Positions 1 to 64,000 of a stretch of DNA of 64,000 bases are shown in pieces; the first letter of the stretch is position 1, and every line of letters starts with the position of its first letter. The notes under the pieces were generated by a model that saw nothing but the letters and a program-made list of their open reading frames with translations, was not told where the DNA came from and made no database searches. Source of the DNA: Ceraceosorus guamensis. Its lineage: Eukaryota > Basidiomycota > Exobasidiomycetes > Ceraceosorales > Ceraceosoraceae. The position numbers and the translations under genes were made by a program. Where the stretch lies: NCBI RefSeq assembly GCF_003144195.1, contig NW_020290011.1, forward strand, positions 62,001 to 126,000. Reading direction: 5' to 3'.

Positions 1-759
1 CTGTCGTATATGGGTCAGTTGCCAGATGACATGCTCGGACGACCTCATCATGCGTCCCTTCGACGTCGACTGACCACAAGCGAGCTGATGTGAACTCCCA
101 CAGTATCCATCTCAAACAGTCTACTTTGCTGTATTTGCTCGCTCTGCCGTTTGTACTGGTCAGCGAATGTGAGGGCGCCAGCTACGGGCAAGATGTTACA
201 TCGCTCGACATACTCACATCGTCAGTCTCCTTCCTCACCGATACGCAGTATCGTGGAGAGTTGTTCCCGTAAGTCTGGAAGTCGAGAGGAAAGCTACCCG
301 AGCACATGCTGAAGTGTTCGTTCTGCAGTTTGTCGGACTCGTCGCTTTCACCCTTGTGGGCTTAGAAGGTATCGCTTCCGAAATAGAGGTGAGCGGAGCT
401 GCAACTCGTTCGGTGCCTTTACACTACAAGTTGCGCGAATTTCCCCTTGACGATTTGACATTCTGCACGCCCAACGCTTCTTTTCCCCAGAGACGTGAGT
501 GCCAGAGCATCAGCTTGTCATGGATACCCTCGCGAACCGCTCATACCATTTGCATATCTTCTCGACAGCGTTCGGCAAAGATCCGTCGGATCATCCGCTC
601 GATATGAGTGCTGCGCTCTTCAGGCACGAAATTGGTCAGTCATCGAACGCATTCGTTAGGGTGCTCGTCGCACTTGCATTCTGACACACAATGCGCCCTT
701 CTGCAGAGGTCATGATGCGCGTCGAACCTGGCGGAATTCCGGAGGAAGATGTATTGTGA
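1..759 (+). CDS. Bestrophin-like (UPF0187) anion channel, C-terminal part
   Basis: Only the 3' end lies in the window. Exons fitted by frame and family pattern: 1-13, 104-168, 249-268, 329-388, 491-494, 569-634, 707-759 (stop TGA 757-759). The joined product reads VVYGIHLKQ, then LLALPFVLVSELSWRVVP, a hydrophobic stretch FVGLVAFTLVGLEGIASEIE, then RPFGKDPSDHPLD. The EIE-x-PFG-x-D-x-D-x-PLD block is a hallmark of the fungal and bacterial bestrophin/UPF0187 family, which forms membrane anion channels. The 4-nt exon 491-494 is needed to join EIE to PFG in frame with canonical splice sites. Two introns flank it (102 and 74 nt). The gene runs convergently into the secreted hydrolase to its right. 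The family call is secure from the motif; substrate and membrane location cannot be judged from this fragment. Confidence 0.85.
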
Positions 760-1175
760 GGGACACACAACCTGTTTCGCGTTGATTTGCCATCTCTGGC
801 AACGCCAATCACTGCAATATACATCTCTCGACTCCATTGGGAGCGTGTTGGTGTCGGCATTCGAAGAGTTGGGTCCGAGGATCATTTCGAACTTTCGCGA
901 AGGACACGAAGGCAAATGATTTGCAAATGCGTGCAAAGAAAGAGTACAAAGGGGCCCGGGGGGGGGGGGGGGGGTCCGAGAAATGTGCCGAGGAAGACAA
1001 AAAGACGGGAGCAGTCTCGGGAGGAATTTCGCCAGTCGGGCGGCGCAGAGAAGACGAATCGGACGGCCGAGGAGCAAAAAGAATGTGGGTATTTATAAGG
1101 AGCGTCATGTCTCGCAGAGTGAGCTGTGAGCTACGATCGCGGTAGTGATGGTGCGCGCGGGGGAGAGCGTCAAGT
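760..1175. other. Convergent 3' intergenic stretch with poly-G tract
   Basis: 416 bp between two convergent gene ends. It carries a run of about 17 G (958-974). Small open frames here are shadows around the G run, and I see no gene. Confidence 0.6.
958..974 (+). repeat. Poly-G homopolymer, about 17 nt
   Basis: Uninterrupted G run following GGGGCCC. A mononucleotide microsatellite in the shared 3' region of two convergent genes. Its exact length is the kind of thing sequencing gets wrong. Confidence 0.9.
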
Positions 1176-3085
1176 TCAGGCAATCACACCGCTACCGACT
1201 TTGGCGATAAAGTCTGCCGAGTAGATTGAAGAGTTTTCTTGACGACCGAGGGTCTGTTTACGATTGGCGAGAAGAACATCGAGGTGGTTGTAGCCGTCGC
1301 AAATGACGTGGTTTCCAAGATCGCCGAATTGACCTCCGACGGCGAGACCTTCGCTGCCCACGACGTTGAGGATGGGTCGTTTGGTGTAGCCGTCCAGATG
1401 CAGCGCCTTGGGCATCACATTTTTCGAGCCGAGGTTTTGAAAGAGGACGTCGGTGGTGGTGCGCGTTGCGTAGTAGTGCTCGGTGAAGTCCAGAGGTGCT
1501 TCGGAGAGGGATCGAGAGAGGTCAGAGATGGATGAGACTTCAAATTTGGCCTTGGTGAAGGGCTGCCCATTGTTCGCCTTGTCCACATTGGAGCCGTCTT
1601 CTTTGATCTGATCGTAGTCTAGCCACTCGTACAGCGGTCCATTGCCTTGACCTAGGAAACCAGCGTCTGAGGGTACGCCGAGCGGGTATGGACTGGAGAG
1701 TGGCAGCATCGAAGCAGCTTGGGATTCGTTCGACGGCAGAGCGAATGGCGAAGCTCCGACTGGGAAACTCCTCTCTTCGATCTTTCCTCCCGTACCGAAC
1801 CCGACGGAAGCTTGGAGAAAGGCGAAACCTTGGCTACGGTCAGAAAGGATCGCTCCTACCAGCGCTTCGTTCGTCGCGCGAAGGTTGAAAGCGGATGGAA
1901 AAAAGGTGGCGAATTGAGCTACGGTTTTGGAGAAGAAGAATTGAGCGGCAGAAGTGATGGTGGGTGTGCGCGGCAGGCCTTTGACGTCGGCTTCGGCTTT
2001 GGGCGCCACCACTGCTCGACCTCCGACCAAGCTGAGCAGCTGGGTGGTTTCGGAGTTGAGAACGACGGGCAATGCGGTCAAGAGGGAACGCGGAAGAATG
2101 CCAGATCTGAAACCTGCCTGAGCCACTTCGAAACCAGCGTCGATGATGGGCTGAATGATCTTGGCTAGACCTTCGGGAATGTTGGCAGGTCCAAATTTGG
2201 TAGTGACGACCGTGTCGTAGCCGATGAAGCCTGCTGCTTGGTTGTAGCCTGCATCGCCCGTCGTCTTGACATCCCCATCGCGGTCATAGGCAGCGAAGAA
2301 AGCGGTCAATGGTCCACCGAGACTGTGACCCGAAGCGTAGTGCTTGGTGGCTCGGTAGTTGGCATCTGGCAACTCGCGCGTCACGACATCGTACCAGTCG
2401 CTTGAAGTCTGCTCCACTCCAAGTTCGGCAAGAATAGCAGTGTTGGCATCCGTGTTGCTGTAGAAGCCGGCAAATTTGCGACCAGCGATGGCAGCTTTGT
2501 TGTAGTAATAATCGAAGCCTGTCTTTAGGTTCTTGCCCTGAACGGCGGCAAAGACACCTGTAAAGGCAAAGGGGGACAATACACGTCAGCATGCGCTTTC
2601 GTGCTTCCAAATGATGCGGTGCGCAACGCACCAGTCTGATCGTCGAGGCAGTTGGCACGACGGTCGAGAGCCCAAAACTCGACGTTGAGATTGTGCTTCT
2701 CCTTGGCATAAAAGATGACATTGCGAGCGAGTTGATCAGCGCTCGAAGCTCCCGCAAGCGTGCCGGGCATGAACGTCTCTACCCGATCAGCTTTGAGCGG
2801 GTCGGAAGGCCCGTCGGCGTGCCTATAACGAATGTAGCTGATGTAATCGCACTCTGGAAGGTGCGCGGTGGGGGTCTTGATGGGGACGAAGAGAGAGACT
2901 ACGGATTGTTTGACAAAGGTGTCCTTGGAAACGGACGTGAAGGGCGTCTCGACTCGCGCGGTACCGTACTTGACTGGAGTAAGAAGGCCAGGCAGATACA
3001 CCGTCGATGTGCCTGCGGGTGCGGCTGAGATGAGGCCAGAGCCTGCGCAGATGGCCAGCAGCACTGCCGCAAGAGAGAGCTTCAT
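1176..3085 (-). CDS. Secreted alpha/beta hydrolase, 611 aa
   Basis: Two exons, 3085-2632 and 2557-1176, with a 74-nt GT-AG intron. The start at 3085 gives a clear signal peptide (MKLSLAAVLLAICAGSGLIS, then AAPAG), so the protein should be secreted. The sequence WALDRRANCLDDQTG spans the intron and is typical of a fungal hydrolase group. The nucleophile elbow GHSLGG is near residue 230, and a late His in GYNHLDVLL is the likely catalytic His. Substrate is unknown; lipase, esterase and amidase activities are all possible. The gene is convergent with the bestrophin-like gene and divergent from GPI12 across a 2 kb spacer. Confidence 0.85.
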
Positions 3086-4649
3086 TTTGGCAAGGAGCGA
3101 AAGGGATGAACGCGAAGTGGGGGTGGGGGAACGGGAGGGACGGGAGGGGAGAGGGTGGAAAGGAGGAGGTATCAGGATGAACGGAAAGGAGAGGGGGAGG
3201 CAAAGAGGGTGAGGAGGTTGAGCGTGAGGGTGGGTAGCTCAGCTCACACACATTCGAGACAGTGATCAGCATTCAGCTATCCTCACGAGCCGCGCGTAGA
3301 AGAATGACGTTTTGGGTCGAGCTAGACCATCCCCCGCTCACCAAATACTGGCACGCCGTCTCGAGTAGTCGGAAGGTTGATGACTTGCGTCAATATGACC
3401 GGGCCGTTCCGCTGCTGACCTACAGGGCGGCAGAAAATGCGGGGAAACAAAGCGTCTTTTCGGAGCAGCAAGACCAGCCTACTGTATTAGGGCCATAGGC
3501 CACAGCTTGGACCCGCATGCGCGGTAGTCAATGTGCAGAAAGCAAGTCAAATATGATGTGCATCGGGCCTTTTTGATCAACCTTTTGCCCTGCCGCATCT
3601 CGCAGCACCCTTTGCACGCATGCTGTGGCGTTCCGTCATGAGTCAACAAACACCCCATCTCCACGCAAGTCAGGACGGACGTCAACGCTCTCGTTCGCGA
3701 GACTCCTAGCGAGGAAGGGTGAGTGAGTGATGAGTGCCAGTAGTTGCTCTGCAAAACCGAACCTGCTTCACGCTTCCTCACCCCGACTCGACTTTACATG
3801 GTCACGCATCGCTTATGCAATCCAGAGTCTGAGCCTCAACAGTCTCGAGCCGCGATTGTTCAGGGATGCGGCGGATCGCAGCTAGCTGGGCTCAGCGAGG
3901 GAGGGCGACGTTTTGCCGCAATTTGGGTCGTTCCTGTCTCACATGTTCGCGATGTATGCGATCCTCAAACGGGTCGGCGTTTGCATCGTGTGCTTCCTGA
4001 TGAGACTCACGACTTCTCTTCAAATCAAGAACCCGCCAACGACGACGGGCTTCATGCTTATCAAGCGCGCCAGAAGCTAAGAAGATCCGCATGGATATGG
4101 GGATCGGAACTTGAAATGGCCAAGGAAAAGTCCAACAAACAAAAAGCGGGGGGAAAATCACGAGGCAAGAGTGAGTGAGAGGGTAGGAAGCAGCAACTAG
4201 CAGACAGACAGGCAGGCAGGCGGTAGCGGAAAGGCGAGGAGACGGCAGGAAAAGCGAGCCGTTTGAAATGGTCACATTTATTCGCTGATTTAAGTGGCCT
4301 GCATGAAGAGGGGGTCTGTTAGCGTGGGTAGGCTGTCCACCCAAACCCCGCATCCACCGCACGGCGAAGGTACAATGAGGTACATTTTCCCGTGCGGAAC
4401 AGCTGTTTCCGCGTTTGCCGTTGTTTTGCTTCCGAAGGGGAGGGGAGGGAAGCGGAGTCATCAGCTCGTTCCTTCTTCCTCCATCGCCCTTAACAGATGA
4501 GGTGGATCAGGAGTGATCGAGCCCGCAAGTTCCAATCGCGTTGACATCGAGGTGTGAAAAGTGTCGGTTCCTGCCATGGAGCTCAAGTCTGAAGTCACCG
4601 CGGTCAAAGACGACGCGCGGGGGGTTATAGGACGGGCGTTGATTCGTAA

Positions 4650-4657
4650 TCACGTGA
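4650..4657. promoter_or_regulatory. TCACGTGA palindrome upstream of GPI12
   Basis: Perfect TCACGTGA, an E-box core of the type bound by Cbf1-like bHLH proteins in other fungi. It lies about 520 bp before the GPI12 start. A second copy is at 4736-4743. Confidence 0.45.
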
Positions 4658-4735
4658 CATATGCAAAGAAGCTAGCAAAAGCCCGCGGACCTCCGTCCCA
4701 CAGGTCAGCGCAGTCAAGAGTCTCAGAGTCGAGAG

Positions 4736-4743
4736 TCACGTGA
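4736..4743. promoter_or_regulatory. Second TCACGTGA upstream of GPI12
   Basis: Perfect TCACGTGA about 430 bp before the GPI12 start codon. This is the only promoter in the window with two copies. Confidence 0.45.
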
Positions 4744-5170
4744 GTGCGCTGTACGTGTGCGAGCGCAAGGGAACTAACCAACTCTCATCATCAGTCGATT
4801 CAAGGAGCAACTCGCTCCCGCCTCTTTTGATTCGTGATTGTCAATCTCCATTCACATTCCTCGCAGCTCTCGCTGGCACGTCTGCAAGATACTGACTGAC
4901 GCTGCAAATCGACATCCACATTCACGATTGTCATGCGAGTCTCAATGCGACCACCGCCTGCAAGCATCATGAGCGCTGCCTCGAAAAGCATTCGACGCAC
5001 TTTATCATGAATCAGAGGCACAGGACGAATTTGACTCTGGCACGCTTCTTTGCTGAGCTCTGATAGGCGACCCTTTGCACACAGAAGCTTGCCTTTCTCA
5101 CAAGGTCCCAGACGCAAAACTTCATACGAGAAAGCAGGTTCATTCTGCCTATCAAAAGACGACGCACAAC

Positions 5171-6055
5171 ATGCCCCGCATCTCACCGCGCCGCTCCAGG
5201 CGTTTCGTGCTTGCCGCATTCATGGTGATCACACTCACCCTGATTTGGCAACGAGCTCTTCAGATGAATACAGCTTGGCGATCATCAGGCCTGTCAGCTC
5301 CAGCAGGAGTGCTGATACTGAGCGCGCACCCAGATGACGAAGTCATGTTCTTTTCGCCCATCATACTTTCCCTCCTCGAGGCTGGCACAGCCGTTTGGGG
5401 TCTGTGTCTCAGTCAAGGCGATGCGGACGGACTGGGTCACGTACGGCGCAAAGAGTTGCAGAAGGCTTACGGGACACTAGGAGTGGTTAATGATCGAGTA
5501 GCGAGCTTGAACGATGCGCGATTTCGAGATGGAATGTCGAACGAGTGGCAGGCGGATGAGATTGTTGGTGCGGTCAAGCATCACCTTGAACATCTTGCGC
5601 GACAACAGGCGGCATCGATAGACATCATCATCACATTCGACGCAAAAGGAGTTTCGGGCCATCCAAATCATATCGCCCTGTACCGCGCAGCGCAGCTTTG
5701 GCTTCGATCGCAAAGCTCATCGAATCGCAGCAGCAGCAGCTCTCCGCGCATCCTCGCCCTGCAAACCCTTCCTCTTTCGACAAAATTCTTGTCCCTCTTT
5801 GGCTCTCTCTGGCAACATCAAACGCTCCGATGTGCTCTTCCTCACCTCGCTTCGGCAAAGCAGCAGCGCGATACGCCGCCCGTTCGAGCTTTGCTGCCTC
5901 TGTACGGCCATGGCGGCACGAACTACTTGACGGCGCTTCGAGCTATGAGGCATCACGCTTCGCAACTCGTCTGGTTCAGATACCTCTACATACTCTTATC
6001 GGGCCATATGTGGGGAAGCGTGCTTTGTCCTGTACGTGTCACGGATGAAGGATGA
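5171..6055 (+). CDS. GPI12: GPI de-N-acetylase (PIG-L/GPI12)
   Basis: Single open frame of 294 aa from ATG 5171. It is the ER enzyme that removes acetate from GlcNAc-phosphatidylinositol, the second step of GPI-anchor synthesis. An N-terminal membrane anchor (about residues 12-30) follows a basic stretch. The metal-binding motif AHPDDE is at 52-57 and the second motif GVSGHPNH at about 160-167, both diagnostic of the PIG-L family. The C-terminus LVWFRYLYILLSGHMWG matches the usual family ending. The frame stays open upstream to an ATG at 5075, but the start at 5171 places the anchor at the usual N-terminal position. A late intron after 6037 is possible but not needed. Confidence 0.93.
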   Translation: MPRISPRRSRRFVLAAFMVITLTLIWQRALQMNTAWRSSGLSAPAGVLILSAHPDDEVMFFSPIILSLLEAGTAVWGLCLSQGDADGLGHVRRKELQKAYGTLGVVNDRVASLNDARFRDGMSNEWQADEIVGAVKHHLEHLARQQAASIDIIITFDAKGVSGHPNHIALYRAAQLWLRSQSSSNRSSSSSPRILALQTLPLSTKFLSLFGSLWQHQTLRCALPHLASAKQQRDTPPVRALLPLYGHGGTNYLTALRAMRHHASQLVWFRYLYILLSGHMWGSVLCPVRVTDEG

Positions 6056-6492
6056 ATAATTGCACGCACGCACGCTCAGACTTTGTCCCGTCTCGATCAC
6101 CGGTGCACGACCATTGCTGCACGCTCAAAGAGACGAGCGCTTGAGCACATCGGAAAGAAAGTCAAGTCTCTTGAAGATCGCTTCGCCCGCAAAGGGGTCG
6201 AGCTATGGCCTTGGGTTTGCGACGTTCCTTGCCTCGAGTCCGCGCCACACAGGTGCATCTGATAACTCAGCATCGCATAAAATTGACATAAGATGAGCAG
6301 CTTATCTCCCCAGCACAAGGCCTTGGAATGAAGCATGAACGTAAACGAGCATCGCCGTTCTGACAACAATCTCGGAAAAGAACAGGATAGCAAGGGACGA
6401 ATGCGAATGGCACACTTGACGATGCTTTCAAAAAGGTGGATGACACTCGTCCCAGGGCCAAGTTCTTTGCAACGACCAAAAGCGTGCAAGAT
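6056..6492. other. Convergent 3' intergenic stretch
   Basis: 437 bp between the GPI12 stop and the stop of the Asn/Ser-rich gene. It probably holds both 3' UTRs. I see no gene or repeat. Confidence 0.5.
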
Positions 6493-8451
6493 TCAACGAT
6501 CGAGGAATCCACGGGAACCAGGCGCGTTGTTGTTGCCGTTGCTGATCGAGGACGCATTGTACTCGTTGCCGTAGGCGCCGCCGCCACTGTTATTGTTCCC
6601 ACCGCCCGTTGCTGTCGTCGAAGATTCGTTTTGATTCTGGTTACCGGAGCTATTGTTGTTGCCTGAGGCCGACTTTGTGTTGGACCCGTGCTCAATGCTA
6701 TTGTTGGCGTTCGAACGACTAGTAAAGTTGGCACTGGAGCTGGCGTTGGATTCGTTCTGGTTGCCTTGTCCCCACGGACTCGAGGAAGACTGTTGAGAGC
6801 CGGAGTGAGTGTTGCTGCTATTGCCAGTCAGGTGCGCATTCGAGCGTGGGCTCGTGTGCGAGTGCGAATTCGTATTCGCGTGCGCGTTCGCGCCCGACTT
6901 TGTGTTCGTGTTCGCGTTCGAGTGGGAATTCCCGTTCACGTTCGAGTCACTTGCATTCGAGTCAGATTTGAAGTTCGAGCTCGCATTCGAGTTCGAATTC
7001 GTACCCGAGTTCGTGTTCGCATTCGAGTTCGACTTTGCGCTGGAGTGGTTGCTTGAAGCAACATCCTTGGCGGGCGCAGATTCGTTGGAGCCGAGTCCAT
7101 TGTTGTTGCTGCCCGTACTCGCATTGCCGTTGGAAGAGCCTCGTTGATTGTCTGAGGATCTGGATTGGCCACCACCTTGGTGCGACTGGCCGCTCGGGTT
7201 CGAAAGCGAGCCGCCGCTTGACGAAGTATTGTTGCCGTTAGTCACCGCAGCGCTGAAGGAGGAAGGACCATTATCACCTCCATTGGTCGAGTTGCCGTGG
7301 CCTTGACTGGACTTACTGCGGTTGTAGCTTCCGGACTGATTCGCGCTCGCGCTATTGCCAGAAGAGTTGTTGCTTTGACCATAATTGCTGTTCTGCGTCT
7401 GGCCGCTGTTTTGGTTGCTCGTATAATTGTTCGCAGAAGCACCCTCTTGGTCATGGCGTGCACCCTGACCAACATTGTCATCTCGCTGGCCCTTTCCATG
7501 GCCGGTGTTTGTGTTGGTATTAGAGTTGCCAGCTGAGTGACTCCGAGTGGATTGACCTTGCGATGTCTGTTGACCACCGCCGGTGGTGTCACTGGCCCTC
7601 GGCGCACTATTGTTCGAGGCGTTGGCCTCGCCTCGCATGGAAGGTTTGGACTTTTTGACGTAAGGTTGACCAGCTTTGTGAGGTGTGACGGAGCTGCCAG
7701 GGCCGTTGCCCTTCCTGCGTAGGCAGCACAAAGTCAGCTAAAGACCGTGATGTCTGTTGACATCATCCTCAAGTGGAACTCACGAGTATCCAGAGCCACT
7801 ACCGTAAGCGAGCGGCTCATTTTTCTTCCAGGGGCGAGATAGAGCAGCATCCTCAGCGGACATGTGCATACCGTTGCCAGAGTCTTTGGTGCTCGACCCG
7901 CCCTGGCTGGGGTTTGACGTCTTGTTGTTGGCAGCCGTGCGCGCAGCTCCTTTATCGCGGCCAGAGTCAGAGCGGGATACCGGCTGCCGGCTGCCTTGGC
8001 GCGGTGCAGCAGAATGTGGAGTACGGCCTACATCGCTAGTGCCTCGCTGCGTAGCGCCACCGGGTGCTTTGCGAGATGGAGAGGCAGAAACGTTTGGCAT
8101 GTGCTGGGACTGCGTCTTATTGTGCGACGTGCTGTTCGCAGCGTTGCTCGCACCGTTGCCGGTCGAGCGAGCTGGGGTAGTATTAGCATTGCTGCGATTG
8201 GACGACATCGCATTGGAGCCTGCAGTTCTGCTCTGATTGCCACTCTGAGCATTCGACTGAGCGCTGCGATCTGGAGCGGCGTGCGTGTGGTGCCCTGACA
8301 CCTGGTGACCTCGACTTCCGGACTGGTTGGTCGAGGAAGTTTGCACGGTAGATGTGGCGCGGCCTCCACCGAGACGGTCGTTGGAGTCAGCGCCTACTTG
8401 GTTATTTCGCGAGGCACCAGCGGACGCAGTGCTCCCTTTGCTGTGGAACAT
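6493..8451 (-). CDS. Asn/Ser/Gly-rich disordered protein, about 629 aa
   Basis: Exons 8451-7784 and 7714-6493, with a 69-nt GT-AG intron that closes in frame. The protein is almost wholly low-complexity Ser, Asn, Gly, Gln and Thr and has a prion-like composition. The most sequence-specific part straddles the intron: SAEDAALSRPWKKNEPLAYG, then KAGQPYVKKSKPSMRG, and it may be the only folded or binding segment. A stretch encoded around 6838-7045 is built from imperfect hexamers of the form nTTCGn on the plus strand, giving alternating Asn-Ser/Ala-Asn. No signal peptide or membrane segment. A good acceptor (CTTTCAG) sits 25 bp upstream of the start, so a further 5' exon is possible. Function not recognised. 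Confidence 0.75.
6838..7045 (-). repeat. Imperfect hexamer repeat inside Asn/Ser-rich gene
   Basis: Runs of GTTCG and ATTCG spaced by 6 nt on the plus strand encode alternating Asn with Ser, Ala or Thr on the minus strand. The array is a degenerate codon-pair repeat, likely grown by slippage. Confidence 0.7.
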
Positions 8452-10647
8452 CGGGGCTCGGAGGTTGAGGACAAAGCCTGAAAGGAGAATGAGACAAAAG
8501 CTTGGGTTGAGGATGTAGAGCTGAAAAGAGCCTTGGCGTGGTCAGAGTCCTCGAAGAAGAGACGCAAATGAGCACCTTTTGTAGGTGCTGGTGGCGCTTG
8601 ACGAGCACTCGTGCTCAGAGATACGTCACGATACCCCCTCGCCGCCAGAAAACGTGCTAAGGCTACGTCCAGGTGACTGCCCGCATGCCTCGAGCGCTGC
8701 GCTTCCAGACGGCTCGAGCGCATTGTGTGACTTTTGAGAAGGTGCTGGCCGCGCGGCAAACACTATAGTGCCAGTCCCATGGAGGTTTCGTCCGGCCCCT
8801 CCCATGGCAGGTGATACGTGTTTGGATGCGGGAATTTGTGCGGCCTGCGAGCTTTGGCCTCTATTCTCGCAATGAGCAGTCGCGCAGCTCAGATCAGCTA
8901 CCTGGCAGCATGCAGGCGTTCCTGACGATCGAAGAGCTAATCGCACATCATCCAACACCATTGAGCTGTGAGCTCACTCTGGATGCGGAGTGCCGACTGA
9001 AGCGTTTCGCAGCGCTTGGGCCTCCTCCCGCCGATGGAATGATTCGTTTTTGCATACATCGAGCGGCCCGAGCGGCGCTCGCGCTGCGGTCGCGAAAGCT
9101 CCAGCTGCTACGATCTTCGCGTCTTCTCTCTTCCTCTCCTTTGATCTCGAGAGTCGATTCTAGCCGCAGATGGCCAAGTATCAGTATGGTAGAGGAGAAG
9201 CATCAAAGATCCGGAGCTTCGGACTCGGCTAAGCGTTTATTCTGATTCGCTCGACTGGTTCACGGCAAAATGGCAGCACGCGTCGAGGTCGAGAACAATC
9301 GATCGTGCAGTCTAACGATCCTCACCCCCGATCAGCGACCGACACCCACGACCTACGACTCTCGCACTACTCAACGGTTCCTCGAGGGTTCGAATGCTCG
9401 TGCAAGGAGAAGGCGTGAGCAAAAGAGCGCACAGCCGTGAATAGTGCGGCACAGCCCCGCAAAGCGCAACAAGTCTGTTCACGTTCGTTGGACGATGGTC
9501 GGTGCAAGGCATAGCCCGAGCGGCTTGTCGACAGCTGGCTGCGACTGCAATTGAGGATTAGGATTTTAGAGCAAGTCTTGAGTCATTCGCACATCTTTTG
9601 CCGCGAGACCCATCATGCACCTTGCCTGACGGATCGGAGGTGCACTTGAAGCGCGCACATGCTGCAGACTCTTGCTCCTAGCTGGCCTGCTGGCCGGAAC
9701 TATGTGCAAAGCGTGAGGATCGACAAAAAATATAGCAAGAGCTCGTAACGTTGCCTCCACGAGACACGCTCAGGGCCTGCCTTTGGTGTAGGATGGAGTG
9801 ACGAAAAGGCATGCAGCAGGCAGAGTCGCGAGGTTTCACGACTGTGGGCACATCGCGCCCATCCCCTCAAGATTTCACACATGCTCTCCATTCACGTGAT
9901 TCGTCATTCAACCCCATGCACCTCGATATGCTGCTGCTGGTTCGCAGAGGGGACGCATGAGCCACCTTGATTCCTTCTACGGATACCGCGGTAGGCGGTG
10001 TGCTCTCAGCAGCAGAAGAGCAGCACAGCACAACTCCATGCATCAGCAGCAATTGCGCTTTGCATTCACATTGGCCGCGCGGAGAGCGCATTAGCGCGCA
10101 CAGCGTATGCGATGTGCCAATGAACGTCTCACGACGCGCGTGTGAACCCCTCGCTTCTTGAGCTGACGCTCCTTGCGTGCCCAAGCCTTGCTGTTCATCA
10201 AATCAGGCCCTCACAGCCTCACTCGACTCGTACCACGCTGGCGTCACAGCAGCCAGCCTGCGTGGGAATCGACTCACACTGTTGATTGTCCCGCACGTCG
10301 CGAGTCTTGATTCTGATCAAAGATGTTGGTTCGTCTTGGCTTGAGTCACGAGTCGTGAGTGGGGCCCGCACCGCTACCTCATGCCACGTCGACTGACTTC
10401 ACTCTTGACTCAGACTCACCACTTGAGACGACCCATCAAGCAAAGTCGCAAAGAACTCAAAAGCTGCCCAGGCTGGCATCCAAAGAAACACTCTTGACTC
10501 TTGCTCATGACTCTTCAGCCTCTCTTCCACCACATCGTCACAAGGCGCGCGACTCGGACTCTCCACACATCGAATCGACGACCAACAATCACTCCGAGCC
10601 CAATCAAGTCCCTTCATACCTGATTCACACCTTCAAGAACAGTCGCG
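8452..10647. other. Divergent intergenic region, Asn/Ser-rich gene / GMC oxidoreductase
   Basis: About 2.2 kb. It has one TCACGTGA octamer (9892-9899) and, from 10300 to 10560, a cluster of GACTC, CTTGACTC and GAGTCACGAGTC words. The small open frames, including 144 codons at 8811-9245, have no recognisable motif. I see no gene. Confidence 0.5.
9892..9899. promoter_or_regulatory. TCACGTGA upstream of GMC oxidoreductase
   Basis: Perfect octamer within ATTCACGTGATT, about 750 bp before the GMC start. Confidence 0.35.
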
Positions 10648-13226
10648 ATGGCGCCTCCTGCTGTTCCACCGCCATCTTCGCGCTCCACAGGCACCTCGGC
10701 AAATGACATCGACGGTCAGACTTTCGATTACGTCATCGTAGTGCGTACGTGCCCTGCTGTTCAACCGGCTCCTCCGCCTCAGAGCGGAGCATGACTGATT
10801 CTTATCTCACTTCGTTGCACCCCGACAGGGTGGCGGCACTGCTGGATTGGCCGCTGCCGTGAGGCTCTCCGAGGATCCATCAGTCAGCGTCACAGTGCTC
10901 GAAGCGGGTCTTTGGAGGCCTGAAGATCCAAAGGTGCGTGCAGGCCTCTAACGATATGCCGCAACACTACGACTCGCTGACTCCAGATTTGCACTCTGCC
11001 CTCGCACACAGATCGACTACCCCATCATGATGGCTCAAGTTTTCGGCGACAAGAACTATGATTGGTGTATCAAGACCGTGCCGCAGACAAATGCCAACGA
11101 CAGACAGGTCGACTGGCCAAGAGGCAAAGTGCTGGGTGGTTCTTCGGCTCTGAACTTTATGGTCTTTCAACGTGGACACAAGCGCGAATTGTGAGTGGAG
11201 CGCGTCATCTCCTACAGGACGATTGTCTCAGTAGTGCGCGATGTTATGTGCATGTCTTACCACGACAGCGACGATATCGAGAGCATCGGCAACCCTGGAT
11301 GGGGCTGGGATGCCATGCTTCCCTTTTATAAGAAGACGGTCAACCACGCAGCTCCAGTCCACCTGCCCGACCCACACCTTGCATACTTGGACGACGATGC
11401 GGCCAATGGCGGAGGACCCATTAATGTGAGCACCTGACTTGGCGTTCGCCCTTCCATTTGCTGAGGCTGAAGGCGGTACTTCGTCCTCGCTAGACTTCCT
11501 TCTCGTGCTGGTATGCCGAGCCTCACAAATTTTGGATTCAAGCCTTGCAGAAACTTGGCTTGCAAGGTGAGTCTTTGCGCACGGATGTTAATGTACATCC
11601 CAGTCTCAGACCATCACCTTCAACGCCTTCAACCCAGCCAACAAGAGCTCCCAGGCAGGCGCCAATGCCGGTCTTTGGGCAAGCTCCGGCTCGATAGATG
11701 CCAATACCGGCAAGCGAAGCTATGCCGCTAATGTGCGTACAGTCATAAAACTTTTTAGCCCGCTGCTCGAGCAGAGACTGATGTCTTGTCCACCCGACCT
11801 CTACATCAGTCCTACTATGCTCCGGTGGCCAGCTCTCGTACGAATCTCAAAGTCCTCTGCGGAGCTCTCGCGACTCGCATTACTCTGTCCGATGATGCGG
11901 AGGAGCCAACAGCCGAAGGAGTCGATTTTGTCATGGAAGATGCGCCCACGAAGAGGCTTACTGTGCGTGCGAGCAAGGAGGTTATCCTGAGCGCAGGAAC
12001 GATCAAGACCCCACAACTTCTCGAGCTGTCTGGCATTGGACGAAAGGAAGTGTTGGAGAAAGCTGGAATCAAACAGCGTGTGGATCTGCCTGGAGTTGGC
12101 GAAAACTTGAGCGAGCACATCTACCTTGGCTGCGCCTACGAGGTACAAGATGGCACTGTGACTTGGGACAAGATGCGCGATGCCGAGTTTGCGGCTCAAC
12201 AGATGCAACTCTAGTGAGCTACAGCGATTTGCGGGAACTCCGTGTCACCGATAGCTGATTCGCCGAGATTTCACGCAAAACCCAGCACCGGCAAAGGACC
12301 GGACAAAGGTCTGATCGGATCGTTCGTGAGCGGCTTTGCCTACTTCAACTTGCAAAACTACCTCTCTCCCGAGGATCAGAAGCTCGTGCACCAACAGATC
12401 GATGAGACCGACCAGACTGGTTGGAGCAGCGGCATGAAGGAGCTTCACGCTTTGCAGAAGAAGCGATACGACGATCAGACGGTGCCGGCAATGGAGCAAA
12501 TGTTTGCCCCCGGATTCTTTGCTCATAGCGGACCACCAAAGGAGGACAAGTCCTACTTCACTCTCCTCAGCGCTCTTCAGCACCCTTGGAGTCGTGGAAG
12601 CATTCATGTCAAGTCTGATGATCCTTTTGCTCATCCGGACATTGATCCTCGTTACTTTTCTAGCAAGGCGGACCTGACCATCCTCAGCAAAGCTCTGGCT
12701 TGGAACGATAAAGTCGTGAGCCAAGACCCTTTGAAGGAGGTGGTCAATGTTAGGCAAGAACCCAACCCCGAGTTGGTAAATGAGAAGCACGAGGATTGGG
12801 AGAATGTGAGTAACACGCGGTCGGACTGCGCGCGAAACCCCGACTTCGAGCCGCTGACGCTCTTTTGGACGTTCTTGCAGGCGGTAAAGGGTTCATTCCA
12901 GACGACCTATCACCATCTCGGTACCGCGTCCATGATGCCTCGCGAGAAGGTGAGTCTGCGTGCTTACGGTTGGGCGCCGTGAGCATCTCCTAAGCGCTCT
13001 TTTCGCATTCGTAATCCTCTAGGGCGGCGTTGTTTCTCCCTCTCTTCAAGTGTACGGTGTCAAGAAGCTTCGTGTAGCAGATGCCAGCATCTTGCCTTGC
13101 CAGCTCAGCGCGCACATTCAGGCCACGGTGTACGCCATCGGAGAGAAATTGGCAGACATTCTCAAGAAGGAGCAGTCATCCGACGTGCAGAAGCTCGATA
13201 TCGCTGGCATTTCCATCTCTGCTTGA
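10648..13226 (+). CDS. GMC family FAD oxidoreductase, about 632 aa
   Basis: Ten exons that close in frame: 10648-10740, 10829-10933, 11012-11190, 11269-11425, 11494-11566, 11638-11732, 11810-12213, 12286-12805, 12881-12949, 13023-13226. Diagnostic parts are the FAD-binding [19 protein letters not shown], the acidic end of the Rossmann fold TVLEAG, the GMC signature [17 protein letters not shown], the second signature [17 protein letters not shown], and the C-terminal [12 protein letters not shown] with the active-site His. The last block, [20 protein letters not shown], has a second His where many members have Asn. The family includes alcohol, aryl-alcohol, glucose and choline oxidases or dehydrogenases; the substrate cannot be told. 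No signal peptide is visible, suggesting an intracellular enzyme. Two naive splice choices create apparent frame breaks, but downstream acceptors at 11637 and 12285 resolve both. Confidence 0.9.
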
Positions 13227-13786
13227 GCTGCGCTCCGTCGAGCGGTGCGTGGCGAACCACTGCGTCGACTCGAGAACTCACCTACCCCCATCGAAAGGTC
13301 TCGGTCGGCGTTTCGCCAGCGAAGCGAAGCGAATCCTGCAGCTCTTCGTTCCATCACCAATGAAGCTGCTCGGCAGTGCGCACAACTCGTTTCTCGAATC
13401 TCGCTCCCCCTCCCCCATCCCATCTCGCAGGTCCAACTTTCAGCAAGCTCCGCCCAAACGCAACATTCACATTCACGTAGAGACGAATTTCTAAATGGCA
13501 CCACACACCACAGAGTGGCACTAGTGGCAGTACTAGTAGCAGCAGTAGTAAAAGCAAAGCAATTAAATGTAACTCATCATCGCGCCCGTGCCGAAATGCG
13601 CGAACGTCTGGGGCAGTTTGTATTATCCACGTGCGGAAGCTTGGCCGACGCAAGTGAAGAGAGAGCCTTGCGTGACCGCACACGGCTGTTTGACGATGCG
13701 TCGAGTGTTGGGCAGTTCCATGGGGGTATTCGATAAGAATGTTGCGGCCTTCGATAAAGCATGCAGGTGCGTAGCAATGTGGAGCA
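13227..13786. other. Convergent 3' intergenic stretch, GMC / PNS1
   Basis: 560 bp between two convergent stops, including a stretch of AGCAGTAGTAAAAGC type near 13535. I see no gene. Confidence 0.5.
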
Positions 13787-16037
13787 TCATGCAACGGCGT
13801 TGACGACCTGGGGGTATTGTTGGCGGACTGTAGGAAGGGAAAAGCCGAGAGCGCGCAGCAAGGACAAATGGGGGGCAGAGTCAGTCGACTTTGTGACTTT
13901 GGACTTGAACAGAGTCTCTGGCAGCGGGACTGACTGGCTTCGAACAGCTCGGGGTCTCGTTGAGCCAGGACATGAGGGTCTTCGGCCAGTCCTACAAAGA
14001 GTGTCAGCACTGGCAAATGGAGGGGGAGTGAAGTGGAGGGAGAGGTATCAGCGCCAAAGGATGTACATGCGCGTGGGCTGCAGCTAGCTCCGCAGATGAA
14101 GCGCACGGCAAGCTCACCTCCGGAATTGATGCTTGACCCCATACTGAGTGCGATTTGGAAGCCGAGCAGGATGCTGCGAACAGGGACGTTCGAGTGGAGG
14201 TGAGCCCAGATCACGGAACGAGACGTGAAGAGGAAACGAGCGCAAAAAGTTGGAAAGAGAACGACTTACGCGTATAGAATGACGACGCTAAAGTAGTTGC
14301 TGTCGTTTCGCACGTAGGTGGGGTTGACGACGGTCAAATAGGCATACACTGTGATGCCGCACAGAATAGCAATGACAAAGCTGAGAGGGGAAGTGGTGTT
14401 GCAGCAGTCGTTCGAACCTTTCAGCAAGACGATCTCGATCTGCGCTTATCTCGATCTTGACGCACCTTCCGATGCCGAACACCGTATTGACCAACGAGTC
14501 CTGGATGAGCGCATCCACGCCCTTCTGCTTGACGAGCCTCCATGTCTCCTTGGCAGCTCCGATGTATCCATTGCCGTACAGAGCAATGTTGACGTAAGCC
14601 AGCCTGTTGAAAAACTCGATGAGCCAGTCAATCGTGGCTATCAGGCAGGATGCAATGCAGCCCACCACGACCCCAATCATATCGCCATCTTGAGCTGCTT
14701 GTTGAGAGAGGATGTTGATCAGAGCTCGGATGATGTCGAGGATCGCGAGGACGAGACTGCGTGGAGTAGGGGTCAACATTGTCAGATGTCGTCTGTGCGC
14801 AGTCATACAGCGTTTGAAAGACTCGCCTTCCAAAGGCGAGACTGCCAAGAGACCATGTAGATGCCCTCTTGAAGCTTGAAAGAGTGGCATGAGGGACTTT
14901 CTTGGAATCATTGGAATAATACCACACACCAAACGTTCCAGCAGTGGTGGTGAAAGCAATTGCCTTGATGAGCTCCGAAGTCCAATACCAGTCTGCGAGT
15001 CAGAGTGTGGTCAGCGTCAGGCTCAGACGCTTTTGCATGAGCTTGCGCTTCTCTGTGGTGAGCGCGCCAATGAGCTGCATCTTCCCTGGACTCTCCATTG
15101 CCTCCTTTCTCGATTGCGCGCCCTATCTGCAATCACCACTCACTGAAGATGGTCAACACGACCAGTCCGGTGGTGGCGCCACTGCCACGACTGCCTCCCG
15201 TGCCTCCGCTACCGCTGAATCTGACATATATAGCCACCAGCGTCCAGGCTGTCCACACGCTGAATGCGGCTTGGACCAGTGTACCCAGCAGAGCGGCCAC
15301 ATAAGTGGCCTTGTAGGTATTTGAAGCGCTAAGAACTGCGCGAAGGAGCAGCTTTGCCAGGGGACTACAGGTTGCGAAGGGATGCAGGGTGGTAGAATGA
15401 GCACAAAGACAGGCGCCTCAGTGTGGACAGAAACTCACATCTTCTTGCGCATGAACCAATAGGCAATGACCGAAAGCACCGCAAAGATGGTAAAGATGAT
15501 GGCACCAGTGGTCTGACCCTTGACCCAGAGGAACACGCAGTACGCGACTGTTGCGAGGGTGTTGATGAGCAGAGTAGCTTCCAAGATGAATCGAGTAAAG
15601 TATCTGACAGCGAGCAGATAGAGGATGCTGAACAGAAGTGCGACTCCGCAGCTGAGGGTGAGCAAGCTAGCCGTCTCGCCATTGAGCGTGTTGGCCTCCA
15701 AGAAGTTGTTCGGTCCACCACTGTCCAGCCGTGCAGTAGCGCCTGCAGAAACGTAGCCTCTCAGGGATATGACGGATACGGCAACGAACCCACCAAAGAC
15801 GAGGATCCATAGCACAGCAAAGACGGGATCTTTGAATTTGAACTTGGGCTGAGGTGGGGGAGCTGCGACTGCGAATCCTCCCAGTTGACCGCCTTGAGGA
15901 CCGGTCTTGTAGTCGGCTTGATGATCATTCGCTCCTCCGGGCAAGGCCGATTGAGCTTGGTAGTTGTCTTGGTAGCCGCCTTGAGGTGGGTAACCTTGGG
16001 CGTACGGCTGCGAGCCCTGAGGGGGCGGGTAAGACAT
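13787..16037 (-). CDS. PNS1: PNS1, choline-transporter-like membrane protein
   Basis: Eight exons on the minus strand: 16037-15439, 15364-15144, 14992-14827, 14756-14466, 14380-14270, 14173-14118, 13991-13935, 13827-13787, giving 513 aa. The N-terminus is a Pro/Gln/Tyr/Gly-rich cytosolic tail (MSYPPPQGSQPYAQGYPPQG), followed by about ten membrane segments. Family landmarks include ILVFGGFVAVSVISLRGY, TSELIKAIAFTTTAGTFGVW, the loop RLAYVNIALYGNGYIGAAKE, and a C-terminus AEDPHVLAQRDPELFEA then IRQQYPQVV, all matching PNS1/SLC44 proteins at the plasma membrane. The transported substrate in fungi is unsettled. The intron 14757-14826 starts with GC instead of GT (AG|GCGAGT). The gene converges on the GMC gene. 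Confidence 0.95.
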
Positions 16038-16573
16038 TTTCGCCAGCGAAGAAAAAAGAAGCACGGTTTTGTGGGAAGAAGAAATGAGGATGATGGTAGC
16101 TGGGAGAGGATGAGCAAATTGGCGTTTGGGTGATATGCATGCTCTTTGATGCGACCGAGCCAAAGCAGGCCAAAGAAGAGGACGGCGCAATAGGTTGCTG
16201 CTCACTCGGCCTTCTTGGCTGGAGGCTCGGCGAAATGCAGCGTTGACTGACTCACGATGCGCGTTGGGTGAACTTGAAGAGTTGCTGGTGTGTCTAAGCG
16301 CGAGATCGGCATGCAGATTGCGCCTCTGCTTTTGCTTTTGGTCATGCGTCTGCTTCTCACTTGACTCCTCGGCTGCATCCGGTCTTCGAAGCGTCGATCG
16401 ATGCATGCATGTCGATGCAGGGTGAACACGGGCTTCGATCTCGTGTTGTGGTGATTAAGCACGCGTGCACGTTCTGTCGGATGGCCTGCTCGCCTGCTTG
16501 CACGCTGTTTGGTGCAGCAGCCTTTGTATCAGCGCCAAGCCTCGTTCGTGCAAGCACGCGCCAAAGTTCCGAA

Positions 16574-16581
16574 TCACGTGA
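16574..16581. promoter_or_regulatory. TCACGTGA upstream of PNS1
   Basis: Perfect octamer about 540 bp upstream of the PNS1 start codon on the minus strand. Confidence 0.4.
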
Positions 16582-16632
16582 TCCACTTTCTGGCTGGTTC
16601 GGCGCTCTTCCCCCTGACCCATCACCACATGT

Positions 16633-16649
16633 GTATATATATATATATA
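16633..16649. repeat. TA dinucleotide microsatellite
   Basis: Eight or so TA units after GTG and before AGCCCC. It lies in the spacer about 600 bp upstream of PNS1. Confidence 0.85.
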
Positions 16650-18868
16650 GCCCCCCGAAATCGTTCTGGCAATTCGTGACGTGACCCAATACTCACCAGT
16701 CGAGTGGCTGTTGTGCCACCATGTATTTCTGACATCAAAGCCTCAAGCTCGCTCATCGCCCAGTATCACGACGATGAAATCATTCTGTTGCCTTTAAACC
16801 TTTCTCCGGTCTCTCGAAAGGGCCCATATATTCGACTGCAAAGGGGTGCAAAAGCTCCGACGCGCCCTTCGACTTCTTGCTTGGAATTCTTCAGACCCAT
16901 CGACATTCGTCATTGACTTCCTTGTCTCTTGGATTTGACGCGAGAACTTTAGCGTTAGCGCGGTCATCGAGTGCGCGACCACGATCTTTGCGAAGTGAGA
17001 CCGATCGAAACCACAGCAATCGTGATTCAAGAATTGTGAATCACGTCCTCGAGGCTGAGTCGCGATCGAGGAGCATGAGACAAAAAGGCGGCCATGTGGA
17101 GGACTTGCGAGTAGTCAGCAAGATGAGTGTGCAGGCAGACCGCGTTGTGAATCACTCACGACTCAATCAGATTGAAGCGAAAGAGCGACGTGGCAACTCT
17201 TGACTCGATCGCGCAGGATGCAATTTGATTTGATTGCCAAGAACGGCACACGCCGAGACTCTCGACTGTGCTCAAGACTTGCTCTCTCACTTCGCTAGGC
17301 AAAGTCTTGATTGCTCGTTTGAACAACGGCGACTCGTGACGCACAGACTCGTGACACACAGACTCATGTCGTGACTTAAAAGACGCACGCGACTGATTCA
17401 CGTATCGGACTCACGACTCGAGATCAGGAATAGCGCGACGATTGTTCAGCCAGCATCACCAACAGCGCGATATATAGCGCTCAGAGGCTTCAAGGACGAA
17501 TCGCGAAGTGTACGAGACACGTATATATCACTCTCATTCAATTTGAATGATTGTGAGACAGAGCGCATCGAAAATCTCGATCGTACCTCCAGTCTTGAGG
17601 TCCATGACTCAAGTCTCCCCGAGCCACTTAGGGTCTGAGTCGAGCTACGGGTCAACGTAGACGTCATTTTGCTTGCTGGTACCCTGACTTGCTATATCGC
17701 GATTTGGTCCCACTTTGACTGACCACCCACCCACTCAGCTCGAGAGATCGATTTCTGTGACTATAGCTGACGGTGATGTTGATGTTGGGGGCCTGCTGCA
17801 TGAGGCTTTGTGACCGCCTAGCTGCATGGTCTACTTCGTTCACGCTTCAGATGCAGTCTTGAGTCCAGCTTGGCTCTGCACGTATATTGTGACAGTGTGA
17901 ACCGCCATGTCTTGCCGAGACATTTCATTTGCGCTGTTGTGGCTGTGATGGCTGCGCAATAAGCCGCCGCGGTGCATGGGTCAAAGCTGCTTCAAGTTGC
18001 CGATGCCTCCTCAACTCAGCCCTGCATGCCCGTCATTCGCGAAGCGCGGATGATGGTGAATAAGCACAAAGCGCGAATGTGAATGGCAGGACAGTCCCGA
18101 GTCCGTTGGAATGCCATGCGCGCAACCTCTCGCCTCTCTCACGCGCCGCAATCTGAATCGTGTTGAATGTGCATGCGAAACGCTGTGCAGCGATGCTCGA
18201 TCTGCAGCAAGGTTTGGGCGCAGTCTGATCATTTGCGCTGTTGCTGATGATGCCGCACGGCTAGATACCCTCTATGTGTACTCCATCAGTCGTGAGTGCC
18301 GTTTGCCGATGCAGGCACGTCCGGCAGCTCCACCCCGCGTATCAATTAAGCAGCCACGGGGGCTGCAGACTGTGTGCTGCTGATCAGTCACCTGATCTTG
18401 AAAATGTGAGTAGTCAATTATAAATGCATCCAGGTTCGACCATACTGTATGTATGCGATTTCACGCTCAAGTCAGACTCGCCGCCGAAAAGGTTCCATCC
18501 ACCTTTCACCCTCACCCATCATAACGTTATCAAAGAGAGCACCCAGACTTCGTGATCGCTCAAGGGCACAAGACCAAAGTCGCGCGCACTATCCGCCGCC
18601 GCGACTGCTCGAGCTTCTAGCTTTCAGGGTCCGAACGCGTGGAGGCAAGCGAAATCTTCTCATGCACGCTCAGCAGCAGCCACTTATCAAACAGGACCTC
18701 GGCTTGGCTTGATAAGGAAGAGGGGGTTCAGAAGCAGAAGTTGTGAGTGTCGCACGTACCGCGCACCGCTCTCTCGCGAGCATCTCATCACGCTTCCACA
18801 TTCACTCACGACTCGCTGTGTGTATGCTGTGCTCCATCTCGATTCACAAGGCTAATCGAGGCGAAAGA

Positions 18869-21800
18869 ATGCCAAGCAGCAGCTCGCAGCACCCGCAGCG
18901 CCACGTCTGCGACCAGCCGGGTTGTACAAAGGTGAGCAGCTTTCTTGACTCCTCAATCAGTACTTGCTGAACTGACCTCTCCTCGAGCAGTCCTACGCAC
19001 GGCCTGACCATCTGTTGAGGCACCAATTGAACCACGAGGCAGGTGCAAGTACCGTCTTGCGCTGCGATCAATGCGAAAGAACGTGAGCTGCCACGTTTTC
19101 CATTCCAAAATGCCGAGCTTGACTTCTCACGCGATTTGCTTCTTGTGTGACTCGCGAACTGCAGCTTCGTTCGTCCTGATCTACTGACACGGCATCTCGA
19201 GAGACATGCGCTCCGAGGCAAGAACCTGGGGCGATGGAGCAATCACACGAAAGCTCCAAAAAAAACAAAGACGGACTCGACTGGGTTTGATCACGACGCT
19301 CAGTCCGAAGACATGTTTAAGCGACCAAGACGTAATCAAGACGTCGAAGGCCCGATGCGGGAACGATACTACGGCCGGCCTCAGTCGACACTCGAGCCGC
19401 TTCACACCCCGGCCCAGCACTCTTCCCAGAGCCCTTTGATGTCAGATCAGCAGGGCATGCATGGCCGCAACGCTCTTTTGTGGACGTCCTCCTCTCCGCC
19501 CACCAGGAATGTGGATGCTCCCATTTTCCTCAGCAATGGCGAGCCGGCTTCCATCGAAGCCTGGCGGGCCACCACTGCCGCTGCTGGTAGCATATCACCC
19601 ACAATGGCGCGAGACGGTCTGCCGCTATCGGAGGACGCATACTCGGCAGCCGGCGCAACCAACTCACATTTTGGCTCACCGTCAGCCACACAGAATGTTC
19701 TGCTTGGCATGCACGCAAAAGGTCCCACCGGGCCTGATGCTTTCCCGTTCGCTGCGCCCCCTCCCGACTTGTCTGCACATTTCAATTGGCTGTTGGACGG
19801 CAGCGATCCCGCCATGTGCTTGCAAATGCTCTTGACTCCAGAAGATCGACACTTGGATTTTAGCCCTCAAAGCTCCCATCAAGCGTCGCCGTCCGGAGGC
19901 AATACGCTTCATTTGAATGTGGGGCAGCAAGCTGCCGGCGCGGCTTCGTCACCACTGTCGCGGGGTCCCATTGCTTCTGCGGAAGACGGCCTTGATGGGG
20001 CCAACGGACATCCCTCACTGGAGGAATTGACTTGGTATGCAAGCATCGAAGCGGTGAGCAAATCTCTTGCACTGCCTATGATCTATCTGCTGACACTGCA
20101 CCTCCACAGGCCGTCCCCGACACGCCTCTCACGCACGTGTCAGAGCACAAGAGGGCGGAGCTTCTTCAATTCCTTGCAAAGTCCTACGAGCTTCCAACCT
20201 CGCCACTCTTCTCTTGCGCTTTTCTGCGATACTATGTCCATCTATTCTTCCAAAAGTATCACCCTCAATCGCCAGTCATTCACAAAGCTACTTTCGTCGC
20301 GGATCGTGCCGATCCTTTATTACTGGCGCCGTTGATCGTCATCGGAGCTCACTTCGGCGAGAGCAGGTGTCATGAATTTGCCGTTCGTGTGGGTGCCAAG
20401 CTCTGGGGTTCTTTTGTGAGTTCATTTGCCGCGCGTCACGCCACACCAAGACGTTTCTTTCTGACCTCAAGACTGCCTCACGCGCAGGTATCGATAGACG
20501 ACTTTAGACCGGCAAGGGCCACCCTACAGATGCTTCAAGGCATGGTGCTCACGCAAGCATTCTGCAAGGTCAGTCCGTCGCGGCCTGGGATACGTCGGAG
20601 CGTCTGTCTGAGCACCATTTCTCTCGCAGATGATGGCTTCTAGACCGCAACACGAGACGAGCCACCTCTTCAGCAGCTTCGTAGTCACGCTGGCGCGTCG
20701 CAACGCTTGTTTCTTCGACACATCGCATCATGGTCGCTACGATACTTTCGACATTGAGACGCGGTGGCAAATGTGGTCTAAAGACGAGATGAAGAAGAGG
20801 ATCAGCTTCATGTGCTTCGTGTTGGATGCGTGAGTAGGCAGATTTTATAGAAGCTTCAGTCAGATTGCTGACGCGGCCAGATGTAGTCGAGGAGCGCTCC
20901 TCTTCAGACATATCCCGGCGATGTCTTGTCCACAGATCCACCTTCACCTTCCTTCGCCGCAGGACGAATTTGAAGCCCCAAGTGCTCAAGAATGGATCGC
21001 TCTTCGTGAAGCCAGGGGTGCCCAGTCTGAGATGCATTTCATCATGGCGATCAAAGCTGCCATGAACGGCCAGCCCCCTGCTAATGGTGATGTATGGACG
21101 CACTACATCCTTCTGCACGGCCTGCTCTCCATCGCGTATGATCTTCGCTGGAAGCAGAATGCGCTGCTAGGCAACGCTAACACCGATTGGAGGCAGCGAG
21201 TAGTGAGAGCACTCGACTTATGGAAGGTGTCTTTGGACATTGCTTGCTGCAAAAAAGCAGAGGATCTCTCCACGCAGGTCATATATCGCAAAAGCTGCAG
21301 CCTAGCCGTCTGGTCGAAGATCGCTCTGTACTGTGACTGGATCGAGATTCAAATCTACGCGGGACTGCCCTCTGTCCTTGGACGTTTCATCGATCGAGCA
21401 ACCTTCACCACCGCTCGGAACAACGTGCGTTCTTGGGCCAACTGCTCCGAGGGCAGACAAGCGACTTGGCACTCTGCTCGATTTTTGGCATCTGTACTGC
21501 TCGGCGACGGCAGCACGAGCTTCCTCATTTCCGAAAGCGAAGCGGCAAAGAACGCCATGAGAAGCGCAGCGAAAGATTTGCCCCTGTGGAAGCTGAAAGG
21601 TGTGCATGCGCAGATGAGCGCGCAAAAGTCAAACGATGCCGCTCCGACGTACGAGCTCGTGCATCATCCTTGGGTCTTGTACCTCTGCTCTCTGGTCCTC
21701 TGGGCTTACGGACAGGCTCTGGCACCGCCACAGGAGAATGGACCCGAGCGAGCGTGAGTGCGCGAGGTAGTAGTAGCACCGCTCGGATTACTGCTCACTT

Positions 21801-22241
21801 CCGCGCGATTGCTCCCTTGCTTGGATGCTTGCAGGGGCTTGCCCGAAAGCACAGCAATGTCGACGCGTGAGAAGGCCCAAGCCTACTTCGCGATCATGGC
21901 CACTGATCGCCCTGAAGACTTGGCGGAGGTGCTCTCATCGATCAAGTACGACACAAGCGCTATCCTTCAATTAGTGTACGACGAGATAGCTCGTGAGTCT
22001 GTCCTTCGAATAGCGCGCCTTCTTCCACAGTACCTTTGCTCACGCCAGCACTTCCTCTTTTCGAAACATAGCATCTGCTCACCGTTGGGAATTGCTACAA
22101 GAAGCTTGCGGCGTCTTGGCGAACTTGTTGAGAAGCTCGAGAGGAGGAAGAAGATTCTCTGCGGAAACCAATCCAGCGCTAGGATTGAGCACCCAGACCG
22201 ATACTCCTCTGCCGCTCAACCTCAAGTTGGAAGGGGCTTGA
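18869..22241 (+). CDS. C2H2 zinc-finger regulator with fungal TF domain, 941 aa
   Basis: Nine exons that close in frame: 18869-18931, 18991-19082, 19165-20053, 20110-20415, 20488-20568, 20630-20829, 20887-21753, 21835-21992, 22072-22241. Two C2H2 fingers occupy about residues 12-65. Finger 1 runs from HVCDQPGC to HLLRHQLNH and is cut by intron 1 right after its second Cys. Finger 2 runs from LRCDQC to LLTRHLERH and is cut by intron 2. A basic linker and a long Ser/Pro/Gly-rich region follow. From about residue 360 there is a helical segment typical of the fungal-specific transcription factor domain (YYVHLFFQKYHPQSPVIHKA). C2H2 plus this domain is less common than Zn2Cys6 plus it. Target genes unknown. 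A pyrimidine-rich leader precedes the ATG. Confidence 0.88.
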
Positions 22242-22540
22242 TGTTGGCAAACAAAGGCATGAGGCGCACTCGGGCTGCGACATTTCTATAATTGCGACGT
22301 GTACAACGCTTGCAAGACTTGCTCTTCTTCTCATAGGTCTTCTGCAATGCTCCTCGACGCTGACTCTTCTTCACGATCAAATCTTGTCAAATCTGTAACA
22401 TACCGAAGTGTGCCTGCCGAGCTGAAACGTCCCGAACTTGGAGAGGTCGATCTGCAACAAGCGTGGTTTGTGAATACCTCACATGGGCATTGGCAATAAA
22501 TGCATGCAGCGCGGCTTTCGTGCACGGGTTCTTTCTACCT

Positions 22541-24608
22541 CTATCTCAACTCTATCTCGGCACCTATAGCTACATGATCGCTGGCGCAGACGCCTTTGCG
22601 CGGGATGCCGGGTGCTAGATCCTTCGTCCTGAGCATCGCGAGCAGCGCAGTGATGTGCGGGTATGCATCTTGCCTATCCGCCTCCTTCCTCTCTTCCGTG
22701 CTCTGTGAGCGTAGAGGATTAGGCAGGAGCCAGATGTAGTCTAGGGTCAGGCTAAAGATGCTGCTGTACAGCGTCCACATTGGCTCGTCGCGACCTGGAT
22801 GACCGGCGGGCAAGGAAGCGTGTTCATTCCGCTTTCCCTCGTACCACGTCTCGTCGTCGAAGCGTTCGCGACCTCTGCTGACAGACTGCAGCAAGGGGGA
22901 ATGAGCTGTCAGCTTCGGCGCGCCGAGTGCCTGATCTGCCTGACGTCGAACTCACGGAAAAGTAATTTTCAACCATCGCCTCTGATCCATCGAGCGACTT
23001 TAAGCGGTTGAATGCATGCCCATATGCGCTGCGAACTGTGCTCGATCCGGCAGCTTCGTGCCCAGGAGACGCAAACAGGCTAGCGAGCGCTTCGAGGGTA
23101 AGCAAGCCATCTTCCTGCCTGGCCGCTCTGCACCCCTTGAGCATAGTCGTAGAAGCGTCCTCCGGACCCGCAATATCCTCTTGCTCATCGTCGTTCTCGC
23201 CGCCATCCTCGCTGGCCTCGTCTCCTTCAGCCTCCTCTTGCCCACTTTCGGTATCCATCTCGCCGCTCCCAGTCCGAGCGCCGGCGTGCTCGACGTGCTC
23301 GATCCCTTGAGCTATCGCGTGCGCTTCTGCGTCTCGACGTTTTGCTTCATCAATGGAGCTGTGCACCACCGTACTCCTTTGGACTTCCTCTATTGCTTCA
23401 CGGGAAGGTGGCAGTCCGGACATTAAATGGTATGTGGCGCTATGCGGCTGGTCATTGAAATCTGCCATGCCAAGATGGACGCAGTCACGTCTCTTCAGTG
23501 ACGTGCTGCTGTTTCATCCAGCTTTCAAAGATGCTCACTCACCACCAGCAATCACAATGTCCCACTTTGCAATCTCTTTGTGTTCTCGTCGAAACGCGTA
23601 CGCTTCCTGCAGCAATATACCTGCCTGTCTGACACGTTCGTACGCATGTGAAGGATGCCAGAAGAGGTGCGTCGTGGCCACAATCAAGCCAGATGTGGGC
23701 TCGCCAGTTACTCTGGCGCCACTTGCATCTGTGGCCAAGCGCAGAGCCACGATCTGTGCGATGTTGCGAGTAGACCGTGAGCCAGAGGTACTCGTGGTTG
23801 GTGACGTATCGCTTGAAGCGCCGTGAAAGTATTTACAAGCTTCCACTTGGTCGTAATAGACAATCCTCTTGGCGATCGGAGCGCTTTCGAAGGTCGTCCT
23901 TGACTTGGTCTCCGCCGTTGAAGAAGGCTCCGGCTGCCCTTCACCAGCAGAATGGTCGGGTAGTCTAGACCGCCAAGCAATCAGCAGCCCATGTTGCTTC
24001 GACTCGTAGCCCTTCTCGTAAGACCAAGAGAAGCCGGCTCGGCTGAACGTCTCCGAGTGATGCTCCATTCTGTCCACCTCCTGAAAGCACGCGACATCCC
24101 ACGCATGACTGTCTGGATCGAGCTCCGCGTCTAGTATTGGCATCCGTTCTGGCCACTTCAAGCAGTCGCTGCCGGGAAACAGCTTCCTCCGCACAAGTCC
24201 TTGAGCGAGAATGTTCCAGGAGAGTATCCGAACAGAGCTCCTCTTGCCAAGCTCGCGCTGAGCGTCCGATACGACTGGCAGCCATTGTCTAGGTGCGAAT
24301 TTTTGCTTGCCCGACAAGATTGGATCAGCAGCTATCCTGGCTTTCTTCTCTGCCCTAGCTGCTCTGATAGCCTCGATTTCCTGTGGTGAAGGTTTGGCTT
24401 TGGGCGCTTTGCGGGAAGGTGCGCTGGATTTGCCTTGCTCTGGTCTCGCAATAGCGGCCTGGCTTGACTGCGGCCCTGTTTTTGCGTGGGCTTGGCCTTG
24501 TTGCCTTGCATCGCTGTTGTCTGGGCTGGTGGGCGATCCAGAGCCGAGCGCCGACACTGCTCCAGTAACCGCAGAGGCGATGCTGCCAATCTGCTCCGCG
24601 AACGTCAT
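22541..24608 (-). CDS. NGL2: NGL2-like endonuclease/exonuclease/phosphatase-fold RNase
   Basis: Exons 24608-23543, 23461-22956 and 22885-22541, giving 638 aa. The Mg-dependent nuclease motifs appear in order: ILSWNILAQGL (catalytic Asn), DVACFQEVD (catalytic Glu), DIVIAGDFNDQP (Asp-Asn) and GVCASDHVAIGAEI near the end (catalytic His). The C-terminal LAPGIPRKGVCASDH resembles yeast Ngl2/Ngl3, CCR4-related RNases; Ngl2 trims 5.8S rRNA 3' ends. The N-terminus is a low-complexity, Lys/Ala-rich tail. An acidic insertion (about residues 415-460, rich in Glu, Asp and Gly) separates the DFNDQP motif from the last part and is longer than usual. The gene converges on the C2H2 regulator with a 299 bp gap. 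Confidence 0.88.
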
Positions 24609-26619
24609 GCTGTCAATGAGATCTCAGCGCGTCAAGGTCTCTGCTCCAGGCAATGACTCGCTTCCGTCTCGGAGCGGAGTCCGATATTAGAGCGGGAGCA
24701 AGGGCAACCTGGCTCAGCGGACAAGAGAAATGCAAGAGCACAGCAGGCAATGACAGCCCCAGATGCGCCAATGTCTATGACTGATGTGATGATGGAGAGG
24801 TAAGCCAAGGTCAGATGCGCCATCCTTGAGTCACAGTCACGAATGATGCTGACCCCATGACTCAAGACTCAAGACTTTGACTCACAACTGTACGTACGCA
24901 TGACCCACGCGCACGTGACTTGCCAAGCGTACGAAGCATGCCGCGTTCTTCTGACGACACGCGCGCGATCCATCCATCCATCCACCTTGATGGCGATTCA
25001 AGATAATCCAAGGTTCTTGGGTAGCAGAGCTCGATGATGCCACGCGAGCTGCTCATCCGGCTCGTCAAACAGGTCTAGCAGCAGAGTCAAGAGTCTTGCA
25101 CTCGAACCTCAACATTCACGACTGTGATTCAATTTTTGCGGTGCTCCCTGACGATAGGAGTCGCAAGTGAAAGGACAAAGGAGACTAGCAACAGGGGTCC
25201 ACATGCTCGTCACACAACTTGACTCACACTTTTGATTTGTGCAGCCGCCTTGCAATGAAGCACGTACGAGTTGCAGACATGCTGCGGAGGCGTCACTCTT
25301 GACTCGAACGATACGATATCGCAAACGCAGCGCAAACGGTAGAGTCGAGATTTGGATGCTGCATGGATTTTGGAGTGAAGGTCTCTTGCAGCAGACAGCC
25401 GCGCATCGCTGTGGGTCGCGGTCGTACTCTTTTTTGGCTTTGCTTCACGAAAACGAGGTTTCATGATTGCAGCAGCAAGCCAGCTCATGCATGGCGACAA
25501 ACAATCGTGAATGGCAGATATAGAAAGAGAGGGTCAGACGCGCATTCCGCAGTCATTGAGGGAATACGCCAAGGTCTTGAGGAAGCAAATTAGCTGTGAC
25601 CAGATGAAGGACTCACGACTGCTGTGACTCACGACGACTCGTACAGCAGCTGCCACCATGTGAACAGGCGCGGCTGAGGCTGCGAGGCTTCGAAGAGCGC
25701 CATCAAGTCAATCAAGAGTCTACCACCAAGACTTGTCACCCGCAATGGACGCTTGATTGCAACTCAAACTCTCGATACGCTCATCACAGGATCAAGGAGC
25801 AAGAATGCGATACGCCCAGCACCAGCACGCATACTCTCAGCTAGCTCAAAGTGCTACGTCGTACAGCTTCGATCCATGTTTGAGGATGCGAAGACCTTTA
25901 GTAGTCTGGCACATATATATATATATATATATATACGGACACAACAAGGTGTGAGTCTGAACTACGAATGCTAGCACCGTGTCTCAGAAGCGGGCGGTTG
26001 CTTGTGATTGATTGACTCGCCGCGGTTGCAGCAAAACAGTCAAAGTGCGCGGGGACGACATCAGCATCTTATATATATTCATTCAGAGTTAAAACACACA
26101 CAAAGTCGGCAGCAGCGCAGAAACAGATGGCGAATGTGAGGTGCGCTACATCGCAAACATAAGCTGTATACGTGCAGGCCCATTGGAATACGTGTCGTTG
26201 CGCAACATCAGTCTGTGAGTAGAGTCACGGTTGGGAGAAAATGTTGAATCACCAACTTGAATCAGAATGCAGAATTGCGAGTTGTCGAGTGATTTCAGGG
26301 GCGAGACACAGCGTCAATCTGCTCGCGCTCGATCCATTTGTCGATTCATCGCTGACACGTTTGTTGCCGTCCAGAAGCGAACAGTCGTGTGTCGATGCTG
26401 AGAGTCACGGTGATGGGTGAAGGATCGAGACTCAGCTAGATTATACAAGCATCGACTGATGATCACAAAGTCTCGTCGCGCCCTACTGAGGAGACTGCAA
26501 GGACCGAGTAGCGAGTCTATCGATCTCGCTGCTTTCTTCCACCTTGCTTATCCTGACGTCTCGAAGCTCATACGAGGCGCCAACTTCGTCACAGCCCTGC
26601 TCTCCACACCGTCTGCGAC
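24609..26619. other. Divergent intergenic region, NGL2 / unrecognised gene
   Basis: About 2 kb. It contains GCACGTGA at 24911, a TA microsatellite at 25914-25935, and many GACTCACGACT, AAGACTCAAGACT and ATTCACGACTGTGATT words (24830-25760). I see no gene. Confidence 0.5.
25914..25935. repeat. TA dinucleotide microsatellite
   Basis: About 11 TA units between GGCACA and CGGACAC, in the spacer upstream of the gene starting at 26620. Confidence 0.85.
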
Positions 26620-28828
26620 ATGCTGTCCCGTCCCAAGACGGCTTCCGCACGCTTTGGCGGCAGCGTCGACGACCTCGACGAGGGATCAACATCCGACGCA
26701 TCCTCCTACTACACGGATGCATCTGATCAGCGTCCACCTGCTGGAGGCAAATGTGAGTTGATGCAACTTCATGATCTGATGCGATTGCCCGTTCGCTTGC
26801 TCTGACAGTCGAGCATGCAACTCCCTGGGCCTGGGACTTTACAGGGGCCTTGGTAGAAATCCTCCCCATTCGCAATCGCAACCGCAGTCCAGTGACGCCA
26901 ACGGCGAACACCGCATCCTCAGCAAAGGTCTCCAGTCAACATGATGATCTCTCCTCTCGTGAGTTCCCGTCGTAGACAGCAGAACTGCCGCAGCCCTGTG
27001 CACCCCGCTAGAAGAATCAAGGACAGCAGTCGCTAAGGTGCATCCATTTCCACGAGCAATGAACAGCATCCTCATCTCCACGCGTCAACATTGGCGATGC
27101 TACGTGCGTGCGCTTCGACTTGCGACTCTCAGAGCTTGCCAAGTCAAGCGGCCTGGACTCTCTGACCATCGAGGTGTATGTGAGTGAGCAGCAGTGTAGC
27201 AACTATCGTGCACATAGGCGCACTCAGCACCAGGTCGTCTTTCTTCCTGACAGCACGAGAATTCCAAACGAGTGACGGTGATTTGGACCTTGGATGACTA
27301 TGAAGCACCTGGCATCGAGTGAGCAAATCGCAGATGTCGTATTTGTGGTCGTGGCGACGCTTTTGCTGACACGGCTCAAATCTTGCAGCTTCCTGACCCC
27401 AACTCTCAGTGAGTCTGCAACGATGTGAATAAATGTCGAGCTTTAGAGGATTTTCGATTCGATCGAGCCCCTCCTTTGATCCTCGCTCCTACGCAGGCAT
27501 TCCCTCGGACACCAGTCATTGCGATGTAGAAGCGCGCATCACAACAGAGGGAACGGTTGCAGGTTCATTCGATCCATTGACCTTTTCCTTTCACGTAGGT
27601 CCGCAAGGGGCCAGCGAGAGGACTATCTATGCAGGCGCTGACCTGTACGCTACTTTGTTGCATCTTGCCAGCTGGTCCGCACGCGGGCCCCTTTGAGGCG
27701 CAATTGGCTCCAGTGAGTATTCTTGCTTCAAGAGGTTGTGAGGCAGGTAGTCGCTCTTTCGATCGGACTCAGCTTATACGTGCCGCTATCGTGCTTGCAC
27801 AGAGAAGAACTGAAAGCCATTGACAAGAAGAATAAAGACATGGCTGCAGGGACCATCGCTCGACTTCCCGCCAGCAATGCAGAAGCGTTGCCCGAGTCTG
27901 GCAATTTAGTCCTCTCAGGCCTCCCTTCCCTCATTCAACCGACGCTTGACGCTTCTTCTAATGCTGCAACTGCTGCGTCCAATTCAGATGCGGCTACCAT
28001 GGCCCCTCAAGAGACCAGCGGCTCCCAGATGTCTGGCAGCGCTATCGGTGCCATCGATACTCAGGCAAGCTCTACAAATGGCGCGCCCAAAGACAAAGTG
28101 CTCTCTCCTAGTGCCAGCCCGACCAACACGGTGCCGAGTCCAGGCAGCGCCTCTTCCAAGTGGGCCGTCTTGAGTCTACCATCGAGCCCGACTGTACAAC
28201 AAAAGACCGTCACCCCATCCGTCGTTTCTTCCATCTCGGCAGGTCTCGCCATTCGCGGTGCAGGCAAGCAAGTTGCGAGCGATTGGGACGTCGTGCTGGA
28301 TGATAGATGCGAGGATGGCATCCGAATGAAGATTCCAGACGTAGTCAGCAGCGACGATATGGAGGAGGAGGAGGATCTAAAGAAGATGAAAAAGGACGAG
28401 GGGTGGATGTGGGATCAAAATGGTACTGCATCTTCACAGGCTGCCCCGAAACCTCATCTAGAGACCCAAAGGGCTGTGAAAGAGCGAGCTGCACCAGCGC
28501 CTGAGCAGATCCATCCTCCCAAACGCGCGCCACAGCTTCCCGCGCTCAACAAGGTGAAGGAATCTGCGGTGGAGAGAAAGAATGGCGACACTGCGCAGAA
28601 GATGCAAGCTTCGCCAATGGCAGCAGCTACGAGCTCCGCTTCATCAATCAAGGCAGCGGCCGGTGGGGCAAAGGCGGCGGTCGCAAACGTCGAAGGGTGA
28701 GAATCGCAAAATCTCATGACTCATCCGCAACTCGCCTGACCACCAGCATCTTGCCCTCATTCAGCCCCGCATCCTTGGACGATGACGAGTCTTTGCAATC
28801 ACAGATTGACAAGCTACTGGCGAAGTAG
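26620..28828 (+). CDS. Unrecognised protein with beta-rich N-part and disordered C-part
   Basis: Exons supported by frame closure: 26620-26752, 26809-26958, 27067-27179, 27254-27318, 27389-27408 (only 20 nt), 27497 to about 27644 or 27675, about 27743-28696, and 28747-28828. The junction near 27650-27740 is ambiguous: both donors rejoin at acceptor 27742 in the same frame. The first 200 residues look folded, with conserved-looking segments EHATPWAWDFTGALVEILPI, then IGDATCVRFDLRLSELAKSS, then RVTVIWTLDDYEAPGIDFLT. A helical piece LSIGLSLYVPLSCLHREELK follows. The rest is Ser/Ala/Pro-rich with a KMKKDEGWMWD patch and a terminal LQSQIDKLLAK helix. I do not recognise the family. It converges on the amidase with only 134 bp between stops. 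Confidence 0.7.
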
Positions 28829-28962
28829 GGTGCCGACAGACTCTCTCTTTGCGCGCGATGGTCGATGTCACAGCTCAGACCGATGCCTCACGCAGATTGA
28901 TTCACATTGCGTTGCTCTGCAGAATTGCAGACCTTTCCAATCACTTGTCCTCCCCCTCTCTC

Positions 28963-31362
28963 TCAAATGTTCTTCTTTTGCGCCCAACGAGTATAGGCTC
29001 CAGGACCAAAGCCCCGCTCATGCATCGGAGGCAGAGCGCTGTCCACCAATCGCATGAGACCCAACGCCTTCTCGTCTTCGCGCGGGCGCGTGATGACTTT
29101 GTTTTGCGAAAATGATGATGATGATTCAGCAAGCGCAACGCGTGCAATCCGTCCGATACACTGCGACTCACCTTGTACGGCTACAGGAAGTCCGTGGCTC
29201 TGCTCTGCGTTGTACAAAGCCTTCTTCCCGGAGTAAATTCTCCAAGATAACACGCCGCTCGTGGATTTGAACGCTGCTCTCGCGATGTCCGAGTGCGCTT
29301 TAGGACCCCAAAGGGGGCTGGGATCTTTGTACGTCGCGCGGTCTACCTTCGCATCGACCCTTGTTACGGGTACGATAGCTACCGAGGTATCGAGGACCTG
29401 TCAAGGCAATGTTCGTCGTGATCCGAGTGAGATGTGACCCCTAGGAAGCCCAAGAATTGGCCTTAGTACTCACGTTGTAGAGGAATGTGGAGCTGGCGCA
29501 GATGCTGATCTCGTCCGTGCCGTGCAGCACTGGTGCGGGCAGAGGGAACACAGGTCTGGAGAAGGGCAGCGATGAATAGAAGCCCCGGCTTGCGCAGTTG
29601 CTCCTGTTGCACTCACGCAATGATACCATCAAGCGTGTAGCCCTCCCAGACGCGCTCCTCCCAAGCCTCGATAAAGTCATCCTTTTCACCCTCCTGTATC
29701 CGATCGCGCGAGTTTTGGCGCTTGTGATCAGCAAACGAGTCCCAGTCTTGGCGCTCCTACCCAAACGCACCGTACTTGTGTACTGCCCAGCTGTCTTGCG
29801 GCCAGCGGTTCCACCTGCAGCAGCGAATGAGGGGTCTTTCAAGAAAAAGCGGACGCTGACGAAGTCAAAAGCAATGGGATTAGAGCTAGCGCTTCCAAGG
29901 GTTGGATTTGGGGCTTGCTCACAAGGACAGCAGCAGCACCTTCAAAAAGGTTGGAACTGGACGGATAGATGGATGTAGCGCTCAGTCTTGGCTACGGTTT
30001 GTGGTGGAGCGATGGCAAACCCACCTCTAGCCACGAGGAACATGACGAACAAAGCGCTGTCCGTTCTGTCCGTTCCGATATGCTTCCTGAAGTTGGCGAA
30101 TGCATCACTGGAAACCAAGCCATTGAAAATCCTGATGCTTTTTACGATTTGCAAATCTGTGTGTGGAATCTCCACGAGCTCCACATCGTTGCCATGGGCT
30201 GTTTGAAGAGCCGAGACGGCTTCCAAGACCCCTCGGATACACGCGGGAGACGTTCGGTTGAAGCCCTGTGGATCGTAGCATGCTCGATATCAGCATTCAC
30301 AAAGGAGGGGGGTACGCAATGACCGAAGCAACGCACGTCGCATACGTAGTATCCGATCCTCAACTTTCCCTTCCCGCCGTTCCTTGCCTTGGCTGCTCCG
30401 AGCGGGTCATCCAGCCACTTCGCGTGCAGAGGCAGATGGGGCATCGCTTCCGCACCAAACCTCTTCTGGTGCTGCCTGATGCTCAAGTCTCCTATCGTTG
30501 ACAGATCAGATGGATGTAGCGCTTCCATGTACGCTCTGTGTAGCACTTCAAGGTCCTTGGCGCTTCTTGCCATTGGTCCGGCGACTACATGGATGGCGTG
30601 GAAGCCAGGATTGATAGCAGGACCTCCGTGCAACGGGTATCGTCCCCCAGACGCCTTGAGCGCATATATGCCACAGAAACCGGTTGGCACGCGCAGTGAG
30701 CCTCCTATATCGCTTCCCAGTCCTGCCGCACTCCCATCGGCACCGAGCAGCGCCGCTTCTCCTCCAGAAGAGCCGCCACAAATGTTGTGTGGGTTCCAAG
30801 GATTGGAAGTTTGTCCAAACAAAGGATTACGAGAGTCGATAGCGATCATGGTCTGCGGCACGTTGGTCTTGACGAAAGGAATTGCTCCAAGATGTTCTCC
30901 CAAGCGTACAATGCCCGCGGTGTGATCGGTAGGTCCGCTTTTGATCCAGGAGCTGAAGCCGACCGTCAAGTGTGTGCCTCGGAGAGCATACTGCTCCTTC
31001 ACCGACAGAGGTACACCATGAAGGGGCCCTACAAGCTTCCCAGTCTTCTGGAACTCTGCATCCAGCCATGCTGCTCTCTTCAGTGCTTGCTCGTAGTAGA
31101 TCTCGGTAAGAGGTCTGCACCTCTCTTGAGCCCTGATGGAGCTTCGAATGTAAGCCTCCAATACGCGAGTAGAGGTCCATTTCTTGTCAAGAATACCAGA
31201 AGTGATTGTTTCTATGTCTGAGGACAGGATCTCGGCTTCGAGAGCTGCCTCGGACGGTGAGGGATGCAGACCGAGCTTGTCCTGCGCCGACGCTATCAAA
31301 GCATCTCTAGCTTGAATGTGCGATGCGATCAGCAGGCTGTTAGAGCTCGTGAATGGCCACAT
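28963..31362 (-). CDS. FAAH-type amidase (amidase signature family), 647 aa
   Basis: Eight exons close in frame: 31362-30337, 30265-29996, 29939-29923 (17 nt), 29855-29771, 29720-29617, 29555-29474, 29397-29172, 29096-28963. It carries the full amidase-signature triad: Lys122 in PLSVKEQ, Ser198 in CGGSSGGEAALLG and Ser222 in LGSDIGGSLRVP. Related enzymes hydrolyse fatty acid amides, acetamide or similar small amides. The hydrophobic N-terminus before residue 20 is weak, so soluble or peripheral location is likely. The C-terminal blocks GIIAPVFPLPAPVLHGTDE and GLPVAVQ (before the last exon) match the family. The 50-nt intron 29721-29770 is the shortest I placed. An upstream in-frame ATG at 31470 exists, but the family-like start is at 31362. 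Confidence 0.88.
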
Positions 31363-31956
31363 CTTGCGTTTCGAAGGCGACGCGAGAGATCGTGTAGTGC
31401 AATGCACAGATAGGTATAAGCTTCCCAAAGGTCCAAAGACGAAAACGGAAAGATGGGGCCACTTCGGCAAGTAGTCGGGTTACGTGAGTCAAGTCAACAA
31501 TCGTGAGCGTGACTCCTGAAGCGACACCCGCGCGGCGAATTCTCCGGCTACTTGAGCGTGAACCTGCCCGTGCGGGGAAGGGGTCCAGCAGCGTGCAGAA
31601 AGGGCGGCCCTCTGGTGATGGTGGGACGAAGTATGCACAGTCCCACCACAGTTGTGAGTGTGAAAGCGTGGAGCCGAAGTCATCAAGAGTCGTGAGTTCA
31701 ATCACTGTGAATCTTGAATCAAGCATGCACTAGCCAGCATTGAGGATAATCCAGTGCGCCTTGCAATCGTAACATTGTTTCGGACTGCCTTGTGACTTTT
31801 GCGGGGCATGTATGGCTATTGGTACACTCAACTGGTACACTCGGGATTGCAAAAGACAAATGGGGAAAATGCGAAGAACAGGTAGCAGGGATGAAGAGTG
31901 TCGGTAGAGTACAACAGCGATGCTGTCCCGAGGGTTGCCAGCAGGTGGGTCTTTGC
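31363..31956. other. Spacer between amidase start and Zn2Cys6 gene end
   Basis: 594 bp. It serves as the amidase promoter and the 3' region of the Zn2Cys6 gene. Words such as AGTCGTGAGTTCAATCACTGTGAATC (two TCAC/GTGA cores) occur near 31690. I see no gene. Confidence 0.5.
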
Positions 31957-34933
31957 CTACGCAGGACCGGGTCTACATTGACTCAGGACGTGTCTCAGAG
32001 CGCCTTGCAAGCTTTCCGCGGTAGCGAGCGCAGGGTGCACAGCGCCGATTCCGTTGCTTGCATTGCCATGCGCGTTCGGATCGGTCGAAGGCACGTACGC
32101 AGAGATCTCAAAGATGTAGGTTTTGGTGAACGTCTCTACGAGATCGAGGATGCGCTGGGATTCTCCGGCTAGAAGGACGCGCCATTTCCTTTGCACGAGC
32201 AAGAGCAAGAAGCCGGCAGCATGCGAAAGCAGCTTTTCAAAAGCGTAAAGGGCGCAACAAACGTTAGCGTAACGAGTCTCGGAGATCTGTCTAGGAACGA
32301 GTCAGCTACACTCACAAAATGATAGAAGGTTGGGAGGTACACGAGACGATCGGCAAAGCCATTCCTTGCAGATGCCAGGAGTAGTGCAGAGACGGCAGAC
32401 TCTTTTGCAGAACTGACAGCTCTAGATTGAGCCAATTGAAAGCCTCCATCCTGCGCTGCCAGCTGCGCTACGTGAGGGTGCATGACCCCTTCCGGTTCGT
32501 TGGCTAGTGAGCCGACATGCGCCCTGGCCAGATGATAAGTCAGCGAAACATCCATCGCTGATGCTGTAGCTGCGCTAAGGTCTTCATGAGCTCCAGCCTC
32601 CAGCCTCCAGCGTTCGATCTCTTCCAACCAAGTGGTCCAGGTTCTGGCGATGCGTGACACTTCGCCCGGCGATGTCCGCCCTGCGCCTTCTCGTTGCGCT
32701 TGTTGCGCACCCAACAGGATGGAAAGGATGCCCGCATGCGCGAGAAGTTGCCGATCTTAGGATGGTGTATCTTCCATGATCAGTGTCGCTCGTCCCTCGC
32801 GGCGCGCCACGTGCCGCCACACTTACCTGGCATTGGGCATGTCTTATCCGAGACCGAAGCTGACACCGTGCTGGCAGCATCAACTCCGTTGGAAGAGCTT
32901 GCCTTTGGCCCCTTGTCTGCTTGCTCGTAGAGCGCGCCTCTCAGCGCCTCGATGTATGGACCAGGGAGCTGAGCTGGGGCTAGACTGGGCACATCTGCGA
33001 TAAAGCACTGCTGTCCCTCTGCGACATAGGCCGCGAGCCAAACTCGAAGCTTGTCGACCAGGTCGATTTGCCGAAATGGCGGTAGAATGGTCAGGCATTC
33101 TCCTAGCGTGACATTTCGCTCAATTTCGAAATTCTTGAAGTATCCGAGCGCCCACCATCTCGTCACAAAAGCTATTCGAAGCGCGAGCGCTGATGGTAGA
33201 TATGCCGCTGCGATGCATGCGCCAGTGATTTCTTCGACGCCGATACCGAGCTCGGGGTCTAGAGGCATGTCGCCAGACACTTGTTGATTGGGGTTGATCG
33301 TCTCGAGGCAGTCATTCTTTAGCTCTGCAAACCAGATTCGCAGAAGTTTGGTGTAAGAAGGGGCATTCGTTCGTCTTGGCCACGCGTCAAGACTTACTGG
33401 GATAGTACTCGTCCCGGTACAAGGGATTGTGGAGGCTAGAGCACATGAGGATAACGCTGATGATGAGAGGCGTCATGTTGCCGTCTGCCGGGTAGGTCGG
33501 AAAGCCGAAACAATGTGGTTGTAGCTTGTCCGCAAATCTGCCGAGCGGATAGGCGTGAGCGCCAAGTGTGGAGCAGAGTCGCGCAGCACAACTACTTACA
33601 GCAAATACAGCGCTCTTGCGCGATCCATGGGTACAACGCCCACTAATAAGAGACTAAAGCATCAGCAGTTTCCAAGTTCTATTTGGCAGTGATGAGACCC
33701 ACAACTCACTGCTGATAGCATTCAGCCGAGGGTCATCCCTCCCAATATTGTGCGTTGCCTTGGCATAATCCGAAGTGCAACCATGCATCCATTTGACACC
33801 TTGCTGAGGAGAATTGACAAAGATCGGGGCAGCGGTTGCGCCAACATGCAGCAGCGCTGGCGAAGGCGCGCATTGCCCGGGACCAATTGTAGGTGGTATG
33901 AACCGACGAAAGCCCATGGACAACCCTGCCCCTCCTGACATGCCGGCTGCTGCTGAAGAGATGAGCGGCATAGGGCTACGCGCCGTTCCCCCTGGCGTCA
34001 GCGCTGGAAGCATGTAAGGTCCGATGCCAGCTTCCGACCCTGGCGCTTGCACCATCGGCACACCGACTGGCACACCCGTCGTCTGTGCTGCAGGGGGAAG
34101 AAAGGGTAGGCGCGATGGACCAGCCGCAGGGCCTGATGCATCTGACATCGAGGATCCACCAGGCGTGGTCATAAATGCACCCGGACCACCAGCATTAGGA
34201 GAGGAGCCAGTCGTCGAATATGACGGTGATGCATGCGTAGCTCCGTAGCGCTGTAGGTGGCCCAGGCGAGATGGGCCCATGAACACATCATCAGCGACCA
34301 TCAAGCTATACGCGCGAGAAAGAAACCGCTGACTTACCGCACCAGGACCCGTAGGGGGTCCCATGACCGCCCCTGGCCCATGGTTGCCCGAGCTGAAAGT
34401 TCTTGAGCGCAGCGTACCTGAATGACCAGGTGACGGAAAGGGTGGCAAACCGGAATGGCCCGAGTGTCCATTCATTTGTCCGCCGGCAGACGGAGCTGCA
34501 ATGGAGGCTGACGCTGGCCCTCTCGATAATAGAGTGTCCACCGCATTCGCTAATCTCGAAAGCGTATCGTCTGTCCTCTCTCGCCAAGTCTCGTCATCGG
34601 CTCGAAGGCGGAATTTGCATTCCTGATTCGTATCGGCGCATCGACGACAGGGAGGGGACCCGGTGTGTATGCATTTGACCTTAAATGTAAGAGCAGGGAT
34701 TGGTAGATGAGGGAGGAGATGCTGCGGTGAGCTTGACGAGCCTCTGCGTGCGCCAGTAGCGCGTTGGCAGGCACAATGTGACCTTTCAGATGAGAGGAGA
34801 TACTCACCTTGGACCTTCTGCACGCAACGCAGGCTCTCTGTAGCTTGATTTCTCCCTGAGCAGGTCCCCCCAAGGCGCTGGAACCAGGCGGAGACTGATC
34901 GTCGACTTCTAATTTGGTGCGAATAGGCGGCAT
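31957..34933 (-). CDS. Zn2Cys6 fungal transcription factor, about 819-848 aa
   Basis: Exons on the minus strand: 34933-34808, 34679-33710 (with an internal optional intron 34251-34337), 33642-33600, 33537-33398, 33324-32827, 32755-32316, 32286-31957. The binuclear cluster ACVACRRSK then VKCIHTG, PPCRRCADTNQECKF has spacing C-x2-C-x6-C-x7-C-x2-C-x6-C and is split by intron 1 after RRSK, a common position. A long Gly/Pro/Ser-rich linker follows. The C-terminal half has helical segments (PTYPADGNMTPLIISVILMC, ALRIAFVTRWWALGYFKNFE) like the middle domain of these regulators. A start at 35023 would add 30 residues; the start at 34933 is favoured by its position. The internal intron is 87 nt and stop-free, so spliced and unspliced forms both stay in frame. 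Confidence 0.85.
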
Positions 34934-35871
34934 CGCGGTGAAGGTGGTGCACCAGCCAGTTCTCGAGAGACCGCAGGCCGTGCGCGAGAACCGTGATTTG
35001 GAGACGGCCCGCTCCCTCGTCAAGAAGCTTTGCAGGAACCGGCAGTCAGTCCGCGAAGCGTGAGAGCCTCGACGAAGAGGAATTGCGATGCTGATTTTGA
35101 CCTGACGAAGCGATGATCAAGCGATGATGAGGGTGGGCGAAGAGCGATGTCGAAGCAGACCGAGATGGACACGTTCTTCTGGGATTTGTGAGCAGAAGAA
35201 GAGGCGACTTTCGTATTTACGACTCATCAGACCCGTTGCGCGGATGGGCATCGCCGACGCTACGCAGGAACAGAGATCGTGCTTCGCGCGCCCGCCCTAC
35301 AACGTCATACACGAAGGCATGGCTGTACCACGTATACCCGTACCGGTACTCAAGACTCACGACTCAGACTCTGACTGCATAGCTGCCGCTGATCACGCGG
35401 CGGCTGAACGCGCAGACGCGGCGAGAGTCGAGAGTGGTCAAGCAGCCTGCAACTCAAGACTCTTGACTCTGACTGCAAGCCTTCACGATTCGTGATTGCA
35501 TGGCGACCCGATGCATGCAGCCATCGGATGTCCTTGCGCCACACCCTGCCACCTCTTGCCTACTGGTACTAGTCAAAAGTGACTAGTGAGACTCACGATT
35601 GTTGTGACTCGTGACCGTAAAGGGCTGCTCATGGACGCTCAACTCATCTCACCATGCCGACTTCTGGCCCCACTCACCCTCATGGAAGACTCGATCACGA
35701 CTTTCATTGCGGAGAGTCACGATGGAGTTAAAGTCACACTCGCTGCTCACGACTCAAAAATGTGACTCAAATTGCTTGAATCCAAAATTGTATTTCGCGC
35801 ATTCTTTTTGATACGGATTCTTGATTGCTCGTGAGGCGTAGCCATTCAAGGTTTCATTCACATGTAGACAT

Positions 35872-35879
35872 TCACGTGA
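35872..35879. promoter_or_regulatory. TCACGTGA between Zn2Cys6 gene and PSO2
   Basis: Perfect octamer in ATTCACGTGATTGGTCACATG, about 940 bp upstream of the Zn2Cys6 start and 1 kb before PSO2. Confidence 0.35.
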
Positions 35880-36682
35880 TTGGTCACATGATCAACCAAT
35901 CACGAACGTGAAGTAAGAATGGAGCCCTCGCGGTCGTGCTGGGTCGGCACTCGCGACTCTTCACCATGGCCGAGTGACGAGCCAGTAATAACTCACACTC
36001 ACCCGTAGCAATTTTTGACCGCGCTCTCGGCTCATCCTTTTCACGACTCACATTACTCTGCGTGCGTTGCAAGAGCCGGTCACGGGACCAAGTCGAGGTT
36101 GGAATGCGAATCAAGCATCTCACGAGTGTGATCATCTTGGAAACGCGATGGGAGTGCTCCACGTCGCGAGCCGGAGCGCAGATGCGCTCCAGTCCCGAAA
36201 ACCCTCTGCTGACATCACTTGCGAGTGAGTGGATCAGGAAATCCTCACCTGGCGCAGTGAGCATGCCCTTGGGCTTTCAAGCTCAAGGTACTCACACACA
36301 ATTGACTCTGTATAATAGATCCATCATCCCAACAAGCATGTTCATAGTCGCTGGCTTGACAGTTCACAGCAGACGTGGAGCAAGCCGCGCCCAGCGCAGC
36401 ACAACGCAAAGCCTGCACACCATGCAACGTGTGACATGCCCAAGCTCCGAGCAGGGTGTGAGTTCAAGCTAAGTGCCTTTCACTAGCCCTGACTTCTGAC
36501 TCGCCAATACTTGTAACTCAAACCTGCGAGGCCTCATCTTGCATACGATGGATGTGGCATTCATTGTGAAGACATGAGCCAGCCAGCTGTAACGAAGAAG
36601 TGGCTGCAAGAGAGTCTTGTTGAAGCGTCTTGACCCGCATCGTGTGGCCTTGCACTTGAATCGAAAATCATGCCAGCATTGA

Positions 36683-36690
36683 TCACGTGA
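36683..36690. promoter_or_regulatory. TCACGTGA upstream of PSO2
   Basis: Perfect octamer within GATCACGTGACGCG, about 210 bp before the PSO2 start codon. Confidence 0.45.
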
Positions 36691-36896
36691 CGCGCTTGTT
36701 TCTGGCGCACTCCCCTTCATGCCAAGGTTGCAAACATGCGTGAAGTCGTACCGTAAGCATCCTGGCTTTGATGTCGCCATCGCGAACCCATCTTCCCAGT
36801 ACATGGTGGCATAGAACAGTCGTCTCCAACCTTGCCCTTCGAGGGATTGGACCAGCTACACACCGACCAATCCCTTTTCAAGTAGCACCACGCAGC

Positions 36897-39778
36897 ATGC
36901 CAGCGACCAAGCGAAAGTCGCCAGGTGGCGTTCCGCAGCCCTCTGTCAGGTCCTTCTTCACGCCGAGCAGCAGTGTGAAACCATCATCGCCCGGATCGAC
37001 TTCGAGGTCCGTATCAAGATCGAGCAGCGCCACTGATTTCAAGTGTACAAGCCCCTTCGACGAGTCATCCACAAAGATCGCACGGAGCGAGGGCTCAGCT
37101 TCAATAAGAACACCGCTCGCAAGCGCCAAGGAGCTTAGAGCGGCCGAGGAAAGAGACTTAGCTGCGGCGATCGCGGCAAGTCTTGCCAACAGTGTCATTG
37201 ACAGCGCTCCGCATCGCCCAGCAGCTGCCGGCGCCTCGAGTGATCGTGTGACTTCCGATGCGGATGGGGATCTCCCTACACAGCCATCAAGGCCACGAGT
37301 GCCCATCGACTCGGGCGACGCAGCCACCCATACTCCACCCTCTCCTCCTGCGGCTTCGGCACCAGCCAGTGATGCTCCAAGCACATTACTGGCAAAGCTC
37401 GACGAGCTTGCGGGAGGTAGCAAACGGCTTCTTGAGGAGGAACAGGAATTAGAAGTCATCGAGAGCGCCGACGATCCGGTCGATGGTCCTGTGGGCGTGG
37501 TAGCAGGCCCAGACAAGGCGGGTGGGATTTCGACGGATGGGCAAAGTGCAACTTCATTCGCCCAGTCGAGCTTGAGCTCGTACGTATCGAGTGCTCGCAA
37601 GGATAAAGAAGGGAACGGTGAAGCGAGCACCTCCAACGCATTCTCACATCTCATGCGACCCAGCTCGGATGCGCTCTTGTGGGCGCAAGCTGATGTTGTC
37701 GAGGCAGACAATCATTCTGGACCAGCAAAGATGAAGAAGGCTTTGCGCAAAGCTCCTTTCTACAAGGTGCTCGAAGGCATGCCCTTGTCCGTAGATGGCT
37801 TTAGATTTGGAAACATTGAGGGCTGCAAGGGATGGTTCCTGAGCCACTTTCACAGCGATCATTACGTCGGTCTCAGGTAAGTACGGTCAGATTGAGGGTG
37901 CTATATGCAGGCAAAATTGACTTTGCCTTGCTGTTTTCTGCAGCAATTCCTGGACGCATGGTCCCATTTACTGCAGCGCCGAGACTGCCTCGCTCGTGCA
38001 GTCTTCGCTGAAAGTCGCGGCCCAGTACGTGGTGGCCTTGCCATTCGACGAACCATACGAGGTACCGAACAGCGGTGGCGTGATCGTGACGCCTATCCGT
38101 GCCAATCACTGCCCGGGATCGTGTCTATTCCATTTCCGGGGCCCTCAGACAGCGCACATCCTGCCCCCACCACCCGGAGGACATCACCCTCCACTCAGGA
38201 AGAACAGACTCTCGACGTACCTGCATTGTGGAGACTTTCGTGCTTGCCCGGAGCACGTTCGCCATCCGACAATCCGGAGACATCGATTGGATATTATCTA
38301 CCTCGATACGACATACTGCAATGCACGCTACTGCTTCCCTCCCCAACCTCTCGTAATCGACGCGTGCGGACAACTAGTCGCCAATCTCGCTCCCAACCAA
38401 GCACAAGGACCCGATGTCGATCTGACGAAGCAGGAGGAAGATTGGAGTAGGCCCTATAAAAGTGCGACTGCTCTGCTCAAGGAAGAAAAGCAAAAGGTGG
38501 CATTGAAGGAGGAGGCTAGCGCTCGAAGTGCCATGGGCAGTTGGCTTGGTAGGCGATCACCATTGGATGATCCCAAGGTCGAAGGGGCGCAAAGCGCAGC
38601 AAGAAGTGCCTTGCCGGACGCAACCTCAATGGACACTGCCACTGCGGCCGAGGAAGCAGAGGCGGAGCTTTGGGCAGCGGCGCACGGAGGTCTCGATGAG
38701 CTCATCGATGGAGGTTTCATGGACGAAGTCAACGCCCTGCAGGAAATGGATGCGCAGGCGAGCCAGACGCCAGACGAGGAGGTCTCAGAGGACACCTTGC
38801 AAATGCAGCTGAGCATCAAGCAAGAGCCGCTTGAAGGGGAAGTGGCAAGACCGCCTTTGATGGAGCGAGGCACGAGCAATGCTTTCATCAAGCAGGAAGA
38901 TGCTACAGACAGCGGCCTTGACTCTGTTCCAAAGCCTGCACAAGATGCCTTTACAGTGCTCGGTGCAGCCTCGAAGCAAGAAGGGACGATGACGAACTAC
39001 GCTGCTTCCGAAGCACTGCTCAAGACCCGCCTCGCCGAGTCCTCCAAGACGGGTCGTTTGCTGGTAGTGTGTGGAACATACACCATCGGCAAGGAGAAGA
39101 TCGTGTTGGCGGCAGCTCGAGCTTTGCGATCCAAGGTGTACTGCTCGGATCCGCGAAAATATGCAGTGTATGCTCAAGTGGACGAGCCAGAGCTGCATGC
39201 CCGATTGACACGAGATCCTCTAGCGGCGAGTGTGCACGTGCATGGGCTCAGCGCGGTCAATGGCGAAGCCCTTCGCGCGCTAGTCGCCAGTCTGAGAAAG
39301 ATGGGCGGAGACTTTGACAGGGCCGTCGCATTCAGACCTACCGGATGGACATACAAGCCGCCAGCTGGTCTGGACACTACGGCCCCGAACCTCCGAAGGC
39401 TGATCGAGTACAATCAGAGCAAAGGCTTTTCTGCTAGGGACCTTCAACCGACTCGCGATTCTAGCAGGCAGTACGCCATCTACGGCGTGCCCTACAGCGA
39501 GCACAGCAGTTTCGTGAGTGCGGCGACTGATCGAGTCGGAATGGTCCGTAGCGACCGCGACTGACCGAACAATTTCTCAACGCAACGCATGCTCCATCCC
39601 TCAGTTCGAGTTGACTGCGTTCGCGCTATCCATCGATTATGATCGCATCATCCCCACAGTGAACGTGGGCAATCCGACTTCTCGAGCCAAGATGAAGAGA
39701 TGGTTTGAGCGGTGGGCGCAAGAGAAGAAGAGGAGAGGCGGTCAGGCAGTAGTTGGACGAGCCGACACCTACTTCTGA
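36897..39778 (+). CDS. PSO2: PSO2/SNM1 DNA cross-link repair nuclease, 907 aa
   Basis: Three exons: 36897-37876, 37944-39513, 39605-39778. It is a metallo-beta-lactamase/beta-CASP 5' exonuclease acting in interstrand cross-link repair in the nucleus. The motif HFHSDH starts at residue 317 ([15 protein letters not shown]). Next come [11 protein letters not shown], the motif with HCGDFR, and [20 protein letters not shown], then the beta-CASP part ([26 protein letters not shown]). About 220 residues of acidic, Ala/Glu/Lys-rich sequence are inserted between the nuclease core and the beta-CASP half. The N-terminus has a PIP-box-like QPSVRSFF (14-21) and a UIM-like [16 protein letters not shown] (84-99). 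An in-frame ATG at 36768 would add 43 residues, but 36897 places the PIP box near the N-terminus. It converges on MAK5 (193 bp gap). Confidence 0.93.
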
Positions 39779-39971
39779 TTCGCGGCGACCCTCATTTCCG
39801 CCATTTGCTCCTCAGCAGCTCCTTCCATTGCGCACCATTTGCCTTTCGCGACGATGTTCTGCTTTCTGCACTGTATTCACATGTATTTGTACACTTGGCT
39901 CGCACACCTGGCTTGCATGACGACTTTCCTCCACGAACGTCATTTCAACGTTGGACAGGCGTGCGTGCGAG

Positions 39972-42900
39972 TCAAGCCCGACGACTCTTGACTTTGGACT
40001 TTGATACGGGTCTTCCCCAAATATTCTGAGCTGATTTCGACGCCCCCTGTTTGGCCACTCGCTTGCGTTTGCGATCCTTCGAGGTGACCGTCTGTTCGGA
40101 TTGCATCTCTTCCTGCTCCTCAGCATCGTCGTCGGCCTGATCAGACGCCTCCATGGCGCTTTGCCCCGATTCGCCGTTCTTCTGTTTGAGCTCGCTGAGA
40201 CGCAGCTCATCTTTCGCCGCATTGCGCTGCACGCCCAACATTTGCGTGACTGCTTTGTTGGGATGTTCGTGAGCTGCAGAACGATGGGATCAGTTCAGTC
40301 TCAAAGAGGCGCGGCGTAAAGGAATCACGACGCAAGATGCGCCTCGACTCACTTTCGTCGTCCTGCTCCAGCAAATTATGCAACAATTCAGCACTCTTAG
40401 ATCCAGCGGTGATGTACTTGTGACTAGCTCCCCGAACGACCATAGGTCTTTGCAGAAGCGCCTGGAGCTCCTCTTTCAATCTCGTCACATTTCTCTTTTT
40501 CTCTTGAACCTTTAAATTGGACAACTTGGAATTTGTAGAATGATCCGCATCTGGATCTCGCATCTCTTCCTCCGTGTCCAGATCAGCTTCCTTTGCCAGG
40601 GCAGATACCCAAGATTCTTCGTGGGAGAGCTTCTGAACCTTATGTTCCATGTTGTCGATTTGGCGCGAGAGAGCTAGTCTGTCTTTGAGCATGGGCAAGA
40701 AGGAGTACTCGATGGGTAGCATGCAGAGATCCTCCGCTGCAAGATGAGTGTCCCAATGTAAAAGCCAACGGGCAGGTGAGCGGGTCGCACTGCGGATTTT
40801 CCACTTTTTGAATTTTGGCTACACTCACCTCTTCCGAGACCCCTGCACAGGTCTTTCCACAGTCGTTTCTCCTTCGGTTCGACCAGCACAATGCTGACGC
40901 CTTCCTTTCCCGCCCTTCCCGTTCTTCCGCTTCTATGCACAAAGGCATCGACGCTTCTGGGAAGCTGGTAGTGCACCACGTGATCCACATCAGGTACGTC
41001 CAGACCTCTAGCAGCCACATCCGTGGCGAGGAGCACCGAAGTGTTGGCCGATAGGCCTGAAGAGCCAGAAGTACCCTTGAACCTGTCCAACGCTTTCAAT
41101 CTCTGCTTCTGCTGCAGTTGTGAGTGCAGAACTTGAGGATCGAGCCCTAGATTGGCCAGCAGAGGTTTCAGCCTCCTTATTCCGTCGATCGAGTTCAAGA
41201 ACACTATGCAGCGTCCAGGATACCTGCACAGGAAGTAGTACAGGTATAGGTCCTTTTCCGCTCCCAAGCACTCCACCTTGGCTTCTCGAATCTCTTTCGC
41301 TATTCTTCGAGAAGATGAGAGGTCCACGATGTGAGGGTCTTCATCCCTAAAATCGATTAGGCTCAACAAATCTTCCATTGTGCTCGAGGCTTCTTGTCTT
41401 CTCCTTGCCTTGCCCGCTTTATGTTTTCTGGATAAATTGCGTTGCAGCTCCTTAGAGAGAGTGGCGCTGAAGATGAAAGTCTGCATATCTTCTCTGCTAT
41501 CCGATCTTGTATCGCTCGCTTCGTCATGATCCACATTCGGACGCCTGACCAACCCGAGGATATGCTCCATCTCTCTGAAATGACCCGCTTCTATCATCCT
41601 ATCCGCCTCGTCCACAACCAAAAATTTTGTCTTCTTTATCCTCATCGTCAATTCATCGTCGTTGGAGCACATATCCCAAAGACGTCCAGGCGTAGCCACC
41701 ACTATATCCGCGCCATTCTCTCCAACATTAAGCAGTCTTCGTTGTTTTTCCTCGGACATGCCTCCAGTGAGAGTAGCTAGAGAGGCAAAAGGGAGTGGCT
41801 TCTTCGTCGCGCACGCGGCTACACCACAAGCGCTTACGAGAGCTCTGATATGCGCAGAGACTTGAAGCGCAAGCTCTCGTGTGGGACACATGATGAGCGC
41901 AGCCAACCCTTTGACGTCTCCCTCTTCAATCGAGTCCGCCTCTTTGCCCTCTACCTGCTTCCGAGCGCTTTCGTCTTCTCGCACCTTCAAGACCCACTGC
42001 AAAACGGGCAGAGCATATGCGAGCGTCTTGCCCGACCCCGTCTGCGCGATACCGATGACGTCTCGAAGCTGAGACTCTCGGAGCGAGATTTCTAGCGTTT
42101 CCTTCTGGATGGCGGTCGGGGATAAAAATTTGAGTGTATGCAGGCCCATTGCGAGCTTGGGATGCAGGGGCAAGGTCGACCAGTGCCGAAGCACCGCTGC
42201 TGTTGGTGAGGATGGACCTATGGGAGAATGAGCTCGCGCTCGATGATGCAGCGCATACACGCCTGATGAAGATGACCAAACGCGGTTCACTCACCATCCA
42301 CTTTTGCTTCTTCTGCGCTCACCCTCCCGTCACTATCCGCCTCGGCATCGACCGGAAGTAATTTGAAGTCCGCACTATATGCTGGCTCTTCTTCCTGCTC
42401 ATCTGCTCTCTCCACATCGCTCTCGTCAGCCTCGACATCCTTGCGCGTCGAGATTTTCTCTTTTTGTTTATTTGCCTGCTTCTTTTTCATCTTCCTCACT
42501 TTGGCCCTGCTATCGGTCTCGGGTGGATTCCTCACCGCAGTCGGATCATCCAGATCGCCTTGATGCTCTTGGAGCGCATCAAGTGCTTGCGCGGCCGCGT
42601 TTGCATCGCCCTCTGGGCCCGCCTCACTTTTGCTTGTCCCTTTCTGGGCGTCGTGCGGAGCGGTTGAAGTGTGCGCCTTTGACTGAGCAGGTACGAGCCT
42701 GACAGTGTTTCCCTCCCTGATGACCTGCACACCTTCCATTTCTGCCAATCCCATCCAATCCTCCCCCACGTCCACATCCGCTCCCAAATCCTCCACTGGG
42801 TCCGCTTCAAGCTCACCGTTGCCTCGCTTTTTGAGGTGTTTGAGCTTCTTGGAGGGAACGAGGGAAGGATGAGAGGAAGCGTAGAGGCTCTCGAAGAAAT

Positions 42901-43030
42901 CGGAGTCGGTCATGCCTTGACCTGAAAGTGCTTCGCTTGGCAAGGCGCTCATTTTCCATTTTTTGCCCAGACCGAGCGAGTGGGAAGATCCGCTCGGCAG
43001 TGGGATGCGCTTGCGCTTGTTGCCAACCAT
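39972..43030 (-). CDS. MAK5: MAK5 DEAD-box RNA helicase, 936 aa
   Basis: Exons 43030-42295, 42217-40829, 40736-40353, 40273-39972. It is the nucleolar helicase needed for early 60S ribosome assembly (DDX24 in animals). The full motif set is present: Q motif FLSPTAIQKETL, walker A AQTGSGKT, PTRELALQVSAHI, TPGRLWDM, VVDEADRM, FSATL, LLATDVAARGLDVPDVDHVV and HRSGRTGRAGKEG. The N-terminal region has a MAK5-type DFFESLYA and a long basic/acidic tail. The C-terminus ends in Lys/Arg-rich nuclear-type sequence (KDRKRKRVAKQG). The family-typical YSFLPMLKDRLALSRQID lies at the start of exon 3. It shares an 876 bp divergent promoter with NPY1. The start at 43030 (MVGNKRKR) is preferred to an in-frame ATG at 43246. 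Confidence 0.95.
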
Positions 43031-43906
43031 GATGCTCCAAATGGCGGACGATGATATGCAGGGATTGCTCGAATCGATGCTCAAGCTTGTTGATGTTGTG
43101 TCGCGAGATTCACACTGCGCAATCACAAATTCATAAGCAGGATCGTGAAACGTGAAACGTGAATGCTGGATGCGAATGAATCGTGGGTCTGCTCGCCAGT
43201 CACTTGTTGTGTGTCTGTACAGCACTTTGACTCTTGACTGGTGCATGTCAGAAAGGCGGTGCTAAATCTTCGGTTCATCACGTGAATGTGAGTCCCTGCG
43301 TCGCCCTGCGCCACGTGTATCGCTGGTTCATGACCAGTCAAAAGTGAAATTACGAATTTGAATGCAAGAGCAGAGCCGCCCCGCGGCCCGCGGCCACTGG
43401 TTGCCAAATCGCGCACCCAGCATATCCACGATTCACGATTATGGCGGGCACGTCGGCCACCAGCATGCGGTGCGTGTGAGCCGGGCAGACCTCCACTTCT
43501 GCAGATTCTAGATTGGGCTAGCAGCTGATGGCGATCAAGTCACGAGGGTGTGCGGATGATGCGGATTCACAGCATTCGTCGTCATTCGTGATGGTGATTG
43601 GTGATTCAAGATTGGCAGTTGCTGCATGCTGCTCAGGCGCGGCGGCAATCAACTCGTGACTATACGTGTTGACTTGATGGGGAGGAGTCGGACGACAGCC
43701 AACTTATTGATAGCCGGTATATACAGTACGCGCGGCAGCCAGCATCACGATCACGATTAATCAAGAATTTCTCTTTCTCTTTGTCGTGACTCCACTCACC
43801 GTATTACCGATCGCTCCACTCGTGACTTGCATTTGCTACAGCCTTGATCCATAGACTCTCAAGACTGCGCATAGAGTCGTTTCTAGCAGCAAAAGTTTCT
43901 GCATAT
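43031..43906. promoter_or_regulatory. Divergent promoter region MAK5 / NPY1
   Basis: 876 bp between two divergent starts. It has TCACGTGA at 43278-43285, a CACGTG at 43311, CACGATTCACGATT-like words near 43430, and a TATA-like GTATATAC at 43718. I see no gene. Confidence 0.5.
43278..43285. promoter_or_regulatory. TCACGTGA in MAK5/NPY1 promoter
   Basis: Perfect octamer within CATCACGTGAATG, about 250 bp upstream of MAK5 and 620 bp upstream of NPY1. Confidence 0.45.
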
Positions 43907-46189
<2,283 letters not shown>

Positions 46190-47149
46190 AGCGGGACGCT
46201 AGCAGCAACACACCGTTTTCAAAAACGGAAGAGCCACAAAGCGTGCTCGCAACCTGCTTCCCGCTCAACTTCAGAATGGTCACGTTGGATTCGCACTTGA
46301 ATCGGTATTTGAGCTGCATCTACCGATTGAGATGAATCCTTTGCTTTTCCAGGAAATCCATGCTTTGCCTTTTTGCGTGTTTGAGAAAGAGAGATGGCTG
46401 TTTAGCGTGGCGTTTTGGTCTCATGAGCAGACCGTTGTTACGAGGTACACAAAACAAAGCGTCTTTTTTCAAAATTTCTCACAAAGCGCTTGAAACTGTG
46501 CATTAGGAGCAACATTGCTGCGGGGCCACGCAGGCACCCAAAAAAAGCTTCCTGGGATTGCTGTTCTCACAGCTCACTTGCAAGCCTGCACCCCGAGCAA
46601 CTTCACTGGGGCGGCATAAATAGCAAAGGTTGCTGTTTTGCCATTTGAGGAAGAGGTTCGAGATCTTGCACTTGGAGCGACGTCGCTGATGGCCCATAGA
46701 GTAACAAAGGTCCTTAGGTGGGTTTCCCACAAAGCGCTGCTCACGTGGTTCAGACGCTTCAGCCTAACCACCATGGGGAGTCTGCACGGTGGCTACTCGG
46801 GCTGTGCGGGGCTTGCACCCATGATTTGTTGAGAGCCGGTTCGGAACTCGAAGCGCTTCCACTGCATTCTCCGGATCGCAGACGCACGACTGCTGGGTAG
46901 TGTCATTCAGTCCTTGTTGTCCACTCCGTGATCTTTCGCAAGAGGCAGCACACTGGCGCACGTAATCCAGCCAAACCCATCACAAAGTCGAGCACAAATC
47001 TTCTCCTGCAATCGCCGCCTCATCGCACGCCCAGTCTCGACCCACTCCAGGCAAGGTGGACGAGTTGAACAACATGGTGATTCGCTCACGCTCTCCATTC
47101 AACCCCCTTATTTACAGTCGGACCGTCCATACCGACGTGGGGATCCCGC
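46190..47149. other. Convergent intergenic region NPY1 / RPN11
   Basis: 960 bp, long for a convergent gap. The word ACAAAGCG recurs four times (46233, 46453, 46482, 46728), and one CACGTG is at 46742. The small open frames on both strands (60-75 codons) have no motif. I see no gene, but an unrecognised noncoding RNA cannot be excluded. Confidence 0.4.
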
Positions 47150-48287
47150 TCAAAGCTCGGCAAGAAGCATAGCGTTCAAGCTCTGCAAAATCGAGTCTCC
47201 CATAGCCTGCTCCACCGCATCCTCCAAGTGTCTCTTTGGATCTACAAAGCGGATCGAGAGATGTCAGCAAGCCGCGGTAAAGAAGCGACAAATGCGGCAG
47301 ATCGTGCGAAAGGCCGAGGACCAAATTCACCTTGTTTGCCCACGTGTCTAGTCTTGAGTTGCTCGGCTGACAATGTGCTCTCTTCCTGTACCGACTTGTT
47401 GTACGCTTCGGATAGTGCCAACATGCGCTTTTGAGAGGGTCAAATTGCAAGGCACGCACATGAGAGGGACGAGCAGAGGTCAGCAGGTGTACATGGGGGA
47501 TGCCTCCACACGAATGTCGCGTAGGACTCACTTCAATGGCCTTCTCGTTGTTCTCCTTGTGCTCCCCCCAATCCCTCAACCTCAGGCCTTCCATCCATCC
47601 CCGCTTATGGAGATTTCCCAGCATGCTCTGTTCCAGTTCTGTCTTTCTGTAACCGATTGCGATGGAGTAGTAGTGCCTGTTCAGGCCGTGGATAAGACTC
47701 TGGATGCTAGGTTTGTTCAAATGTCCGACATTTGAAGTGGTTTGTCGAGGTTCTTGTCCAAGCATGACAGTGGAAGGGTTGATGAGCCTGAAAGCGTCGA
47801 TCACCACCTTCCCAGGTACACTCTGAATGGGATCCACTACGACCGCAACAGCTCTCTGATTCAGCTGCTCGAACGATTGTTGAGTGTTGATATCCACGCT
47901 TGATAGCCAGCATCCGAAACCGGGATGGGAGTGGTACCAACCCACGACCATTTCCGGTCTTCCGGTCTGTTTGAGCATGTCCAGCATTTTGGTTTGAAAC
48001 ACTGGATCGACGGCTTCCACGCTGACTCCTGTTCCGCTTTGAGGCATAGCAAAGACATCGATCACAGTGACCGTATAGTCATCGATGAACTCTCCCAGCA
48101 TCAACCCCATCACTTCCATCGGAACGCCTGCTCGTCCGTGCTTCAGCATCTTGAGGAGAGCCAAAGATGAAATGTAGATCTTCTCCGCATTGTCATTCTG
48201 TGGTGTGTCGCCTGGTAATCCCCCACCTCCGCCTGCTCCTCCCCCTCCTGCTCCACCCAAATTCTGCATCATTGATCGAAAGTCCAT
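47150..48287 (-). CDS. RPN11: RPN11, 26S proteasome deubiquitinase subunit
   Basis: Exons 48287-47532, 47427-47331, 47241-47150, giving 314 aa. It is the lid metalloprotease that removes ubiquitin chains from substrates at the 26S proteasome. The JAMM motif is intact: Glu66 in MLGE, then His119, His121 and Asp132 in [16 protein letters not shown]. The N-terminus has a poly-Gly stretch ([18 protein letters not shown]) slightly longer than usual. The C-terminus ([32 protein letters not shown]) is typical. Length matches the family (about 308-312 aa). Start and both introns close in frame. Confidence 0.97.
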
Positions 48288-49186
48288 CTTGAGTCGTCAA
48301 AGTGGCGATGGAACAATAACGCGACGAAGCGAGAGTCGACCTGTTCAGGTGGGGTGCGCTCGTACGTTCGAGGGGTCGGACAGCTGAGAGACCGTAGAGG
48401 GTCAAGAGGAATTGGATATGTCCCCTTTGCAATCGACCTCGAGGTCGAACCTCGTCAAGGGCAGCTGTGTAGTCGTCTTGATCACCTAAAGGGCGCGCAA
48501 TCTAGGCTGGAAAGCACAGACACGCTCGTCCAAATTTGAGGACAAAGAATGGCGCTGTCGTGTATCTTGAGATGATGGCACAGTACACAAGTATGGTGAT
48601 GGTAGACGAGGATCGACCTCACTCGCGAGTCAAAGGGCATGTGTAAATCGATGTACGACCAGCGCTCGTGCGTTGCGCTGACGCGGTGCGCGTGTGCGGC
48701 CAGGCAGACATCCGTGCGCCAGACAATTCTCCACTTATCACGTGACACACCGTTTCGCTCAACCCACTTCTTGACCAAGCTAGAAACTTGAAAAGTGATT
48801 ATTCTTGATTCTTCATTCACATTCAGATTCGTGATTGTGATTGTGATCGTGATTCAATTCAGGTCCAAACCTAGAATCTGGAACGTATGACTATCTCGAC
48901 TCTTCTTGAATACAAGAGTCAGTGATCATTATTCTTGATTCTCATTCAGAGGTTGACTTGTATGGTGCTGATCGATATGCTCAAATCACGCTCGGATGCG
49001 CCGAGCGACTCCTCGAATCTTGACCATGAACTGGAGTGAAGCTCTGATGCAGTGCTGGATTTCCTGGACAATACTTGGGGGCCGACAACCCATCGGGTAT
49101 CCGCCCTGGCTCACAACTTGCTTCGGACTGCTCACGAAGAACTCACACGCTTCCACCTTGTCTAGTTGGCACCGATCCCATTCGAA
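48288..49186. other. Intergenic region upstream of RPN11, downstream of RRP40
   Basis: 899 bp. It holds TCACGTGA at 48738 and a cluster of GATTCGTGATTGTGATTG and TTATTCTTGATTC words at 48790-48960. I see no gene. Confidence 0.5.
48738..48745. promoter_or_regulatory. TCACGTGA upstream of RPN11
   Basis: Perfect octamer within TTATCACGTGACAC, about 450 bp upstream of the RPN11 start on the minus strand. Confidence 0.4.
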
Positions 49187-50293
49187 TTACACAAGGTCCG
49201 CCACAATCTCCCTTATGACTGCCTTGTCCAACTCTCCTCTCAAGGCGGCTACATCCTCAGAATGTTGCTCCCTCTTCACTATCGCATCGTTGCTGCGTGA
49301 ATGAGAGTGATTCTCAGACCACCTATTCCTCCTCACGTCGGCCTTTTGCAAAACCTTTCCAAATGCGATCAAGTGCTCGACGCATCCAGCTTGAACCCAG
49401 ATCTTGCCATTGTGCCCTGTCGCTGCTTCGAACGGAAAATGCGAAGCCAAATTTGGAAGGAGCGTATGTTGTGGTGTCAAGAGCCTGCAGGACATCGCGC
49501 GACCGGGTCGAGAGTAGGTGTCAGCATGCGTGAAACCTGTCTCGTCGTGCCAGACACAATGCATATGTGCGGCAAGAAGGCGGACTCACGCTCTCGCAAG
49601 AGCCAAGCTGATATCCCAGCACATCGCGACATTCTTCTCCTTGTTCATCGTAGTGGACCTCTTCCTCTCATCCTGCTCCTCCACCTCCTTATCCGCCACT
49701 TTCAACTCTCCAAAGCCCTCTGCCTTCCCAGTCATCGGATTCACGCAGGTCAATTCCGGTTCAGATTCCCTACTATTGTTGTTAGGCAGGATCTTTGCAT
49801 AGACCAACGTTCCGACGTTGAGATTGGGACGATTTCGTTTGGTCGCGCCCTCGAAAGAAAGAGCTGGTAAGGTGGCGGAATGTGCAGAGGAAATAGAGAG
49901 GACGTAGCCTTCTTGCGAGCGCGAAGTGATTTGACCGATGACGGAGTCAGAGGGATTGGGCGTGTACTGCGGATGAAGGGCCGCGCATCAGCGTACGCAC
50001 CTTGCAAGGACCAGTGCGACGCGAAAAGTCTGCTTGACAGCGTCGCACACACTCACCCGCCCCTCCTCAGCATCGACCCAAACGCCTACACTCTTGGCTT
50101 TTTCAACACTTTTGAAAGTTCCCATGCGAGTAGCTTTCAACTTGACTTGGTCCGACGAGCCTTCAGCAGTCCTGCTGCTCCTTATCAAGCCAGGCCCCAG
50201 CTTGATCGTCCTCTGTTTGGAAGTCTCCCCAGAAAGTGAGCTGGGACCTGCAGGGACGATTGAGACATCTCCAGGTAAGACGACAGTCGACAT
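49187..50293 (-). CDS. RRP40: RRP40 (EXOSC3), RNA exosome cap subunit
   Basis: Exons 50293-50057, 49966-49590, 49484-49187, giving 303 aa. It is a cap subunit (S1 and KH domains) of the RNA exosome that guides RNA to the 3' exonuclease core. Family landmarks are the start MSTVVLPGDV, the S1 part YTPNPSDSVIGQIT and YVLSISSAHSATLPALSFEG, and the very typical ATKRNRPNLNVGTLVYAKIL. EPELTCVNP and GFGELK follow, then the KH part FPFEAATGHNGKIWVQAG and VEHLIAFGKVLQKAD. The middle contains an inserted Glu/Lys-rich stretch around EVEEQDERKRSTTMNKEK. It is divergent from CLP1 across 450 bp. Confidence 0.93.
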
Positions 50294-50743
50294 ATTGCAG
50301 TTTGAGTTGCCCTTTGGCAAAGCAGATGGAGGCGACTGAGCTGCAAAAGCACGATTAGCTGATCGCTTGTCGATGATGATGGAGTAAGAAATCTGAATGC
50401 AGGTTCGATGTGTGTATGGGTATGGAGCTCCGCCAAATTTCTTGACCGCGACGCGACCGACCGCATACGCGCATGCTATACCGGTACATACCTCCCTCCA
50501 CTCCGCAAGCGCATGCGAGCTTTGCTTCGCTTCGTTGCGCGCGAAGCCGACTTCCTGTTCGGCCGTCACTTGGTCCTCACGTCGCACCTTACCACTTCTA
50601 TCTGGTTCGGCATCCTATAACAATTTCATCATTAGCATCACTGGTGCGCCACCGCAATCGCCTGCTCGAAAGCCTGCCTTTGGGCGGCTTGCACACGCTC
50701 AAAGTCTCTTCACGCCGACCAACCCATCACTCTTTCGACGGCC
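50294..50743. promoter_or_regulatory. Divergent promoter region RRP40 / CLP1
   Basis: 450 bp shared by two RNA-processing genes facing away from each other. There is no TCACGTGA here. Short pyrimidine-rich stretches precede the CLP1 ATG. I see no gene. Confidence 0.5.
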
Positions 50744-53215
50744 ATGACGATTCGACGAGTCACGCTGCCTCCCCGCGGCGAATATCGATTCGAGCTGGAA
50801 AATGAGGAGAAGCTCTCCATTCGCTTGGTGCCCAGCACGGGTGATGCGGAAATATTTGGCTCCTCATTGATCTCCAGCACCTCGTCGGATCGGTGGTACA
50901 ACTTTGGGGAAGAAGCAAAAGCTGCGATTTGTTCCTGGAGCGGCTGCGAGCTGGAGTTGGCGGGATCTGCAAGTGTCGAATACCTAGCAGACAGCTTGAG
51001 TCCCACTTTTGGTGCCTATACGAATTTGCACCTCTACTTGGAGCAAGAACGACTCAAAGCTAGGAACGAATTGAGGAGTGCATCCAGAGAGACGCTGGAG
51101 GACATCAAAGACAGAGCTCTCAGGGCTGCTAACCCGACAGTACCGCTAGAGGTGGACTCCAAAGACGACACGGGCGTAGCAGAGCTGCTGACTGGTGGTG
51201 AGAAATCTGGACAAGCGATCTACGAGAATATCGGACAAGGACCGAGGGTGTTGGTCGTAGGACCTGAATCGGCTGGCAAAACTTCTCTTGCCAATTTGCT
51301 CGCCAATTATGCCCTCAAAAGCCCAGCAGTCTGCGAGATTCCACACATGAAAGCTCAGGAGGACAACGAGAACAAGAGGGATGGGGAGGCAGAGAGTGCA
51401 CTGACAGGTTGGTGGCCCGTCATTGCTAACCTCGATCCTAGCGCTGTGAGTACCCAATAAGCTGCCAACACGGGCGTCGCAACTTTCAGCTTGCTCGTGA
51501 AGAGAGTGACGGCGGATATTTGCTGACGTGTTGAGCTCTGGTGCGACAACTTATACCCAAGGGAGCTCCGACCCTACCATGCACCTTTTCTCTCCTTCCT
51601 CTCTCACCTTCCCCCAGCGTCTCCCTTACAACCGCTTCGCCCGCCTACCCCTTCGGTTTGACCCTTCCCACAACAGGCCTTTTCACCACCACATCCCTCA
51701 ATCCCGTCTCTTCAATTCCAGCTCAAACTCTGTGGCTAGGCAAGGAAGATGTCAGAACCAACGAGGTGCACTCCAAAAGAGTCGTGGATTGGTTGGGAGC
51801 TGCTCTGGAAAGACGTTTGGCTAGGGACTACAGAGCGAGATGTAGTGGAGTTATTGTGGATAGCATGGGCGTCAATTCCAAAGATGCCAGAAAAGGCTAC
51901 TCCTTCTTGAAACATGTGGTCAGAACGCTTTATAGTGAGTAAGCTGGCTCGAGGTATCGGTACCTTGCTGCGAGCCTGCGCGCAGCGGGCCAAGGACGTA
52001 CGAAGGACAAGTTGTGAGCACTGTTGACCTCAGCTTCGGTGTCGCTTTCTCTCACTTTCTCGTTGCAGTCGACACAATCATTGTCCTGGGCCACGAGAAG
52101 CTGCATATCGAACTGACGCGCCTCTTCGCAAGTGCTACTCCTGGTGGTGAAGCATCCGCAGCCTCGAGCGCAAGCTCATCCACCCACAAACCTATCCAAG
52201 TGATCAAATTGCCCAAATCAGGCGGAGTGAGTGCAATGATCTCTCATCACGCGTCTTTGCATGCTTCGTGTGCGCTTGTTGATCGCGAAAGGAGTTGCTG
52301 TATCACCATTCAGGTCGTCGAGCTGGACGAGACGTACAAAGCTCGATTACGCAGCTTGCAAATCCGCAATTACTTTTATGGAGGAAGCGTCGACAAGAAG
52401 AGCACATCGGCCAAAACTGGCGCCGATCATGTCGCCTCGTCTCTGGCACCGGCTGTCGTTGACGATCGGATGCAGGAAGCTACCAACAATGAGGGAGGGC
52501 CGACGGATGGGACACCGTTAGGAGGGTTGCCACCTCTTAATCCCCTGACTACTTCCATCCCCTTCGATCTGCTGGAAATCTATAGAGTGGGACAGGGTGA
52601 GTTCAGGTGCTTTTATTTTCATCATTCGGCTGCTGTTGCACCCCTTCAAAGGATCATCTTGCTGAAATTCAGGACATTCAATTCAGAATCCATGGCACCC
52701 ACCTCCGCTCTACCGATAGGAATGGGTCGAACAGTGACAGAGACGCAACTGCTGAAACTTGATATAGTGAACAGTTTAGCGGACCAGAACAGCATCTTGC
52801 ACAACGTGTTGGCGCTCGTCGAGCCCCCTCATGGAGGAGGAGGACCGGGTCAGCCTGATTCTCAGACTGTGCCTCCTCCAGAAGACGACGCCATCATCGG
52901 AGCCAACGTGCTGGGGTTCCTTCACGTGTGAGTGCTGCATCCTGAACGCCAACACCTCGGCACGACGAGGGCGCACCCTTTTCTGATGGATGGACCTTTC
53001 GACTCGCTATGCTGTAGCGTCGGCATCGACACGCAGAGAAAGAAGCTGAACATTCTTTCGCCAAATCCGACAAAGAGGTTGCCAAGCAAGACCGCCTTGT
53101 TAGGAGTGAGTGTGATCCGAACCGAGACTGGCGATGAACGCCTTCCATTTTGCTGATTGACTCGGACCTCTTTCAATCGCTTTTCCGGCAGACTCTCGAT
53201 TGGCAAGACGCTTAG
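50744..53215 (+). CDS. CLP1: CLP1, pre-mRNA cleavage/polyadenylation factor
   Basis: Seven exons: 50744-51445, 51562-51934, 52069-52226, 52314-52596, 52687-52927, 53018-53105, 53192-53215, giving 622 aa. CLP1 is a polynucleotide-kinase-fold subunit of cleavage factor IA. The N-terminal beta domain starts at MTIRRVTLPPRGEYRFEL. The P-loop is VVGPESAGKTSLANLL. Then come NLDPSA, GAPTLPCTFSLLPL, GVIVDSMGVNSKDARKGYSFL and DTIIVLGHEKLHIEL. The C-terminal domain holds IRNYFYGG, SALPIGMGRTVTE and IGANVLGFLHV. The last exon is only 24 nt and encodes TLDWQDA. Two alternative frames in exon 2 look open, but acceptor 51561 gives the conserved frame. The Ser/Gly-rich loop after IRNYFYGG is longer than in yeast. 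Confidence 0.93.
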
Positions 53216-53490
53216 CAAGAAATGAACATTTCTTTCTTGGTGCATGACCTAGATATGCGCCCCGTCGTTCCTTTGCGAGATGGCGAATCGTGTGATCGCT
53301 GTAAGCTACAAAAGGAAAGGTAGACGCGACTTACAAAAAGCGCGGGTGTGAATTCAAAAGGGGAAACCGAGTCATCGTTGGGAAGGCTACGAGAGCGTCC
53401 GCAGCGTGCGCACATATGCTGGGAACGCGGCCGGCAGAAGATGCTGGCCATCTCGTGTCTAAGAGCACGCATCGTCATCCGGATACGTAA

Positions 53491-55247
53491 TCAGTATGGG
53501 ACGTAGGACTGATTGCCTTCAAGATGAGGCGTGTAGCTCACTCCGGAAGAGCTGAGCAGAGCTTGTCTTCCAAAGTTACTGGAGAACATCTTGCCCGAGT
53601 CGTGTCCGACACCTGGGACGATTGCAAAGGTGCGCTTGAAAAGCAGTGGGGCGCCAGCATCCGTCGCAACTGGTTTTGCTTGGCTAGTCTAGAGCATTCG
53701 GGGAAAGGCAATGCTGCGGAGTTCAGCTTTCTACGGACGAGGGGGGGGGACTTTGCTCGAATGGCCCCGGCTCAAGCTCGCTCACGAGATTTTGGTAGCC
53801 TCGATACATGGACAAGTCTTTGCCGCTCTTTGCGCGCAAATTCTCGATGACCCAAGCATTCTGATTTCTGGCCAAGCGGTCCAAACCTCCTTGAGCAACC
53901 GCGTCGCATCTAGGCACTTCGTAGCCAGCTTTGTAGACATCTCGAGATCCGGCTAGTCTGATCACGTCTCGAGAGACGCTTTTGGCAAATGACATGCGCT
54001 TCCCAGTTGTGGAGACGTAGCGAGGAATCATTCCTGAGGAGCCGGCTGGGAAATCATTGTACTCTGGGCAGCCCGCCAGGTAGTCTTGGCCATCGACCGG
54101 TCGAGTCCTGTCCTCAAACTAGATGAGGATATGAGGCCATTCAGGGGAGGTCAGCGCAAGACTTCGCACTTTGCGAGACGTCGCGGCGTACTTCTTGGCT
54201 CGTACGCACATAGTTGAGTGGAGGATTGGCGGTAATGTACCGAAATTTGATATTTCCATCCGACGTGGACTTGCCGAAGCGGGCGTACAAATCGACGAAG
54301 AGGCCGCCCGCCTAGTCGTAAAATCAAGTTACTGTGCTGCATCAACAATCTGTCCTCGAGCGCAATCGTGAGCGCGCTAGCATGCACGCTACTTACACTG
54401 TGCCCGACGATGATGATGCGTTTCAAGTTCGGGTACAGTCCCTTGTCCGAAAGGCGCTCAACGAGGGAGTCGACAACCTGAACAGAGTCGTACAGCAAGC
54501 GATTCTGAGACTCTTCGTGGCAGGACCATCGTCATTCGAGGCGACCTGCACGGACTTACATCGAAGCTGCTGATCTGGGCACCGTTCAGAGGCCGTTTTC
54601 TGCCTCCTTGCACTGCATCGCGCGCGACGGACCAGCCTTCCTTGTTCCAAAGCATATTGCGATCAGCATCGAGATAGCTTGCATGTACTCCATCCGTGGT
54701 GGAATGGCCTATATCGTCGGGTGCGTAGAAATTGGGAATAATCAGGGCGCCAGAGCTGCCTACGATTGGGTATAGATCTTGAAATGTAGCCACGCTGTTT
54801 CATTCGGAGTCCGGTGTCGTTGCGAATTGTCGGCATCAATGGACCCGTTTGAAGAGCAAAGGGTATGCCGAAATCTTTCGGCTGGCTCCACGGATGCACT
54901 CACCCATCTCTGCCTTTACCGTGCAGTCCGATCCAAGCTTTCGTGATGCCCCTGCCAGCTTTGCCTCCATCTGCTTTATCGACCCATGCCTTGTTGACGA
55001 AAATTGGCACCGTCGCATTGGTCACCTTGCTTGGCTTATGCTGGGATATATGAGCTCCATCGGGAGGAGCTGGTGCGCGACGTGGAAGCTGGGTGAGTGG
55101 CAGCTCGTGCCCGTCTGCGCGTTCTTGGCCCTGATGGTGAATCGAGTGTCGCCGACCGGCAGCCGCAGACACTGGTGATGACATGGCCTGCAATGCTATC
55201 ATAGCCAGGAGCAGAAGCGTCATGCGAGCAAAGGAAGTTGAGATCAT
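53491..55247 (-). CDS. Second secreted alpha/beta hydrolase, about 423 aa
   Basis: Exons on the minus strand: 55247-54904, 54794-54560, 54510-54397, 54311-54210, 54118-53786, and a final exon taken as 53634-53491. The start at 55247 gives a signal peptide (MISTSFARMTLLLLAMIALQ, then AMSSPVSA). The fold is seen in KAWIGLHGKGRDG, then GALIIPNFYAPDD, the nucleophile elbow IIIVGHS then AGGLFVDLYARFGK (split by an intron after the Ser), and the late VPGVGHDSGKMFSS with the likely catalytic His. The last splice junction is the least certain: the His block is in a different frame from the preceding exon, so an intron must lie between, but its donor is inferred. Substrate unknown. It is unrelated to the hydrolase at 1176-3085 beyond the fold. 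Confidence 0.75.
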
Positions 55248-56157
55248 GGTGATATCGCCCTCTCGGAGGGTATGGGCAAGGGACACAGGTGCGATGAGAG
55301 TGAGGTACTCAAAGAATGACTGACACAGAAAAGCCCTCGACGCGATGGGGGGCCGCCCAAGCGAGGTGATGACCTACAGAGAGAGAATGGGAATTTGGTG
55401 AGAGTGTCGGTAGTGCAACAGATCAATAGAGACATAGGTCTGAAGCGGAGACATGTGTCAAGGGCTGATGACTCCATCTAACGCGCGCTCCACCATTCTT
55501 CACACGCCGTGACACTCCCTTTCAACTTGAATGCGGCGGTATCGGAAGCCGAAGCAAAGTTGTTGGAAATCACCGTTGCCAGGAACACACGATGCGCCGA
55601 AGCTCCAGCTTCAGCTCACTCCGACGATCTGTCATTCGAGAGGGATGAGCGCGATGTGCACGAAGGCTGAGGGAGATGGCGATGTGCGGCCTGCCAGTCA
55701 AGTGCGAGCGGTTGAGCGGCGTACGTGTCGATTTGGGAATGACCCGCCTTGATGCCTGGCGCCTTGACGCATGATTGGGCGCTGTTCCATGCAAGTTTTG
55801 CATTTCGTGATTCATATTCAGATTCAGACTAACGATCGGTGATTGTCTTGCCTCCTCGTGTGGTTCTGTGTGCGCTGTGTAGCATATATGCGCAGCAGCT
55901 ACCATGCAACGGCTGCTGGAGGCAGTGTATAGCCCAGCCCCTTCACGGCAAGGCGTACGAAGACTTGCCATTTGTCGGGCTGACTCAAAACGGCGACTTA
56001 CACTTACTTTCTCTCACGATGCCGCTCGATCGTGCTGATACGACCAGCAGCTGCATGGCCATCAGCAGGTGCTCCATATACATCAGCTCCTGAATTGCAG
56101 TCCCGAGCGCTCTTGCTCCGACAGTCATCGTCTTGAATGCTGCAGGTCTGCATCCCC

Positions 56158-56158
56158 A

Positions 56159-56193
<35 letters not shown>
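56158..56193. repeat. TGCC tetranucleotide microsatellite
   Basis: About nine TGCC units following CATCCCCACC. In the intergenic spacer, with no coding role seen. Confidence 0.9.
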
Positions 56194-56195
<2 letters not shown>

Positions 56196-56262
56196 AGCCT
56201 TGCTGCTCGCAGAGTCACGAGGGGATTGAGTGAGGGGTCGAGTGAGCTCTGCATAAGCCCCA

Positions 56263-56326
56263 TGCATGACGTTCTACGTCGAAGCGGTCTTACTCACTTG
56301 CATGACGTTCTACGCCGAAGCGCTCT
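56263..56326. repeat. Two-copy near-identical 28-bp direct repeat
   Basis: TGCATGACGTTCTACG starts both copies (56263 and 56299). They differ at about two positions over 28 bp and are spaced 36 bp apart. The repeat contains a TGACGT half CRE-like word. Its role is unknown. Confidence 0.75.
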
Positions 56327-57533
56327 CTTTCTATGATTGTCCAGGCGTGCCTGAAGACTTGCTCGTCCAGCCCATAAATATATACGTGATGCCGATGCAG
56401 CAGGTGCGCCGCGGCAACAGGTTATGCTCACTCACACGCGTCGGCGCGGACGCCTCGAACGTCTCGAGCCTGTCAGGTCTCGAGTACCTACATCCGCAAA
56501 TAGACAATCACCACGCCCAATCTTGAATCAGAATCACGAATCGCCATGCATACAATCACAAACACAATCGTATATTGCCGCTAGACTGATATCATGTATG
56601 CATACGGCATCCTGATAAGGAGGATGCATTCAAGTGCATATACATGTTCCACGAGGGGCACCAGTCAAGTGCCTATCAAGCAAAGCTTACAATTCGTTCG
56701 AGTAGCAAGCGGTATGTCAGGCGCGCTGCAGCGGCCTCGGGTTTTGGACCACTCAAATTCTTGTCTGTAGTCATTGTATCGTCACGCTCAAGGCCTTGTT
56801 GCTTGTGACCTGTGACGATACAATGATCACAGACAGCATGACTGTTTCATCCATCGAGATTGCAAATACACAAGGTTCTTCGAGCATCGAGCATGCGCAA
56901 GGAAGACGCATTTCCGATTTCTCAGCCAAACAGCAGTCAAAAGTGCACCGGCACGCATAAAAGGCACCCCGTACACATTATTCCCGTTCACCCGGCTTTC
57001 AGACTTGTGGGTTGCTTCAAGGCATGTGTGGCCCCTGCACGATGCGTGTGCATGGAGTCAAGAGCTTTGAGTGCGGCTCGTGACTGCCATCGCCGGCCAA
57101 AGGGCGACTACGGCAAGTAGCCGTTCAGCAAGCAGCCGACCCTTCATGCATCAAAGCAAAGGAGAGTGGGGGCGCTATTTTTGGAAAACTTGACGTCCTC
57201 ACCCACACACCCACTCGCACGGCATTCGATCTGATGAGTGTTGCACATGTAGGTACGTCTCGGCTTCGTGAGTGGTAAACTCCCGTATCGGCGGTTTCGT
57301 CGCTTGCTACCACCTTCACCTACGTTCGGCTTGAGATGGAGCTGTGGGTGCGGACCGCAATTCCACCTGGATGAGATGCAGTGATCCTCCCCCAAACTCA
57401 GAGCCAAGAGTTGAGCTGGCGGGAATGATCACCGTGTGCAGCGTCTTTGCAAGGCGCATTCTACAATACCCCTGACCACGCCAGGCTTTCAAAGTTCAAA
57501 TTTCGAAGTGTCAGGTGGTCAAGGCATGGATGA

Positions 57534-59672
57534 CTATTCTTCTTCGTCCTGTTCTTCTCGAGTCCTTTTCGGCTGAAAGAACTCCACCACTTGCTCGTCT
57601 TCGTCCGCCTCGTCTTTTTCAGTAGCTCCAACCCTACCGACATACTCCGCCGGATCTCTCCTCCTCCTCCTCGCTTCCACGTTCTTTTCCGCCGCCTGTC
57701 GCTTCTCCACACCCTCGATGGTCCAGAAGAGACTTTCGGCTTGCGATGTAGCCAGGTCGAGCCAGGTGGACAGATTGGTAATCTTTCCCGCTCCAGACGC
57801 TTGATGTCGAGCACTCGGCACCGGAACGAGGCGAGGATATCTGGCGAGATCGATGGCGGAATCGGTTGGCGAGCATCTGAAGCACTCAACCAGAGGCACC
57901 ACCTCTTCTGGCCGATCAGTGCGCTCGTGCCTGCTCTCCCAGTCGCTTGCCTCCGTTCCAGATTCCGCTGTCGAAGAAGCGGCAAGCTGGCAAAGTGCTC
58001 GCTTAGTTGCTTCAAACACTTCTCGTCCTGCACCTGGCCCTGCTGCAGAGGCAATGTTGGTACTGAGGTAGTAGACGTCTGGCGGAGCCAAATCGGGTCT
58101 CTCAGCTGGTTGAAAGCTGTAAGTGGGCGGGGCAAACGCTTGTATACTCACATTGGCCTTTTGGACAGCTGAACGTCCCTTCGCCCATCATGAGTGCTGT
58201 GACAGCCGATCCATGATGTGGCACGAGGGAGGCAGGAGGAAATACCACAAGAGCTGTCTCAGGTGGCAGCGGCGCCGCGGTGATTTCGCTTCGCCCCTGA
58301 GTCTCATTTGCATTTGTACTGGTAGGAGAATTCTGCAAAGCGATTGGCCGATCAAGGACTATGATTGCCTCCAGGCTCTTAGCGTTAGGTGTCGCAGTTA
58401 GCAGACTCGGCTTCTGCGATGTCGCGTTGACGGAGGCGTCGTCATCATACTGGCAAGGAATCAACGTCGTGAGCGTATTGGGTTCGCCCACGACCCAATC
58501 GGCTGTCAAACGTCCTTCTTCAGGCAGGTCCTTCAAGCCAAAGTCCCAGGACTGCGTTGGCCCGTCTGACGTTTGATTTGTCTCTGCGGCTCGAGAATCA
58601 CCATTGATTCCCTGTTGTGCACGCTCGAAGCCCTGAGCTGGCTTCATGTCGCTGAGCTCATGACCCAAGATGTAGATGGCTCCGTATACGGCTGCAGCTC
58701 GACAGTAGCTTTGAGCCAGCTCGCCAGCTCCGCCATACTGACCTACCAAGTAGGAGGAATTGCCAAACCGGCCAATGCCGGATAGATGCTGTTTTGCTCT
58801 CGTCAATGCTTCTTTCGTTGGCTCTGAGAATCCGAGCCCTGTCTCAGTACACACAATGGAGTTCGCAACTTCGCGCAAGACTTACCATCCGGATGCGAGC
58901 ATAGCGCTACTCCGTACGCCAGAGTCTGCGCGACGGCATCTGATAGACCGTGCTTGCCTTGCAGGTAAGACAAGAAGGGTTCTTCGTATGCGTCTGCAAG
59001 AGTGACAGTCTTCGAAATCAGACACGCGAGCAAGCATGATCTTCCGAGGCCCATTCGCTCACCGGACTCGACTACATCGGCGACTGAGCTGGCTTGCGCC
59101 ACGTTCATGAGAAGCTTCATTATGCGGCGCTTGTCGGGCAAAGACAAGGCTCGATCTTTGAACACGTCTTCCTTTGAACAGGGTACGGTTCGTAGCTGCG
59201 ACACTGCAGATGGACTTGCGGATGTGGCGCTTGGAATGTAGACCGTCGTGCTTTCTAGTAACCGAAAAGTGGCGTATGAGGCGACTCCAGAGCGCACTAG
59301 GACATCAATGGCTTCGCCCGAAGCCGGCAACAAGCTGGGGGATAGGGAGAGCGAGTAGTGCCTGTCCAATTTTCTTAGATCTTCAGGGATCTTTGCTGCG
59401 GGGGATCTGGATGCTTCCTGGGCAGCTTCTGGGACATGCGAGGGGAAATTGATCCATGCCGTTGAGCTGCTAGCCTTTTTGGACTCGGCGGTGCGCTCCA
59501 CGTGATCGACTAGCTCGCCGAGCGAGAGACTGGCACAATCTCCGCCGTAGTAGTCATTCGAGTCTACATGCAGCACTGATCGACCAGCTTTTGCTAATGC
59601 GGCGGACAGAATCGACTGTGCTAAGCCTGTTCCAAGTATGAGAACGTCGAAGTGCTTCGTAGGCAGCGACAT
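57534..59672 (-). CDS. MRS6: Rab escort protein (REP/MRS6), GDI superfamily
   Basis: Exons 59672-59063, 58993-58886, 58823-58152, 58105-57534, giving 653 aa. It presents newly made Rab GTPases to geranylgeranyl transferase II and delivers them to membranes. The N-terminal FAD-like fold starts FDVLILGTGLAQSILSAALA and continues VLHVDSNDYYGG. The central block SSYLVGQYGGAGELAQSYCR then AAAVYGAIYILG is the REP/GDI signature. REP rather than GDI is favoured by the long inserts between conserved blocks (about residues 50-100 and 300-430) and the extended acidic tail (DEADEDEQVVEFFQPKRT). The first intron (58994-59062) is 69 nt and stop-free, so a retained form would add 23 residues. The ATG at 59672 places the GTG motif at the usual distance; an upstream ATG at 59699 is in frame. 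Confidence 0.88.
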
Positions 59673-60891
59673 GATCGCAATGAGAGTCCTACTGAGCACC
59701 TCGGCGCACAGGCAGAGCCTCTCTGACTCTGTCTTGTCTTGGGATCAAAAAGGCGCAAATTGCGGTTTGAATAGTGTTCCACGCCTCTTTAAAGAAGACG
59801 CGGCTCGCCCAGAGTTTCCATGAGCATGGGTCGTTGTGTCCAGGCCAGGCACTCTTTGCAATGCCAATGCCCTTCCGAACGCTTCACCCTACGCTCCGAC
59901 GCTTTGCTGTCTTTCTTCGCCTTGCCGGATGACAGCCCAGAGAGCACAAGGCTTCCTCCTCCTCCACTGTCCGGCATGCAATTAAAGATGAAAAGGTCCG
60001 CGCGTGGGCTGGAGCGTGCCCTTGGCCCCTACAGGTGAGGTTGCGCGGATTCAGTCACGAGACCCGGATGGAGGTGGAGTTAGGAACTTTGAATCCTAAA
60101 ACCGCGCTGGCCAGCAGCAGCTTGATTGCCGCTCGCTCGCTGCTGTCGCATGACGTCGGGCCAAATGCGTCCACAGCAGCCGCACTCGGACCAAGACTCC
60201 TTGTACCGTACCGGGAACGCGTTGACTTGACTACCGTGACTTACTCTTGACTGTGCGCCCGCATGAGCATCCGCGTGAGCATCGATAATCGCCGCGCCTG
60301 CAGCTGCATGACAGGCTATATAGCTTTGCTGCTGCATGCTGGTGCTGCATATGAGGACCGCGGGCTGGTGGCAGCTGCGCGGTCGGGCCTGCTCACTTCG
60401 AATCCACGCACAGCCTCTGCCGCCCTATGTTGCGCGAGTGGGATGGTGGAGTGGAGCCGATCGTGCACTCGACTTGCGCTGATGAGGACCACCATCCTGC
60501 ATCCAATTCAGATTGCTCCCTCTCTCAGCGACTGGTGTAGCATCACTCGTGACCCCATCATCCTTGAAGCCGATACGTCCTCTGCTTCTCTGGCTCTGCG
60601 GTCAACTGAACTCATCTACCTAGAGCGCTCCACACGACGGCGGGACTCGACCATCGTGAGTTGCTGCGAACCGCTCTGATTATTCGTAGCCGACTTTTAG
60701 ACGTACTCTGACATCCGACTCATTCGCCAACTGGATCAGACAGAGCCTTTGCATCTTCTCCAGCATCGCCTTTAGCCTCTCTTGCCAACCCTCGGTCAGA
60801 AGAGACACCGAGAGTGACCCAGCCAAGACTTGTTTTCGTCTCAAGCAGCAACTTCCCTTCCCTGTCGAAGAGCGACCGAGCAAAAGCGAAG
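59673..60891. other. Divergent intergenic region, REP / CaM kinase
   Basis: 1.2 kb. It contains words such as GACTACCGTGACTTACTCTTGACTG (60228) but no TCACGTGA. A pyrimidine-rich stretch and an upstream in-frame ATG at 60814 precede the kinase. I see no gene. Confidence 0.5.
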
Positions 60892-62709
60892 ATGGGCATT
60901 CTCACACGTCAACCAGATTCCTACGTCAAAAAGAAACAGTACACGTTCGACAAGACTCTTGGCGAGGGTAGCTTTGGAGTGGTCAGGAGTGCTACTTGGA
61001 ACACCGCAGAACCGCCGATTGGGGTTGCTGTCAAGGTCATCAGCAAGAAAATTCTCAAAGGTCATGACGAGATTGTGCAAGGAGAGATGGATGTGCTCAA
61101 GGTGAGCTTGCGTGCTGAGTCCGCTCAAGCGATGGCGCTGGCGACGCACTCAGCTGGAGCGCTTTGAGAGTGGATCGGCAGACTCTCTCGCTGGTCAGCT
61201 GCGGCTCATCGCTCGAATGGAACACGATAAACGGCTACAAGGCGCGCTAACCACATGCCCGACTGCTTGTCGCTTGTTCAGGGGCTGGACCACGCGCATG
61301 TAGTCAAGTTTCTGGACTGGTTCGAGTCCAAAGACAAGTACTACTTGGTGTTCGAAGAGGCGACAGGAGGAGAGCTGTTTGAGCGCATCTTGGCAAAGGG
61401 TCGGTTCACAGAGCTGGATGCTTGCAGGGTCATCAAATCCGTGCTGGGAGCGATCGAGTATCTTCACAGACATCAGATCGTAAGTGGCTTCTACAGGAGC
61501 AGATGGATGCGCATGCGCATGTATGCGGACACCGACCTTCTCTCTTATCTTTAGGTTCACCGAGACATTAAGCCCGAGAATATCCTGTACAGAACAAAGG
61601 CGGAAGACGCAAACGTCGTGCTGGTTGACTTTGGTATCGCGCGACATCTGAAAGGCGAAGACGAAGTGTTGACAAATGTGTGCGGATCGTTTGGCTATGC
61701 TGCGCCTGAAATTTTGGCAAAGAAAGGGCACGGCAAGGTGGTCGACATGTGGAGTCTGGGTGTCATTACATACACAATGTGAGTCTTACAGTGAGTTTGA
61801 TGCTAATGTACGATTGCCACGAAGACGCTGATGAAGCTTCACGTGCGCTTAGGCTCTGCGGCTACACACCCTTTAGATCTGATGATCCTGCCAAGCTGGC
61901 TGCCGAGACGCAGAGGGGAAAGATCGAGTTTCGTGAGTGTCCCGTTCTCGCGGACATCGAGGACGTCCTCTCTTCCGCCGGCTAAGCGCACTACGTTCTC
62001 TTCTCTGCGCCTCAAGACGACCGATACTGGAAAAACGTGTCGCAGGAAGCAAAAGAATTTATCAAAGGCTGCTTGACTGTGGACCCTGCAAAGCGACTTA
62101 CCAGCGAGGAGGGCCTCGCACATCCTGTGAGTCTTCGACTTTGACCCCGCAAATGCACGTAGCATCTGTTGATCGTCGATGCTACTCGCTCGTCTAGTGG
62201 TTTGAAAAGTTCCAGGACGCTGCCGAAGCGTCACACGATATCAGTGCGGGCTTGCGAGAGAATTACAGGAAACGTTGGAAGGTGCGTGGCAGCTCTTTCT
62301 CGAGATGAAATGAGCAGCAAATTGACATTCTCACTTGTTGCACATGTTGCAGACGGCCATCAGTGCAGTCCGAGCATCGACTCGAATGGCCGCAATGGGT
62401 CGAGCGGCGTCGCAATCGTCTTTAAAAGAAGGAGACATATCTAATACCACGTCGAGCGAGCAGTCGGCCAGTGCTAGCGATTCCATTTCGCCGGAAGAAG
62501 CAAAGAGAAGAGCGGAAACGACGGACAAAGTCGCTCCTTTGACGAAGAAGGAGCTCTACTCGGACTCGAGCGACGAGCAGTTGGATGATGCGAGCGATGC
62601 AAATGGCTTTGTGGACGCTAGCACTGGAGAGGACGAGATTGGGGAGAGCAAGAAGGAGGCCGACAAGGATCCAGGCGGATTGGCGGGCCTTGTCAAGCGC
62701 ATCCTTTGA
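60892..62709 (+). CDS. CMK1: Calcium/calmodulin-dependent protein kinase, CaMK1 type
   Basis: Seven exons: 60892-61101, 61282-61479, 61555-61778, 61853-61932, 62017-62126, 62198-62281, 62353-62709, giving 420 aa. Kinase parts in order are [11 protein letters not shown] (Gly loop), VAVKV (Lys48), [20 protein letters not shown], the activation segment [30 protein letters not shown] and the arginine block [18 protein letters not shown] basic amphipathic helix [20 protein letters not shown] follows the kinase domain and is the likely autoinhibitory and calmodulin-binding region. The tail is Ser/Glu/Asp-rich. The activation segment has CGSFGY, where animal CaMK1 has a phosphorylated Thr in CGTPGY. 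An in-frame ATG at 60814 would add 26 residues. Confidence 0.93.
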
Positions 62710-63582
62710 GCTTGACGTCGAGCCATTTGCTCGCTTCTGTACCTCCCTCGCAATCACCTTCAGCTCAAGCACGTTACGCGCGCAATGCTAAAGTCCCCTT
62801 CGATATCGCTTGCACGCGCTGCCCAACCTCCATCTGCACAGCTCGCCCAAGCTAGTCTCGGTCTCCAGGCTTGCTTGCTGGGAGCAGCTTGAACCCCAAT
62901 GCTTGCCACTTGATTCGCCCCCCTCTCTTTTCCTCTAGCCTGTACCACTAGCGAACCACGAATCCTCTTCTTTTGTTTTTCTGTCCATCGGGTCAAATCA
63001 CATGCGCACGGGACTTCTGACGGAAATCAGGAACTGCGGGGATGAGCCTTGCGATAGCTGTCTCAAGTCTGGATGAGCTTGTTGGTGCACAACATGCTCC
63101 GGGCCGCCGTCCCTTCTTGCTTGACTTGCAGTCACAAGTCCAACTTGAGTTTTGAATCAAGAATTCAATCTCGCACTACGTGCCGAGGGTCAAGAATGAA
63201 GAATAATCAAGGAAATCAAAAATGTAACGATTGCGAGCCGCAATCTTGAAAAGCGTGAAAATCAAGAATTCATGATCCACACGGAGCAGGTTCGCCGGGG
63301 TTGGGTCACGTGGTCGAGCCTCCACGTCGATGCTACAAGCTTGTGCTGTGCCGCGGACCGCACCCTGCAGCTCGAGTGCGCCCTGCAACGGCTTATTGTA
63401 CCGCAATCACATCTCGAGTCGGAAGGCTAGATCCTGCCACCTCTACATCCTCTCCCTCAATCTGCCTTTGATACTCGCGACTTCGCAAGGAAATTTTGGC
63501 ACTCGCTTCTCCTCACAGAAGGCCCTCGAAAGTCCATGATTGGACATTCGCCTCGGTCCTTGTCGCGCGAACAGCCGGCTCG
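62710..63582. other. Intergenic region, CaM kinase / partial gene
   Basis: 873 bp. It has a cluster of TTGAATCAAGAATTCAATC, GAAAATCAAGAATTCATGATCC and similar words (63150-63280) and a CACGTG at 63307. I see no gene. Confidence 0.5.
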
Positions 63583-64000
63583 ATGGACATCATGAATCGT
63601 TGGACGGCGAAGAAGGCACATAGCAGCAGGATGAGGAGGTCGACCCTGCTTGGCGGTGCCCTTTTCTTGGGCTTCGCATCAGCTCATCGACTTGGCAAGC
63701 CTGGACCTGGCACATCTGGCCTTGGGCTCAATAGCAAAGTGTTTCCTGAAGATCCCTTCTCCTCGCCTGCGTACAATATCATCTTTGACCCGCTCGATCC
63801 TGTCAGAAATGCCACGCTGGTAGGACTACTTCAAGACCAAGCAGACGGTCTTGCGGACGGAACGCAGAGCATAGAGCTGCTGGGAGGAGCGGACGGCCTG
63901 CATGCTTGTTTCAGCGCTGCATCTCCAGAGATAGATGCGCGCAAGAGGGCACAATCGAATATAGATCTCTCTTCCCTCTCAGCAACAGACCTCGAATTAG
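63583..64000 (+). CDS. Secretory-pathway protein, 5' part; possibly OS-9/Yos9-like
   Basis: Starts at ATG 63583 and stays open to the window edge (139 codons). A basic N-terminus (RMRRS) followed by TLLGGALFLGFASA looks like a signal peptide or anchor. Downstream, VFPEDPFSSPAYNIIFDP, VRNATLVGLLQDQADG and IELLGGADGLHACFSA resemble the start of fungal OS-9/Yos9, an ER lectin in protein quality control, which has a similar DxFxxPxYxV, NATA and DGxxxxC order. The mannose-binding domain would lie outside the window, so the family call is tentative. Confidence 0.55.
   Translation, partial: MDIMNRWTAKKAHSSRMRRSTLLGGALFLGFASAHRLGKPGPGTSGLGLNSKVFPEDPFSSPAYNIIFDPLDPVRNATLVGLLQDQADGLADGTQSIELLGGADGLHACFSAASPEIDARKRAQSNIDLSSLSATDLEL

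Follow-up and report, generated by a model that had tools for sequence, protein, structure and literature searches.

A bestrophin-like channel gene at the left edge of the window (the whole stretch of 64,000 nucleotides analyzed here) very likely contains an internal exon of only four nucleotides, AGAC at positions 491–494, and we put the probability that this exon is real at roughly 0.88. We infer splicing of the mRNA as GAG/AGAC/CG from the sequence, the reading frames, the splice dinucleotides, the fit to the protein family, and the rarity of such an arrangement by chance. The model that includes AGAC, probably constitutively, was supported as the best gene model by a clear margin, and its product may function as a pentameric anion channel.

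The gene lies on the plus strand, with the last seven of its nine exons in the window and the first of these seven only partly so. Adding the upstream flank gave a whole model of nine exons with an intact 451-aa product, and all eight of its introns are bounded by GT–AG. In window coordinates, exon 1 (−1270 to −1048) and exon 2 (−931 to −528) lie upstream of the window, and exon 3 (−447 to 13) reaches into it with its 3′ end at 1–13, in a continuous frame (...ATMTIPVVYG). There follow intron 3 (14–103; 90 nt, GTCAGT...CACAG), exon 4 (104–168; 65 nt, IHLKQSTLLYLLALPFVLVSE), intron 4 (169–248; 80 nt), and exon 5 (249–268), a 20-nt microexon that, together with the final base of exon 4, encodes LSWRVVP. 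Intron 5 (269–328; 60 nt) and exon 6 (329–388; 60 nt, FVGLVAFTLVGLEGIASEIE) lead to the segment of interest, where intron 6 (389–490; 102 nt, phase 0), exon 7 (AGAC), and intron 7 (495–568; 74 nt, phase 1) precede exon 8 (569–634; 66 nt, FGKDPSDHPLDMSAALFRHEI), intron 8 (635–706; 72 nt), and exon 9 (707–759; 53 nt) with its TGA stop codon at 757–759. Of the six introns that lie completely within the window, four have lengths that are multiples of three (14–103, 269–328, 389–490, 635–706), and introns 4 to 7 each contain no stop when read in the upstream frame.

Assignment to the bestrophin family, proposed in an earlier note on this DNA, was borne out by Pfam, which names the 451-aa product Bestrophin_2 (PF25539, Bacterial/Fungal Bestrophin) with 196.3 bits against a curated cut-off of 27. 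The match falls in two stretches, the best of which spans profile positions 153–285. Among sequences of solved structures, the product matched bacterial bestrophins (e.g., 6iv0, E = 3.6e-16) and a chain listed as rhodopsin (7pl9), which we take to be a bestrophin-rhodopsin fusion. Protein and family profile searches of the 23.8-Mb assembly (199 contigs) turned up no second copy: six of the seven protein matches were the gene's own exons and the remaining one, located on a different contig, had E = 0.5, while the family profile matched this gene alone. Gene family, genome size, intron brevity, and GTGAGT donors together point to a fungal genome, probably that of a basidiomycete. The other bestrophin model, PF01062, matched neither in the genome nor in 14 controls, and a search of viral contigs found no bestrophin relatives.

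The conserved block is split between exons 6 and 8. EIE is complete at 388, in phase 0, directly before the GTGAGC that opens intron 6, and exon 8 begins at 569 after ...CTCGACAG, its CG being the last two bases of a proline codon. AGAC sits between ...TTTTCCCCAG and GTGAGT; it holds an arginine codon and the first base of the proline codon, so that with AGAC included the join reads EIE-R-PFGKDPSDHPLD. The positions and phases given earlier for the end of EIE, for AGAC, and for the resumption at FGKD were all confirmed in the sequence. A microexon is an exon of 30 nt or less (PMC8042270), and AGAC, internal and flanked by the canonical AG and GTGAGT, would belong to this class at 4 nt. Treating 389–568 as one intron shifts the frame because CG-TTC-GGC must be preceded by one further base. 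The broader claim, that no single GT–AG intron joins the two halves in frame, holds for the pair 389/568 and fails in general: a GT–AG intron at 408–568 does so with five extra residues, and the intron at 495–568 alone with 34, both at the cost of a poorer family fit. Of two further candidates that were rejected, the use of the AG at 492 as acceptor (leaving an exon AC) gives the wrong frame for the acceptor at 568, and the direct joining of 389 to 568 with AGAC skipped shifts the frame, meets a stop at 605–607, and scores 120.0 bits on the profile of relatives described below.

We took the family pattern from bacterial relatives. We searched 120 genomes of the phylum to which one bacterial relative belongs with the Pfam profile and obtained 19 places in 16 genomes; 18 were kept and one was dropped for lying under the family cut-off. 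The 18 include one weak match and two pairs that are nearly alike in the aligned segment, and their open frames were chosen with a profile built on a larger set of 80 loci that is biased toward PFG. This larger set represents the kept loci of at least 554 confirmed relatives (at least 595 pattern matches). E[IL]E-x-PF was present in 80 of 80 kept loci, but 78 of the 80 match a search pattern that contains PFG, and we gave the set no weight because it had been selected in this way. In the 18 profile-selected bacterial relatives, P and F were invariant, G came next in nine, and the E position was separated from PF by exactly one residue, gap-free, in every case. The model with AGAC has x-PF at this fixed spacing and with no insertion; models that skip AGAC, keep 389–490, or use the donors at 393 or 408 do not. 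The arginine that AGAC places at x has no counterpart among the bacterial rows, where the residue is D, E, N, H, or A.

To rank the possible joins, we enumerated the in-frame, stop-free models that place one or two introns of 40 nt or longer between 335 and 634, keeping exons 5 and 9 fixed and allowing GC donors in one-intron models only. There were 206 models in all, including the AGAC model, and 60 of them had one intron. The AGAC model ranked first on the 18-relative profile with 142.0 bits, and when splice scores were added to the profile score it was still first (166.6 vs 147.4 for the next). Pfam Bestrophin_2, a profile of outside origin, also placed the AGAC product ahead of the other models submitted to it, with 196.3 bits for the whole product against 174.3 when intron 6 is retained and 175.3 when AGAC is left out; over the C-terminal part the AGAC model scored 69.8 bits, compared with 49.2 and 49.3, respectively, for these two. 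The 18 relatives had themselves been identified with the Pfam profile, so the two scales are only partly independent.

Second on the 18-relative profile (134.2 bits) and in Pfam (61.8 bits over the C-terminal part) was a single GC–AG intron at 393–568, which would add GTGA to exon 6 and give EIE-V-T-FGKD, a product of the same length with threonine for proline. GC–AG borders have been reported beside some of the microexons in basidiomycete bglA genes (PMC9142197), which lends this model a precedent. Its donor context, GTGA/GCGGAG, nevertheless scores −9.2 (a value that is partly built in, as the donors in the training set were GT), and it loses the proline that is invariant in 18 of 18 relatives; we consider it very improbable. 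Third came a GT–AG intron at 408–568 (131.3 bits; Pfam 58.5 bits over the C-terminal part), which is in frame, has canonical dinucleotides, and restores PFG in EIE-VSGAAT-PFGKD. It would require the weak donor GTTCGG (−2.7) to be used beside the good one at 389, and it would place five extra residues where 18 of 18 relatives have no insertion, which leaves it the least probable of the models weighed here.

A further alternative is that intron 495–568 is the only intron in this segment, with 389–490 coding as part of an exon at 329–494. This would add the 34 residues VSGAATRSVPLHYKLREFPLDDLTFCTPNASFPQ between EIE and RPFG, and the two halves would be joined in frame because 389–490 is 102 nt, a multiple of three, with no in-frame stop. 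Just one GT–AG intron is needed, and the model is compatible with coding potential: 389–490 gave −0.015 bits/nt, accepted exons ranged from −0.060 to +0.075 and other introns from −0.150 to +0.066, so this measure fails to separate the segment from exon sequence. Family comparison argues against it, as an insertion at that site occurs in none of the 18 relatives, Pfam falls by 22 bits, and the 18-relative profile falls from 142.0 to 118.9 bits. Moreover, the stretch starts and ends as a standard donor and acceptor (GTGAGC, TTTTCCCCAG). We regard this as quite unlikely, if a shade less so than the GC–AG intron, and return to the AGAC model.

We also asked what a small internal exon would do elsewhere in the gene. 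The family score gained only in the gaps that hold the 20-nt exon (91.2 to 142.0 bits) and AGAC (120.0 to 142.0 bits), and the six single introns retained the direct join; the control is thin because a rival model could be fitted only into intron 1. The 20-nt exon at 249–268, noted earlier in the same gene, is thus upheld by the family profile.

The arrangement around AGAC was rare by chance when site strength was taken into account. With the outer splice sites fixed and the interior shuffled so as to keep dinucleotides (n = 20,000), a 4-nt internal exon that has C as its last base and a summed splice score equal to the real one or higher appeared in 4 shuffles, and any in-frame exon of up to 34 nt that restores the proline at equal strength appeared in 41. 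Genomic inserts in place of shuffles gave 8 of 9,008 and 28 of 9,008, respectively, which are upper figures for chance because the inserts overlap (step of 60 bases) and include the bestrophin locus. When no demand was made on splice strength, 1,367 of the 20,000 shuffles held some AG-NNNC-GT in frame. It is therefore the strength of the sites, above all of the GTGAGT donor, that carries the argument from chance.

Splice-site matrices were trained on 25 introns, 19 of them ab initio and six from the bestrophin gene. Two codon-based harvests of ab initio introns yielded too few, and the 19 came from a Markov version that started from 67 candidate clusters. The donors of introns 6 and 7 scored 8.6 and 10.1, inside the training range of 4.8–13.5, and the acceptors scored low, at 3.8 for 490 and 2.0 for 568 against a training range of 3.9–12.8 that is drawn from 25 introns only. 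Branch motifs take the form yTnAy or, more strictly, CTRAY. Sites resembling yTnAy were found in both introns, with TTGAC occurring twice, 32 and 40 nt before the AG of 389–490, and CTCAT 25 nt before the AG of 495–568; CTRAY was absent from introns 6 and 7 and present in introns 1, 2, 3, and 8.

In the proposed route, the pre-mRNA would lose two short, separately defined introns, 389–490 and 495–568, to bring EIE and PFGKD together across AGAC. The two introns would probably leave sequentially, in the manner of recursive splicing, since U1 and the 3′-splice-site factors cannot share four bases. That a four-base exon leaves no room for exon definition had been raised earlier as a difficulty, and a human case indicates that it is no bar: the constitutive 4-bp exon of MPC1 is defined by intron sequence, 67 nt upstream and 6 nt downstream being sufficient (PMC9929638). 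In MPC1, a broken 5′ site leads to skipping and a broken 3′ site to retention of the upstream intron (PMC9929638). Similar failures at AGAC would yield, respectively, a frame shift that runs to the stop already given or an in-frame insertion of 34 residues ahead of the conserved PF(G). It is conceivable that the exon also acts as a switch among the normal channel, a channel with 34 extra residues beside the PF segment, and a shortened product: retaining 389–490 would leave the frame intact and open, and omitting AGAC would cut the protein short, so that one site could give three products. We think this improbable, although somewhat less so than any of the alternative gene models. If such a switch did operate, its exon would be shorter than the fungal exons that we found described, save the 1-nt exon of Fusarium.

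Exons of this size have been published in several lineages, and AGAC is very probably a new example of an already known ultra-short class. The suggestion that 4 nt lies near the lower limit for any eukaryote fails, as exons of 1 nt have been published in plants (PMC8831610) and in Fusarium (PMC12940212). The MPC1 exon is the closest in form, being 4 nt long, not a multiple of three, in the coding region, and constitutive, as AGAC is proposed to be. It differs in being a vertebrate exon with long flanking introns that was demonstrated by experiment, whereas the introns around AGAC are 102 and 74 nt and are known from sequence. In Fusarium, a 1-nt exon was described in the CYP621A P450 genes, with 20 orthologues and RNA reads in two species (PMC12940212). 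Like AGAC, it is fungal and was deduced from a conserved motif whose parts would not join in phase; unlike it, the 4-nt exon is proposed for one gene, from its sequence. The plant genes APC11 and VPS55 contain 1-nt microexons that were shown by RNA-seq and RT-PCR, are widely conserved, and were missed by annotation, with loss via intron retention also noted (PMC8831610). These share with AGAC a length that is not a multiple of three and, for VPS55, a GTRAGT donor, and they differ in their plant origin, their proof at the RNA level, and their wide conservation.

Basidiomycete genes offer parallels of slightly greater length. The bglA genes of basidiomycete yeasts have minimum exons of 5 and 6 bp, established against cDNA, and carry up to ten microexons each (PMC9142197). 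They resemble the present gene in having very short exons, several microexons in one gene, many introns, and short introns, and they differ in their cDNA support and in exons that are 1–2 nt longer. In P450 genes of Phanerochaete chrysosporium the shortest exons measure 6 bp (PMC1184071), and an 8-nt exon falls within a conserved motif (PMC12940212), much as AGAC does; these exons are longer and belong to another gene family. A regulated exon of 20 nt was reported in Trichoderma (PMC11121469). Among the matches listed in our literature search (titles and abstract openings), we found no 4-nt exon in a fungal bestrophin.

AGAC changes no principle, because exons of 1 to 6 nt have been published before. 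It would be a clear instance of a conserved protein that becomes readable through a 4-nt exon, and it would extend the growing list of ultra-short fungal exons in a way that is of use to annotators and to those who catalogue such exons. For that reason an automatic annotation would probably give a wrong or broken bestrophin at this locus. The locus may also offer a modest system for testing which of two short introns around a 4-nt exon is removed first.

Several features were seen around the gene. Upstream of it and divergent from it, at about 4816–5057 of L001 on the minus strand, lies a gene that looks like coatomer subunit zeta (28 residues of a translation made by eye match solved zeta-1 chains with an E of about 7e-5). 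The next gene downstream, at 1176–3085 of the window on the minus strand, is convergent with the bestrophin gene. Its main open frame of 468 aa matched no Pfam family and found no persuasive counterpart among solved structures, the best E being 0.03. Judged by eye, the product starts like a signal peptide (MKLSLAAVLLAICAGSGLISAAPAG) and carries a GHSLGG motif, presumably as in alpha/beta hydrolases. A run of 17 G occupies positions 958–974, about 200 bases past the stop codon of the bestrophin gene.
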